Source of the DNA: Bondarzewia mesenterica
Lineage: Eukaryota; Basidiomycota; Agaricomycetes; Russulales; Bondarzewiaceae
Reading direction: 5' to 3'
DNA: 64,000 nt
NCBI GenBank assembly: GCA_004802705.1
Contig: SGPL01000041.1
Span: 39,365 to 103,364 of the forward strand
This document shows positions 1 to 64,000 of the stretch, piece by piece. The number at the start of each line of letters is the position of its first letter. The first letter of the stretch is position 1. Both the position numbers and the translations under genes were made by a program. The notes under the pieces are model-generated. The model worked only from the letters and a program-made list of their open reading frames with translations. It did not search any database and was not told the DNA's origin.

Positions 1-519
1 CCACGGGCAAAGGAAAAGGAAAGAGGAAGGAGAAGAAAGAATTACTGGCTAGTTTGTATCTGTGTCTGCGACGCGCGCAGGTGATGTTTGTGCCCGCACC
101 GTTCTCTGGAACCGGAGCGCGTAGTGCGTCATTGTTGCTTCTCACATCCTTTAATCCCTCGCTGCAGTTATCAGCAACTTCCTCCTCGCGTACTTGCACT
201 TTGTCGACATCGAGGCCTTCTCTTATATTCTCACACTGGCATTAAATTTCTTAAAAACAGCCAATGCAAACGTTCGCCTGGGTTCAATCACCCTTTTCAG
301 AGTTCTTCTGGGAAAAAGGCGCTCGAGAGCAAGGAGATTGCCGTTACGGAGCTTCTGAATTACGATTCCCGTAATAGGGAATCGTTCTTTTACCGTAGAG
401 CCGCCCAAATATCTGGATTTCTATTCACTTACTTGTCGAACAGGTTCTTGAACTTCGGGACTTAGGACTGCAAACTCTGCCACGATAAAAACCCTCGTCT
501 TCAAACTGCAAAACAGCGA

Positions 520-1060
520 CGCTCGTGTCGGTCATCCTTATCGCGCGTGATAAGACGGAGACGAACTCGGGCGCAGCGGGCAAGAAACTGAATTTGAAGG
601 AACTTAGACTCGCATCGCAGGACTTGCTTTCTGGGTTTTTCTCGCTGGACAAAAACTCTCGTATGTTCTCATTGATTCCTCGAGTACTGAAATTAGGGTG
701 GCAAACTTTGTTAATCCCCCCCCTGCTCTGGACGCTCAAACTTTCTCCAAGGTTGTCACCGTCGTCGATGCACCCCTCGTTACTTCTACGGTCCCGCTTG
801 CTATGCGCGCTTCCTCCTCAAACTCAGCACTCTTCCTTTCTGGAAAGGACATTCTCGCATACCTCCGCACGCTCAATACCTCTGATACCAAAATAATTGA
901 GATCGACTTTGCCGCGCTCAAGGCAGGAACCGCGGCAGGTGCTGTTCCTCAGGCCAAGACGGAGAGGAAAGAGAAGGAGGCGGATTATACTGCGTGGTAC
1001 ACCAACGTGTGTCTGACGTCGATTCATAGTCGTGACTACATGTTCAAGGCAGATTGCGAG
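520..1060 (+). pseudogene. Prolyl-tRNA synthetase N-terminal fragment (decayed)
   Basis: The reading matches, from memory, the start of fungal cytosolic prolyl-tRNA synthetase. There is a YbaK-like editing domain (KTETNSGAAGKKLNLKELRL, then VVTVVDAPLV and FLSGKDI), and then the beginning of the catalytic part (KEKEADYTAWYTNV). A GT-AG intron (about 661-698) lies between DKNS and VANFVNPP and preserves the join, so this copy arose from DNA and not from an mRNA. After YTNV the frame leaves the family and stops at about 1063. The class II synthetase core (motifs 1-3) and the anticodon-binding domain are missing. The family runs to about 700 residues and only about 170 remain. An essential enzyme cut this short cannot work, so a functional copy must exist elsewhere. 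The identity is fairly sure; the exact 5' limit is not. Confidence 0.7.
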
Positions 1061-1675
1061 TAGGTTCTGATAAAGGCAGACATACAGGGTCTTGTTGCGC
1101 TGGAGGGCAGGTGAATTCAGGGCCTCGGAACAAAAGGTATGTCTTGATCTCATCTTGTTTCACCACCATGTTGATCTTTCTTTTTCAAAGATCAGATCCA
1201 ATCACAATGTCTTGCTGGAATGCGGGATATGGAAGTGCAGGTACCGGTTCGGGATGAAGAAGCCGAGGTCGAGGACAGTCCGTTCGGTCTACGTGGGGAT
1301 GCGGATTTGGGGTATGGACATCGGAGATGGGCATCATCCTTGAGGGATCAGGGAATGAGTGATGGAGATAGTGGTGGGGACGTGTGGGTGGAAGCGGAAG
1401 CGGATATGTTGGAGATGGTTTGGGTAGCGCAGCATATCGGGGAGGTCGAGGGCGTCGTCGGCTGAGGTCCTCAAAGAATTAGTGACTCCAAGCCTGATTC
1501 TCTTCATCCCAATTTCATCTACTCTCCCACGTCTTTTCTGACAGAGACTCGGGATACATGTCCACTGACAATACTGATTCGACAGAGCACACCACACATC
1601 ATGCAGTCACCAATACAGATTGTGACGCCCCCCCGTCCTTAGGTCACGCGACAAAGCAATGACGATGCACGAGCA
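1061..1675. other. No recognisable gene
   Basis: This stretch lies between two pseudogene fragments. Short open frames rich in acidic residues and glycine (about 1220-1465) show no family signature that I recognise. It may be decayed coding sequence. Confidence 0.4.
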
Positions 1676-2372
1676 TTGGTGATCGTCTCTCTGCACCCGC
1701 AAGTCCAAGACCTCTTTTCCCAGGTAATACAATTCGACAATAAACTCATTAAATCATACGATCACGTTTCTGACCTCGAACATGACCTCCATGTCTCTCA
1801 GAATCTCCGCACATCCTCCCTCAAGATCTCGCAATGCGAGCTCGAACACACCCAGCATCTCTCTGCGCTCAATACTGGCTTGTTGGTTGAGAAGGCACAG
1901 GTGACGGCGGAGCTCATGCGGCTCATGGAAAAGGCGACGGATGAGGCTGTGCAGAGGGGTTTAACGGAGGGTGTGCGAGCGGAGACTGAGAAGGATTTGG
2001 ATGACCTCAGCACGAGGCTGTTCAACTAGGCCAATACCATGGTCGCAGAGGCACGGTTCGAGCACAAGGCGGAGGATGTGGAGCGCGCGCTCAAAGAGGC
2101 TGGGGGCCAAGTCTCCCGGGGTCATCATCCTCGAGCACGAGCTCACGAACGACACCGTTCAGGCTTACAAGGACACCTACCCGCCCATGCAATCTAACAA
2201 CTGGCAGACCGAGTCCATCGCGCGCATCGATGGCAGCAACAAGCCGTATCAAAATGCAGACGGGCCAGGTCGTTGGGCTCTTGTGGCAGCAGATTCAGGG
2301 TTTGCAGGATGAGAAGGAGGAGTCGGAGTGGAGGTTGGATGAGCTGGCCATTATTACCGGGAAGCAAACCTG
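1676..2372 (+). pseudogene. Sec2-type Rab GEF coiled-coil fragment (decayed)
   Basis: The translation reads like the Sec2p/Rabin8 GDP-GTP exchange coiled coil of fungi, which activates Sec4/Rab8 on secretory vesicles. Typical pieces are SYDHVSDLEHDLHVSQNLR, NTGLLVEKAQVTAELMRLME and EKDLDDLSTRLF. The family sequence then goes on with the glutamine that starts QANTMVAEAR. Here that codon is TAG at 2027-2029, and ANTMVAEARFEHKAE follows in the same frame. Further on the frame shifts: QIQGLQDEKEESEWRLDELA is readable near 2290-2350. The membrane or effector-binding C-terminus is missing. Upstream the frame has no convincing start. One nonsense codon plus later frame loss makes this a pseudogene copy of an essential gene. 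Confidence 0.72.
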
Positions 2373-2484
2373 AAGTCGACCCTCTTTCACTTTCACTCTT
2401 CTCCCTTCCTCTCCATGCACCTCGCTCACGTCGTTTGACCGTGGCGGAGCTTTGCGTTGACCCTGCACGTCTCTAATATTGCCT

Positions 2485-2605
2485 TTTCGAAACAACGGGC
2501 CCTGGCGCTCCTCTAGCACGTCACTAACCCGCCGTTTCGACAGGATGGACACGACGGGCCCTCGCGCTCACGTAGCAGGTCCCTAACCCACCGTTTCGAC
2601 CGTGA
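2485..2605. repeat. Minisatellite, two adjacent copies
   Basis: Two roughly 52 bp units follow each other. Each carries a GGGCCC-[TC]-[CG]GCGCTC core, then a CACTAACCC or CCCTAACCC piece, and ends in CCGTTTCGAC. More diverged units of the same type recur at 4290-4890, with the Rpn1 fragment and unique sequence in between. Confidence 0.75.
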
Positions 2606-2694
2606 CGATAATCAGCTATGCAGTAGTTACCAAAACGGGTGGACCACAGACAACGACATTGCGAAAGAAGCTCCCATCCGATCCCCTTGACTGT

Positions 2695-2996
2695 TTCTAC
2701 AACATGAATCTGAGTACTCACTTCAGAGATTTCGGAAAGCAGGTAGGCATGGCAGATGCCAAGAGCTTAGGGGACATTTACAACAATACAAGTAGGTTCC
2801 AGTTGTGCCTTTCAACATACAAATTGATTTCAACAAATCTCCTAGGAGCGTCGGCGACGACGAATGTGGGCTCGGCACGGGCGAATGTTGCTGGTACCTT
2901 TGTGAATGCCTTAATGCTGGGTTTGGTAAAGATAAGTCGATGGTTGAGGCAAAGGAAGGCAGCAGTTGGATTTACAAGAACAAAGATCTTGGTGCG
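2695..2996 (+). pseudogene. 26S proteasome subunit Rpn1 fragment (decayed)
   Basis: Three blocks in three successive reading frames match the central Rpn1/PSMD2 region. They are NLSTHFRDFGKQVGMADAKS with LGDIYNN (about 2704-2790), SARANVAGTFVNA (about 2870-2912) and AGFGKDKSMVEAKEGSSWIY with KNKD (about 2915-2990). Rpn1 is the scaffold of the proteasome base and binds ubiquitin receptors. The first two blocks are separated by an intron-like piece with GT and AG borders (about 2793-2845), so introns are kept. Only about 100 of some 900-1,000 residues are present and at least one frameshift lies inside. It directly follows the minisatellite, as if inserted or eroded there. Confidence 0.72.
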
Positions 2997-4240
2997 TGTT
3001 ACCATTGTCCTCGTTATCGAAACACGTTCTTCCGAGGGGACAGGCATCATGTCTACCGCCGCTAATCTCAGACTTACTAATTAACACCGGCGTATTGCAG
3101 CTCTTGCTTGCGCGAGCAATGGGTGGGTTGGAGCAACCTACGGCGCAAATTTCCCAGTGTATGCTCGAGGTGTAGGCAGCATAAGCTTCATGTAGAAAAA
3201 ATCTGCCCGCTAACACGTGTCCCATGCCGTCTTTCGGAATTAGAGGGACTGCTGTAGCCGTCATCTGTCAGGCAGTCGTGTCTGATAATCGTCTGGTTCG
3301 GAACGCAAGCCTAACGGGGAATGTGTCCATGTGACTAGATCTGTTCATGTGACTAGATCCGTTCAAGGGCTTGGTCCCTCGTCCAGATTTGTTGCTCATA
3401 CAAACCAAGTTTATGCTTAGGCTTAGCGCAATCTGGCCTTCGTTCAAGGCCTTCCCTCGCATCCGCTCAGGTCAACTCGTCGCAACTTCTTTGTTTCTTG
3501 TATGTCTTCCTAGTATGATATACAAGTTCGAAGGCCAACTCACGGCGGTTTCCTCTCATTCTCAATCTTCTATATAATATAGCTACCATTGCTGTGGATC
3601 CACATTTCGAAGTTGTGTTACCTTTTTGTGGTGGAGGTGGTGATAATGACATTCTTCTCCCCTTGAATATTTTCACTTTCCTTGACTGCTCAGAATTTTC
3701 ATCTGCTTTATAGCCGAATTTCGGGCTCACCTCGTGTAAGTCTGGATCCTGTATAAACCTTCCTACCAGCTGCTAATATTTTCTTTGGGTGAATGTTAGT
3801 CGGGTGGGCAGTTGGACAGCGCACGGGCTTGGTCCCTAGTTCAGTCAGGGAACCCATGTCAGCGGGACGCCCACGGCAGTTGCCTTCTTCTCCACAATGG
3901 CATCGGCAATTGCATCCAAGGCCACGCTCTCTTTGAACATCGCCGTGCATCATCCACCATTTCCCCCCTCAGCTCCGCTCTACCCCCGCTGACCAGATTG
4001 ATATCAGGACTTCATTCGGTACGCCAAATCTCCAAGCTGAGTCTCTTGGGAGACGCGACATCGGATTGAGTTACATCGATAAATACACGTATTCGTCAGA
4101 CCGGGAGTATATCAAAGTACGCTCTTTTCCTTCAAATGCTTCAGTTATAGATCCTTTGACTTGATTTTTTCCGGCTGGTGCTCTGCTCGCGACAGGCCTC
4201 TTGAATACAGGCATGAGGCGGAACACCGGCACTGCTCCGA
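2997..4240. other. Non-coding stretch with a short tandem repeat
   Basis: No supported gene was seen. A 19-20 base unit (CATGTGACTAGATCYGTTCA) occurs twice head to tail at about 3328-3366. The remaining short ORFs look random. Confidence 0.5.
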
Positions 4241-4289
4241 GAGTATGCCGAAACAATCCAGTTCAGCTCAAGACGAGCGCAATTGTTGG

Positions 4290-4890
4290 CCTGGGCTTTG
4301 CGTATTCAAGTTCTCGAGACAACGGGGACTCGCGCTCATACAGTATGCCCCTCAGCCCCGTTGTTTTGGCACGATGGCTTGCTGAGAATGTCGCCGCCCT
4401 GCCGTTTTCGCAGGGCAGGGCTTTGCGCTCGTCCACTCCGTCCTGTACGTTACGGGGCTTCATACGCTCCTATCTCGTTCCCAAACCCTTCACATCGAAA
4501 CAATGGAGCTTTGCGCTCATGCCGGTCCCCGTCGTTTCGACATGAAGGGACTTTGCGCTCACCTACTCATTTCCGTCCCTGTTAGTTCGGCATGACGGGC
4601 TTTGTCCTCGCACAACATGCCCCCCATCACCGTCATTTCAGCACAACGGGATTCTATCATCGCACGACAGGTCCCAGCCCCGCTGTTTGATACGACGGGG
4701 CCTCATTCTCGTACAGTACCTCCCTGCACGGCCGTTTTATGATGCCGCAGTGGTGTGCTCACTGTCCACGCCCTTTCCATGCCATTTTCTATACGGCAGG
4801 ACTTTGTACACACTAGCAGGTCCCTAGCCTCATTATTTTGAGGGGGCAGGGCCTTGCGCTTACCCGTTCTATTTCCATCCCCATTATTTC
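4290..4890. repeat. Diverged minisatellite array
   Basis: About ten degenerate units of roughly 50-65 bp are visible. Each shows CCCCGTYGTTTYG or a variant, then RCACGACGGG or similar, then CTTTGCGCTC or a variant, often with GCAGGTCCC. Units start near 4310, 4390, 4480, 4530, 4580, 4630, 4680, 4730, 4790 and 4840. The unit is the one seen twice at 2485-2605. Spacing varies and copies are 60-80% alike by eye. Confidence 0.7.
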
Positions 4891-5287
4891 CAGACCGTGG
4901 CCTACTTAGATTTGCAGCACTTAGCTTGTAGTGCTCGCTCTATTTTGTATCGACTAAGTTTGGGGGACCTTGATTCAATAGATACCCATTTTTTTTCGCA
5001 ACAGAGATTTTTGAAATTTAAAATTATAAAGCTAGGGATTCCTAATAACTACACTCATTAGACGGGAGATTAGCATCTGCAACAGCCCTCTCTTAACGAG
5101 TTATAAAATTGTAGTAAATTAAGTAGTTGACTAAAGTCAAACTAGAGTCTCCAATTTAGGAGGGGGGTCCAAAAAAAAGGCCCGCAACTCTGGCTTAAGT
5201 AATGATTTCTCTAATGGGAAATCCAGTGCGACCGTTCCATTCAGTCTCCCTTTAAGAAAAGCCAACGACTCTACCCTTGAGTTAAAT
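4891..5287. other. AT-rich leader before the large accessory gene
   Basis: Base composition changes sharply to A/T-rich at about 4950, with poly-T and poly-A runs. No ORF is supported. It probably holds the promoter and 5' end of the gene that starts at 5288. No terminal repeat was found by eye. Confidence 0.4.
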
Positions 5288-8200
5288 ATGGAGATACCTA
5301 CGGAGCGGAATTCTGGTGAGATATGCTACTATTCTTTATTAGAACATTTTGTTTTATACTTTTTCTTTAACAGCTCATAAATACTCTGGGGATAGTATCC
5401 CACCCGGTCCTACTCCTATAGCAGAGCAGATCAAGCCGCAGGTGCCGGAGCTCCTCCCTTTTTCTCCTACGAATATGGATAGCATTTTGGAGGTAGGTGA
5501 AGGCTCATAATAAGTGAATAACCCTAAATCCATATATACAGGAGAAAGAACTACATTTGATGCGTTTACACGCATCCTTGCCGCAGGAGGTAAAAGGAGG
5601 TCCATCTAGTTCGCAGGCTCTAATTCAACCTCAAGATAAAGAGAGTATGTCTAAACCACCCCAGAAGAAGCCACGGTTATACCATCCCTCCTTTGTGGAA
5701 CGCTCAGAATTGGTCCCAACTTCATCATTGGAAGGGCCCGCACGTCACAGACGTTCGCATAGGGCATATGTACTTATTCCATCCAAAAAGCCCTTCAAGA
5801 AAGCTCATGATAATTCATTTTCCCTCGCTTCTGGTCTTTTACCTCCTGGCTCTTCCCCAAATGCGCAATCTGGACCGTTTACTCCCTCTCATTCTCTTGG
5901 ATTATCTCATCCTTCCAACGTTCAAGCTTTGATGTTACGCTCAAGGCCTGAAAAAGAGCGAATGGATCCTAAGCCTTTAGATGACGAGGATATAGATCAA
6001 AATGACTTCTCTGGACGTCCTCATTCCTGGTCGCTCTCTTCGCCTAATAGTCTTCCAAGAATATCGCCTATTCTAGATCAGGATAACAATCACTACGATG
6101 ACGTTGATGTCCTTTCAACTCTCCCTCATCCAATTTCTCCTTTACCTTCTTCTAGCTCGTCTCATCAGTTAGACATTCAAACTCAAAAGCTACGCATAAG
6201 GCCTAATAGACTGGAGCTAATGGACTTTAAATCTTTGGGGGACGAATCTACTCATGACGATGCGGACGATGCTGATGAGGACGAACGAAATCCATCATTC
6301 TCTAAAAAGTCATCCACCAATGATTTCGATTATTCTTTAGAGGATACACTCGACTCTTATCAGGATTTACATTTCCCTCAGACGCGCAAAGAACTTCGAG
6401 CTCTCCTTCCAGATTTACAGGCCTCATCACAAGCATCACAAGTCGATACCGGGCCTTTGGACAAATTTATAAACGACCATCAGTGCGGCAGCCATAACAC
6501 TATTTGTACCATCCTATCGTTCTTCAGCATGCAGTATCAACCGGTGCTGGGCGCTATAGTCTGCCTTGTCTGTATGGGTGGATGCATAATCCCTTTGGCT
6601 CATTGGTCAAGGCACGTTCTTAAACGGCACAACTTCTCCTGTCCTAAAGCCAAGCGCCATGCTTTGCGAGAAATGGTGCAACATATCGGGCAGAGCTATG
6701 GAATTGATCTAGATCAAACTGCTAGTGATCTTCATCTTCCAGCTCAACTGAACGAGCCTATATCTTGTCGAGATAATCTTACGTCTAATAGGAGCCAATC
6801 GATCCTCTTTCGCTATCATTGTCCATTCGTGGATGCTCAAGGCCAACGTTGCTCCTTTTGGGCAGCTATCAACACTTCCAAGGGATGCGACGAAGCAGAG
6901 CTCAAGAAACACCTTAAAAAGTTGCATCCTAAATTGAAGGCGACCACCTATCAAGGTCAATGGACTCAGGGGCTTGCCGTCATCCGCGATACTAAAAGCA
7001 TACACAAACATATCTTCATTCTTCCGGACGATTTCAAACTACAGGATGCCTCCTCTAAGCGAGCTACTGGAGTTAAATCTAGAGACGCTGCTCCTACCGC
7101 GACTTGGATGACAGAGATACGTTTTGATACTATCTTGGACAATTTAGGCCCAAAAGCATCTATTCAACGGCTACAATGGCTAGTAACTCTGCCATCCCTA
7201 TATCTTGCCACGTCCAGTAACAATAAAGTCGTTCGATGGATGGAAAGGGGTCTCTTATTACTTCATAAAGAGACTCACTTATATTTGAAAGGCGCGTCCC
7301 AGTTTAGGACCAATCAAAATCAATTAGTTTCTACGGAACTCTATCAGTACGTCTCTTTAGTTTCATTATTAAATTGAATTATAAAGGCTAATGATTGATA
7401 GAGCTGCATTGTCCAATATGACAAACCTAAAGAACAGCACTTTGTATGGCTACCGAGAAGCTCTGTCTCGAACAACCTCCATGATGCTTCGCTTATTATA
7501 TCTTCATGAAATTAAATCTCGCGAAGGGCTAGGAAATCTGGAACTTATCGGCAGCGAGGAGCAAGCATCTACGGCGGCTTCCTTATATGCACTTTTTCAG
7601 GATTATCATGGCCATCCACCAATTCTAGAGCTACGACCCCTTATGCATCAATTTTACCAAGCTCTCTTGCAGACGAAAGACTTGGAGGAGTCATTTATAG
7701 CATGTCCCACGGACATGATGCTTTTTCTATGCTCATTGAGCAAAGGTACTAGCCGATTTGTTTCAGCCAGACGGTTGCGCGATTTGTGCTATCGTTTGGG
7801 TTATTGCTTTCGTGCTATTACGATCCATACAATCCGATTAACACTGGAGGGCCACAATTCCTACGTGGAATACAAACCGTCACTGGATACGCTGGCTACT
7901 AGCTGCCTTTCGGAGGAGAATGACTCGGATGATGACTATGAAGAGGGAAGTGATGACAGTGGAAATAGCGATATTGAAGAAGGGAATAGGAGCGAGGCTG
8001 AAGAGAAAAGTCCAGTAGCGGCAAAGGTCAAAAGGGTTAGCTCAGGCAAGCATTACAATTTTATTCAATAGTTCTTTGCTAACGAGTAAGGCAGCCTTTG
8101 AACTTGGATTTATGCGAATTGCAAAGCCTACATTGGATGATTCAAGTTCTGTCGAAGCATCAACTCGTAAAGCTCTTAGGTAAGTTTATTTAAACTTTCA

Positions 8201-10069
8201 CTTATCTTGTGCTTATTTTCTATAGCCTTATTCAAGATCATGTTATATGGCTTGTGGATAACACTAATCGTGGATTTACCACTCCATTCAGTCGGATGAA
8301 TAGAGTTTTATCCTTCCTACATCGAGGAGTATCTCTGGAGGATAAACCTGCTCACATCACAGTTCGGCAAGATGGCGATATATTAGAGGTCTCAAACGGG
8401 GGACTGCCTCCTATTCATGTGGATCTTCAGTTATGGCGTCGGACCGCAAAGCTTTCTATCATAGGTTTCAAGGATGCGGTGAACAGACTCCTTCCTGCTG
8501 GAAGTTCTGCGGATGACTTTCCGATAGACAGGATTGTGGACACTCATGCTTTGCATGCCGCATCCAAACAAACACAAAATGCTATCTGGATGGACCCAAT
8601 ACGGGATACAATTCTGGCAAATCTCCTCGCTATTGGAGAGGACAAGCACAAGCTCATCTTTGGGGGAAATATCGATCGGCGTGCCGTCGATAAATGGTTG
8701 GCTTTAGATCAAGAAGTGCTCAGTGCTGGAGCCGCGGCCTCAGCTTTAAATTGGGGCATCTGTCCTTCGGCTTGTCGATTCAAAATGTTTTGCTTTGACG
8801 GAGGCCTCAAACACCCTAAAGATGTCTCAGTTGCGGCTAATGGTCTCCTTTTACTTCGAACACATTCTATGGTTCGAGACAATGAGGAGATGATCGTGCC
8901 ATCTTTAGTGGCATTTCCCCCCGATATGTCTCGTCATCTGGCTTTTTATTTATTTATTCTCCGACCCATTATCTGCGTTTTGTTGGAACAAATAGGCAAA
9001 GAGGTGCCGTTATACAGTTCCAGGATATGGGCTCATACCACTCGTCATCCAAGGGCCGCTCACCAGTGGCTGTGGACTGGCCCAGAAGTGACTAAAGCCT
9101 TACAATATCATACCATGGAACCGCTAGGCATTGCTCTAACTCCTTCAACCATTCAAGGTATCGCACATGGGCTTTTAAAACATCACTTCCCTCCCCTATT
9201 CGCCAAAAACTATTTATCTTTGGTGGACATCCAAGCTCAGCACATTCGGCTAACTTCTCTGGCTAATTATGGACGACTTTTAAATATTCCAGCCTTCGAG
9301 CATATGAATGCCGATTCACTCCTGTGTTTTTTGGCTATCTGTCAAATCTGGCAAGCCGCGCTTGCTGTTGGGCCTCTGAACGAGGTCTGGCGTCATCTAA
9401 TCCACGATTCAGATATTTTTCCCACTACCAACTATCGCAGCCTGGGGTTTCAAGTCGCACGGAATGCCATAGGCTTATATTACGGTGTGCATGGTGGCGT
9501 TCGTAATGTTCAAACCCTAGTCCATACTCTCTTGACCGATCTTCCCTTTCTTGCGGGTTCAATGGTGAGTGTTCTATTTTTCTTAGAGATTTCAGGAAGC
9601 GATCACTAACATGAGAGAAGCTTCAATCAGACCGCACCTTTGGGGATAAAGTGTTGAGCGAAGTCCTTCGAGCTATCCTCTTTGGAAGTGATCAGGCTGG
9701 CATTTCCTTGACACCTCCAATAGGTGGAATTTTAATCGATGATGCCGCGGAAGCTGTAACTCTGGTAAAAACCTTTTATCGCATGAAGTGCAATGCTCAT
9801 CTCATTTTTCTTAGATTGTCAGAGCGTTGAATGAATGGTCATCAAAGAAACATGTTGATCTTTCCATTCTAGACAGCAAATCTCTTTTACACTATGAAGA
9901 GGTCAAAATTAAGGCCAAAGCTAGGTTGACGGCCATCAGAGATGGGGATCAGAGGGCTTGGATATCTTTTAGCGCTCACATCTTCTCAACTTCACCTATT
10001 CCCGTCACATACACCGCCACCGCAAAGATGCGGTCCCTTACATTTAACCCTCCGCTTCCTCATTCTTGA
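5288..10069 (+). CDS. Large accessory zinc-finger protein, mobile-element-like
   Basis: Exons joined by eye give about 1,450 residues: ATG at 5288, then introns near 5316-5371, 5493-5541, 7349-7390, 8182-8224, 9565-9620 and 9765-9814, ending at 10069. The first 300 residues are low complexity, basic then acidic. A first Cys/His unit follows (CLVCMGGC, then HWSRHVLKRH), then a second (CPFVDAQGQRC, then HLKKLH). These resemble the C2H2 or OrsD-like (DUF3505) fingers of large basidiomycete ORFs linked to RecQ-like helicase elements. That resemblance is from memory and uncertain. An acidic linker precedes the C-terminal alpha-helical half. The frame is broken once, by TAG at 8069-8071. One base too many in the A-run at 8030-8033 would explain it, because the other frame is open across the site and continues the protein. 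No helicase motifs are present. The function is unknown. Confidence 0.6.
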
Positions 10070-10892
10070 TTATTCTAACTCGCATTGGTCAATACAAAAT
10101 TGAAGCAATGAAAGCGCTTGACTGCCTATGAGAAAGCATCCGTTTACGGTTGACGAGACGACCGAGGTTCAAATTTCCCGCGCGTTGTCAAATGCCCTAA
10201 CCCTAGCTCACATATCATCCCATATCTGTAAGTTACGGGCCGCATCTCGTCTTGCCCCTCTCCTCTGTCCAATGGATCTAGGCTGCCCTCGAGTACATCC
10301 TTGACCACCAGAGGCCCGACTTCGTGTATGTTTCTCTTTCGGGTCATCGGCTCCTCTTACACCACCGCGGCGCATCTTTGCCTCTTTCTTACATCCATCG
10401 CACGTCCCCTCTGCCTCCGTCCAAGTGTCACCATCTATTCAATCCCCCCTTGCAAGCTCTTCGTTGAGATATCGCACTTTCTCTTTCTGTGTGCCAACAG
10501 ACCGGCATCATGTCCATCCGCCACGACTATCCTGACATCTTCCGCATTTCACGACTCCCTGGCCAGTGCCACGTTTCCCAGTCAGCCCTACCTCCCTTAA
10601 TGGTATCCATCTTGCACTAATATTATTGCTATCCCCTGATTTATGCCTCGCTCTCCCCCATCCTCACAACTCATCTTAAGTGATGCACCAGCATGACACG
10701 CGCGCGGCTGATCACCGCGCAACATCACGAGTACTCCACCTCCTCCCTCCCGCGCTCATCGCATCGTCCTTATTTTCAGCCTTCCTGATCCGTTGACGAC
10801 ACTTCCTCAAAGCTTTACTTCTTCAGAAAATGAAGAAGAGGATAGCCGACGGAAATGTTTTAATGGGCAGCTGGTTTGAGTTCGGATTCGGC
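10070..10892. other. No recognisable gene
   Basis: Pyrimidine-rich sequence with no convincing ORF. One short frame near 10280-10325 reads ALEYILDHQRPDF-like, but I could not assign or extend it. Confidence 0.35.
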
Positions 10893-12725
10893 GATCTGGG
10901 GAGCCTGTTTGGAATGAAACTGAGGAGAGTAAGGAGGAGAGTTTCTGGTGGCCAGGAGGGGTGAGTTGTTCCTTATCCTCATGCGCAAGGTGTCTGATAT
11001 CCCGTCAAGATACTGAGGGGCTCTCTTCAACGAGGCCCTCTCCATGTTCTTGCTATTTGGCCGGATATCGCCTGGAGCCAAGACAGACGTCTCACTTCCG
11101 ATGCCAACCGAGTCTTACATCCTTTCAATGAAGACTAACAATGAATCATTGCGGTACACTTCGAGACCTGCAACAGCGACATACGGTGCAGTTACCTTCT
11201 TGCTGAATTGTCTTTCATCTACTTATCTGATCTAGACTTTTGGAAACCGCCTCCTCCCGACCCTATGCTTGACGTGCCTGGTGAACTTGTCTTGTCGCTC
11301 GAGAAGAAAGGAAGGACCGAGTATTGGCCAGCCAAAATTGAGGAATACATCCCTCCTCCCAAACGAACAGCCAAATCGCGATACAGACTACTGTTTCTGG
11401 GCGACGCGATGCTCTCCGTCGAAAGAAGCATGTTCTACATGACGGGAGAGGATGCGTTTTATTCCTGTAAAGTAGGTAGGTCCTAGTCTAGATCTATGAT
11501 ATCCGCTCACAAAAAAAAAAATTCCACAGCTTGAAAAGTTTGACAGTGGCGACTCAAAAATAGCGGATAATGTTGACGCTGATATTGACGAGTCCGAACT
11601 GACTAGAGGGCCTAGCCCAATACCGGAAATACCACCACCTACGAATTTCGGGAAGCTCTCCATCCGCCAACAGTTCAGCTATGTTAAACCTGTCGTTAAG
11701 GCGGTCCTGAACGACCGTTACCCACCCGCAAAAGACCGCCATGACGCTTTCATGAAGGGCGGTATCATACGTAGGGCCTTGCGCAAAGAGGCACCTGGTA
11801 AAGGGGAGTTAAATGCCAGAGAAGTCACCGAGCTTGGCCTTGTGCTCAATTGGTGGTCCTGCGCGATGAGAGATATGCCAAGAAGCTGTCATCAACATGG
11901 CAGGCGTCCATATCTGTCTCTGACCCACCCGATGACCAAGCCCAAGTGGAATCTTCTGGCCGCGTGCAACCGACAGCTGACGTAGGTTTGGAACTGAGAG
12001 ACTATTCACTGATTTGAACTAATTCTCACTGTATTTGTAGTCAACCAATGCGGCGGTTATCCCTACCCATCATCAGGATGCGCGTGCTCAATCTGTGCTT
12101 TCTGATCTCACAGAAGTAGGAGACTAATAATGGAGCCTGAAGACAGCACTGACGTTCTAGCCATTATAGGTTGTAACACCCCCTCCATCGGAGGTAACAA
12201 CATGTGGTGAGATGCTGCATTCAGAAAGGGTGAGTAGTGCCATGTCTCTACGTATCCATAGCCAAAACAAGATTCACTTCGAGTGCCGCAGACAGGTCAC
12301 CATGAACAGGAACGGCGCCGAGGCTGCGAAGCTTACGAAGCACTCACACAACTCGAAAGAATTGAGGTGAGTCCGCAGCTTGTTCCCTTTCCGGAAAAAA
12401 TGTTACTCACAATTTTGTCTATGTAGTATTGCCAATTGGTCCTTCTCCACGAATCGATTCTGCAATTGCTTCTGTGGCGCTCGGAGGAGCGCACATCTTT
12501 GAAAAAACTCGATGATAACGAGGAGAAACACTTGCACGAAATCGCATTCAAGATGTCAGAGCAGATGGACTGGGTGGTGGAGATTGAACGGTTGCGTGAG
12601 GCAGGACAGAAGCGCAGGCAACAGAAGGTGGGCCCTCCCCCCATGTCCATGAGCGGAACTAGGTCAAGGCCCAAGATGTCCTCTAGTGTACGCAATCAAT
12701 CTGTTCTTTTTTCAAAAGGATGATA
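10893..12725 (+). pseudogene. PWWP/Tudor-like domain protein, one frameshift
   Basis: A first block at 10893-10968 (SGEPVWNETEESKEE, then FWWPGG) has the look of a PWWP-type start, but a TGA lies upstream in its frame and the join to the next exon is unclear. From 11239 the frame gives PGELVLSLEKKGRTEYWPAK, then YRLLFLGDAMLSVERSMFY, a PWWP/Tudor-like fold common in basidiomycete chromatin-type proteins. Introns near 11471-11530, 11983-12040, 12117-12170, 12230-12290 and 12366-12426 join cleanly. The last exon (12427 onward) carries YCQLVLLHESILQLLLWRSE and a helical tail. The frame breaks once near 11855. One more G in the GG run there would restore WWVLRDERYAKK, as expected for the family. 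It is either a decaying gene or a base error. The exact start is unresolved. Confidence 0.5.
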
Positions 12726-14111
12726 TGCCCATTTGTTTATCGTCTCACTGTGCCGGGACACCAGTAACCGCAGAGAAGTAAAACATCTGATAGTGTGATC
12801 TAGCATTGGTGCATTTCGTGCGTTTGAGGATAACATTGTCTATCAAACCTGGTACCGTAGAGCCGATGTTGTCTCTATAGTACGATGCGTATGGCTAGGC
12901 CCAGGAACTTTTGCGGTGTCAAGAGCTCCACGACGACCACAAGGCGTTAGTTGAGATAGAACGCGAGGCTCAAAGATTTTACGGCACCACTGGGAAGGTA
13001 TGTCAATCCAGCATTCCTACACGCCTGCCTTTCTCAGCTGGGGCTTCCTTAATTTATACTTTCTTCTTCCGAACCATGTGCCTTATTGTGCACTCTCGCG
13101 GCCCGCGCCTTGTTGGTGTGCTTCGACGTCAATCCACCGCGGTATGAGGCAGAAGTCTCTCGCTCTCGCGACTCTGGTGCGAAAATTGTCTGTTATTAGC
13201 GTGTCTATCTCTTGTCTGCACCGCTATGGGAGCGAATCGTCCTCGCAATCTTTACAACGTGTCACGCAGGTCATCTCGACTTCGCAACCATGTGCTGCAC
13301 CTTCACCTTGACGCGCACGATACATGCATCTAGGTGGATGATGGAAGGACCTATTGGTTCTTTTTTGATTATATCCAATGTTAGCGATAGCTGGACTGCC
13401 GCCTCAGGTCCTGTCTATTTACTACCCCCTCCTTTCCTGTTACACCCGCCCTCGTCCGAATTCCCCCACCACGTCACTGGCTTCTCCCCCCTTCTCACCG
13501 CTTGCTGCATTGCTGAAGGGACCCTCGTGTGCACTGCTGCTTCCTCATCTCCCGCATCGCACGCGAGCGCTACCAAAGTTCTTGAGCTGAAGCAACATGT
13601 CGTTTGAACGTGCAGCTGCAGCCCTCGGCGGTTGCGTGGCGGAAACCTGGTTAGTTGGCAAGATTTGTCATTCGCACCCCAGTTGAATCCTCAGGTCACA
13701 TCTCTATCCATTCGTGCCGGCTCTTTCGTTTGTCTACATATTCACTTATCAGTGCTGTACGGAGCTCATTTGGGGCAGCATTGCGGATTCTGACCTGCGC
13801 TCTGTTCTCAACCGCTAGCTTCTTGCCAAAAATCATGGGGATGGGTACGAATATGGATCAAGTTGAGGGAAACGCAACGGCATTGGGGTCAAGTAAGTAT
13901 TGATTATCTTCCCTGTACCACACTTGGACACCCTCGTGCACTTTGCTAGTGTAATATACTTCTTCGTACCGAATTCAATAGTGGATCGTCACCCCGCATC
14001 ATCTGATAGGGTGGTCAAATACCATTTCAGACACTTTCTCATTCTCGCTTTTTCGACAGATAAGATATGTCAGAGCTAGTATGCTATAGTATTTTTGCAA
14101 GAAAGTGAAAA
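12726..14111. other. Mostly non-coding; one possible orphan exon
   Basis: At about 12908-12999 a short helical frame (RCQELHDDHKALVEIEREAQ) ends at a good donor (GTATGTC), but no partner exon was found. The rest, to 14111, is C/T-rich and shows nothing I can support. Confidence 0.35.
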
Positions 14112-15778
14112 TTATTCAGAATCGGAGAGCACGTCCGACATCCTCTGGAATACATCCCAGCTTGTTTCTAGTGTTAACTTTGGAGACCCAACCTCATGAT
14201 AGACACGACTTGCCAACACTGAGAATTCTTTAGTTACCCAACCCAGATGTTCTTCACGAGGACCGACGTCATCTGTAACCATTTGCCTGAGCTCTTCAAT
14301 GATCGCTGGTGACACGGGGATTATGCAGTCCACGCCTCCATATTGCTCCGGAACGCTAAACGCATGAGCGGGTACGTGTCCTGAAGGCATAGACTTATCC
14401 TTCTGAGATCGAATTCGGTGCTGGTTCCACCAGTTTCGGAAGTCGTCCAACTGTTCTTGAACCAATGGCGGGAAGATCCAGTAAAAGAGGTCACTGCAGA
14501 TGAAGAATGGTTCAAATTTTGAAAATGGAGGTGAAGGATGGACTCGATGGGTGCTCACCGGTGCCAAGGTAGGTTTGGATTGAAGATGTGCTCGACTTTT
14601 CCTTGCAGGATCTTTTCCTTTAAGTTAAGGCCGAGTTTCTCCTTGAGTGTTTTCCAAAAAGCTTCGATGACAGTGTTATGCACACTTTTCATGAAGACAT
14701 GCTCTGGGTGAACTGCTGGATCAAGGTCTGGAGCACAAAAGTCCCTTTCGATTCAAGTAGTCACATATTGTTGGACAGCCAGCTGACAACAAGAGCCGAC
14801 ATACCTGATCGCAACCTGAATAGCATACATGATGCCAGTTTCAGATCCCTTGTCTGTTGTAATTTGGATTGATATGCCTAAACGTCAGGCAATTTATGTG
14901 AGGAAGAAACGCTGAGAGACATGCAAATATTGGGATTTGAGAAATTGACCTACCACCATACATCTCAATCAGATCTATGAATAGATGTGCCAGAGCCCCC
15001 GCTGCTCGACAGTTAGGTATCACTTTGAGCAGCAAGACGTAGCTAGGCCATTTGTCTTTGAACCCGTAAATTGGTAAACTGATATCTCCCATTTGCAGAG
15101 CGAATTGGCCGAGTTTTTCATGACCGTCGCCAGAGATCTCTCGAAAAGGGCCGATTGACGATAGCGGTTGGCGTGAGATGCCAGATAACTTTCTTCCTGG
15201 AAATCGAGCGGCGAACCCCTCTGGATAATGCGCGAGCATAATTTGCCGAACGAGATCTCTGCAATATCCGTGCCGATGTTGAATTAGTTGAATATTGAGA
15301 TAGTTGTCGCTGTTACGCTTACCTTGGAATTGGCACCCCATTATCCTTGAGTTTTCCTTTGATGAAAGAAGGCCCATTATGCTCGATACCTTTCAAGCCA
15401 CCTTTCTCTACTTCATCTAAGACTAGCTGCGTCGCAACTTCCAATGGTGGTGGTTTTCGAACAGAAGGGATATCGAGTCTTTTTTCATGTTGATTCAGCG
15501 TAGTCCGCCTGTAGTAATCATTGCTGAATGTCATTATAAGATTAAGAAAGAAGAATGCAGTGCTCACCCTATGGAGAGACCGAGGTCTTTCCTCAATGCA
15601 GCGATCTTCTCGTCACGCGATAGACCTTGTTGCACGTATCTTAGAAGAGTATCACGGAATATATCATCTGGCGGATCTAATTTCACGAGTAAGTACAATT
15701 CACAAAAACAACATCTGAGGATACCGTATTCTTACATGCTTTGGATCCATGACCGTTCTTTCCGGTAGGATTTGGCAT
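14112..15778 (-). CDS. Basidiomycete integrase-core (DDE) protein, intact
   Basis: ATG at 15778. Seven or so exons join cleanly to a stop at 14112. This family is annotated in mushrooms as an integrase core domain protein and is probably a domesticated or solo transposase. An N-terminal helical region leads to VPSVRKPP-like sequence (here DIPSVRKPPPLEVATQLVL), then the RNase H-like fold. The three acidic residues are in place: D in EISGDGHEKLG, D in ITTDKGSETG and E in VHNTVIEAFW. After that come DLFYWIFPPLVQ and WNQHRIR. No stop or frameshift was seen, unlike most of its neighbours. The reaction would be DNA strand transfer if it is active. No long inverted repeats were found round it by eye. 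Short GATCCGTCC repeats lie just upstream (16047-16164). Confidence 0.75.
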
Positions 15779-16046
15779 TTTAGTGGACGAACACTAGGTA
15801 GCAGTTCTAGACGTGACGAATCTGAAGCATATCATTAAGTATGCTTGTTCAAGAATGAATCGTGCTCACCAGAATGCTAACGAAAAAGCGAGTTCAGTAT
15901 CTGAGAAGCTTAACCAGGATACAGAGTGCTCACGCCTACCACATACTCGTACCTTGTGTGGCGCCCGCTGGTGTTGGGCCTTGTAAGGGCAGGACCTAGG
16001 CATATGTGTACTGAAGTTGTATCCGAAATCGCTGATTTTGACCGTT

Positions 16047-16164
16047 TCCGTCCGCATAGATTTCAGCCCAGATCCGTCCACATTAGGATCGGACTACCCA
16101 TTTTTAACCGAATCCGTCCACATAATCGAATATAAGTTCAATTTTTGAGCGATCCGTCCGCATA
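16047..16164. repeat. Four short spaced repeats TCCGTCCRCAT
   Basis: The 11-base word TCCGTCC[AG]CAT occurs at about 16048, 16073, 16113 and 16153, three times preceded by GA or GAA. The spacing is 25, 40 and 40 bases. They lie about 300 bases upstream of the integrase-like gene start. They could be subterminal transposase sites or regulatory sites; this is inference. Confidence 0.5.
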
Positions 16165-16808
16165 TCTATCAAAAAAAGCGTCCCGAGGATACAGAAAGGT
16201 CCAGAAGTAGATTACAGCTATCTACTGATCATCCTCGTCATCCTAGGCTTCATCTCCGGCACCCTCAACACCTGTAGCAGCCCCCTTCATCTTCTGAAGC
16301 TCGTTCAGTTGCTGAACGGCTTCATGGACCTCACCAACATGGTCCTGCAACTCCGAGAATATGTGTGTGGACAATGGGCAAAGGGTAATAAATTTGAGTG
16401 GGTTAGCACTGTCCATCTCCACTACATGTCGCGAGAAACCAGTAGAAAGCGAGAAGAGAAGATGAGTACGCGGAATACACATGAATGTGGCACATCCCCC
16501 CAATGATTTGCACGACATCGAATGATGAAGGTCATTGAAGGGGCCTTGGAGACGTGGCCATTCGGCGAATGGAGTGCATTGATGGCACCACTGGAGTCCA
16601 AGTCTGGTGAAGGCGAAGGCGACGAGAGGGCGGTGTGATGAAGGGTAGATAAAATTGTTGATAGAATGACAAGCCTGTGGAGTCGATCGACACGCATATG
16701 GGATACGTGGGTTCGACGGTATCGCAAAGGACCATGGACAACACGATCAAAGGGAAGCACAGCTGGGAACATGTAGTGGGCTGGTGCGAAATCAATTATC
16801 TTGAGCTA

Positions 16809-17054
16809 TCAAACTGACGAAGGAAGTGATGAAAACTCACCAATGCATAAAACAACCAAAAAAACTTCACTGAGGAAGACGCAAGCGGCGAGACTAACAG
16901 CCTGAACACTGATCTCGCTGTCTACTGCCAATACTCGCAAGAAACACACAAATTGACTGTGCGCCATCAACAAGACAACGGCAGAAAAACTAGCAAATAT
17001 CGCGAAGACCGCCGGGATGAAGTGTACAAAGGCGTCGCGCGATGCCTCTCGCAA
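16809..17054 (-). CDS. Possible membrane-protein exon, unassigned
   Basis: One frame gives two hydrophobic stretches (FAIFASFSAVVLLMA and SLAACVFLSEVFLVVLCIG) and ends at a good donor (GTGAGT). A following frame at 16540-16790 could be a second exon, but its reading is not family-like. It could be a remnant of a basidiomycete membrane protein or chance. Weak call. Confidence 0.2.
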   Translation of the reverse strand: MREASRDAFVHFIPAVFAIFASFSAVVLLMAHSQFVCFLRVLAVDSEISVQAVSLAACVFLSEVFLVVLCIGEFSSLPSSV

Positions 17055-17261
17055 GAAAGGTCGGGTTATTTCTATGACCGCAGGAAGAGGGTCAGCTCAT
17101 AAATGCACAACAAAGTTTGATAGGGAACCTTACGGTATGTTCTCATAGGTTTCAATCTCCCAGTCAAATGAGGAAAAAATTTGCATTGACTCGGAGTTCC
17201 TCGATTGAAGAGAGGAGGAGCGACAAAGATGGGAGAAAAGGTCAATTCCAGGAGGGTATTA

Positions 17262-17624
17262 CAGGGTGTTGCATAATAACGTGCAGGTTCGCGTTCAAAA
17301 AATTTGTTTGGTTGTGTTGTGTCCGGGGAGAATTTGTGACAGCTTGTCATCGCCTACGTATTTTCGTCCACCCGCTCCGAGTCCCTCAGTCCCTTTTCCC
17401 TCAGTTTCCTGTCGCAAACTTCAGTAGTCTCGAACCTTCAACCTCTTTGCTTTGTTTATATGTGTTCTTGAAGCTCAATAGAGATGAGAGGAGCCATTGT
17501 AACAGACAACCATCCCTGAGCATCCCTGGGATAAATGTGACAGATGTCACAAATTCCGCCCAGACACAACACGACCAAACAAAATTTTTGAACGCGAACC
17601 TGCACGTTATTATGCAACGCCCTG
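17262..17624. mobile_element. MITE-like element with 79 bp inverted repeats
   Basis: Left 17262-17340 and right 17546-17624 are inverted copies of the same 79 bp with about 8 mismatches by eye. The ends read CAGGGYGTTGCATAATAACG inward. Both ends are flanked by TA (17260-17261 and 17625-17626), the target-site duplication of Tc1/mariner-type elements. The 205 bp centre holds no ORF. This is a non-autonomous element, and its autonomous partner is not in the window. The high arm identity suggests a fairly recent insertion. Confidence 0.85.
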
Positions 17625-17626
17625 TA

Positions 17627-18225
17627 AATATACATATCTACCAATGTTCCTAGGTCAGTATGGTTCCTAGTTCCTGCATTCCAGTGGCTCCCCTAGCTGG
17701 AAGAGGCGTGCGCGCGGAGTTGATGATCAGGGACTTTGCTTTAACTTTTAGAGACCAAGGGCTTCAGATCTGAACTGAGCTAATAAGATGATGATGGGAT
17801 GCACGAGGATCTACGAGGATGCGAAGGGATGCGATACCAATTTTTTTTTTTGCGTTTCCGGCCCTGGTTGCTGAAGCGCTGACGACTGAGATATGATGCC
17901 TTGGCTTATTGCTCAACAGTTCCAGTCGGAGGGTAGATTTGCGTTGATGAGCAGAGCAAGAGTTGTGCAGATTGCGACACACCTTGATTATGTCAACGTA
18001 TGTTCACCGCGCCGAGTCGTGCATAACCTCTACGACTGACGTTCTGTGCTTCATTTCTCAGATGGGGTATGGCGCTTGAGCTCTGCAGGCGTTCAATGCA
18101 TATTATTCAAGAGAATAATTGAACCTTGATGAATTTTCACAGGCAGAGCCGTTTATATAGACGCAGCGGCGATTGATGAAGTGCGTCAGTGTTCTCTCCA
18201 AAGTCTGATCCCATTTCTGAGCTTT
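17627..18225. other. No recognisable gene
   Basis: Sequence between the MITE-like element and the Kre33-like remnant. It may include eroded upstream parts of that gene, but none could be aligned by eye. Confidence 0.35.
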
Positions 18226-19710
18226 GATATCATCAACAGACTTTCTTACCGACAGTCTCACCATCCGCTCACCAACTGCAATGCCCTCTCTTTTGCAACG
18301 CCTGACTGAATGGAAGCTAGAGAATCTGGATTACCTGGGAGTAACTTATGGACTTACTCCGCAACTTCTTCGGTTTGTCCGAACCTTTTCATCACGAACA
18401 GACGGTTTACTATGACTTTGTGACACCGACAGATTTTGGAAACGAGCAGGATATGTCCCGCTTTACATCCACCAAATGCAGAGCGAGCTTACAGGGGAGC
18501 ACAGTTGTGTCATGGTCCGGGTCTCAACTTTGCAGGCGATGGAGAACTTCAGTAGCTAGGAGAGTTCACGAAGTGTGAAGTCGATCTTTCCGTTTCTATG
18601 TATGATAGCTGACAACTCTCCTTCCAACCTAACTAGACTTCCGCTGGCGGTTCCTTTCTCTACTCTCATTTAAATTCCGTGACTTTGGGAGTGTCATGGG
18701 GCTGAGTGTTCTTGAAGCTGTGAATGCTGGTGTCAAGTATCTTGACGCATCGCCAGGTTTAGAGTTTCTTGACCACTACTTTCTTGACCCGCCCTTATTT
18801 GCCTCTTTTCCTGTAGAGCTCGCTTCTACTGAGCTTTCTTTCCTTATGACACCATTCGATCTCAAGCGATTGGAATCGTACGCTCAAAACACTTTGGATT
18901 ATCATGTCGTACTTGATCTCCTTCCGACTGTCGTGTCACTATACTTTGAGAAACGTCTCGGTGAGGCGACGCATTTAAGCACGATCTAAAGCAGCCTCTT
19001 GCTTGAAATGGGGTTGCAGCGAAAGAGTGTCGAGGAAGTTGAGGTTCGTTATTTCCTAAAATTTGCCGCTTGTACTTTATCTGATCCGCGTCATTCCCTG
19101 CGGCCGTATATCATCTTTTTCTATGATACAGAGCAAAGTGCAGCTGCGCGTCTCAAGCCCTGGCATTTTTCGTGAAGCTCGTTTGAAAAGTGACGACAAA
19201 GTTGCAAGATATCCAGCAAGCTGTGATTAGTGCAAGCATCCGTGATGCCTTTGCACAGCCTGTCATAGCTGGCTCACGTGTCGGAGGCGAGAGTTTGCAA
19301 GTCTCTGCGGAGCAAGGATTGAAAAGCATGGAAGCTGCGCTTGACGAAGCGGGAGGTGAGGTGACGAATGCGCTGCGGGAGAAGCAACGCGCGATGATTG
19401 ATGCTCTGAATCTCAGTCGGTGAGCATATATTTCTCCAGGCACATCTTTGGTTTCCACCCTGCGTATGCATGGTCTGCAGCTCATGCTCATCAGTCTCTC
19501 CATGCAATGATGCAGGTATGCCATCAATGACGCATGTGCAGATTGGTCCAACATAGAAGCGCAGATGCAGAGCAGTCTGTCAATGCGAAGGGGAGGTCGA
19601 CAGTCGTGAGTGTGAAGAGTGTTGTGGCGGGCAGCAAGCGAGAGGTGGATGGGGCTGCTGGTGAAGGTGGTGAGGGGGATGAAAAAAAAAGATGAGGAGA
19701 GGCCAGAAGG
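18226..19710 (+). pseudogene. Kre33/NAT10 RNA cytidine acetyltransferase C-terminal remnant
   Basis: Blocks in order match the C-terminal third of Kre33/NAT10, which acetylates cytidine in 18S rRNA and tRNA. They are MPSLLQRLTEWKLENLDYLG with VTYGLTPQLLRF (18270-18380); YIHQMQSELTGEHSCVMVRV in another frame (18465-18530); FGSVMGLSVLEAVNAGVKYL (18690-18745); MTPFDLKRLESYAQNTLDYH with VVLDLLP (18846-18930); SLLLEMGLQRKSVEEVE (18990-19040); KLQDIQQAVI (19200-19230); EAGGEVTNALREKQRAMIDA (19345-19400). A TAA at 18987-18989 interrupts the frame where the family has a residue, and other frame changes occur. Introns after VEEVE and at the final SR/YAIN join are still in place, so the copy is DNA-derived. 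The helicase-like N-terminal half is missing. Confidence 0.78.
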
Positions 19711-20275
19711 CCAAGCGGTAGTACTACGGTAGGCATGTACTTTTCAAAATTTCTTAACTCACCAAAAGTATATGTATGCACTTCTGGGCAGATTGGCATC
19801 GTCGTGCTCCGTAATGATATACTCAACGCTCAACGTACTTCCAGTCAAGTACTACTTACCACGCAGTCACGAAAGTCGCAACGGAGACCAGAGAATGCAT
19901 GTCACATTATTTGTGGTACAACATTTGTGGTGCAACGCGTCTTTCATCTCAGTCTGACATTTCTGCTCGTGAGTCGTTTCCGACTTCCTCACACTTGATC
20001 GATTGCAGCATGGACAAATCGCCTTTGGCAATTTCTCACCATCACACATCATATCCGTTCGATCTCTGGAAGGTCACCTAGTAGAGAAGGTGTATTCCTC
20101 ATCTTGCTGGAGCATTCGCACGCACGCATCAGTGATGCTTCCAGAACAAATAAAGCCTCGCAGATTTCAAAGTATGCATTTGGAGAAGTACTAGCATGCA
20201 GGGTGCTTCCCGTCCACCAGCTAGTGCTAGGCTACAAAGCTGTCTATCACCATTTTCCAGACCTTACCTCTGTCA
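19711..20275. other. No recognisable gene
   Basis: No supported feature between the Kre33-like and GST-like remnants. Confidence 0.35.
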
Positions 20276-20725
20276 CTATCTGCGACTAGTTCCTTCATTG
20301 GCCTTCAGAAAATTGCCTCCCTCGTCCAACTGAAGTACTCTAGACTGCGAGGCGGCAGCTGTACTATCGAATGATATCCACATATGAGGAAAAATCGGTC
20401 TCCCAACCTTTGATGATAGGACTTCGGTGAACATCTGTTGCAGCGCGTCCATGCCAGCAGGGATGATGCGTGGAGCGGAAGGGTATGTCTTGTCAAGGCA
20501 CTGAGCGATCTTGTAGGATTTAGATATCACAGCACCCGTTGTGGTGTCGTGTATGACAAGGTTGTGGTGACGTGTATGACAAGGTGTAGTGCAGTTTTCG
20601 GGTTCCCATCCCAAACTTCTGTGTGCTCTGTGCCGATCTTCTTGAAAATGTCGGCAATGTCAGGGTATATCGACTCAGACCGTCTTTATGTGGAGGCCCT
20701 TCATGTTGAGTGCAAGTCTAAAGTG
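20276..20725 (-). pseudogene. Glutathione S-transferase N-terminal remnant
   Basis: On the minus strand the sequence reads RLALNMKGLHIKTV, then TGA where the family has tryptophan, then DIPDIADIFKKIG. It continues as VIHDTTTGAVISKSYKIAQC and LDKTYPSAPRIIPAG. This is the thioredoxin-like GSH-binding half of the fungal GST class common in wood and litter basidiomycetes (Ure2p/etherase-like). A frame change lies between the two blocks. The helical C-terminal half is only partly present. The TGA and the frame change make it a pseudogene fragment. Confidence 0.7.
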
Positions 20726-21027
20726 TAGGACTCTGTGTCAATATTTAATGGGTGTATCATCCTGGGGCATTTTACACCATGGGCAGAGATGACATATCTA
20801 CAGAAACGTTAGCATCAGCACCGACACCGGGTAAAAAGAAAAGGTCAAGTACTTGCACTACACTGTTTCGCGGTGAATTCTGTAAATCGCCTGGAGTTGA
20901 GAATGTGTAACAGATCAATTCAGTACCGACCGTATTTCTTTGATCTTTACCATTACTGCTGGAAAGCAAAGAATGATAGAATAACACACAGGACATACTG
21001 CATACCTTAATACCGGTAATAACACTG

Positions 21028-21358
21028 TAAATATCCACAATTTGCCTTTGTAAAATCTTCAAAATATGTTTATTGCTCGTGCCTTCATTTGTAGAGCTTA
21101 GTCGATGATGCTTGTGAAGATTTTAATCTGGGTTGCGGACTGTCTGTGCAATGTTGAAGTCACGTGCACTCTCCGAACAGCAAGACTCGCTGCACATTTT
21201 AGCACCAGCAACAACATATTAAATATCCATAATTTGTACTTGTAAAATCTTCAAAATATATGTATTGCTTGTGCCTTCATTTGTAGAGCTTAGTCGATGA
21301 TGCTTGTGAAGATTTCAATCTGGGTTGCGGACTGTCTGTGCAATGTCGAAGTCACGTG
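21028..21358. repeat. Tandem duplication, period 192 bp
   Basis: Sequence 21028-21166 recurs at 21220-21358 with few differences: TAAATATCCA, the CTTGTAAAATCTTCAAAATAT-like piece, GTAGAGCTTAGTCGATGATG, ending in GAAGTCACGTG. The offset is exactly 192 bases at the anchors I checked. The rest of 20726-21827 shows no gene. Confidence 0.85.
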
Positions 21359-21827
21359 ATGGAGGCTGTTCAATGAAATCACATATACATTTCGACAAAT
21401 GGTAGGACTCTGTACTACAGCCATGCCTATGACAGATTGAAGAGCATGCAACACTGACAATGATGACCCAAAAGCCAGAAGATTTGAATCATATCCTTTC
21501 AAAAATAGTCAAGCATTTAGACGCGAACACAGTTTAGTAATTTGGCGTGGTACAACTCCTAATACAACACACAAGCACGATACGAATGACAGTGCCAACA
21601 GGATACAAAAAAATGACAAATTCATATGTAGATGTAGGAAAACAAGGGAAGGGCATAATTCAGAAAAAAGAGGAGTGAGAAAGGCATAAAAATGATGTAG
21701 GAAACGCATATGCACCGAAAGGAATAGCTTTAACTCCATCAACATGACGGAGCGTTTATCTACAAGTTTGAAATGTAAGCATTGTAATAGGATGCATGAA
21801 AAGTAAGAAGCAGGAATGAAATCGTAC

Positions 21828-22627
21828 CTATAAAGATAAAAGCTTATCTTGTGAAGTCACCGATCTTCCCTCGTCAACCATAGATTTATGGTCCTTCTCC
21901 ATTGCAACGTCCAAACCAATATCCTTTCCAGCTATATCCAAACCGATATCCTTCCCAGCCATATTCAAACCAATATCATTCCGCATCTTAGCACATTCGA
22001 TCATTTGAGCGAGTTGCATATCCACAGCTCTCAACGATTCCTGATGCTTCACCCGACACTCCTTGATGTATGTCATTATACGATCGTACTCTCTCTCTTT
22101 AGAGAGCATCAGGTTTGCTTCGGCAAGTAAAGCGTCTCTGGATGCTTTTTTTGCGCGGATGGCAAGGTGGAAAGCGTGCGGTGGCATCGAACTGAGCCCT
22201 TGAAGAAAAACGTTTCGAGACTAAAAATCGTAAGAGATAGTACAGACATCAGCTATATATTATACGATCATACTGTACTATCAGCACTCACCTGATTGAT
22301 AAAAGTAGGGTTATGTTTGACGTTTGATCCCTGTTCAACAGCGTGAAATGCAAAGAAGAATTCCTCGCGAGCGCGTTGCGCTGCCTCGATAGTAGGAGAG
22401 GTAGAGCGCTGATCCTCCTCAGTTTGAGGAGTTTGAGGCTGAAGATGTAAGGATTTAACATAGAAGTGATGCGTCGGGTATGGCCCATATCTGAAACGGT
22501 GAGTATCTTCGTCAGATTGTAACACATCCACATCCAAAGAGTTGGGAGTCGCAGATAATAGAGAAGAAGGTGGAGGACAACTGTCAGAGCGATGGGCTTT
22601 AACAACTGTGCGAGGCATGGTAGACAT
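21828..22627 (-). CDS. Small coiled-coil protein of unknown function
   Basis: ATG at 22627. Exon 1 runs to 22292, a GT-AG intron covers 22221-22291, and exon 2 runs to a stop at 21828, giving 242 residues. The N-terminal part is low complexity. From residue 115 on a long amphipathic helix is likely (AIRAKKASRDALLAEANLML, then KEREYDRIMTYIKE). Near the C-terminus a 9-residue unit is repeated three times (DIGLNMAGK, DIGLDIAGK, DIGLDVAME). I recognise no family. It is divergent from the DUF6532-like gene at 22920. A 61-codon frame ends in TAA directly before this ATG, in the same phase. Confidence 0.6.
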
Positions 22628-22919
22628 TTATGATGGTAGTGGAGTGGTAGCGATAGTGGTACGCTGATAAACGGCACTTTCCTTAATGAGTAGATTTTCG
22701 GAGATTACCCTCTGCCGCATCTGCCGAATGATTACTGTAGGCGCAGATCTATCAGTGGGCACATCAGATTCAAAGATTTCATCGCTACTGATCAACTCAT
22801 CTTTCAAGTGCATATATCGAAAAAATAGGTATGTTTATTTTATATTAATCTTACATCTATCAGAGATACAATAAAACATAACTATACTGATTCTAATACG
22901 AAGCAAAATCGGAGATCTC
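22628..22919. promoter_or_regulatory. Shared intergenic region of a divergent gene pair
   Basis: Only 292 bp separate the two start codons (22627 minus, 22920 plus), so both promoters must share it or overlap. It is A/T-rich near 22830-22880. No clear TATA box or binding site was chosen. Confidence 0.5.
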
Positions 22920-24671
22920 ATGGATCAATTGGATGAGCTGAAACCAGAGTTTTGGACGACTGAGCTTCTAGAGATGGGCTTGAGAGAATTGAGAGAAACA
23001 GAGAATGCAGTACAAAATGGTCAGTATTCTTGTAATTACTATATGTTAGACTGATCTTATTTTTTCAACCCTCTTTCTAGTTCTTCAGGATCATACGACG
23101 ATGCATCCTTCATCATCTCACCATGATTATGCCGAACTATTGGCTCAGCAATTTCATAACAGCGATGCTGCATTGATTGAGGCTAACACTGCAACTCTTT
23201 CTGGTTAGTTGCTCACCTTTGTATATTATCGCTTTATTATCTTTACAATTTTATCGATATAGAAGAATCTGATTTATGGCAGATGCCTAGTATGCCAGGC
23301 CATACAAATTGGCCTATGAGCTCTACTCTACAGATGCTTCAACAAGGCACATCTGAAATGCTGCCCATTCCGACTGGATTAAAAGATAATCTCTCATATC
23401 TCCCTCATATTGGAGAATTACAGCATATAGAAGAACCGATGACGCTTCGAATTCCTTCTATAAGTCGGAGGAGTTTTTCTAACAGAACAGATCATCGCCA
23501 TCAGCCGTATAGAGGACGACAAGCTAGCATTACAATGCCAGCCCTGCCTTCTATATCCAGGCCATCTACTTCTAGCTCATCTGTTCCACCTTCGTCTACA
23601 ATACTTCCTGATCTTCGTTCACCACCGCCTTCTATTCCTTTATCTTCACATCCACTCAATCCTCCTTGGATTGCCCCTGGTCCATCGCTTGCTATGAACC
23701 CTCGACCGATTGGCAGAGCAAGATCTAGCAATAACGAGAAGTCGGCATTACAATATGCTAATTCGTTAATTTGTATTCGTATTTTAACGGAAAACGCTAT
23801 GCCAGACAAAAGTGAAGTAAAAGTTTGGGTTCAGGAGGCGAGCACGATGGCTAGTGAAAGGTTTAGCATTCGTAAGTACAGTATAAATATTATTTACCAT
23901 CTAATAGATTCTTATAGTCTAGTTTTTATAGCATTTTATCCTCGCCATCATGATGCGATGCGAGACTCGATCAATACCGTTCGTGGCTGGTTTAAAACAG
24001 CCGCTGAAAAGTGCGGTGATTTTTACGCATTGCACAGACCCATTGAGAGGGAGAAGGAGATAAGTGACGCAGACTGGAAGCTTGGCAAGATACAGGAGTG
24101 GACTTATCTTCGTGATAAATATATCCACATCTATCCGGACGAAGATGTTGAAGATGAACATGGAAAGGTAAGTTTTTTATTAACATAAAGATCTTGCTAA
24201 TAAGTCTTTCTGTAGAATCGCATTCAGCATTTTCAGCGTGCCACTATTGAAACAGTCATCCATGATGTCCTGTTTCTTGACGCAGACATGCCTGGACATC
24301 GCCTTTTTAACCAGCTCTTCAATGATACCGGAATGATCTCGAATGAAACCATAGCCCTAGCGTCCATTTCCCTAAGGATCTTACTTGATAGCTTTGCGGA
24401 AGGCTATCATACGCTTACGCATTTTTCTGCCGATAAATATTGGCCGTTATATCTCATTCTCATGCAACTGATGGCGGCAATTGAGCAAGGATTTTTTGGG
24501 CCGGATGCGAAAGACGATTTCATCAAACTCAAGCAGGGGATATTAAGAAGGGGACGGCGAGTTTTTTCATTTATACTATTGAATCAGACTAGCTTATCGC
24601 ATCATGCAGGAAACTTCAACCTCATCGTTCAATGCATTAGAAGAATTTTCAACAAATTGTTCTATGTGTAA
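22920..24671 (+). CDS. DUF6532-like basidiomycete protein
   Basis: Exons 22920-23019, 23081-23203, 23263-23871, 23932-24168 and 24215-24671 join in one frame and give about 500 residues. The first 260 are Ser/Pro-rich. The C-terminal part has the features I associate with DUF6532, a family spread in Agaricomycetes. These are FYPRHHDAMRDSINTVRGWF, then QHFQRATIETVIHDVLF, then NETIALASISLRILLDSFAE, and ADKYWPLYLILMQLM. No catalytic motif is known to me. Members are often found near repeats and in copies that vary between strains. The intron at 23872-23931 is 60 nt with no stop, so its retention would only add 20 residues. The gene looks intact. Confidence 0.68.
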
Positions 24672-24726
24672 TGTAAACTCGCAACAATGCCCACAGTTCG
24701 TCATCCATTTTGATATCTATAAATTT

Positions 24727-26553
24727 CTACTCTGATATCTCTCCGCTCGTCACACTCATATCTAAATCATCCTGCTTTTGCTCTTTGCTACTGCCTTCCC
24801 ATTTAACACCTTGTGAAGATCGTGATGGAAGCCGATTAGCAATGCGCTGTAAGATAGGCGGCAATGAGGCAGAGTAGACCGGTGATTGTGGTGTTCTGTA
24901 GCTACGATAGCGCGGTTGACTCAGAGGGAATGGGAAATTATCGGTTTGGCTAAGCGAAATGCCTTGTTGTAAGTCTGAAGTCAAAGACGAAAAGCTAAAG
25001 TCGCTATTATAGTCCATTATATGTCAAATTATTACTGTGAAGTTGAGCACAGTAATTGAATGCTAACCTTGCAAATGCCAATTGGTGCTGCTCTTGCGAA
25101 GAATGGTGCTGCAAAGTGGGCAGAATATCGAATCCATTGGAATCGAATAACATCTTCTCTTGTTCCAAAGTGTCGTTCACATATCTGTAAAATATTTAGG
25201 GATGCAATGCGAACATGAGATATAGATATAACGTCAAATGCTTTCACTGACCTGCTCCACTTTGTATTCTCCAAATTTTTGCCCCACTCTATGAGCTTCA
25301 TCTCAAACCACGCATCTATAAGCGACCAAAAATCCAGTTTTTTTGTCTTCTTCAAGACACGCCCACCAGATATTGTTCGATACCTCTTTTTGACTCGCTC
25401 AGATCCATCGAGTGTAGTATCACTAAACGAATCATCCAAAGCGTCAATATCTTCCATATTCACAGCTTCGGGGTTCTCCCGAGCAAAGCGACGCTTTAAG
25501 AGTGTCAGTACATAAAGAGAAAAAAAAAATGAATCTTGACTTGCCAAAATTGCTAGACGCAAATGGTAGTCAGCACGCATTCTGACAATGACATCCGCTA
25601 CTCCAAACTCTTCCACAATGCTGGTATATGCCTGCTCTAAAGATTTAGTATTTTCACCAAAAATACTATCTCTGATCTAATTAGAACAAACTCTCAGAAA
25701 ATGTATACGGTGGGTGGATAGAAATTACACATACCACAGATTGATACCGACTACGAATGCTTGAACAAACGCGCTTTATTTCAAAGCGTAATGTTTTCAA
25801 TGAAGTGTCATTTTTGAAGACGTCACGTAGACCGTATTCACGGGAACGCTCGTGCAACATATCCTAACAGAAAAGAGTAAGAAAGCGTTGTAACACTGCA
25901 ATAGCAAATTTTCATTATACTTCTTACCTCTACATCAACCAAGAGGTTGCAGTACGAAGTACGCAATGGATTCATGATTGCAACACGCGTCACATGAAGA
26001 ATGTTTTGCTACATGAACGTGTTAGCACAACAACTTTGCAAGCATCATTATGATGACGATGAAGGATGAAAAGCTTACCTTCGTTGCATCACTGATAATC
26101 CATCTGTTTGTAAAGATGACTTTCAAATCCTGTAGAGTTTGCTGAACGTTTCCAAGTGCTTGTTCAGTACGGCTGGTTTTTGCAAGATACTCAGCCAACA
26201 AATTCTGTGTATGAAAATTCTGTGATTGAATGAGTAGACGGGTGAGAAGATCGCCCCGTTGCAAATTGTTTCCGAGCTAAACACATTTAATAGAAATTAA
26301 CAGAACATAATTACAAAGTTTACACACCGAGACCATAACTTGAAGATCGGAATGTTGCATCGGTTTCAACTGGAGTTGACGACCAAGTTGATCAGCATAG
26401 CTGAGAGGAGCAGGGAGGTCTGCGGCTTGACACCAATTTGCGGTAAGCTTGGACATTTAGTGATAGATTCGAAAGATGAGCATACTCACCTTGAATAGTT
26501 TGAGCAGAGCTGCATTCGTCTGCTTGTCCAGCCTCAATGTCTGCTGGACACAT
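24727..26553 (-). CDS. Unknown multi-exon accessory protein
   Basis: ATG at 26553; eight or so exons can be joined on the minus strand without a stop to 24727, giving about 500 residues. The piece ending in QLAFA joins across an intron (about 25003-25068) to SDFSFSSLTSDLQQ, which fixes the true C-terminal exon. Most of the protein is predicted helical (LLTRLLIQSQNFHTQNLLAE, MRADYHLRLAILASQ). A basic patch (KKRYRTISGGRVLKKTKK) could be a nuclear signal. The tail is Ser/Pro-rich. No family is recognised. It sits tail to tail with the DUF6532-like gene (55 bp apart) and head to head with the alpha-kinase gene. Confidence 0.55.
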
Positions 26554-27158
26554 AGCTGGCTTGGAACCTACTTGACAATGGACAAGGGTGACCGTAGAGA
26601 CGTAGTAGAGACCGTCAATAGTAGTGATAGTAATAGGAATGTTTGATACTCACAGTGGAGATAAATGTTATCGACAATAGTATAGAAGTCGATGGGGACG
26701 AAGAGTGAGAATCACAAAGTTCGACACTCGCCGACCTCTGAGATGAGGCTATAAATCCGAGTCAAAATTGAACCGCACAATGCTCACTCTTATATGATTC
26801 TCAAAGCCCAAAAGCTGTTTATCAATCACTGTTCAGTGAGATAATCGAATTTTGATAAGTGCGAAGGCGGAGTATGCAGATATTCACAGCAGTCTGACTC
26901 GACTTCATTGTTATTACCAAATTATCACTTGCGCACATCATACTACTGGCAGTTTCAATTGCTGATTGCATTGATACGACTTAATCCCTTTGTAGATCTC
27001 GTAAGTTAAAACGTCAGAAGAATCTTGGCAACCACATACATCAAATCCGTTTCAGAAATCCTCCTAGCAGGCATCTGACAGGTCCAGCAGTCCGGCCAAC
27101 AACTAGTAGTATGTAGCGCCACCACCACTATATGGAGATAAGTCTGAACGATTTACTA
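26554..27158. other. Upstream region of a divergent pair
   Basis: No gene seen. It may contain a non-coding first exon of the minus-strand gene, because a donor-like CTCAC lies near 26650 and an AG just before its ATG. Confidence 0.35.
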
Positions 27159-27285
27159 CCCAACTGGGACGTCCAAGCAACCAGCTGAGATGGCAATCTA
27201 TTACAACCCAACTGGGACGTCCAAGCAACCAGCTGGGATGGCAATCTATTACAATCCAACTGAGATGCTTAGGTAACTGAGTCAC
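27159..27285. repeat. 48 bp tandem repeat
   Basis: The unit beginning CCCAACTGGGACGTCCAAGC starts at 27159, 27207 and, degenerate, 27255. The first two copies are nearly identical; the third decays after about 15 bases. Confidence 0.85.
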
Positions 27286-27320
27286 TAACGCCTTATAGCT
27301 TTGCTGTGTGAAGGTATAAA

Positions 27321-27388
27321 ATAGAGAGAGAAGTAGAGAGAGAAGAAGAACAATAGAGAGAGAAGTAGAGAGAGAAGAAGAACAATAG
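27321..27388. repeat. 32 bp purine-rich tandem repeat
   Basis: Two perfect copies of a GA-rich 32 bp unit (27321-27352, 27353-27384) follow directly on a TATA-like GTATAAAATA at about 27314. It sits 110-180 bases upstream of the alpha-kinase start and may lie in its promoter or leader. Confidence 0.8.
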
Positions 27389-27499
27389 TACAGACCCAAA
27401 ATGTGCGTGTTTTTATATCTTATTTGAGCAGCGCTGAGTTTCTCGCTTTTATTTGGTCATAGATTTTTGAATTTTGCTTTCGCAGTACTTTCCCTCAGT

Positions 27500-30176
27500 A
27501 TGGCCGACTCGGAGGCGCAGCAGGCATCGTCTCAGTCCACTGACACAGAGTGCGGTGACTGTGGTCAAAATTTTCCTGGTCGTGAAAGTCGCGGACTTTG
27601 TCTCAAATGTTTGAAGCTGAGAGGCCTTGACCGCACATCAGAAGAGTATAAAATGATACTAGTACGTCTTACATCGTTCATTTCTGGTTTTCATCTGATA
27701 TAGTACTGATTATTCTTCGCACGTACAGGGATGGCCTCAGTGCGACATCTGCGGCATGACACGCCCTAACCTTCCTCTTGCAACGGAAGGGATTCAGACG
27801 TGCAAGAGTGCACGATGTCTGAATCAGGTCAACCAAAAAGATCCGTTAGCGTCAGCATCATCTGCTCCTCGTAAGTTTCCTGTCTTGATCTATCAGATGA
27901 GCAGCTCATTTGTATCGGTATATTTCATACCTGACTTGCAGATCAACCGGCCACTCCAGATATACCATTAATCGCCCGTCCACCCATTCCAGAGACGTAT
28001 GCTGAAAGAGCTATTCATATGTCAAATCGATTGAATTCTCGAAGAATTAGCCTGAAGCTTCAGCATCCACAAATGAATGCAAACGGAGCATTGACATCAG
28101 AGGCGTTACTACAACTTGAAAGGGGCGGAGGAATATCAGGAGAACAACAACTCACGGTGGCATGGCAGGTGCGTTATCTTCATCCCACTTGATTACTCTC
28201 TCAATGGCTAGCAAACAGTGCTTACTACGGCTGCCAGGTTCGCTTGAGTAGCTCACCCAAAACCATTCATGCTGCTCTTGGTAATAATGCGCAAAAATGG
28301 GCTACATCGGTATATCTAACTGGTAAGTCATTTTGATGCACTGAAAGCGGGTCGAATGTATCAAAATTAATTGTGCTCCATAGACATCAAGGCCAGTATC
28401 GTCAAGCATATCAACATAGAGTGGACGAGAGATCATGATATACCCCTTGTAGAGTATGGTTTCTGTCTCTTTCACACTTACTGTGTTGTCATTGATGTGT
28501 TATCAAGCGACGAGGTTACCTTCCGGTTCCCAGACAACAAAACTTTAATGCCGGATACATCGACTATGACTCTCGGACAATTTTTTTCCTACTATAGTCA
28601 TCCAAGTCGTCAACAGATTTATCTTGCAAATGTTCCTACTGTATGGAAGAAATTAGACAAGAAGCGTCTGGTTTGTTTTGAGATGTACGTCTCGATATCA
28701 CTGGTGCATGTCAGTCTTTATCTGGTTGGATGCTATTGAATGATTGTTTTTGTCATGAAGTGGAAAAAGCGCACAGATCCAGATCAAACTGAGGTACAAG
28801 GCTCAACCGATTTTATTGAATCTACTCTTGGACATATGAGTAGGATGGGAAGGAAGCGCAAACGAATTACCAATAATGAAGGCGAGTCAGAACTACCCCG
28901 TATCCAACATGCTCGCATTGCTAGTAAGAGGCGCCATTGGCTTAAATGTTATCTTGATTCATTAACATATGCGGTGCTTTAGGTTCGTCGATGACTTCAC
29001 ACTTCTCTGGCTTAAGTCAGTTCAACGGACAGGCCGCTCAAATTCAAACTCGATGCACTGTAATCCTTAAACGAATCGATTGTATAGTCACTTCTGTTGA
29101 TGGTACAACCAACTTTGAGGACCATCAGGTTGATGTCAAGGGATATATCCGTGACGCACTATTTGCTCAAGGCAAAATGAAGAGCGTATTTGAGGTCGGT
29201 TTATATCCTTAATGCAGATTATTAAAGGTTGACGTTTCTGCTATCAGTTTACGCCTTCGAGCTCTGGTTCTACACTAGTAGTGAAGAAATTTTTCCGCTT
29301 ACAAGAAGATCAAGACGCTGCCGTTTCTACTATCGACAACAAGATACAACTTCAGGCTGAGCTTCCCGGCTAAAAGTGGGAGCTTGGTTCTTGGCAGAGT
29401 TCTTTAAGCATGCTCGTGAGATTGGCGTCGATGTTGCAACCAGTACGTCTTGCACTTTGCATTCTCCTCAAATTCAATGCCTTGAGTATCGTCAATTGGC
29501 CAATTAATATCCCATGCTCATCTCACAGATATTGAATTTGCGGAGGCATGGCTTGGTCAAGAAAAGGGCGTTGCTCCTTCGGTTGCTTCGGGTACTGCAT
29601 CGAATGAGGTGGAGGAATGGACATGGTTGGTGGAGAAACGTCGGCCAGAAAGTATCACTAGATTAAGTGGTACTCTCGTCCATCCCTCATCGCACCGTGG
29701 CAGACTCAACCGTACAATTCTTGCTTTCGCACATTTTGTCTATGTTCACAGCCATCAGACTATGGTTTTGGCTGATATTCAAGGTACGTTGGCGAAAGCA
29801 GATACAAAATCTCATAATCTCATGCATTCCTTTAGGAACTCACTGCCAAATCCGAGGAGGCATTGACGGATTTGTCTTATTCGATCCTATGACTCATACA
29901 ATAGATGGGTGGGACATCTCTCTATTGTCCGTTATTTCAGAGCGCACTCATAATGATCTATTGTCTAGGAATTCTGGCGTTGGGGATCATGGAACAGAAG
30001 GAATAAACACTTTCCTCCGTGATCACCGGTGTAACAAATTTTGCCATGATCTTGGACTTGGTGAAAATGGTCCGTCTTCCGTTTCAAGCCAGACTAAGGA
30101 ACACGATGAAGACGACTTGCAGGAGGGCAGAGAATCTGGCCTTGAGGAGTCTGAGGATTTAGATTTAGAAAAGTGA
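27500..30176 (+). pseudogene. Alpha-kinase (MHCK/eEF2K family), one frameshift
   Basis: Start ATG at 27500. The N-terminal part has paired Cys motifs typical of the expanded mushroom alpha-kinases (CGDCGQNFPG, LCLKCLKL, then CDICGM and C-X4-C), probably binding zinc. Several 50-90 bp introns follow. The kinase C-lobe signature is clear: AFAHFVYVHSHQTMVLADIQ, then FDPMTHT, then SGVGDHGTEGINTFL and HRCNKFCHDLGL, with the conserved zinc-binding His/Cys. The frame is broken at 29365-29369. The reading runs into TAA at 29371-29373, while the shifted frame continues LKVGAWFLAEFFKHARE, as expected for the family. One more C in the CCC run restores it. If the break is real, the copy lacks a whole kinase domain; if it is a base error, the gene is intact. 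Confidence 0.72.
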
Positions 30177-30341
30177 TTCCAGTAGTATATTGCTGGTGTT
30201 GCATGCCATCCGATCCTTCATATATTCACTTACACAGAACCAAATTATGTCTTGTTAATATTTTTACAGTAAATCAATTACAATTCCCGTTTTATTTTAG
30301 GGAATAGTCGTTCTTTTTATTGCCATGTTGAAATTTACCAA

Positions 30342-30625
30342 GAGCGTGTTTGGATGTTCCTCGAGGAGCACTCGCCGCCTCGTCTCCATTATCACTCCCT
30401 GTAACGACGCCGCCTCGTCTCCATTATCACTCCCTGTAACGACGTTGCCTCCTTCCACTGACGTACTTCTGAAATGTCACCGCCAGGTTGGCCATGACTG
30501 TGAGCGTGTCCGGATGCTCTTCCCCAAGCACTCACTGTCTCGTGTCCATTACTGCCACCTCCAGCGACTTCGCTTCCTTCCACCAACACTGGTTCATAAA
30601 TATCACCACCAGGTTGACCATCCCT
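30342..30625. repeat. 160 bp diverged direct repeat with an inner 38 bp doublet
   Basis: GAGCGTGTYYGGATG at 30342 and 30502 starts two copies. Both run through a CTCGTSTCCATTA piece and TTCCACYRACRY, ending in CACCRCCAGGTTGRCCAT. The first copy holds an extra 38 bp doublet. The second copy stops where NTE1 homology begins (about 30640). Confidence 0.7.
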
Positions 30626-30639
30626 GAGTCATTCGGTTA

Positions 30640-33600
30640 TTGGCATACTTGGTGATGAAAAATACACGAACCGGCAGCTCAACGTGAATATGCTGATGAA
30701 TCCATGGTCGATTCTACAGTTGACCATTAATTGTCCGCAAATGACAAAAAGGGATTGACAATGGCATACAGACCTTCAACCACCCACGGGTCGAAGCTGG
30801 CACGACTGAACGATCTGGATGAAGGAGCACAAGCTCTTTTCTTGCCGTAGTTTTCATTGAAAGTAGCAAGCGCTCGTATTCTCTGATGGAAGGATCTTCA
30901 CCCATTCCTACAACCATGACGCAGTCGGCCTAGAAAAGAGATTGATAAATTTACACGAAGGTGTCTGAGACAGAAAAGAAGTTCACCTGTCGAATACAAG
31001 TTTGCGTCCACGAGCTACTGACAGCCGAATCCATGACATATAACACAATTTTGTATCTCTGCTCCTGATCTGCCAACCACGCAGTGGTCTTCAGCTTGCC
31101 CATCAGGGGTGAACGCATGTCGGCCGAGCATGCTGGACACGGATGCCTGGTTGAGGTACGACGTTGGAGCACCAATGCTCTTCAACGCGGTATGCAGCTT
31201 GCGATGGGAACAGCGCGAGAGGGAGGGAGGATGGCCACAGTCTTCAGATTGGCGCTGTTGCGCCAAAGCTCTGTGGTATTCGTCCTCGCATTCAAAGCCT
31301 GGTCCATTTCCCTCCGCACGTGGGAAGCAATCATCCACAAAAGTCTGACAGATCGATAGCTCAGGCGCAGTTCTGAACAAGAGGAATGTAGCTTACAGTG
31401 CCGTGGTCTAAGCGTTTCTATGAAGAGTTGAAGTCAGCCCCCCCCCAAAAATTATTCGAACGGTAAAAAACAAAAGCAGGCTCGCCTTGAAGAAATAGCA
31501 TTGAAGAGTGTCTGGGGCATGCGAATGAGTTCAGTATCACGAATTGCATGAACGGTATTCCTCCGAGGGGAGCTAGTGATCACGTCAATCTCCCCCGCCG
31601 TGTCACCCTGACCGTATTCGGCCATAATGCTCACGCCTCCCTGCTCCTTCTCTGTGATTGCACGGAGACGGCCATTAATTACGATATAAAAGCTGTCGCT
31701 AATATCACCAGCGCGCCATAGGATATGTCCTGCATTCACCTGCATCCAATCTAGAGACGCATCGATTTGGAGGACTGAGGAAAATGCGGCAATGTTAATA
31801 ACCTGGTTATCTATTGACTTACCGTAAATTGAACTCACCGAGTGGTGAGAGTAGAGATATAAGACGCTTCGCCAGCGTAAGCAACACGATCGGTTGCTTC
31901 TCGAGAAGTCGTTCCAGTGCGTGATGAGGTAAAAACCCAACATAGGTGTCCGTCTTTGCGACGATATCCACGTATGATGCGGTATTTGACAACGAAGCTA
32001 AGAGATCAAGCATCAACAATCCGACTGTAAACAAGAAGCAGTCTCAGACGAACCTAAGTAACCAGCAATGCCACCTGGCTTAATCGTAAATAATGGTTTT
32101 TTCTGTGCCTTCGAGGATTGAGATTGCTTAGGATCTTTTGCTGCCTGCCGTCTCGTGGAGCCAGTGCTAGACTCGGTGCTGCCACCGAAAAACGGATCCG
32201 AGTCGTACAGAGATTCAGGAGTCTCTACGTGAGGTTTCTTTTGCTCGTTGCCCATCGAAGGGGAGCCGTCTTCGTCGGGAAGTACAATGTCCAAGAAGCC
32301 TTCAATGACATAAAACAATCCTAGGAAAAAAGAAAGATTACCCTCCACACAACCGCAAGACTAAAAAACTCACCCGTATTCTTCTCCTCTGCCCTAGCTA
32401 AGTATGAACCAGCGGAGAAAAATAGAATCTCAACTTCATTGTCAAGACCACTCATATACTGGTTCGCTGTCACAGATGACCCGCCGGTCGCACTCGAAGC
32501 ATCGTCAGCCATATCCAGCAGTGATAAGGACCCGAATGAAGAATTGAAGACGCCTGCACGAGAAGTTCGCGCACTATCTGTGGCAGAGAAAGCAGGAGAA
32601 GCCTCTACGGACGCGTCGCCACTAAGCGGCGGCTGCAACAGCCCGATCGAAACGGCAATGCAATTCATAACCTCTTCCCGAAGATCAAAGTCATCGACAG
32701 CCACGTTCGTCAACTCGGGAATATGCATCGAGGCATGCGGTGATGACAAGGAATCGCTGCGACGAAAAAGGTGAGGCGTGTTAAGAGTACTAAGAGTCCG
32801 ATGGAGTGGTCTGTAGACATCATTCGAGTATGCGGTTGAACTATGCAGATCGCCAGCTTGTATCATGTGGCGAGGAGAACGTGCTCTCACAGAGAAAGAA
32901 GTCGCCTTATGCATCGAGGCAGGGCTGTCGGTAAGCTGGAACTTTGATGACATTTTGCGATCAAAATTAGGGTTCTTGGAAGATATTGCTGTGGAAGAAG
33001 ATGTGCGACTAAAGAAGTCCTGGTCAGGATCAGGGGAGTCAGCCGAACCAGCTCTATCGAATCGTTGCCGTAGTTGTTGCATTCCACCGCCTTCGTAGAA
33101 GGCAGCGGGTAGTGGATGACAGGCAATGTCATTTATGGCCTTCTCTGTCCGCAGAACCTCCGTAGTCAATCCAAGGTATTTGTGTGCTGCGTTAAACGTC
33201 ACTCGCGAGAAGCGAGTCATGATCACTTCATGCAATATGTTAGTCGTCCTTTACACTAATTCTGAAACGGCATTAAATACCTTGAACAATATGCCCTGAG
33301 GCCTTCGGGAATTTTTTGGTCAAACGGCGAAAGGCTTCAGCTGGAATAACAGCGAGAGTCGTGTCTTCCGTCGCGCGAGCAACAGTACCATGGGAAATCT
33401 GTATTTGAGTATTACGAAGTGGTCGGCGATGATGCGGTATCGAAGGTTCCGCCTTTTTAACGGGGGAGCGCAATAGAGTACTAGGAGGAGATCTAGACTT
33501 GTTGGCATGTACCGTTGACCCAGAGGAGGACACAGAAGGTGATCGAGTGCGAGATCTCTCGGCTAATAGATCGAGATCCAATTGCGACACATCAGAGTCG

Positions 33601-34446
33601 GCTCGTCGAGGACGATTGCGAAGAGCAGGAGCAGGCATGGATAACTCGTCAGCACTCGAACTCGCATCTGCATCCGCAGCACCTTCATTTTGCCAGCTGA
33701 TTTTGACGTCCTCAGTAAACAGGCTAAGGATAGTGAATAAACTGGACAGCATCCCACCGCTTCCCACCTCATTCATCAGCTCGTACCCGTTCATGTCCTC
33801 GTTGTCCCAAGAGCCGCTTCGAAACTCTGGAGACTTGCCGCTTGGAGCATACACCTGAACTGTCCCATCAACCACACAGTAGAAGCTCTTGTCCTGGTCC
33901 AAGGACAGACTGTCGCCCGCAATCAATCTCCGCGTTTTGCAGATGCCGTGCTAATTCATGGAAAACCTGCAAAGTACCGCAACCCTTACAGATGCTTTCA
34001 CAACCGGCAATAGAAAAGAGCTTACCGGCTTCTCCAAAAATCCAAAAACCCTTACTGCTTGCAGGAACTCATCGAGATAATTATGGAATGCAGTGGACTG
34101 TTCCGCAGTATTAACGTCAGGATGCAATTCTTGAGCACTCGGCTTCATAAGAGGCGGTTCCTTCAACTCGGCATAGGTATTGAGGTATCGGAACCGGATC
34201 CAGTAATTTAGAGCTACAGCAGATGCGGCGAAAATGATGGCGAAGGACCAGAAGTTGAGCTGGAATACGTGAGCCGGCGTTCTGGAAGAACAGTTCCAGG
34301 GTGGATGTACTCACTGTCAAGGTCATCGAGTAAGATAATATGGAGTATATCAGCCTCGGTATTCCGATCGTGGCGAACGTCACGAGAGACTTGACCCATG
34401 ATAGAAGATATACTGCCAAAACAATGGAATCAGCCAAATGCATCAA
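30640..34446 (-). pseudogene. NTE1: Lysophospholipase NTE1, lacks the patatin domain
   Basis: NTE1 is an ER membrane phospholipase with an N-terminal membrane segment, cyclic-nucleotide-binding-like domains and a C-terminal patatin domain. Present here: the membrane start (NFWSFAIIFAASAVALNYWI), the FHNYLDEFLQAVRVFGFLEK block, the first domain (SFYCVVDGTVQVY), a second (LFYVIEGFLDIVLP), a third (WRAGDISDSFYIVINGRLR), then NLKTVAILPPSRAVP, ASVSSMLGRHAF, and [20 protein letters not shown]. Homology ends at RPWIHQHIHVELP (about 30650), directly before the 30.3-30.6 kb repeat. The GXSXG and DG[AG] patatin residues are missing. Breaks: an extra A (T-run 33935-33938), TAG at 31408-31410 where the family has glutamine (RHPQTT), a missing base near 31190, and an extra C at 31106-31109. 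The start used is the first Met of the membrane block. Confidence 0.82.
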
Positions 34447-35100
34447 TGCCCATGAGGTTGTGAGACGAACAGATGACCCAGAAGAATGCAGAAATGAAAG
34501 AGACGACGGGATGCCTATCTCCTTGTTCCATGGCGTCTGAGACAGAGGGCAAAGACGATGCGTCCATGGCGCAGAGACTCTGCGAGGCTTTATAGGATCC
34601 TGGTCCGTGGAGCTGAGGTTACTCGACAGGAAAACGCGAGCTCAGCTCAAAGAGCGCGCCAAGTTGCGTCACGTGCATATAATTTCACAAACGTGCTTAG
34701 CGAAGCTCCCTGGCTCAGGGCCCTTGTCCTTTAGTTGGAGGTTCTCTTCATTGATCTCTTTCCAACTTCATCTTCAGAATGTCAGAAACACACTATTGTA
34801 GCCAGTTGAGGACGAGTCTCCATCTAAGCGATCTAAAATCACAATGTATGATGACGAAAACATTCCAATTGGTACAGATCTTCAAATTCAAAACCTATCG
34901 GCAAGAGTGGAAAGCAACGTAAGAGAGGGGGACACAAGTAAGCGCAAAGTCAATTTGCGACTTCCATTCCAAGAAGGGGTATATGTCTCCTGCAACGAAA
35001 ATAAATATCCAATAAACCGAACCACTGCCTCCGATGAAGATACTAGAACTCATAAAAAAGCACACGACACGGTGTAAACGACGGCGCGAAGAGACAAGAA
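34447..35100. other. Intergenic, NTE1 remnant to chitin synthase
   Basis: A possible upstream exon for NTE1 (ATG at about 34567 on the minus strand, MDASSLPSVSDAMEQGDRH) runs into a TGA. Otherwise nothing was seen. This is the border between the decaying region and the conserved genes. Confidence 0.4.
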
Positions 35101-38100
35101 TCAGAATCCAAATAGTCGGAAGATCAGATAGAGCGCGGAGCCCAAGAACCGCACGGCCGACAGACCAGCCCTGTCAGAAAGAAAGCCAAGGTCAAAAGGT
35201 GTCCGAGACAGCAGTGGAGATTAAGAACTCACAGTGCAATGAATAAGAAACTGAGATACGGATTGAAGTTCGCGTCGTCGGTTGTCTGGATATGCTTGGC
35301 CACCCAGTTGGTGAAGGCAGCCGACGTAAACACGACAATCATGAGCCTTGACAAAACGTCAAAGTCAAAGGACGTTATGAAGATACTGATCTATTAGTAA
35401 AAATAACGCACATATTCGTTCCCACCCAAGCCAGCACAACGTTTGTGCGGCTATTGCGATCGTGATCGGCCTGTTTAGTTGCGGCGTCCCGATGTTCCTT
35501 CTCCTCTGGAGTTTTATGTTGCAATGACGAGCGCGCAGCAGCCCACAATTGATCAACGTCTTCACGCGCTGTGGGAAGCTCGACTTCCATGACGTCCTTG
35601 CCATCCTCGTCCTTGATCTTCTTTGCTCCTCCAAGATCTTTGACAGCACCATTGTCGCCTTTCGTCCCCCTTCCAGAAATATGTCAGATGAATGACGTAC
35701 ACGATGGGCGGTACACTGACCAAGTAACGTCATGCAGGTTGCACATAGCATACATCACTGAAGTGACACAATCGTTCGTCAGAGTTCTGATCGGACGTAC
35801 ACATGAATACGTACTGAGGATGTTGACGTCTGGTATGAATAGGTTCATCAGCATTTGATGCTCTCCATATGATACAGAAGAACAGCTTACAACTAGGAAG
35901 CAGGAACATGTACTGAACGAAGCAAGTGAACATGTGCCACGGCTCGAAGTGCATGAAGGATGAGATGAAATATAGCCCATAGGTGGCGGCAATTGAGATA
36001 ACAAGCTCCCTCAGAGTCTTGTTCGTCTCAACAAGGCTGTTTGAGGAGAGAGGAGTTAGCTGTGATACAATGGAAGCTAATCATGACAATTACTGCGGGA
36101 AGTCTTTCCAACCGGCGACGGTATGAGGTACGGCAAGGTAGATGGTGTAACCAGCACACCAAAGCGTGATGACGTTGCACAGACCAAACAAGACCATTGC
36201 AAGAGAGTACATCCATTTAGATCCCTGAACGATTGTGGTCAGAATGAGGAGCAAGCAACACATAGCAGGCGCATACTTGAGGACGGTTGCCGAGAGAACA
36301 GACAGTGACGAGGAACAGCAGCGCGATGTAGAGCTACAGACAGGGAATTAAGACCAGTTCCACCTTGATACAGAAGCAGTCTGACCTTGAGGAACACCTC
36401 AAACACGTCTTTTCCAGCGCCAGCACTCAGGAATGAAAACGCGTCGGTTTTCGAGTCCGCAGTGGCCGACGAGACAAGCTATATGCCCTCAACAAATCTC
36501 TTTGCGTTTTCAAATGTAGAGCACTCACGAAAAAAAAATGCCAGGTAGAAATTTGCCAACGACGTCCACGTGAACAGGAGCTGAACGGCATTGTAGATGA
36601 ATTCGATCTGGGGAGCAAATGTTGATCAAATGCGGATGAAGCCGCGAGACACGATCCAAGGCTTTACCTGAAGTACGATCTTTCGGAAAAAATTCTGTCC
36701 TGAAGTCCAAATCCTGAAGAAGAAAACAGTCGCGTGGATAGAAGCAAACAGAGAACCGTTGAGCCAGCGACGACGCTGCGAGATGAACTCTGGCACGGTG
36801 GTGGGCACGTCAGTAGCAGCTTTGGCGCTCTTGACGTACTTGAGGCTGAAGTGCGGAGCTTGCCTTTAATAGGTTATCACGGATGAAAAGTCCATAACGT
36901 ACGTCCACCCCTCACGCTTCTTGGTCACAATCTCGAAGCATAGAATGCGGTCCTCGGCCAGATACATGTTCCGTTCTAAGAATGAATGTTCGTTCAAATG
37001 CGAGAATTGAGAATGGAAGACGTGGCCACTGACCGAAAAGCCCAGCTCCATCAGATCCACCACCATGCATCGTTTCGCCTCTGAAGTAGGAAGCAAGGGG
37101 ACCTTTGCCGTTAGGTCCATTCTGAAGCGCTCTGTATCTGTATGCGCTAAAAGCACCAGGAAGTACGCTGATGTAGCCAAAAATGCTCTGAAGACCGGGT
37201 ACGATGAGATATGGCTGAGAAAAAGTAAATCAGTCTCCGTACCTCAAGAGGTTTGTCGAGAATATTGGACATTTTGTACTGCGCAGACGTCCTATTGAGT
37301 TGGGCTGCGACACATCGTAGTTCAAAGGTGAGAGATACCTCGAAGTTCTGACTCGCGGCCAGTGGGCTTATGAGCAGCTGACTGCACCCTCTTCCCACTT
37401 CCACGCATATCCTGCGACCAAATATCAGAAACCTATTCTGTGCTCGAAGAAAGAACTTACTCTCCACAGGCTCCTCCGACGCTCGGGTGCTTGTCGAAAC
37501 CTCAAACAAGACTTTGAATATACATGTCCACCAAACATAGAGAAGGCTTTCCTACATTTCCATAGTTCATAGATCGAAGTTCCAGTTGGCTTCGTTCCAA
37601 CGTCAAGAAGGATGCAGACTGATAGAAACGTATATCAATGGTAATTCTTTTAAACGCAATTCATCTGCCGAACCATTGGGCTTGATAAGGGGACCAAAGG
37701 CATTGAAAAACCAGCGATGGCTATTGAGTTTCTTTTTGTTCTGTTCCTTCAAGCAGAAGATGACTTGAACAGGGCATGCTCCAGTCGATACTTCACCAGA
37801 ATCAGTGACAACAACGCTTGTTGTATATCTGAGGTATTCCAGGTTTAGCAAAAAATTCTTCGTCAATGAGTTGGGCTTACTCAAAAATATGAGCCGTGAC
37901 ATCCTTCCCTGCAACAGAATCTTTCGCTATACCCTCTTGATAGCAACCCATCTACGGAAACGCAGTCAGGATACCTAACGCAGGCTGATTGCGGAGACAC
38001 TGACTAGGGATAAAACCTGCAGGGTACGCTTGTTGACCTTGTTGCGGCCATCAGAGACGACGCAAACAACGACCTTCTGCCAGCCATCTGCACCCCACAT

Positions 38101-38848
38101 CTTCGAACGTGAGCGACCGCATAGATGCGCTATGTTCTTGATGACGCTGGGTGATGTTAAGAAAACATATTGGACAATCCATCATGAATAAAGCTCACGC
38201 ATTCATTGTGCGACAGAACAGAACTTCGTCCTCATTGTACATGGTCATGACGATGAAGAGCTCCGTCTGCCGTCCATAGAGATACGGTCGTAGCGAGTAC
38301 TGGGAGCGCATAAAGTCATCAGGGTCACACGTAGCAGCGGTATACCTCATCTTCGTCATCTCCTCCGATGCGTCCATACCCTTTGGGACAATGTGTGTTG
38401 GAATCTGCACGTCCAACACCAAGTTCCCTTGTTGAAGCTCGACATGTCGCACCGACCTGCGCTTCATGAGTTTTTCCCTAGCCGCAGACCATCCTGCGCT
38501 GCTCTGTTCCCTCAACGGTGGCCGCCGCTGTTGAACCGGGGGGTAATCAGGCTGATAGGCTTGGTACGGTATGGAAGGAACTGGCGGTGCATTGTGAACG
38601 TTGACCTCGCTCATGAGGTGCGCCTGAGAACCGCCATAACTACTTTGGTAGGATTTTGTAGATTTAGAATCCCATTGAGATTGGGAGTCGTACTCGGTAG
38701 ATGGTTGCTGATGAGGCGGCAGTTGCGCGCCATAGGCAGCGCCATGCCCGCCGGCGGGTGGGTATCCGGGCGCGACACCAGTGGTGGGGTATACATTCGA
38801 GTATTGACCATGGTTGTAATACGGATCGTCGGACTGACGATACGCCAT
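35101..38848 (-). CDS. Chitin synthase (division I type), nearly intact
   Basis: ATG at 38848 ([12 protein letters not shown]) is chosen because the frame upstream has no ATG. The product is about 900 residues and makes chitin from UDP-GlcNAc at the plasma membrane. Order: Pro/Gln-rich head; Chs N-terminal domain; [52 protein letters not shown] (DVGT); [49 protein letters not shown] (EDR); and the catalytic [12 protein letters not shown] (QRRRW). Multiple membrane helices follow, ending in [10 protein letters not shown] at 35101. More than ten short introns all join. One defect: the T-run at 36530-36538 is nine long where eight would keep the frame into [14 protein letters not shown]. It may be a base error or a non-standard splice. 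All catalytic motifs are present. Confidence 0.85.
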
Positions 38849-40594
38849 CCCGGAGGATAACAACGGTCGACTGAGCTGAGTGACCTCAGACAAGATATTG
38901 TGATAGAAGGGAAATTGAGGTACTGACTTTCTGGGAGAAAGCGAATTAGAGAGGGGACGCCTGTCAAGCAGGCTAGTTCAACGAGAGACAAAAGCCAGCC
39001 CAAAATCACAGTAGGATGAAAGAAGGAGATATGAAGACTCTCAGAGTGTGTGTACTATTACCAGGGTTACCCGGTGCAAATAATCATCATTTGTTGTTCT
39101 CTGTGAGTTATCGTATACATAACCATGGGAATCGATCGATCGATAAGGTAGCTAAGATAAGTACCAATGGCAAGTGGACCCGTGGCTCGAAGCCCACACA
39201 GTGACAAGAAACCTCAATGTTCAACGTCGTGGTAGTCCGAGTCGACTGAGGTCGACAGGAGAAAAAGATAAGTAGGCCTGCCTAATCTCGATGCAAGTAT
39301 ACTTAAGGTATTACATACTGAGGAAGACTGAGGACTATTATTTGACTATTATCACCACTTCGAACCGTTTGCATGAACTTTCCAGAGCATCGCGCTTGGG
39401 GGTGATGTAGATATTCCAGTTAGACCCTGATGCGCAAGTCTCGAGAAGCGGTTTTGACCTCGGTTGAGAGGTGCTGCAGTAAACAAACTCGAGGCGTGCA
39501 AAAGCCTCAAACAGTGCACGTTCTGATAGCCGCCCGGAATAGTCAAGAATTCCGAGAAGCACCAGACGGCGAACATGCGTAATCGACGGAAAGATTCGTC
39601 GCTATCGAGGAGGTTCCAAGCAGTAAAAGAAAGCGCAATATTGTACTAGAAGGTACATATTGCAAACGTCTACAAGAATCGAGCCGCGAAAGACGTGGAA
39701 GGAATAGATCCGCTCAGAACAAGAGATGGAAGCAGAACAGAGACCGGCTGATCGTATGGAGCACCGTGATAGTCCATGATCTTACATGGTTGGGACTTGT
39801 TGGACGCACATACCTCATCGATTATATTAATTGCAATGCCACTTAGCGGAAGCGTCTACTAGCATTGAAAAGGAATAGAAAAGAAAGAAAAAGAGGAAGA
39901 TGCAACTGGCGTATGTGGATCTTGCGTCACGGTATCAAGACTTAGAGAATTTAAGAACTGTGACACGGTGCCAGTGGAGGGAAAATTTGAAGGCGATGTC
40001 ACTGACGGGCCACGGTCTATTAGTGGCTCTACACGTTGTTACAAATATAAAAAGCAAACGCTGGCACCAGCAATTTTTCCCACGCTCTACCCGCCCTGTA
40101 CCCCCTCGTTCGCTCCTTTCCTCCTTGTCTCCTGCCTCTACCTCCCTACTTCATTATTCTGTGAACCCATCTCCTCCACAGCTCCACATTTTCTCTCAAT
40201 CTTTCTAAACAGAGTACGTCCTACTTTTCTTTCATTTTTCTCTATTTTTTTTTGCGTGTCGTGGCGCTTCAGCATGGTTGCCTTGAGACCTTGCTTCCTC
40301 GGTCGAGCGAGCGGTTTTGGAAGAGAATCCCGGATGAGCTCAGATGCAGTCAGAGCTGCGTTGACATTACATGGGATTGGATCCGGATAGTTTTGGTGTA
40401 CGGCCTGTGGCACAGATGGGTAGATCACAAGCCGAGTGCCGCAGCTGTTCATCCGCGCGCCTCATGTCCTTGTTCGTTTTATAGGCGCTCTGTCTGGTTG
40501 ATTTACCCTGTCTCCTCTTCCTCAAGTTCCTCCTCAACTTTTTTGCTGTTCGGAATTTCTGACGACCTCGGTCCATCCAGCATCCACTTCGATT
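38849..40594. promoter_or_regulatory. Divergent intergenic region, CHS and CK1
   Basis: 1.75 kb between two divergent starts. It includes an ATCGATCGATCGAT tract at about 39130 and a pyrimidine-rich stretch (40060-40260) typical of a strong basidiomycete 5' leader before casein kinase I. No gene is supported. Confidence 0.5.
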
Positions 40595-41860
40595 ATGGCC
40601 GAATCTTCGTCTCATCGCCTTGACCTCCGTGTAGGAGGCAAGTACAGACTTGGCAAGAAGATTGGTTCTGGCTCCTTTGGTACGTTCTCCGCATTCAGGC
40701 TTTGGTCTAGGACGCAATTGACCGAACCGCCAGGTGACATCTATCTCGGGATCAACATCATCTCGGGCGAGGAAGTAGCCATCAAGCTTGAATCTGTCAA
40801 AGCCAAACACCCCCAGCTGGAATACGAATCTAAGGTTTACAAGACCCTCGCTGGTGGTGTTGGCGTGCCTTTCGTTCGTTGGTTCGGCACTGAATGCGAT
40901 TACAATGCGATGGTCATCGATCTCCTGGGTCCTTCGCTCGAGGATCTGTTCAATTTCTGCAACAGGAAATTCAGCTTGAAGACTGTTCTTCTTTTGGCCG
41001 ATCAACTGGTACGGCTTCCCGTGATACATCTACATGTTGTCTGACCGTTTGTACGATCACATTCAGATCTCTCGTATCGAGTATATCCACTCTCGCAACT
41101 TCATCCATCGCGATATCAAGCCTGACAATTTCCTGATGGGTATCGGCAAGCGTGGCAATCAAGTGAACGTCATCGACTTTTGGCTGGCCAAAAGTAACAG
41201 AGACCCTAAGACCCATCTCCACATTCCGTACAGGGAGAACAAGAACCTGACTGGTACGGCTCGTTACACATCAATCAACACCCATCTGGGTGTTGAACAG
41301 GCTCGTCGGGATGATCTGGAGTCTCTCGCCTATGTTTTCATGTACTTCCTCCGTGGGTCTCTTCCCTGGCAAGGCCTGAAGGCCGCTACCAAGAAGCAGA
41401 AATACGACCGCATTATGGAGAAGAAGATGACCACACCCACCGAACTTCTTTGCCGTGGCTTCCCCCATGAGTTCGGGATCTTCCTTAACTATACTCGTGC
41501 CCTTCGCTTCGACGACAAGCCTGACTACTCGTATTTGCGCAAGTTGTTCAGAGACCTATTCGTTCGCGAAGGACACCAGTATGACTATGTCTTTGACTGG
41601 AGTGTGCAGCGCAGTGTCCAGGATGATGGTGCGAGCGCGAGCTCTAAAGCAGCTGGCAGGAGGAAGGTTGTCCAAGAGGAGGAAGGCGAACATCGTGTCA
41701 GTGACAGACAGTAAGTGGGCGATCATTTTTCTTTTGTCATGACATCTTATACCTTGGTTACTGCAGGCTTCGTTCCCACACCCGTCAGATGCAGGCAGCT
41801 GTTCCGGGCGGCACAGGACAGGCGCGTGCCGGTAGAGGACGTGACGGTGATCTCTGGTAA
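40595..41860 (+). CDS. Casein kinase I, with altered DFG motif
   Basis: Exons 40595-40679, 40734-41008, 41067-41710 and 41767-41860 give 365 residues, the size of Hrr25/CK1-delta type kinases. The enzyme is a Ser/Thr kinase acting in ribosome biogenesis, DNA repair, vesicle traffic and meiosis. Visible: the glycine loop GSGSFG, lysine in [12 protein letters not shown] (catalytic loop), the CK1-specific [13 protein letters not shown] and [20 protein letters not shown], and a basic tail with KKR-like signals. The odd point: at residues 157-159 the metal-binding DFG reads DFW (TGG at 41181-41183). The next residues read AKSNRDP where the family has AKKYRDP. Both look like small base rotations next to T and A runs. 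The rest is so conserved that a loss of function would be surprising. Confidence 0.9.
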
Positions 41861-43080
41861 ATGCTTTTTGGTCCATCTGTCTTTTTAACTTGAGCGCGCC
41901 CGGAGTTCGACCGAGGGATGGGGTGGAGGGTAGTGACGGGTTGTGGCTCGGTCGTTGAGGTCCCTTGGCAAGGTCTCGGGATTGTTGATTTGTTGGCGGC
42001 GGTGCAGGTCATACTAGGAGAGTGCGCTAAGGCGAAGAGGATTGTGTCGGTAGGGGCACGTCCGGTATCGATCGCAAGACGAGGGCCAACGACTACTGCT
42101 TCCTTTCGGCTCTGACGGTTATACGTCTTGTACCACACTTGCGACTTATTGCAGGCGGCTCGACTCCATCCGCTGGGCCTCAGGTTTTCCACGATATTTC
42201 CGGCCCTGCTCGTTCACACTACTTCCACTCCCAATATGTTGCACCGGAGCTCCCTTCCAAGTTACACGGACGCTTTTTTCTTTCAAGCTACACCTGACCC
42301 ATACTTATTTGTAAGGTGGCGAGGGAGGCCGCTTTTTCCCTTTACATCGTGTTTCCTTCATGCACACATCGCGCCCGTGCTGTCCAGTCCATTCACAACG
42401 CGTAGTTGTCTCGCCCTTCCATCACTCACTGTGTCATTGCATCTTTTCCCATTGTCCGTTTCTTATCCACTTGCCACACTCCTTTACACCCATTTTTCTT
42501 TTATTTTCCTGGCCGTATACATCGACTTGCACTTTGTTGTCCTCTTATCCTCCACCTGGCCGTGGCTCTGCAATTACGTGGTCAGAGTCCTTCCAGGGCG
42601 AGCGGGATGGGAGAGGGCGCCGCGTCTGGCTGGGTGGGTTGAAGAAGTTGGGGATGATCTGGCTTGTGAGGGAAACTCCGCATACGAATGTTCTTGGGAT
42701 GATGGCATCCACCTACTTAATTCATAGCTCCTACAGCGCAAGGAGTACGGCGCTGCTTGGACTTTTCCATACTTCTATGTAACGACCTCACGATATTCCC
42801 CTCACGAATCAGTTGTCCCTTTCTCTCCACTCTTACATGCAAGCTCTGTAGCGGATCGTACTAGTCAGGCGCGATAGGTTTTTTTGTGCTGCGCTGCAGC
42901 GAGCATCGAATATATATGCGATCGTTCTCTATCTTTTTTTGAGTGTGAATGAGTTACAAGATGAGTATGCGTTTGCTATCCATGGACGAAAGGCATGCCC
43001 TGAGTCGGGGAGAGTGAAGTGGTCGCAGAGACAGTACATTCATAAATAATAGTCCGATAACAGACTGAAGTGCGAGGAGA
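41861..43080. other. 3' flank, no gene supported
   Basis: C/T-rich sequence with long open frames (42128-42782) whose translation is repetitive and hydrophobic without family features; likely chance. The downstream end also serves the convergent 7TM gene. Confidence 0.5.
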
Positions 43081-44393
43081 TCAGCATTGCGTCACTTCAA
43101 GACCTCTAAGAGACAGCTTCAAATCGTCCAATGTGTAGGTGGTGCCGACTTTTACCGTGTCCATGTGAGGTGTTTGACAACGAAGTCGATACGATCTGTG
43201 AGAAACCATGTTGCTCTCATGGGCGAAGAGATCGCGCATAGTCATCTGGAGGTCAACAAGGACAAAGAAGAAAGTCGGATAGATACCCTATGCCAGCACG
43301 AAGATCAGCATTGGCGGACTCGTGAAGGACCACAGAACTTGCCGTTATCTGCGGTATCATGTGGTTGAGTACGTAGGAAGCGTTCAGACCGACGACAAAC
43401 AGGATGAGAAGCACAATCTACATGGCATGAGACGAGGTAGAAATAAAAAGAAAAAAGAATTGTTGACGAACGAAGCTGAGGCTGTACAAAATGCCACATT
43501 CGATGAGCCTGAAAAGCACGCTATTGGCCATTGTCGGGCCAGACTGACGGCGAAGGTTCCTGGTGAAGAATATTTGTACAACTCAACAACCAGGCAATCA
43601 TGATGGAAAGGACTGACCATGCTTGATAGGTTACCAAGCCTGTGATAACAATGTTAGTAGTCAGGGTAAGAGTCACCCAACTGATAGTCCAGTGCCCGGC
43701 GACTTGTCGCAAAAAGACAATAGACCCATTCGCCTTTGAGGACTCGTATACCATGCCGAATCCAGCAACTGGTGGATACATCAGCCTCCTTCGATCGGTT
43801 TGATAATGGTCTGCCTTACCCGCTGATCCCAGCAACAGGCCACACGGGACTAAGCAGCACCACGTATTCTTGCCACTCAGAATCCAGGCCCTCCAAAGGA
43901 AGACGGAATCCGCAATTGTGCACTGGAACAGCAGTTGAGATGTGCTAATCTAGTCTGTCGAAGATGGCAGCACGCACATTTATGACTTCCAATGCGACTT
44001 TTGTGTACTCAATCGGAGAAGATACTTCATTCAAATCGAATGAGCCACTTGATTCCGCATTCATGAAGGTTTCCAGAACCTGCTTGAGGTAGAGAGCTGA
44101 ATGGGCTGTCGCAATACCGTACATGGCAAGCGTCACGATCGACAATACGATTTGCAATCGGCTCTTCTTCCTCGTGAACCTAGAATCCGTAAGCAAACAT
44201 CTGGCGGTCAATGCAACACGTCTCGTACACCAGAAGATACATTGTCATGAGAAACAACACGGTGTACATGCCTGTAGAATGAAAACAAATGAGAACGGTT
44301 GCACCAATTCATGTAACATCCGGACTCACCGTGAAGCATAATTTCTGAATAAAATGCGATGAAACAGACTTCGGGTTGAGAGATGAAAGACAT
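43081..44393 (-). CDS. Basidiomycete 7TM membrane protein
   Basis: ATG at 44393 (MSFISQPEVCFIAFYSEIML); about eight exons end with TGA at 43081-43083. It is about 300 residues with seven predicted hydrophobic segments, e.g. YTVLFLMTMYLLVYE, LQIVLSIVTLAMYGIATAHS, WTISWVTLTLTTNIVITGL, and GIYPTFFFVLVDLQMTMRDL. The order and the IADSVFLWRAWIL block match a large Agaricomycete family of 7TM proteins of unknown function, probably plasma-membrane receptors or transport-like proteins. One intron (43288-43342) has a GC donor (GCAAGT) and an AG acceptor. It is divergent from SEC21, 598 bp apart. No break was seen. Confidence 0.68.
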
Positions 44394-44990
44394 TGCAGGT
44401 CGACACACAGGGCCCGGTTGCCATACCAAATCATGTTAAAATACCCACGGATACGAACTCTGCCAGATGGTCGCAAAATAAGTCTCACAACTGTTAAGAC
44501 TGGGCAATGGATGACGTTGAGAAAACATCACAACGAATGACTGATACCAAAGTGTGCTGCAACCTGTCTTCCAGAAACAGATGATATTGCAGCTCAACTA
44601 GCTGTTGTCCTAGCGCAACAGGCGCCGCTCTGGTGTCTGTTTCCTTGCAATTGAATGGAAAGTGGAAATGAGGTACAAACATACCATGATTTGACGAGTC
44701 GTACTCAAGGATAATCTGTCAGTAATGAATATCAGTGCGTTGGTTCAACAGCCATTGAACGTGAACGCGTGAACATTGAGGCAGAGCATGCATAGATCAA
44801 CGGAGTCTTTCTTCGAATGTGCTTAGGAAAACAGAGAGGACCAAGTGCTCGACGCCGCGCTCGAAGCTGTTGCCAAACAACCGCAAGTGGTAATCAGATG
44901 CAACCAAATATCCTCAGCTATTGACCACGTCGCGCCAGGAGAGCTAGCGCAGGACCCACAGCTTTCCCGCCTCATAGGATTTCTTCCATC
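44394..44990. promoter_or_regulatory. Divergent promoter region, 7TM gene and SEC21
   Basis: 598 bp between the two start codons. No specific site was chosen. Confidence 0.5.
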
Positions 44991-47900
44991 ATGTCTCTCG
45001 CATCCAAAAAGGAGGAGGAGGGCGGTCTCAACTCCTACTATAATAATAAAACCACTATTCTCCAGGAAGCTCGCGTCTTCAATGAATCGCCCATTAGCCC
45101 GAGGAAGTGCAGGGCGTTGCTTACGCGCATAGTCTATCTGCTATACTTTGGCGAGTCGTTCGGGACCCAGGAAGCAACGACGCTGTTCTTTGGGACGACC
45201 AAGCTCTTCCAGCATAAAGACGTGAGTTACAGGATCGTGCGGGGTCGTATTACTTACCATCAGGGCTATGCTGTAGAGCGCGTTACGCCAAATGGTTTAC
45301 TTGGCCATCAAGGAATTGGCCAACACTGCGGAAGATGTTATTATGGTCACGAGCAGCATCATGAAGGATATGCAGCCGAATTCCGAAGTCATATACAGAC
45401 CAAATGCTATCCGGGCTCTCTGCCGCATCATCGACGTATGTCGAAATGATTATTGAATCGAGTCTTACACTGACTATGAATGAAGCCATCCATGGTGCAA
45501 GGCGTTGAACGTTTCTTTAAGGCTGCCATCGTCGATCGGACACCCTCAATTTCATCCGCTGCTCTCGTGTCTTCGTACCATTTGTTCCCTGCTGCGAAGG
45601 ATGTCGTCAAACGCTGGGTCAATGAGGTGCAGGAGGCTGTGAACGCGAAGTCATCAACCAGCTTCTTTGGCTCATCCACTCCAAGCTCGTACCTTGGTTT
45701 TGGTTCATCCTCTTCGAGCAGCAACAGCGGTTATTCGCCTATGCCCTCATCTAGCTACATTACCCAGTACCACGCGTTGGGCCTCCTCTATCTTATTCGG
45801 CAACAGGACAGGATGGCTGTCACCAAAATGATCCAGCAGCTCGGCGGGGGGAAATCTGGAGCGGGAACTATTCTCAAGAATCCTATGGCTCTCTGCATGC
45901 TCATCCGTTATGCTGCAAAGGTCATCGAAGAAGATCCTAAGTACGTGTATGTCGAATATTCGTTTTCTATCTCTGAATTCTGTTTTAGTGTGCAAAAGCA
46001 AATGCTTGACATGCTCGAAGGTTGGCTGCGTCACAAGAGCGACATGGTTAATCTCGAGGCAGCTCGAGCTATTTGTGAAATGAGGGGCGTGACTTCTGCT
46101 CAATTGACACGATCAATCGCTGGTATGTTGCCATACATTGCATCTCGGTACAAATCCTGATTATTGGCACAGTTCTACAACTATTCCTTTCTTCTCCGAA
46201 GCCCACTCTGAAATTCGCTGCCACTCGCACGCTCGCATCCCTTGCCCTTACGCATCCCACTAGCGTCGCCACATGTAATGTGGATCTTGAGAACCTCATC
46301 TCAGACTCAAATAGAAGCGTTGCCACGTATGCGATCACGACCTTATTGAAGGTGTGGACCATGTCATTTCTTATGTTTGGCATTTTCTGACATCCACGTT
46401 GCCTTGCTGCAGACTGGCAATGAAGCTTCCGTCGACCGCCTCATGAAGCAAATTACGGGCTTTATGAGCGAAATATCCGACGAATTCAAGGTTATCATTG
46501 TCGACGCCATCCGCTCGCTCTGCCTTAAATTTCCGACAAAACACGTCTCTATGCTGGGCTTTCTCTCTGGTGTCTTGCGCGACGAAGGCGGCTACGACTT
46601 CAAGCGTGCGGTCGTCGAGGCTATATTTGATATGATCAAATTCATTGGCGATTGCAAAGAGCAGGCGCTGTCTCATCTGTGCGAGTTTATCGAGGATTGC
46701 GAATTCACGAAGTTGTCCGTCCGCATCCTTCATCTGCTTGGTATTGAAGGTCCTCAAGCGCCGCAGCCGGCCAAGTACATCCGTTTCATCTATAACAGGG
46801 TCGTTTTGGAGAACGCTACTGTTAGGGCTGCCGCCGTTTCCAGTTTGGCGAAGTTCGGTATCTCCGATGACGATTCGAAGCTACACAACAGTGTTGCTGT
46901 TCTACTGAACAGGTGCGTTTGGCTCACCTTGGAAACATCGGTTGGATATTGAGATTGTTGCGTGCTAGGTGCCTTGATGACGTAGATGATGAAGTCCGAG
47001 ATCGCGCTGCTATGTACCTCAAAGTGCTAGACGCTCCTCCATTGGCCGAGACATATATTAAAGATGGTTTGTTTCTTGTTTGCTGAAATGATCGAGTTAA
47101 TGTGCTGAGCGCTCCACTCCACTCAGATTCTGTCTTTTCCCTATCTGCGCTTGAGGCTAAGTTAGTCTCTTATGTCAACGATGCGAATGCAGCAGATACT
47201 CCCTTCGACTTTTCGTCGGTACCTAAAGTCAGCCGTCAACAAGCCGAGCAAGAGGTTGCCCGTAAGCTTCAGCACGCATTCGGCTAATGCCTCTTCCCTG
47301 ATTTTATTTCTGTAGGTCCAAGTACGTTGGATACGATTGGTACACCATCTGCAAAGAAATCTTCGCCATCGCCGCCGCCACCAACAGCAGAGGAGACGCA
47401 GTCAGCATACCTTCAGCAGCTAGCGGAGGTTCCAGAGCTGGCTTCGTACGGGCCTGTACTCAACAGCAGCGCAAAGCCAGTACGGCTCACGGAGAGCGAG
47501 ACCGAATACCAGGTATCCTGCACTAAGCATATCTTCAAGGAACATGTTGTCTTCCAGGTGCGCCGCGCTCGAATCTTCACCTTGCATGTATTGATATATT
47601 GGTCTCAGTTCAATGTGTCGAATACTTTACCAGATACAATTCTGGAACAAGTCTCAGTTATCATGCAGCCCTCTACAGATTCAGGGCTGACTGAAGACTT
47701 TATCATCCCCTTGCCTTCCCTCTCGTCCTCGTCCTCCTCGTCCTCGCCCGGTATCGTCTACGTTTCTTTCACGCGTGACTCGCCAGAAGAATTCGCGACG
47801 GCCTCGTTCACGTGCATCCTCAAGTTCCTGAGCAAGGAAGTGGATCCTTCAACAGGCGAGCCAGAGGAGGAGGGATACGAGGACGAGTACCAATTGGAGG

Positions 47901-48341
47901 AGGTGGAGTTGTCGGCTGGCGGTGATTACATTGTTCCGAGCTATGCCAACTTCTCCTCAGAATGGGATCGCTTGCGCGGAGGTGCCAGTGCGACTGAAAC
48001 GTTTTCGTTATCTGCCATGGAGAGCATCAAAGGTCCGTACAATGGTCATGATCACTGTATTCGTATCATCAACATTCCTTATGTGACGATCTTTTCAATC
48101 AGCTGCGTGTGATTCAATTGTCGAGATTCTCAACATGGAGCCCCTAGGCGGGTCGCAGACTCCCACATCAACTTCGGTACACACGCTTCAGCTATCGGGC
48201 CTGCTGACGGGTGGTGGAGGCAAGGTCCTTGTAAGGTGCCGAATGACTTTCTCCCATGGACAGGGCGTCACGTTGGAGCTTGGAGTCCGGGCGGAGAAGC
48301 AGGAAGCGTGCAAACTTGTTTTGGCGGCTATCGGAGGCTAG
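44991..48341 (+). CDS. SEC21: Coatomer gamma subunit
   Basis: Essential COPI coat subunit on Golgi-derived retrograde vesicles; it binds Arf1-GTP and cargo or ArfGAP. ATG at 44991 ([20 protein letters not shown]). Joined exons give about 920 residues, the usual length. N-terminal adaptin-type helical repeats: [20 protein letters not shown], then [20 protein letters not shown] reached through an intron whose true acceptor precedes SALRQM, then [17 protein letters not shown] Ser-rich insert ([16 protein letters not shown]) lies near residue 200. The C-terminal part has the gamma-COP appendage domain ([19 protein letters not shown], then [20 protein letters not shown], ending in LAAIGG). All introns fit and no break was seen. 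Very sure. Confidence 0.95.
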
Positions 48342-48743
48342 TACAGTAGTCGTTATGTTTGGTATATGGTTTTTTGCACGTTTGATACAGTATATATCCC
48401 TTGTCGTGTGAGCGCGGTAAGTTGGATGAGTGTTTTGTGCTATCACTGGTAAGGAACCGAGGCCGACGGGGATGGTGTGTAATAATCCACGTTTGGTCAG
48501 CGCACTTTGTCCTGTGGGGATTGTAAATTTGTTGATTTTGTGGGGCGAGGAGCCAGTCGCGGCAGTCCGCATTATCAGCCGTCTTTGACCGGGTCACTCG
48601 TAAGACGCTCCGTTTCACCTGCCGTCCGAACAAGAGCAGATGGTCCCACTCGCTTCTTGCACAATACTTTATTTTTATATTCAATCAGCGCAGTGGCTCT
48701 TGCATCGGTGTAACAGCGTTCACCTCAACTCACGATAAATTTA
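48342..48743. other. SEC21 3' end and PANK promoter
   Basis: 402 bp between co-directional genes; no other feature seen. Confidence 0.5.
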
Positions 48744-50550
48744 ATGGCATCGCCTCCTCTACCCACCCCCAAAGTCATCCACGTTGATACCCGCGGCGCC
48801 GTGATACTGCATGAGGAATCTCCCGAGGTGCGTGCGCAATGCTCCAGAACTGCAGGCCTCCGCTGACTACCACGAACGTGGATTGACAGACGAGAGATAG
48901 TCGAGGGATCTACTTGCCCAATTACATAGAGCCCGTATCGCATATAGCAGTCGACGTGAGCACTGTTTCATCCAAATTGCGCAATAGGGTACGCCCGTTT
49001 GACTCATAGCATCGCTGGCTTCCATCCAGATTGGAGGTTCTCTTGCGAAAGTAGTTTACTTCACTCGTTCGCCAGAACCTCCATCCTCACCGTCCACCGT
49101 TGCCACGAATGGGAATAGCGATCACAGCGACATCTCGACTCCCAGATCTCTTTCACCGGGGTCGGACGACGCAAAGCAGTCACCGCTATGCCCTCCCTCT
49201 TCTCTGTCCAGGCAGAATGGTGCACTAACGCCGATGGTCCTGGATACGCCCAATCACAACGGAGTCGCAGGCCTCAACCAGAGTATTCTTCATGAATCCC
49301 TCCTTCATGACACTCTCCTTCGGCGCGCGTCGTTACAGCACTTCCCCGGCGGCTCGCTCAACTTTGAGCGCTTTGAGACGGACAACATTGATGACTGTGT
49401 CGCGTTCATCCAGGACTTGATCGAGCGTTCCGCCAAGGTCAATGGCGTGTCGATCGAGGAGATGCGGAAGGGCGTGACGATCATGGCTACCGGCGGAGGC
49501 GCGCACCGTTTCGGCGAGCTGTTCAGCGAAGGGTTGGGGGTCGAGGTGCGGCGGGAGGACGAAATGGAGTGTCTGATCGAGGGGCTGAAGTTCATTACGC
49601 TCATCCCCGATGAGGTGTACTATTTCTCTGACGAGCTCATCCAATCCGTCGCGCATCCATCTGCTGGATTCAGCAAGGGCCACCAACCAAACAGTGCGGA
49701 CGGCGTCGTCTTGGAACGACCGAGTCCCAACCCACCCAAGTATGCAGTCACGTTTGAGGGTCATCCTACCACTCACTTCCCATGTTTGTTGGTGAACATT
49801 GGTTCGGGCGTTTCGGTGATTCGGGTGGACGAGGATGGGACATTTGAGCGTGTCAGCGGAACGAGCTTGGGTGGTGGTACACTCTGGGGTTTGCTCACTT
49901 TGTTGACACCAGCGAGGACCTTTGACGGTGAGTGAGAGATCTCTTGTTTTTTTTTTGTTATACTGAGCTAATGGCTTCTTTTAGAGATGTTGGAGCTGTC
50001 TGAGCGAGGGGACAACGCCACTGTTGATATGCTCGTCGGCGACATCTATGGGCAAGATTACAGCAAGCTCGGCCTCAAATCAACCACGATCGCTAGCTCT
50101 TTCGGCAAGGTGTTCAAAAAGGGACAAGAAAAGCGTCAATTCTCCCCTGAAGATATCAGCAAGAGCCTACTATACGCAATCTCAAACAACATCGGACAAA
50201 TTGCGTACGCAGCCGCTTGCACCCTTCTTTGCCCATATCAGTTGCTGATCGGGAACGTACTGACAGATATATGAATGCGGAAAAATACGGTTTGGATAGG
50301 ATTTATTTTGGAGGCTACTTCATCCGCGGACATCCTGCGACCATTGCTACGCTGTCGTATGCGATTCGTTTCTGGAGTAAAGGAACCAAGCGGGCTCTCT
50401 TCCTCCGTCACGAGGGCTTCCTGTGCGTCTTTTCTGTTCTTGATCGGCTTTATTGACTGACATTAAATCGAATCGCCACATTTCAGTGGTGCGATTGGTG
50501 CTTGGATAAAGAACATCGATGGCGACAATGATTCTGTGATGGGGGACTAG
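48744..50550 (+). CDS. Pantothenate kinase (eukaryotic type II)
   Basis: Phosphorylates pantothenate, the first and rate-limiting step of CoA synthesis. ATG at 48744. Exons near 48744-48828, 48889-48956, 49031-49930 and onward join to TAG at 50548-50550. The product is about 500 residues. N-terminal ATP-binding motif: [19 protein letters not shown]. An acidic/Ser-rich linker follows, and then the core: [32 protein letters not shown], and [40 protein letters not shown]. The C-terminal part reads [20 protein letters not shown] and ends in [10 protein letters not shown]. All motifs are intact and the frame is clean. In fungi the enzyme is usually cytosolic and feedback-inhibited by acyl-CoA; that is family knowledge only. 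Confidence 0.93.
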
Positions 50551-51977
50551 ACTGAACTGTATGCATGTCTCCGGACTTGTGCGTCTTGGACGTCTTTCAT
50601 CTGATTCCCTTTTCTATTTTTCGGGACGTAGGAGCTGTATCATTATTTCATGTAAGATAGCCAAGCCGCATCGACACTTTCATTTACCATGTACCAGAGG
50701 CCCTAATGTTTCTTATATACCGTAAACCAGTGCATCTCCCCATTGCATAGCATAATCAGTCTCGTTTTCCTGTTGAAAGGTCGGACCGTATCATAGGGCG
50801 CTCGAGTTCGTTGAATACTGGTACTCCGGCGCCGGACCGGTGGACCGGTGGATCAATCATACGGATGATTTGGGCGCTGGCCGTGTTTTAATTGGTCAGT
50901 GGCATTCCTCTAAGTGATCGCGTCACTTACTGTACGTTGGAATTACTGTATCGAACTTCATTGGAGCTCATGTACAGGTTCATATCCTGACTATCAAATG
51001 AATGCAAAAAATTAAAAATTAAAATAGAAAACGGACGGAACACAAAAGATTTGTTTGATCATGATCAAGAGCCATGTATCTACAAAGCCCGGACCAATTT
51101 GGAATTCGTACCCTCATCAAGTTCTTTCGAGCATCGTGTCTGACATGGCTGCTTTGGACTGATCCTTTGCAGCTCGAGTGAGAATCTACTAATAGACGTG
51201 GCAGATCATGGGAGAATCTTGTGGAGTGTCTCCTGGTTTTTCTCTGTATCGAGGTTGTGCTTGATGGGCTGGGCCGACCGTCGACGATAGGAGACAAAGT
51301 GCTTTTAATCATAATGGTATGCCCTTTTAGGCAGGTACTTATACAGCACGACCGGCCTCGGGGTATGACTCTAGCAGCGTCATGGCCGTCAGTGCCGGCT
51401 CGGAGATTTTATGCGCAACTTGGTGGCTGTGGTCGAACGAGCTCGAGCGGAAAGATTGTAGCGAAACAAAGAAGAAAAAGACGAGGTAGGCTGAGCACGA
51501 TATCAATGTGGGATAATTGGCTCGGCAAGATTTAGCAGCGGAAAGGATATGGAGTTTGACGTGTGGACCGTGATTCAAATATGGAAGGTGTTGGATGAAC
51601 TGATCACAGGCACACCCGTATTGTAGTTGGTGCGTTGTCAGCAGGCATCAGCCCTACAAGCTTCACTTACAACTGTTCTCGTCGACGTACCGGCAACCAG
51701 CCAGCTTCGACGACCCAGAAGAACCTCTTGCGGAGGCATACAACAACAGATGTTAGAGACAACTAACCAACGGTGGGGATGGAACGACCAACAAGTGTTT
51801 CGGTCGTATTGTTGGTCCTCGGCAGCCTGGAGAGGATGAAACCGTGTGAAAATAAGGTCATTAGCGTTCCGACGTCAGGAAAGCATGCTATGCTAAGCTG
51901 CTATAATTTCCGATAATTACTACCCGCTCTTGTCTTACCTTACCTCCCTCCTCTTCTACTAATACCCTCATCTGGNC
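50551..51977. other. Long intergenic region
   Basis: 1.43 kb without a supported gene. Short frames have no family features. It probably includes the promoter and leader of the homeodomain gene. An N lies at 51976, two bases before its ATG. Confidence 0.45.
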
Positions 51978-53828
51978 ATGGAGCGTGCGTTCTCCTCCTG
52001 GCCACAGCCCGCAGACGATCCTCCAAAGCAGCTTGAACAACCCAAGGACAAGCCTAAGAAGCCCCGACACCGTCACACTGCTGTTCAATTANCAGCTCTT
52101 AATGAGTTGTACGATAAAAATGAGCATCCGGCTCTTGACGAGCGCCAGGCTTTGGCAGAGCGTCTTGGAATGTGCGTCCTACATCTGTTTTTNCCATTCT
52201 CTTTTATCGTTCGGTCACTGACTTCGCAAATGCTTTTTCTTTGACTTTTTCTATTTTCGATGTCCTCCACAGGGAGACAAAGACGGTCAATGCTTGGTTC
52301 CAGAATAAACGAGCTTCTACCAAAAAAAGGCATCGGGGTGTTGCCGCCCCTGCTCCTTCTTACGAGCTTCCGCATATTTCTTCCTTGCTAGCATCCACTT
52401 CCTCGTCATTATCTACTCCCTCTGCTTTGAACCACATCGACGACTTTGCCGAGCCCGAGTTGCTCCCGACATTGACATTGCCTAGATTGCAGAAACCTGT
52501 ATCCCGCTCATCATCTCACCTCCCGAAACTCGAACAGTCGCACCAACAGCAATCTGCATTTTATGCGGGCAATCCCGAACATCGTCATGTATATGAAAGT
52601 ACACCTGCTGAGCTACCTGCCCGCCCCCGCATGCGCCAGCGTCCCACTGCACAGCAGACGGATGAGCTCAGAAAATTCTACCAGAATATCCCTCATCCAA
52701 GCAAGGAAGAGCGGGAGGAATTGGGCGCACGGATTGGGATGTATGTATTTGACTTTCCAACGCTAAATCTAGCACAGCCTCATCATAATTCATAGGCGCT
52801 ACCAGAGCATAACAAATTGGTTCCAAAACCAGCGCAGTCTTGCAAAGAAGCGGCAGGAAGAAGAGGAAGCTGATGCAGCTCTTCCCAGAGTACCTCCGTC
52901 AGCGTCCGACCACTCTCCAAGGGCCTACCCGTCGTACCCACCTGCGTCGGAACATCCCTCGCTTCCCCCGGCTTCCACACATCCTTCATTAACCGCGATC
53001 ATAAATAGACATACTCGGTCACCTAGCGCGCCGCCCTCGAATGCATCTGCATCGTCGCGAGCATCGCCGTATCGAAATTTGATCCCATCACAGCGTCTTC
53101 GCCGCACACGGCCAGAGCCCTATCAGCTCGAAGCCCTCCAAAAGTTGTTTAACAGCACTTCGAACCCATCTATCGAAGAGCGCTCTGCCTTGGCGCTTGA
53201 AGTCGGAATGTGAGTCCTAGTCTCATGATCCTTTTTTAATATTCGGCGTTTAGATGGTGACATGCTCACGCTGACCCGTTTGTCTTACCTGTGTAGGGAC
53301 TTGACGAAGGTCACCAATTGGTTTCGCAACCTCCGACAGACGGCCCGCAAGCGCGCAAAGAAGCCGGGAGAAGATGGTGATACCGACAGTGTGCAATTGA
53401 ACTCTGCTTCAGTGTCTCGCGCAGTGACGCCGTCCTTCACGTCCTCGTCTTCATCCGGCACACGCGAGCATGATCGTGATCATGGGATGGAAACCGAGAA
53501 CGACGAGCTGGAGCCTGTGCCGATGCACACGGATGAGGACGAGTATGGTCCTCCCGAGCCCATGCGTGGCCCTACTCATTCTGATGGTGGCAGCGACGAT
53601 GAGTATCAGGAGGCTGTTACCCCTTCCCCTTCCCCACCGCCACAGCACAATTTCGCTCCGACGTCCTTCATTCCGCCGCCGCCACCGCATCGCGCGGCAG
53701 TTGGCGTGAATATGGGTTCCGATACGGTCACGTATTCCGAGCTCGAGAAGCTCCCGGGACGGATATCAGGTGTCAAAGTCGAAGACGCTTTGTTATTATT
53801 AAGTTTTCATCATCATGTTGTGCATTAA
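51978..53828 (+). CDS. Three-homeodomain transcription factor
   Basis: Exons 51978-52171, 52273-52740, 52796-53209 and 53297-53828 give 535 residues. Three homeodomains follow one another. HD1 (about residues 25-83) has the helix 3 motif NAWFQNKRASTKKR, HD2 (about 205-260) has TNWFQNQRSLAKKR, and HD3 (about 340-400) has TNWFRNLRQTARKR. Each has the conserved WF.N.R core that contacts DNA. Ser/Pro-rich linkers separate them. The C-terminal third is acidic and proline-rich (DEDEYGPPEP), as in activation domains. In each homeodomain an intron cuts the codon of the methionine between GM and helix 3, in the same phase (AT/G). So the three units arose by duplication of one exon pair. Two Ns in the CDS region lie at 52092 (unknown residue in HD1) and 52193 (in the first intron). 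Targets are unknown. Confidence 0.88.
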
Positions 53829-54658
53829 TTCTGTGAGCTTCTTTCTTTTTATCACGTGTAGCACACTTATCCCTCGCGCCAAGCTGACGATTTACTTTGT
53901 TGTGCAATCTTCGCAGATTCGGCATGGACACACACACACTTGTCTTTGTATTCGATTTCAGCCCGCGCTGCATTCTTCATCACACATCAACTTTTTGACC
54001 GTGCATCTATGGACTTTTGGCATCTGGCTTCTGACATCCATCTGCAAACTGTCCACGCCACATGCTCGCACGACATCTTGCATTCTACGGTACGTTATGT
54101 ATGTTCTCAATGTAGCTACTGTATATACTCCCACTGTCGCACGATGTCATGCTGGCCAGCTTTTATTTATGGTATTGCTTCATCTCATTACCTTCTTTTC
54201 TCGTTTTTTTGTCGCACGCGCCCTGTCAATCTCATGAGCTGCAACTGATTAATCTATTTCGATATTTCTTTCGTCTCCCGCCCGTGTTTATTCGATCATT
54301 GTCACATCAGCATCAGCATCTCGGCATTCATACATTACTTGTGTAGTCCTCGCATGATGTGATGCGTGTCTGTTTTGCTCTACCCCCTTCCGGAATGTGT
54401 TGACAATCAAGGTGTGCCCGTGGCAGTACTTGAGGAACAGATAACTAGAAGACAATTTTATTTTTCTTTCCTCGCCAGGCCTGGGCGGAGTACTTACATT
54501 CCAGGATTGGACAGTCAGAGGCTAATAAGGTCGCGTGGACCTACTGATACTACGCAAAGTCAAAACAGAACCAAACTTGGATTTTGTACTTATCTGTGTC
54601 TTCGGCGCATCAGTAGATTGTCTACGCGACATTCAGGACCCCTCTCCATCCTGCTGAG
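53829..54658. other. Intergenic, nothing seen
   Basis: 830 bp between the homeodomain gene and the C2H2 gene; T/C-rich, probably 3' end plus promoter. Confidence 0.45.
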
Positions 54659-55509
54659 ATGGATTGGACAGATTTCGTTAAACTTGATGATCTCTTAGCT
54701 TTTCCGCTGCCCTTCGATTTGACTCTTACTCCGCCGCCGGACGAATTCGACAAAGATGTCGATGAGGCGTTCGAAGCTGAGCCCGAGCTCTCTGTCGTCC
54801 CCGAAAAATTCGGCCACAGGTCTTCTGAGCATAGGGTCGGTTTGGATAGTGCAATCCCCTCGTATCCTGCGCGCGCGGACAGCGCATCTGCCGCATCAGA
54901 AGATGACCTTGGATCTTCCCTTTGGTCCCCAGGTTCATACATTTCCTCGAATACGTCAGTGTCTCTGGGCGCAGAGTCTCAGGGCAATTCATCTATCAAT
55001 TCTTTTAAAATGACACCATATCCTTATCTGCATTTATCGCAATGCCAACCTGCCGCGGCGCCTTTCACCCACTCGCAACCCGCGCTCATTACAAGTGCGG
55101 AATTTGGGAACAATCATCAGGATGTGGGCACAGTACCGGTGACAGCGTCGTGGCAGGATATTTATCCTCCATCGTCCGGATCAGGAACGCGAACTCGCTG
55201 TGCTGCCGAAGGCGCGAAGCCAGACTATGTCTGTGGTAGATGCCATAGTGAGTCTCTTTCTCATCCCACGCGTACTTACTGAGCATTTTCTGTTCAGCTT
55301 TCCATTCCTCTCGCTTGTGGAATTTAAAGGAACACATGAAACTTCATGATCCCGATTATGTACCTCCCTTCCCCTGCGACGTACCAGGGTGCAGGAAACG
55401 GTTCACACGCAAATCGGACATGACGAGGCATATGAACGGAAAAAATACCCATGGCCCTCCAGTTCGTCGACGAAGTGGTCGCAATGCTCGGGTCGAAAAG
55501 CCTGTCTAA
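54659..55509 (+). CDS. C2H2 zinc-finger transcription factor
   Basis: Exons 54659-55247 and 55298-55509 give 266 residues. The first 190 are acidic and Ser/Pro-rich, as in a transactivation region. Two zinc fingers lie at the C-terminus: CGRCHTFHSSRLWNLKEHMK with LH, interrupted by the intron after the second Cys, and CDVPGCRKRFTRKSDMTRHM ending in H (C-X4-C, H-X5-6-H). A basic tail (VRRRSGRNARVEK) follows. The layout is that of small fungal C2H2 regulators. It lies 830 bp from the homeodomain gene in the same direction. No partner or target is evident. Confidence 0.8.
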
Positions 55510-58500
55510 TGGATGCCTCGAGGCCTAAACGACTGGAGATATTTGAACGGGAATGCATCGTCACACAGCTATGTGCATGTGGACGATTTTGTTGCACAAG
55601 ATATATGTAGAGATACAGTCGTCCGACGTGAGTCAAGTTTCGCTTGCTGTGATGTATGTACCTCATGGTGTTCTTGATCTTCTCTAGGTATCGGCTGTAC
55701 GCCCGGCCCTTTCCAGGAGTTAGCCGTTCTGACTAACTGGGAGCTCCTCCTGAAGAAAGAGAAATTTGTTGCGTATGATATCTGTACCCAGCGGCGTTGG
55801 GCGCTTTCGTCCGGTGGAACTTTTCTTTCGCTCAACTGCTGATCAGTTCGTTGCCCTGAATCACCATGTCTTGATATTCTTATGAATGTAAGTCATGATG
55901 TTGTTCAAAATGTTTGTTTTTTATCGAGTCCGGTTCAAGTTCTGGTCGTCTGTTTTACGTTTAAGATTCCAGTTACTCACTTGCTACCGTCACATATGTT
56001 ATCTGTTTCTGTGCTGAATTTGCTATACGTTTAGTTTCTGGTCTGTAAAGTAGGAAATGAATTCCAACTATTTATTTTCCATCTCTGACATGGCGAGTGC
56101 TCAGATCTCAGAGATTGTACAATGTATGCTGCTCGACATGCACTGCAATTGACATTGATCAGCCGGTAAGAGGGCCTGGGCGAATTGATGCATCTGTGTA
56201 TCGGCCATCGTGTGGACTTTCCGACTCGGCGATAGTGAGTGCATTTCGTGTGAGGTACTCTTGCCGGAGCGCGACTTGTCATGCATGCACGCATACAGCA
56301 GCTTACCTATGGGTTGGAACCTGACTCGGGACGAACGAGTCCATTAGAGGATGCAGCTAATCACTGTATCATTCAAGTCAACTTGAACGTCGGTGATACG
56401 TCGTATGTTTGGATGACTGTTTTCTCACCGAAGCTGTGCAACTATTTATATGCGCATAGAGATCAAGCGGCCACGTACAGTACGATTGGACGGGGACCTT
56501 GAAGGTGAAGGAGCTGATACTTATGCTGAGAGACGCCGGGGCCTGAGATCTAGTGAGACTTGAGGAGGGAATGAACCACAGTACGTACGTCTTAATTGAC
56601 GGCTCAGAGCTATACCGCAGACGCCTGGTCAACACCCTGTATATCGTGATCAGTCAAGGTCGACGTTCCTGTGGAGGCGACGATGTAACTCGGGACAATG
56701 TGAGTTGGTATTGTCGTTTGGCGAGATAGTTCTTCCGACTGATTGCCCATCATTCTCTGACCTTTCTGCAAAGGTTAGACGCACCTTGAGCAGGTCGCAT
56801 GGAGGTATCCATTCTTCACCGAATAATGGGTAAATGAGGTACGCCGAAGGCCTAACAGTTGGACCATGCAATTTATGACAGCCCAGTGAGATATGTGAGC
56901 TAGGGAAAAAAATACTGACTGACTCATGTCTATGCCGCGCTTCTAAGGCTGTCTATCTATGGTCTGATGCATAAAACCGGGCGGGGGGATTGATTATACC
57001 CCCACAAATAGATGCGACAAATGTACGCTGGGTGGGTACACGACTCACCTTGTATCGTGATCAAGAAAAGCAAGGGCAACCTTGACCTTCTCAATCTGTA
57101 GGGAACTCATTGATATCGAAACACGCAGAGTGGGAGATATCACTGGTGTGGACTGTGAGGACTCGTCACCCCGAGCCATTGCATAATCACAGGCGAATAA
57201 CTGGCCCACCACGGTTTCTAGCTAGTAATCAGCATGCACACTGAATGAGCGCGTATGCACTTACCCGATAGCTTCAACGCTTTGCGAGTCCGAGTCGGGA
57301 CAGCGCGCATACTGATCGCTATATGTACTTTGAATGAGGCCGCATGCAAGGCCTACACGCACATAGTTAAGAGTAGGTGACGGGGAAAAACGGCCCCGTC
57401 ACTAATTCGATGACGAAAGTCCCAGGTCGGTGGTGGAATCATCTCAACAGTAACGCTTGACTTTAGATCCGGTTGTCGACGGCGAGGTTCAGGGATACAG
57501 CCTGATACAGAGATTGATATGAGAGTAAGAGACCGAGTGTATAGGACTCCACTTGCCCTCACAGCGTTAACCGCGACAATATCCGAGTCGGACTGGGGAA
57601 ATAAATCCTGCAACCCCATCTAGGGAAAGGCCTAAGCGTGCAATGATATGTAGCGGCACACTTACGGACGAATGAAGAAATATAATGTCGGTGCGGGAGC
57701 TCTTCGGACCCTTCTTGATTGAAGAATGAATTAAGTAGGGAACACGGAGATTTGATGAGGATGCTACATGAGGAGACGACTGACTTGGGCGGGTTCCTAG
57801 CATTGTGAGGAGGTAATCATCAAGAATAGCTGGTTCCGCGGTCTGTTACTGGCAGTGCAGGTCAAAGCAGAGCTAGGCTTCCGGGTCAATCGGAAGCGGC
57901 GAACAAATCACTACTGCGTGCGGGAGACCAGGTCAACCAACCAGCCGCCTGCCGACCTAGCATTCTACAAATTCAGCTTTGAAAGTTACGCGATACCTGG
58001 CCTGAGCACAGCTGTATTTTGGGATATCGTTATCTCCAGTACTCACCAGAACTCACCGCTCCCGCCGGTTGACTGTATCCTCCTCGCATCACACTGGTCG
58101 ACTCCTCGGAGACAGTCCTGGCGACACCATGAGCCCCGGGAAGCCCGAGTCCATATGTGTATGCAATACGCATAAATGGGGCATGCATAGCGTGTGTGCA
58201 AGGGGTGAACAAACATCGAAGTGCCTAGGGCAGACTCGAGGCCGGGGGGCGTATTCGGGAAGAGCGGGTCCCGGATAATCATTTCTGTACGTAGTGAGTA
58301 AACATCTCGACGAAAGAGATCTGCACAACGTACTCTTCTGCCCGCGGAGAGACGCAGGGGCAGAATCGGATCCCTTGGACCGTCAACGTGTTATGTACAA
58401 GGTATTTTTTTTTCTCGTGGAAAAAAGAGAAAGACAACTTACGGAACGCTACGACAATGAGTCTCAGCCTTCAGGCCTCAGAGGCCCCCTGATGCCTGAG

Positions 58501-59740
58501 AAAACAAAACTAGACTGAGGCCTCCTTCCCTTCTCCTTCCCCTATGTGCTGAAATTTAACGGATGCTTCCCGTCGCTAAGTTGTCAGCGTATACGCAAAG
58601 AACCAGCTGATGTAGTGGGGAACACCAAACATTGCTCGATGGAGTCAACGTGTGATCAGAAGCGGGCGATCCACCCCAATGTACTTATGGACATGGGCAA
58701 CGCAAAACGGTATTTGGACACTGACAGGTCTACCAGCATGACGGTATCTATATCAACACCGCCGGGATCGAGTCACCCCAGCAAGCCTCGAACTCAAATT
58801 ATATGGTCTTCCACGGGTCGCAGTGCATCCACATGCTCAGGCATGCAGACGCAGACCTTCCTAAAGTTTCCATCCTTAGTGTTTGGAAATGGAGAACGTA
58901 AAATACGGTTGCGGCTTCGTCGACTGCTTTGAAGAAACAAAGTGAGAAAGGTTTCTGGAAAACCCCGGGCGCTCAGTTCAGGCTTCTCCCGCACAAACAA
59001 TGCCGACTTACACGTACACAGAAGTGCGGCAAATGCCATTTACGGCGGGAACAACACTGCTCGCAGTCGGCGCCCACTCCGCGACCGCAGGGTCGTGCTA
59101 GGGGGAAACAAGCTGGGATCAGGCCAAATGGAATTGAAAATGAATACGATTTCAAATGTACCGGGTGGGCTAGCTCAGAGATTCTGACGAAGCGTTGAGA
59201 CTCAGAAAACATGCATTGTTCTGTCGCGTTTCTCCGTCGACCTCGTAACGTACACACTCTAGGTACTCGTACACTCTCAGAAAATCAAAAAAAGAAGTAC
59301 CGGATGAAATCCGCCGTGAAAAAATCAAATGAAGACAAGGAAGTAACGGTCTTAGAACGATACATAGGAGGTTGGCTGCCATATACTACTGGTAACTGGG
59401 GAAACTTGTTTCTGTGTGTTGTGCTGCGATGGAGACGATGGAAGTGAGAGAACGAAAGGGATGGGAACAGAACGGAAATGGATTGAGACAGGCAGATCAT
59501 AACTCGATGAGGCAGGAGCTAAAAATAAAGCAAAGTACAAAAAAAAAGGTCATTCAAAGCGTGGTAACAGAGAAGCGGATTATCTATCACGCGATATGTC
59601 ATGAGCATCGATATGCAGCGGGTATAGAGAGGAAATGAAAGAAGTGCAACTCACTGTTCATGAAATAGCATTATGAAAACGGATAGCGCGTGGGGTCAGA
59701 TGGAGAAACGTATACTGGGAACTTCGTGCACCCTATCTGC
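55510..59740. other. 4.2 kb gene-poor region
   Basis: No ORF on either strand shows family features or a chain of joined exons. Base composition is mixed. A local GC-rich imperfect palindrome (TCAGGCCTCAGAGGCCCCCT) lies near 58470-58500. It could hold the 3' end of the zinc-finger gene, a non-coding RNA or old repeat remains. Confidence 0.4.
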
Positions 59741-60934
59741 TCATGCGAAGAAAGCCAGACAGACCGAGGCAAGCAAGCAGGCCATGCCCAGACCCAGGCG
59801 AAGCGACATGGAACGAGAAGAACGGATAGCGTCGAAGTCCCTTTCCTCTGTACGGCGGTCCTCTACGGCCGCTAGGGTCTGGTCACGCATGCGCGCAGCG
59901 AGGTAGGCAGCGGCAGACTCGCGCGCGGTCGTGATGAGGACAGTGGCAGTACACTTTGACGTTGGCGTGAAGGGAGGGAGCGCAAGTGTACGCTCAAGGC
60001 GCTCGAGTGCGAACTTGTGTGTGGAGCGGTCGGTAGAGGTGGGCACAATCCAGACGAAATCGCGAGCGGTGCTGGCCGATTCCATCTCATCTCCCGAGGC
60101 AAAATTGATGGACAGGGCAGGGCCCGGAGACATGGGGACGACCTCGCACGTAAACTCAGAGGCGAGCACATTAGCGATGACGATCCAAATGGGAGTGTTA
60201 TCTGGAGTAAGGCGCGAGAGGCGCGCGTCGAGCCACGCCTGGGGTGTGTGATGATGAGGAACCGGGACAGATAACGACCACTGAATTTTGGCTGCACAAC
60301 GCGAGGCGCTGGGCGTGTTGTCGCAGGGAGCTTGAGTGGGCTCATGCTGCGGCGCAAGCGGGTCCGGGATAATGAGCGGACGGGCACTCTCGCGCTCGCG
60401 CTCGCGCCGACGCCAAGCTACTTCAACTATCTTACCTCCCGCCATCTCCCACATGCCGCACATGCATCCCGTATGCTCAGCAGTTGCTTCGCCCGTTTCA
60501 TCTACAGGGACAGTACTGCCGACGCGTAGCGCGCTGGGCCAATTGAGGACATCTGCACCGAAAACGTCAACGTTGTAGGTGAGGCAATTGGCACATAGGT
60601 TGTGAGCTCGGGAGAGAAAAGCGGATGCTAGGGCGTGTGTGGAAGAAGAAAGCAGTGTACGGGTGACTGCTGGGATAAGGTGCGAGCGAATGGCGAGGAG
60701 GAGCTCTGGCGGTAAGGAGGACAGTGTTTTCTGGCCATGCGTGGAGTCGATGTGGAGTATGCCCTGGGAGTGAAGCTTGACGATAAGATCGAATGCACGG
60801 AGTTCAGTAGAGAGGTATGCGACTACGGCGTGTTCAAGGTACGTTCTGGAGACACGGAGAGTCGGAGGGGCCGTGATGACGGAGGAGGAAGTGTCAAGCT
60901 TAGGAAGCGCCACCGGAAGAGAGAGTTGAGCCAT
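59741..60934 (-). CDS. F-box-like protein with C-terminal membrane anchor
   Basis: A single open frame without introns; the first ATG is at 60934 (MAQLSLPVALPKLDTSSSVI), giving 397 residues. The upstream 16 codons have no ATG. At residues about 75-95 the stretch SSLPPELLLAIRSHLIPAVT looks like an F-box, the Skp1-binding helix of SCF ubiquitin ligases. A Cys-rich patch follows (CANCLTYN, then CMCGMW). The last 18 residues (LGMACLLASVCLAFFA) form a hydrophobic tail anchor. Basidiomycetes carry many such single-exon F-box-like proteins. The anchor would place it at the ER or mitochondrial outer membrane. Function beyond this is unknown. Confidence 0.6.
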   Translation of the reverse strand: MAQLSLPVALPKLDTSSSVITAPPTLRVSRTYLEHAVVAYLSTELRAFDLIVKLHSQGILHIDSTHGQKTLSSLPPELLLAIRSHLIPAVTRTLLSSSTHALASAFLSRAHNLCANCLTYNVDVFGADVLNWPSALRVGSTVPVDETGEATAEHTGCMCGMWEMAGGKIVEVAWRRRERERESARPLIIPDPLAPQHEPTQAPCDNTPSASRCAAKIQWSLSVPVPHHHTPQAWLDARLSRLTPDNTPIWIVIANVLASEFTCEVVPMSPGPALSINFASGDEMESASTARDFVWIVPTSTDRSTHKFALERLERTLALPPFTPTSKCTATVLITTARESAAAYLAARMRDQTLAAVEDRRTEERDFDAIRSSRSMSLRLGLGMACLLASVCLAFFA

Positions 60935-62442
60935 TGTGTTCGTCAAAAGGTCGTAAAGTTTCTGCAAAGAGAGGGTGGACAAAAGAGGGATACGAGAGCT
61001 TATAAGTGAGACTGTGGTAGAGAAGTCGGAACGACACGCGGAACTTGCAATACTAGGTGACCGTGGTCGCCACGCTGGTGGGAATCATCGGGCGGACCGT
61101 CCAAGCTACTGGAAGACCCCCTAGTAAGCGTGAACCCAATGCCGACTGAAACAAGGAAGACGTCAGTCATTTGTCCAACCAATTCCGAGCCTGTACGTAC
61201 TCCGTCCTTTTGCCAATCTCCCCACAATTAGTCCCGTAAGTATGTTCCCTCTAATACTCAGCCACACTTACCTACCCAGGCTTTGTCTTCTGCTCTGATC
61301 TCTCACGCGCTTGATATCCATCGCGAAGACTGTTCCAATCTGATTGAGTTCGTCAGCAGCAAAAATAAAGGCAGTGTGAGAGCATACCGTCGGGACTCGG
61401 AAGCAAATCATAGTCTCGAGTCGCTCGTAGTCTCCCATCTATCTCACGTGACATACGCTCTTTAAGTTTCTCTCCTGCCAGTTTATTACCAGCGGCTTCA
61501 AATTCATAATTATATCGTAAGAGAAATCTGCATGTCTCAAGGAAATTTTACGTTGTCCAACTTTCAGTCCATCATATTGACATCTTCCAAGCGAGGTTGA
61601 GGGCAGATTCTGTCATTGGTTTGCCAAGTACAGTGGAGCTCAAGCTTGGCACTCAACACAGTCGCGAGTGTTTTCTGGTATTCTAAGTCGTCGGTACGGT
61701 TCGAGGCAAAGTTCATGTCTGGAGCCCACATGGCTATCATCATGCTTCTATCCACCTCAAACAACCACGCGCAAGACTGCTGCCGGATGCGAAGCACACC
61801 ACCTGTTCATTCACTACATATTGCGCTACTTGATAGAGGTAACGTGTGGATACTTTCTTTATGCACTGACTGGCATTGCGCTTCATTGGAGTCAAACTGA
61901 GACATTCAACTCCACTTCTCGCTCCCGATGCTTGACAAACACCCATCCAACACCTTCTCTGGATGCATGGCGCAGTCGATCGTAAATTAAATAAGAGAAA
62001 GAATTGTCCAGACTGCCAATAGGAGTGCGTATTTCATCTCTTTGGCGATTGAGTGCCGTGCTATAATTTACATTTCGCTCGAAAATACTTGGTCGGTTTC
62101 TCGCTTTTCACGCCCGTTGGCGAGCAACCTTAACGGACTAGACATGATGAAGTAAGGCATCGGAGGCTACATCGGGAGATTTAGCGCTGTATCCCCGATG
62201 CTCGAAATAGTGTAGGGCCACCAGTCGTAGGACGACTTTGCTTTCCCCTCGGAAAACACTCGAGTGGATTGAGCAGAACAGCATACGGACTGGTCCGGCT
62301 AACGTCCCTACCGGCGAACGAGCACGTGCCCCCGCCGCACGTCGGCAACCGCGTCAATGGCTCGCCAGATTTGAGCCTACCCCACAAAACACCCCGACTC
62401 TTGACTGTTTCCCCACTTCGTCACACTTTTGTCCTCTTCGCC
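60935..62442. other. Intergenic between divergent genes
   Basis: 1.5 kb between the start codons of the F-box-like gene and the isocitrate lyase-family gene. A 77-codon minus-strand frame at 61564-61797 has no recognisable features. It likely holds both promoters. Confidence 0.4.
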
Positions 62443-64000
62443 ATGCATCGCGTCCGACTTCTGACCTCCTCTCGCGCAGTCTTGCCAGTTCGTGCTTCTT
62501 CATTGCGCATTGCGCACACCCTGCGCACCATGTCTTCTTTGCCCTCTGTACCGACCACCTACGCTGCTCCTACTCCCCTTCCACTCGACCCCCCATCCAT
62601 ATCGGCTGAAGCAGATTCTTTCGCAGCTCGTGTCGCTGCCGTCGAGGCGTTCTTCAACCAACCACGCTTTGCGTCATTGAAGCGCCCTTACTCTGCTGCG
62701 TCCGTCGCATCCAAGCAGGGGTCCCTGCCCCCGCTTCCCCTTCCGAATGCACTCCTCGCTGACAAGCTGTACGCGCTTTTTGAGAGGGCTGCGGCGCAAG
62801 GGCTTCCAGTGCACACCATGGGCGCTGTCGATCCTGTGCAGATGACGCAGATGGCGAGGTGGTTGGAAGTTGTGTACATCTCCGGCTGGGCCGCGAGTAG
62901 TTTACTCACGACCGGGAGCAACGAGGTCGGGCCTGATTTAGGGTGCGTCGTGTGTTCATCCCGTCTCGCAACAGTTCTGACAGCTCTACTCCTGAACTCC
63001 TTTTCAATCGCACCGTACGTACATCTTTAGTGACTACCCCTATACCACAGTCCCCAACCAGGTCCAGCGTATCTTCCGTGCTCAACAACTGCACGACAAG
63101 AAACATTACGATGCCCGGCATGAGGCCACTTCAGAACAGCTCGAGAATATGCCATATATTGACTATCTCCGCCCAATTATTGCGGACGCTGATACAGGGT
63201 ACGTGCTGTCGAAAATGTCATTGAAAGTAAAATGTACGAATGTGAATCTAGCCATGGGGGAACTTCCGCTGTGATGAAGCTCGTGAAGTTATTCGCCGAG
63301 TCCGTGAGTGCATATCTTTCTTAGTTCCTATCATTCGTTTGAATGCATGTACTTGGTGCTAGGGCGCATCCGCCATACACTTGGAAGATCAACTCCACGG
63401 TGGTAAAAAGGCAAGCTTCCTATGAGCATGTCAACTGAATTCCTCCTCAATGACCCGTCTTTGAACTATCAGTGCGGCCATCTCTCGGGCAAAGTAGTTG
63501 TACCGACGAGCACGCACATCTCCCGCCTCACAGCGGCACGCTTCCAGCTTGATCTGATGCAAAACACGATGCTCCTCATTGCCCGCACTGACTCTGAGTC
63601 CGCCAAGCTCCTGTCCTCCACTGTCGATGCTCGCGACCATCCGTACATCCGCGGTGTCGCGACCCGGAAGGCTGACGGCAAGCGCCGGCACGGATTGGCG
63701 GAGACGCTGGACCAGGCTGAGGCGCAAGGCCTGAGCGGAGCGGCGATCGACAAGTTGGAAAGCGAGTGGCTGGACAGCGTGGAAATGATCACGTTTGACG
63801 AAGGTGCGTGCAGGGCCTTTGCATTCCATTTTGAGGCTGCGATGGTGATTAAGCTGCTGAACTGTTTTCATCTTTTCCGCCGTTTAACTATTAGGTTGAA
63901 AAAAATCAAATAAATAATCGAAAGGTTTAGAGTTCAGTGAATATTTGATCTTTCTAGTTAAAAAGACAATATAAGGGAAATAAGGAGGAGCTAATCATTA
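62443..64000 (+). CDS. Isocitrate/methylisocitrate lyase, mitochondrial, 5' part
   Basis: ATG at 62443. The first 30 residues (MHRVRLLTSSRAVLPVRASS...) are Arg/Ser-rich without acids, like a mitochondrial presequence; a second Met (62530) could start a cytosolic form. The core matches the isocitrate lyase family: VDPVQMTQMARWLEVVYISG, then EVGPDL/GDYPYTTVPNQVQR, DADTGHGGTSAVMKL, GASAIHLEDQLHGGKK, then the catalytic CGHLSGK, then IARTDSESAKLL. The targeting signal favours 2-methylisocitrate lyase (propionate use) over glyoxylate-cycle ICL; this is inference. The intron 63411-63472 uses a GC donor and splits KK from CGH. The frame fits to FDE at about 63805, and then a donor GTGCGT. The rest lies outside the window. 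The last 130 bp are unusually A/T-rich. Confidence 0.85.

What the first reader, a model, noticed from the sequence alone, without database searches (positions are those of the whole stretch)
51978..53828. Three tandem homeodomains with introns at the same codon
The protein has three complete homeodomains, and each is cut by an intron at the same place and phase (AT/G of the Met before helix 3). Such triple arrays are well known in animals (ZFHX, CUX-like), but fungal homeodomain proteins mostly have one. The shared intron position shows internal duplication of one gene unit. Linked DNA contacts could give a long composite target site.
Basis: partly seen in the sequence, partly recalled or inferred. 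Interest (0 to 1): 0.75.

Follow-up and report, generated by a model that had tools for sequence, protein, structure and literature searches.

The report
Mushroom protein with three homeodomains
This fungal gene encodes a regulator protein with three different DNA-binding homeodomains, and the same gene turns out to be shared by many mushroom-forming fungi, where its job still has to be found.

Summary
One gene (exons 51978-52171, 52273-52740, 52796-53209, 53297-53828, +) encodes a 535-aa protein with three complete homeodomains, each cut by an intron inside codon 40 (AT|G Met, phase 2). It is no oddity: by a loose scan 163 of 172 proteins listed by three homology searches have three homeodomains (strict scan: 112 of the first 120). 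Named sources span many Agaricomycete orders, including Coprinopsis cinerea and Schizophyllum commune; best match Heterobasidion irregulare (70% identity). Coatomer-gamma and pantothenate kinase genes lie upstream; three misjoined models of other species show one or the other beside the gene. HD1, HD2 and HD3 group by position across species, so the array is old. Recognition residues W48-F49-N51-R53 are nearly always kept; residues 47/50/54 differ between the three. The shared intron does not by itself prove internal duplication: two single-homeodomain genes of this genome have it too, so it is older than the array. Domain trees favour one origin only moderately. Most likely a transcription factor with three non-equivalent domains on long disordered linkers and a conserved C-terminal helix. 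Role untested; Hom2 is excluded, Hom1 is open. I found no paper describing the three-domain family.

The parts
51978..52171 (+). exon 1 (start codon, N-terminal part of HD1)
   Evidence: spliced frame; full-length match to P0001
52172..52272 (+). intron 1, inside codon 40 of HD1 (AT|G), phase 2
52273..52740 (+). exon 2 (helix 3 of HD1, linker, first part of HD2)
52741..52795 (+). intron 2, inside codon 40 of HD2 (AT|G), phase 2
52796..53209 (+). exon 3 (helix 3 of HD2, linker, first part of HD3)
53210..53296 (+). intron 3, inside codon 40 of HD3 (AT|G), phase 2
53297..53828 (+). exon 4 (helix 3 of HD3, acidic and Ser/Pro-rich tail, C-terminal motif, stop)
52056..52333 (+). homeodomain 1 (aa 27-85, interrupted by intron 1); A47 Q50 N51 A54
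52628..52856 (+). homeodomain 2 (aa 184-241, interrupted by intron 2); N47 Q50 N51 S54
53097..53357 (+). homeodomain 3 (aa 322-379, interrupted by intron 3); N47 R50 N51 Q54
53760..53825 (+). conserved C-terminal motif (about GVKVEDALLLLSFHHHVVH); predicted helix in P0001
   Evidence: a loose pattern for it occurs in 162 of 172 proteins; mean identity 0.67 over 52 chosen sequences; helix 494-507 of P0001
48744..50550 (+). neighbour: Fumble/pantothenate kinase gene; only place in this genome with a Fumble match (start and stop read by eye)
   Evidence: joined to the three-homeodomain gene in models P0137 and P0162
44991..48341 (+). neighbour: coatomer gamma subunit gene; only place in this genome with a match of its platform domain (start and stop read by eye)
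   Evidence: joined to the homeodomain gene in model P0144

Best explanation
A nuclear transcription factor of a family conserved across many Agaricomycetes. Three homeodomains, each competent for DNA binding but with different recognition residues, hang on long disordered linkers; an acidic Ser/Pro-rich tail ends in a conserved short helix (VEDALLLLSF) that probably docks a partner. Shown by computation: three intact domains, grouping by position across species, the codon-40 introns here, conservation far above the linkers, predicted fold of an orthologue. Inferred: nuclear action, that each domain binds DNA, that they recognise clustered AT-rich half-sites with flexible spacing (avidity) rather than one rigid long site, and that the targets are genes of multicellular or fruiting development. 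Origin (inferred): a homeodomain unit that already had the codon-40 intron was duplicated twice within one gene before Hymenochaetales, Russulales, Polyporales and Agaricales separated, perhaps before Gomphales; single-domain relatives with the same intron persist in the genome.
For: Three PF00046 matches. W48/F49/N51/R53 kept in 159 of 159 HD1, 160 of 163 HD2 and 160 of 160 HD3 scored in 164 three-domain proteins, window protein included; 10 of the 492 domains could not be scored. Residues 47/50/54 differ: HD1 A-Q-A or S-Q-A in 155 of 159 (A-A-S in 4), HD2 N-Q-S in 143 of 163, HD3 N-R-Q in 159 of 160. Identity to P0001 over 52 chosen sequences is 0.83/0.69/0.76 in the domains, 0.30-0.33 in the two linkers and 0.67 in the C-terminal motif. 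HD1, HD2, HD3 each group by position in 22 species (unstarred support 82-89 / 87-99). Array domains on one side of a branch against five single domains (91/81, 90% of bootstraps), array plus the two single genes with the same intron on one side of another (93/79). 12 of the 13 proteins flagged among 171 are broken by annotation at residues 38-42, in HD1, HD2 or HD3, as expected if the introns are there too. AlphaFold2 of P0001: three three-helix domains mostly over pLDDT 90, linkers mostly under 50, pTM 0.31; best PDB matches are tandem homeodomains of DUX4.
Against: No expression, binding or knockout data were available. Array domains are no more alike (0.38-0.42) than some are to single genes (L005 with HD3 0.48, L008 and L002 with HD1 0.43), so common origin rests on trees of 55 columns without starred support. 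In the first tree the long TALE row C508 attached on the HD3 side while the six single domains sat with HD1 and HD2; with C508 counted the array is not one clade there, and I left C508 and L001 out. HD2 has lost N51 or R53 in 3 of 163 cases (P0125, P0128, P0135). 8 of 172 proteins show only two domains even by the loose scan; I take these for fragments or misannotation, untested.
Confidence: 0.7

Rival explanations
1. Fusion: the array was assembled from neighbouring single-homeodomain genes of one intron class rather than by duplication inside one gene.
For: Single genes with the same codon-40 phase-2 intron exist in the genome. HD3 is on average closer to L005 (0.48) than to HD1 or HD2 (0.38, 0.42). 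In one search the single domains sit with HD1 and HD2 and a TALE outgroup with HD3.
Against: Without the TALE row and L001 the array domains fall on one side of a branch (91/81, 90% of bootstraps). The TALE row has an extreme branch (about 10) and a hand-typed junction.
Confidence: 0.22
2. It is the orthologue of Schizophyllum commune Hom1, a regulator of mushroom tissue formation and vegetative growth, so its function is already partly known.
For: S. commune has a three-homeodomain protein of this family (P0170). A 109-species study dates Hom1 to the ancestor of Agaricales and Gomphales (PMC8893723, passages); the deepest named hit here is Ramaria, Gomphales (P0171). Hom2 is excluded: the C. 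cinerea family member is CC1G_06624, Hom2 is CC1G_01962 (PMC4624876, passage), and P0170 has one RRxS motif where Hom2 has four (PMC5428507, passage).
Against: No Hom1 sequence could be compared; S. commune has other homeodomain genes. A paper on Auricularia reports a hom1 homologue there (best A. delicata hit E 3e-20; PMC3953639, passage), which sits badly with the late origin unless that hit is only a shared domain. The age match is only a lead.
Confidence: 0.38
3. The exons belong to separate genes or transcripts and the three-domain protein is an artefact of joining.
For: No RNA evidence for this genome.
Against: 163 of 172 database proteins have three domains in one chain by the loose scan; splice sites are canonical and in frame. 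P0049, from a source without organism name, has HD1 and HD2 uninterrupted and then reads on past codon 40 of HD3, which fits an incompletely spliced RNA (inference).
Confidence: 0.02
4. Parallel insertion: introns were gained independently at the same favoured site in each homeodomain.
For: Other shared sites exist in this genome (codon 48 in both L002 and L003).
Against: The shared positions follow kinship: L002 and L003 are 75% identical, and the codon-40 units lie together against L002, L003 and L004 (93/79). The exon ends (AAT|, GAT|) are not the AG|G of a proto-splice site (recalled).
Confidence: 0.05

Closest known systems
Homeobox-domain-containing proteins of Agaricomycetes (e.g. HETIRDRAFT_58809 of Heterobasidion irregulare, CC1G_06624 of Coprinopsis cinerea)
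   Same: Same three domains in the same order and same C-terminal motif; an upstream neighbour is shared in three misjoined models of other species.
   Different: Nothing of substance seen; I found no paper that describes the family (searches named in Tried and rejected).
ZFHX/ATBF1 proteins of animals
   Same: Several homeodomains in one chain.
   Different: No C2H2 zinc fingers in this protein; 535 aa instead of several thousand (recalled); fungal. I read the likeness as convergent.
DUX4 double homeodomain (animals)
   Same: Best PDB match by sequence and by fold search; tandem homeodomains bound to DNA.
   Different: Two domains on a short linker (recalled), against three on linkers of 41-126 residues or more.
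Hom1 of Schizophyllum commune
   Same: Homeodomain regulator of mushrooms whose reported age matches this family (PMC8893723, passages).
   Different: Identity not established.
Mating-type homeodomain proteins of basidiomycetes
   Same: Homeodomain regulators probably in the same genome (two Homeobox_KN matches 3.2 kb apart on C271; that this is the mating-type locus is my reading).
   Different: One homeodomain per protein and a different homeodomain class (recalled).

Membership tests
Homeodomain (PF00046) | profile match above the curated cut-off for each domain | tested here: met
   63.2, 58.8 and 56.9 bits against 22.9
Homeodomain (PF00046) | recognition-helix residues W48, F49, N51, R53 | tested here: met
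   all three domains of the window protein; 159/159, 160/163 and 160/160 of the family domains scored
Agaricomycete three-homeodomain family | three homeodomains, each grouping with the same position of other species | tested here: met
   (unstarred support 82-89 / 87-99)
Agaricomycete three-homeodomain family | C-terminal VEDALLLLSF motif | tested here: met
   present in the window protein; loose pattern in 162 of 172 proteins
Agaricomycete three-homeodomain family | coatomer gamma / Fumble genes next door | tested here: inconclusive
   both in this window; only three misjoined models of other species show one of them
ZFHX | C2H2 zinc fingers beside the homeodomains | tested here: not met
   no zinc finger in the Pfam scan
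CUX | CUT repeats | tested here: not met
   no CUT domain in the Pfam scan
TALE (Homeobox_KN) | Homeobox_KN as best profile; three extra residues after helix 1 | tested here: not met
   PF00046 outscores PF05920 in each domain, though PF05920 also passes its cut-off in HD2 (31.4 against 24 bits); standard spacing to W48
Hom1 (S. commune) | sequence orthology to XP_003030056 | not testable with these tools
   no Hom1 sequence held; reported age and presence in S. commune agree
Hom2 (S. commune) | orthology to CC1G_01962; four RRxS sites | tested here: not met
   C. cinerea member is CC1G_06624; one RRxS in P0170 and none in the window protein

The most novel reading that the evidence does not exclude
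An undescribed regulator class of mushroom-forming fungi: one gene, conserved from Gomphales to Agaricales and, as far as the capped searches saw, not found in other fungi, in which three homeodomains of different specificity (mostly A/S-Q-A, N-Q-S, N-R-Q at 47/50/54) have been kept together since before these orders arose and jointly read flexible composite sites for multicellular development; comparable in architecture to animal ZFHX proteins but arisen independently.
Probability: 0.4. Interest if true: 0.55.

Novelty: new member of a known kind. Interest (0 to 1): 0.36.

Why it matters
A three-homeodomain factor conserved over mushroom-forming orders is a ready candidate for a developmental regulator, and each domain's specificity can be measured directly. 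In this genome intron positions mark homeodomain lineages: codon 40 in the array and two relatives, codon 48, codon 52 or between 46 and 47 in the others looked at. If the gene proves to be Hom1, a known mushroom phenotype gets a molecular mechanism.

Tried and rejected
Considered and dropped: CUX or ZFHX membership (no CUT or zinc-finger domains); TALE class; Hom2; separate transcripts.

Literature: ten searches. 'three homeodomains' + 'basidiomycete' gave one paper, on Marchantia (listing). 'three homeobox domains' + 'fungi', 'multiple homeodomains' + 'homeodomain' + 'Basidiomycota' and 'CC1G_06624' gave none. 'triple homeodomain', 'tandem homeodomains' and 'multi-homeodomain' had no occurrence in the 15 papers listed of 158. 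'257652', my recalled and unconfirmed Hom1 number, gave one unrelated paper. Searches looked for mushroom homeodomain papers. 'Not described' rests on these searches of open-licence papers only. Of the papers I saw passages, and in PMC4624876 also one section, never a whole text. Passages that added nothing on Hom1's identity: PMC8097960, PMC3998117, PMC4082614, PMC6529522, PMC7567395, PMC8805025, PMC5769442, PMC3360767. Three works likely to bear on Hom1 (looked up by DOI from memory) are not held.

Limits: the first two protein searches list 120 of 267 and 120 of 305 hits, so the spread over fungi is a lower bound. The loose scan (E 1e-2, over 25 profile positions) counts broken domains as domains; the strict scan gave 112 of 120 and 124 of 135. 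DNA of relatives was not available, so their introns were judged only from broken protein models, and looked only for loss of W48 or a shift between P26 and W48, not for breaks elsewhere. The identity table was out of register and was replaced. Structure and conservation used 52 of the 172 proteins, chosen by me. Orders of named species are from general knowledge.

Full report
What is there. The window lies in a fungal assembly of 33.1 Mb in 844 contigs (contig C346). The gene has four exons and three introns (51978-53828, +) and encodes 535 residues. Three homeodomains lie at residues 27-85, 184-241 and 322-379. Each is split by a GT-AG intron inside codon 40 in phase 2.

How common. One search listed the best 120 of 267 homologues; 112 of the 120 have three homeodomains by a strict scan. 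Searches added 15 and 37 proteins; of the 172 in all, 163 have three by a looser scan that also counts broken domains, 8 have two, and one (P0172, an unnamed zinc-finger protein with four) I take not to be of this family. The closest is Heterobasidion irregulare at 70% identity over the whole length. Named sources cover Russulales, Polyporales, Agaricales, Boletales, Hymenochaetales, Gloeophyllales and, with two domains recognised, Gomphales (Ramaria, P0171) (orders from general knowledge). The list includes C. cinerea CC1G_06624 and S. commune P0170. So the gene is a widespread family member, not a local invention.

Neighbourhood. Upstream on the same strand lie a coatomer gamma gene and a pantothenate kinase (Fumble) gene, each the only place with a match of its domain in this genome. 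Three gene models in other species join one of these to the homeodomain gene, wrongly in my reading: Fumble in Psilocybe cyanescens (P0137) and Butyriboletus (P0162), coatomer gamma in Cyclocybe (P0144). This points to gene order kept between orders, though only three models show it.

The introns. In this genome the single-homeodomain genes on C278 (L005; AT|G) and C353 (L008; GT|G) have an intron at the same codon and phase, whereas L002 and L003 are cut in codon 48, L001 in codon 52 and L004 between codons 46 and 47 (codon numbers are my reading). The position is therefore older than the array and cannot alone prove internal duplication. In other species the introns could be seen only indirectly: of 171 proteins looked at, 13 were flagged, and 12 of these are broken at residues 38-42 of HD1, HD2 or HD3 (for example Collybiopsis P0124 in HD2 and HD3, Cyathus P0099 in HD1, Ramaria P0171 in HD3); the thirteenth, P0125, has substitutions instead. 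This fits introns at codon 40 in all three domains across orders.

Origin of the array. With 22 species, HD1, HD2 and HD3 each form one group (support 89/87, 82/99, 85/97, none starred), so the three positions were fixed before these species' orders split. In that tree the six single domains of this genome form one starred group (97/82) lying with HD1 and HD2, and the very long TALE row C508 attaches on the HD3 side, so with C508 counted the array is not one clade. Without C508 and L001, and with 12 species, the array falls on one side of a branch against five single domains (91/81), and array plus L005 and L008 on one side of another (93/79). These supports are moderate, from 55 columns, and the trees are unrooted. 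Raw identity does not decide: array domains are 0.38-0.42 alike, L005 and HD3 0.48. Duplication of one codon-40 unit is the best reading; fusion of close relatives remains possible.

How it probably works. The recognition helices are kept (159 of 159, 160 of 163 and 160 of 160 scored domains with W48, F49, N51, R53; 10 of 492 not scorable) and differ at 47, 50 and 54. The domains are conserved at 0.83, 0.69 and 0.76 against 0.30-0.33 for the linkers. The model of the Heterobasidion protein has three confident three-helix domains, disordered linkers and a C-terminal helix; the fold search returns homeodomains, first the tandem domains of DUX4. From this I infer three independent DNA readers that raise affinity for clustered sites without fixed spacing, and a C-terminal docking helix. 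A similar ending is visible by eye in the single-domain L008 product. Developmental targets are inferred from what other mushroom homeodomain factors do (Hom1, Hom2; PMC5428507, abstract and passages).

Is the function known. Hom2 is excluded. Hom1 is possible: its reported age, the ancestor of Agaricales and Gomphales (PMC8893723, passages), agrees with the deepest named hit here, but no Hom1 sequence could be compared, and a reported Auricularia homologue of hom1 (PMC3953639, passage) speaks mildly against. PMC9386254 (passages) reports nine homeobox factors in Ganoderma, one (GL25472) binding promoters with TCAATTT and TTAATTC boxes; whether that is this gene is unknown.

Verdict. Observation confirmed; interpretation partly right. 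The gene belongs to a widespread Agaricomycete family for which I found no description. Interest moderate.

Noticed in passing
window 54659-55509 (+): A C2H2 zinc-finger gene (CDVPGCRKRFTRKSDMTRHM...) follows downstream; read by eye, not searched.
   Followed up: no
window 51976, 52092, 52193: The only three N bases in 64 kb, all within about 220 b at the 5' end of this gene; single Ns also occur in L004, L013/L016 and L015. Probably ambiguous base calls.
   Followed up: partly
G000:C271:4196-4309 and 7450-7563: Two Homeobox_KN matches 3.2 kb apart, perhaps paired mating-type homeodomain genes.
   Followed up: no
L002 (C214) and L003 (C446): Two single-homeodomain genes on different contigs, 75% identical in the domain, both cut by an intron in codon 48 phase 2; the L003 frame stops soon after the domain, so it may be a decayed copy.
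   Followed up: partly
P0125, P0128, P0135 (family members): HD2 has lost N51 or R53 in these three (Mucidula, Amanita muscaria, Mycena), hinting at relaxed DNA binding of the middle domain.
   Followed up: no
P0172 (unnamed 7.4-kb contig, 1271 aa): Four homeodomains plus C2H2 zinc fingers, ZFHX-like, organism unknown.
   Followed up: no
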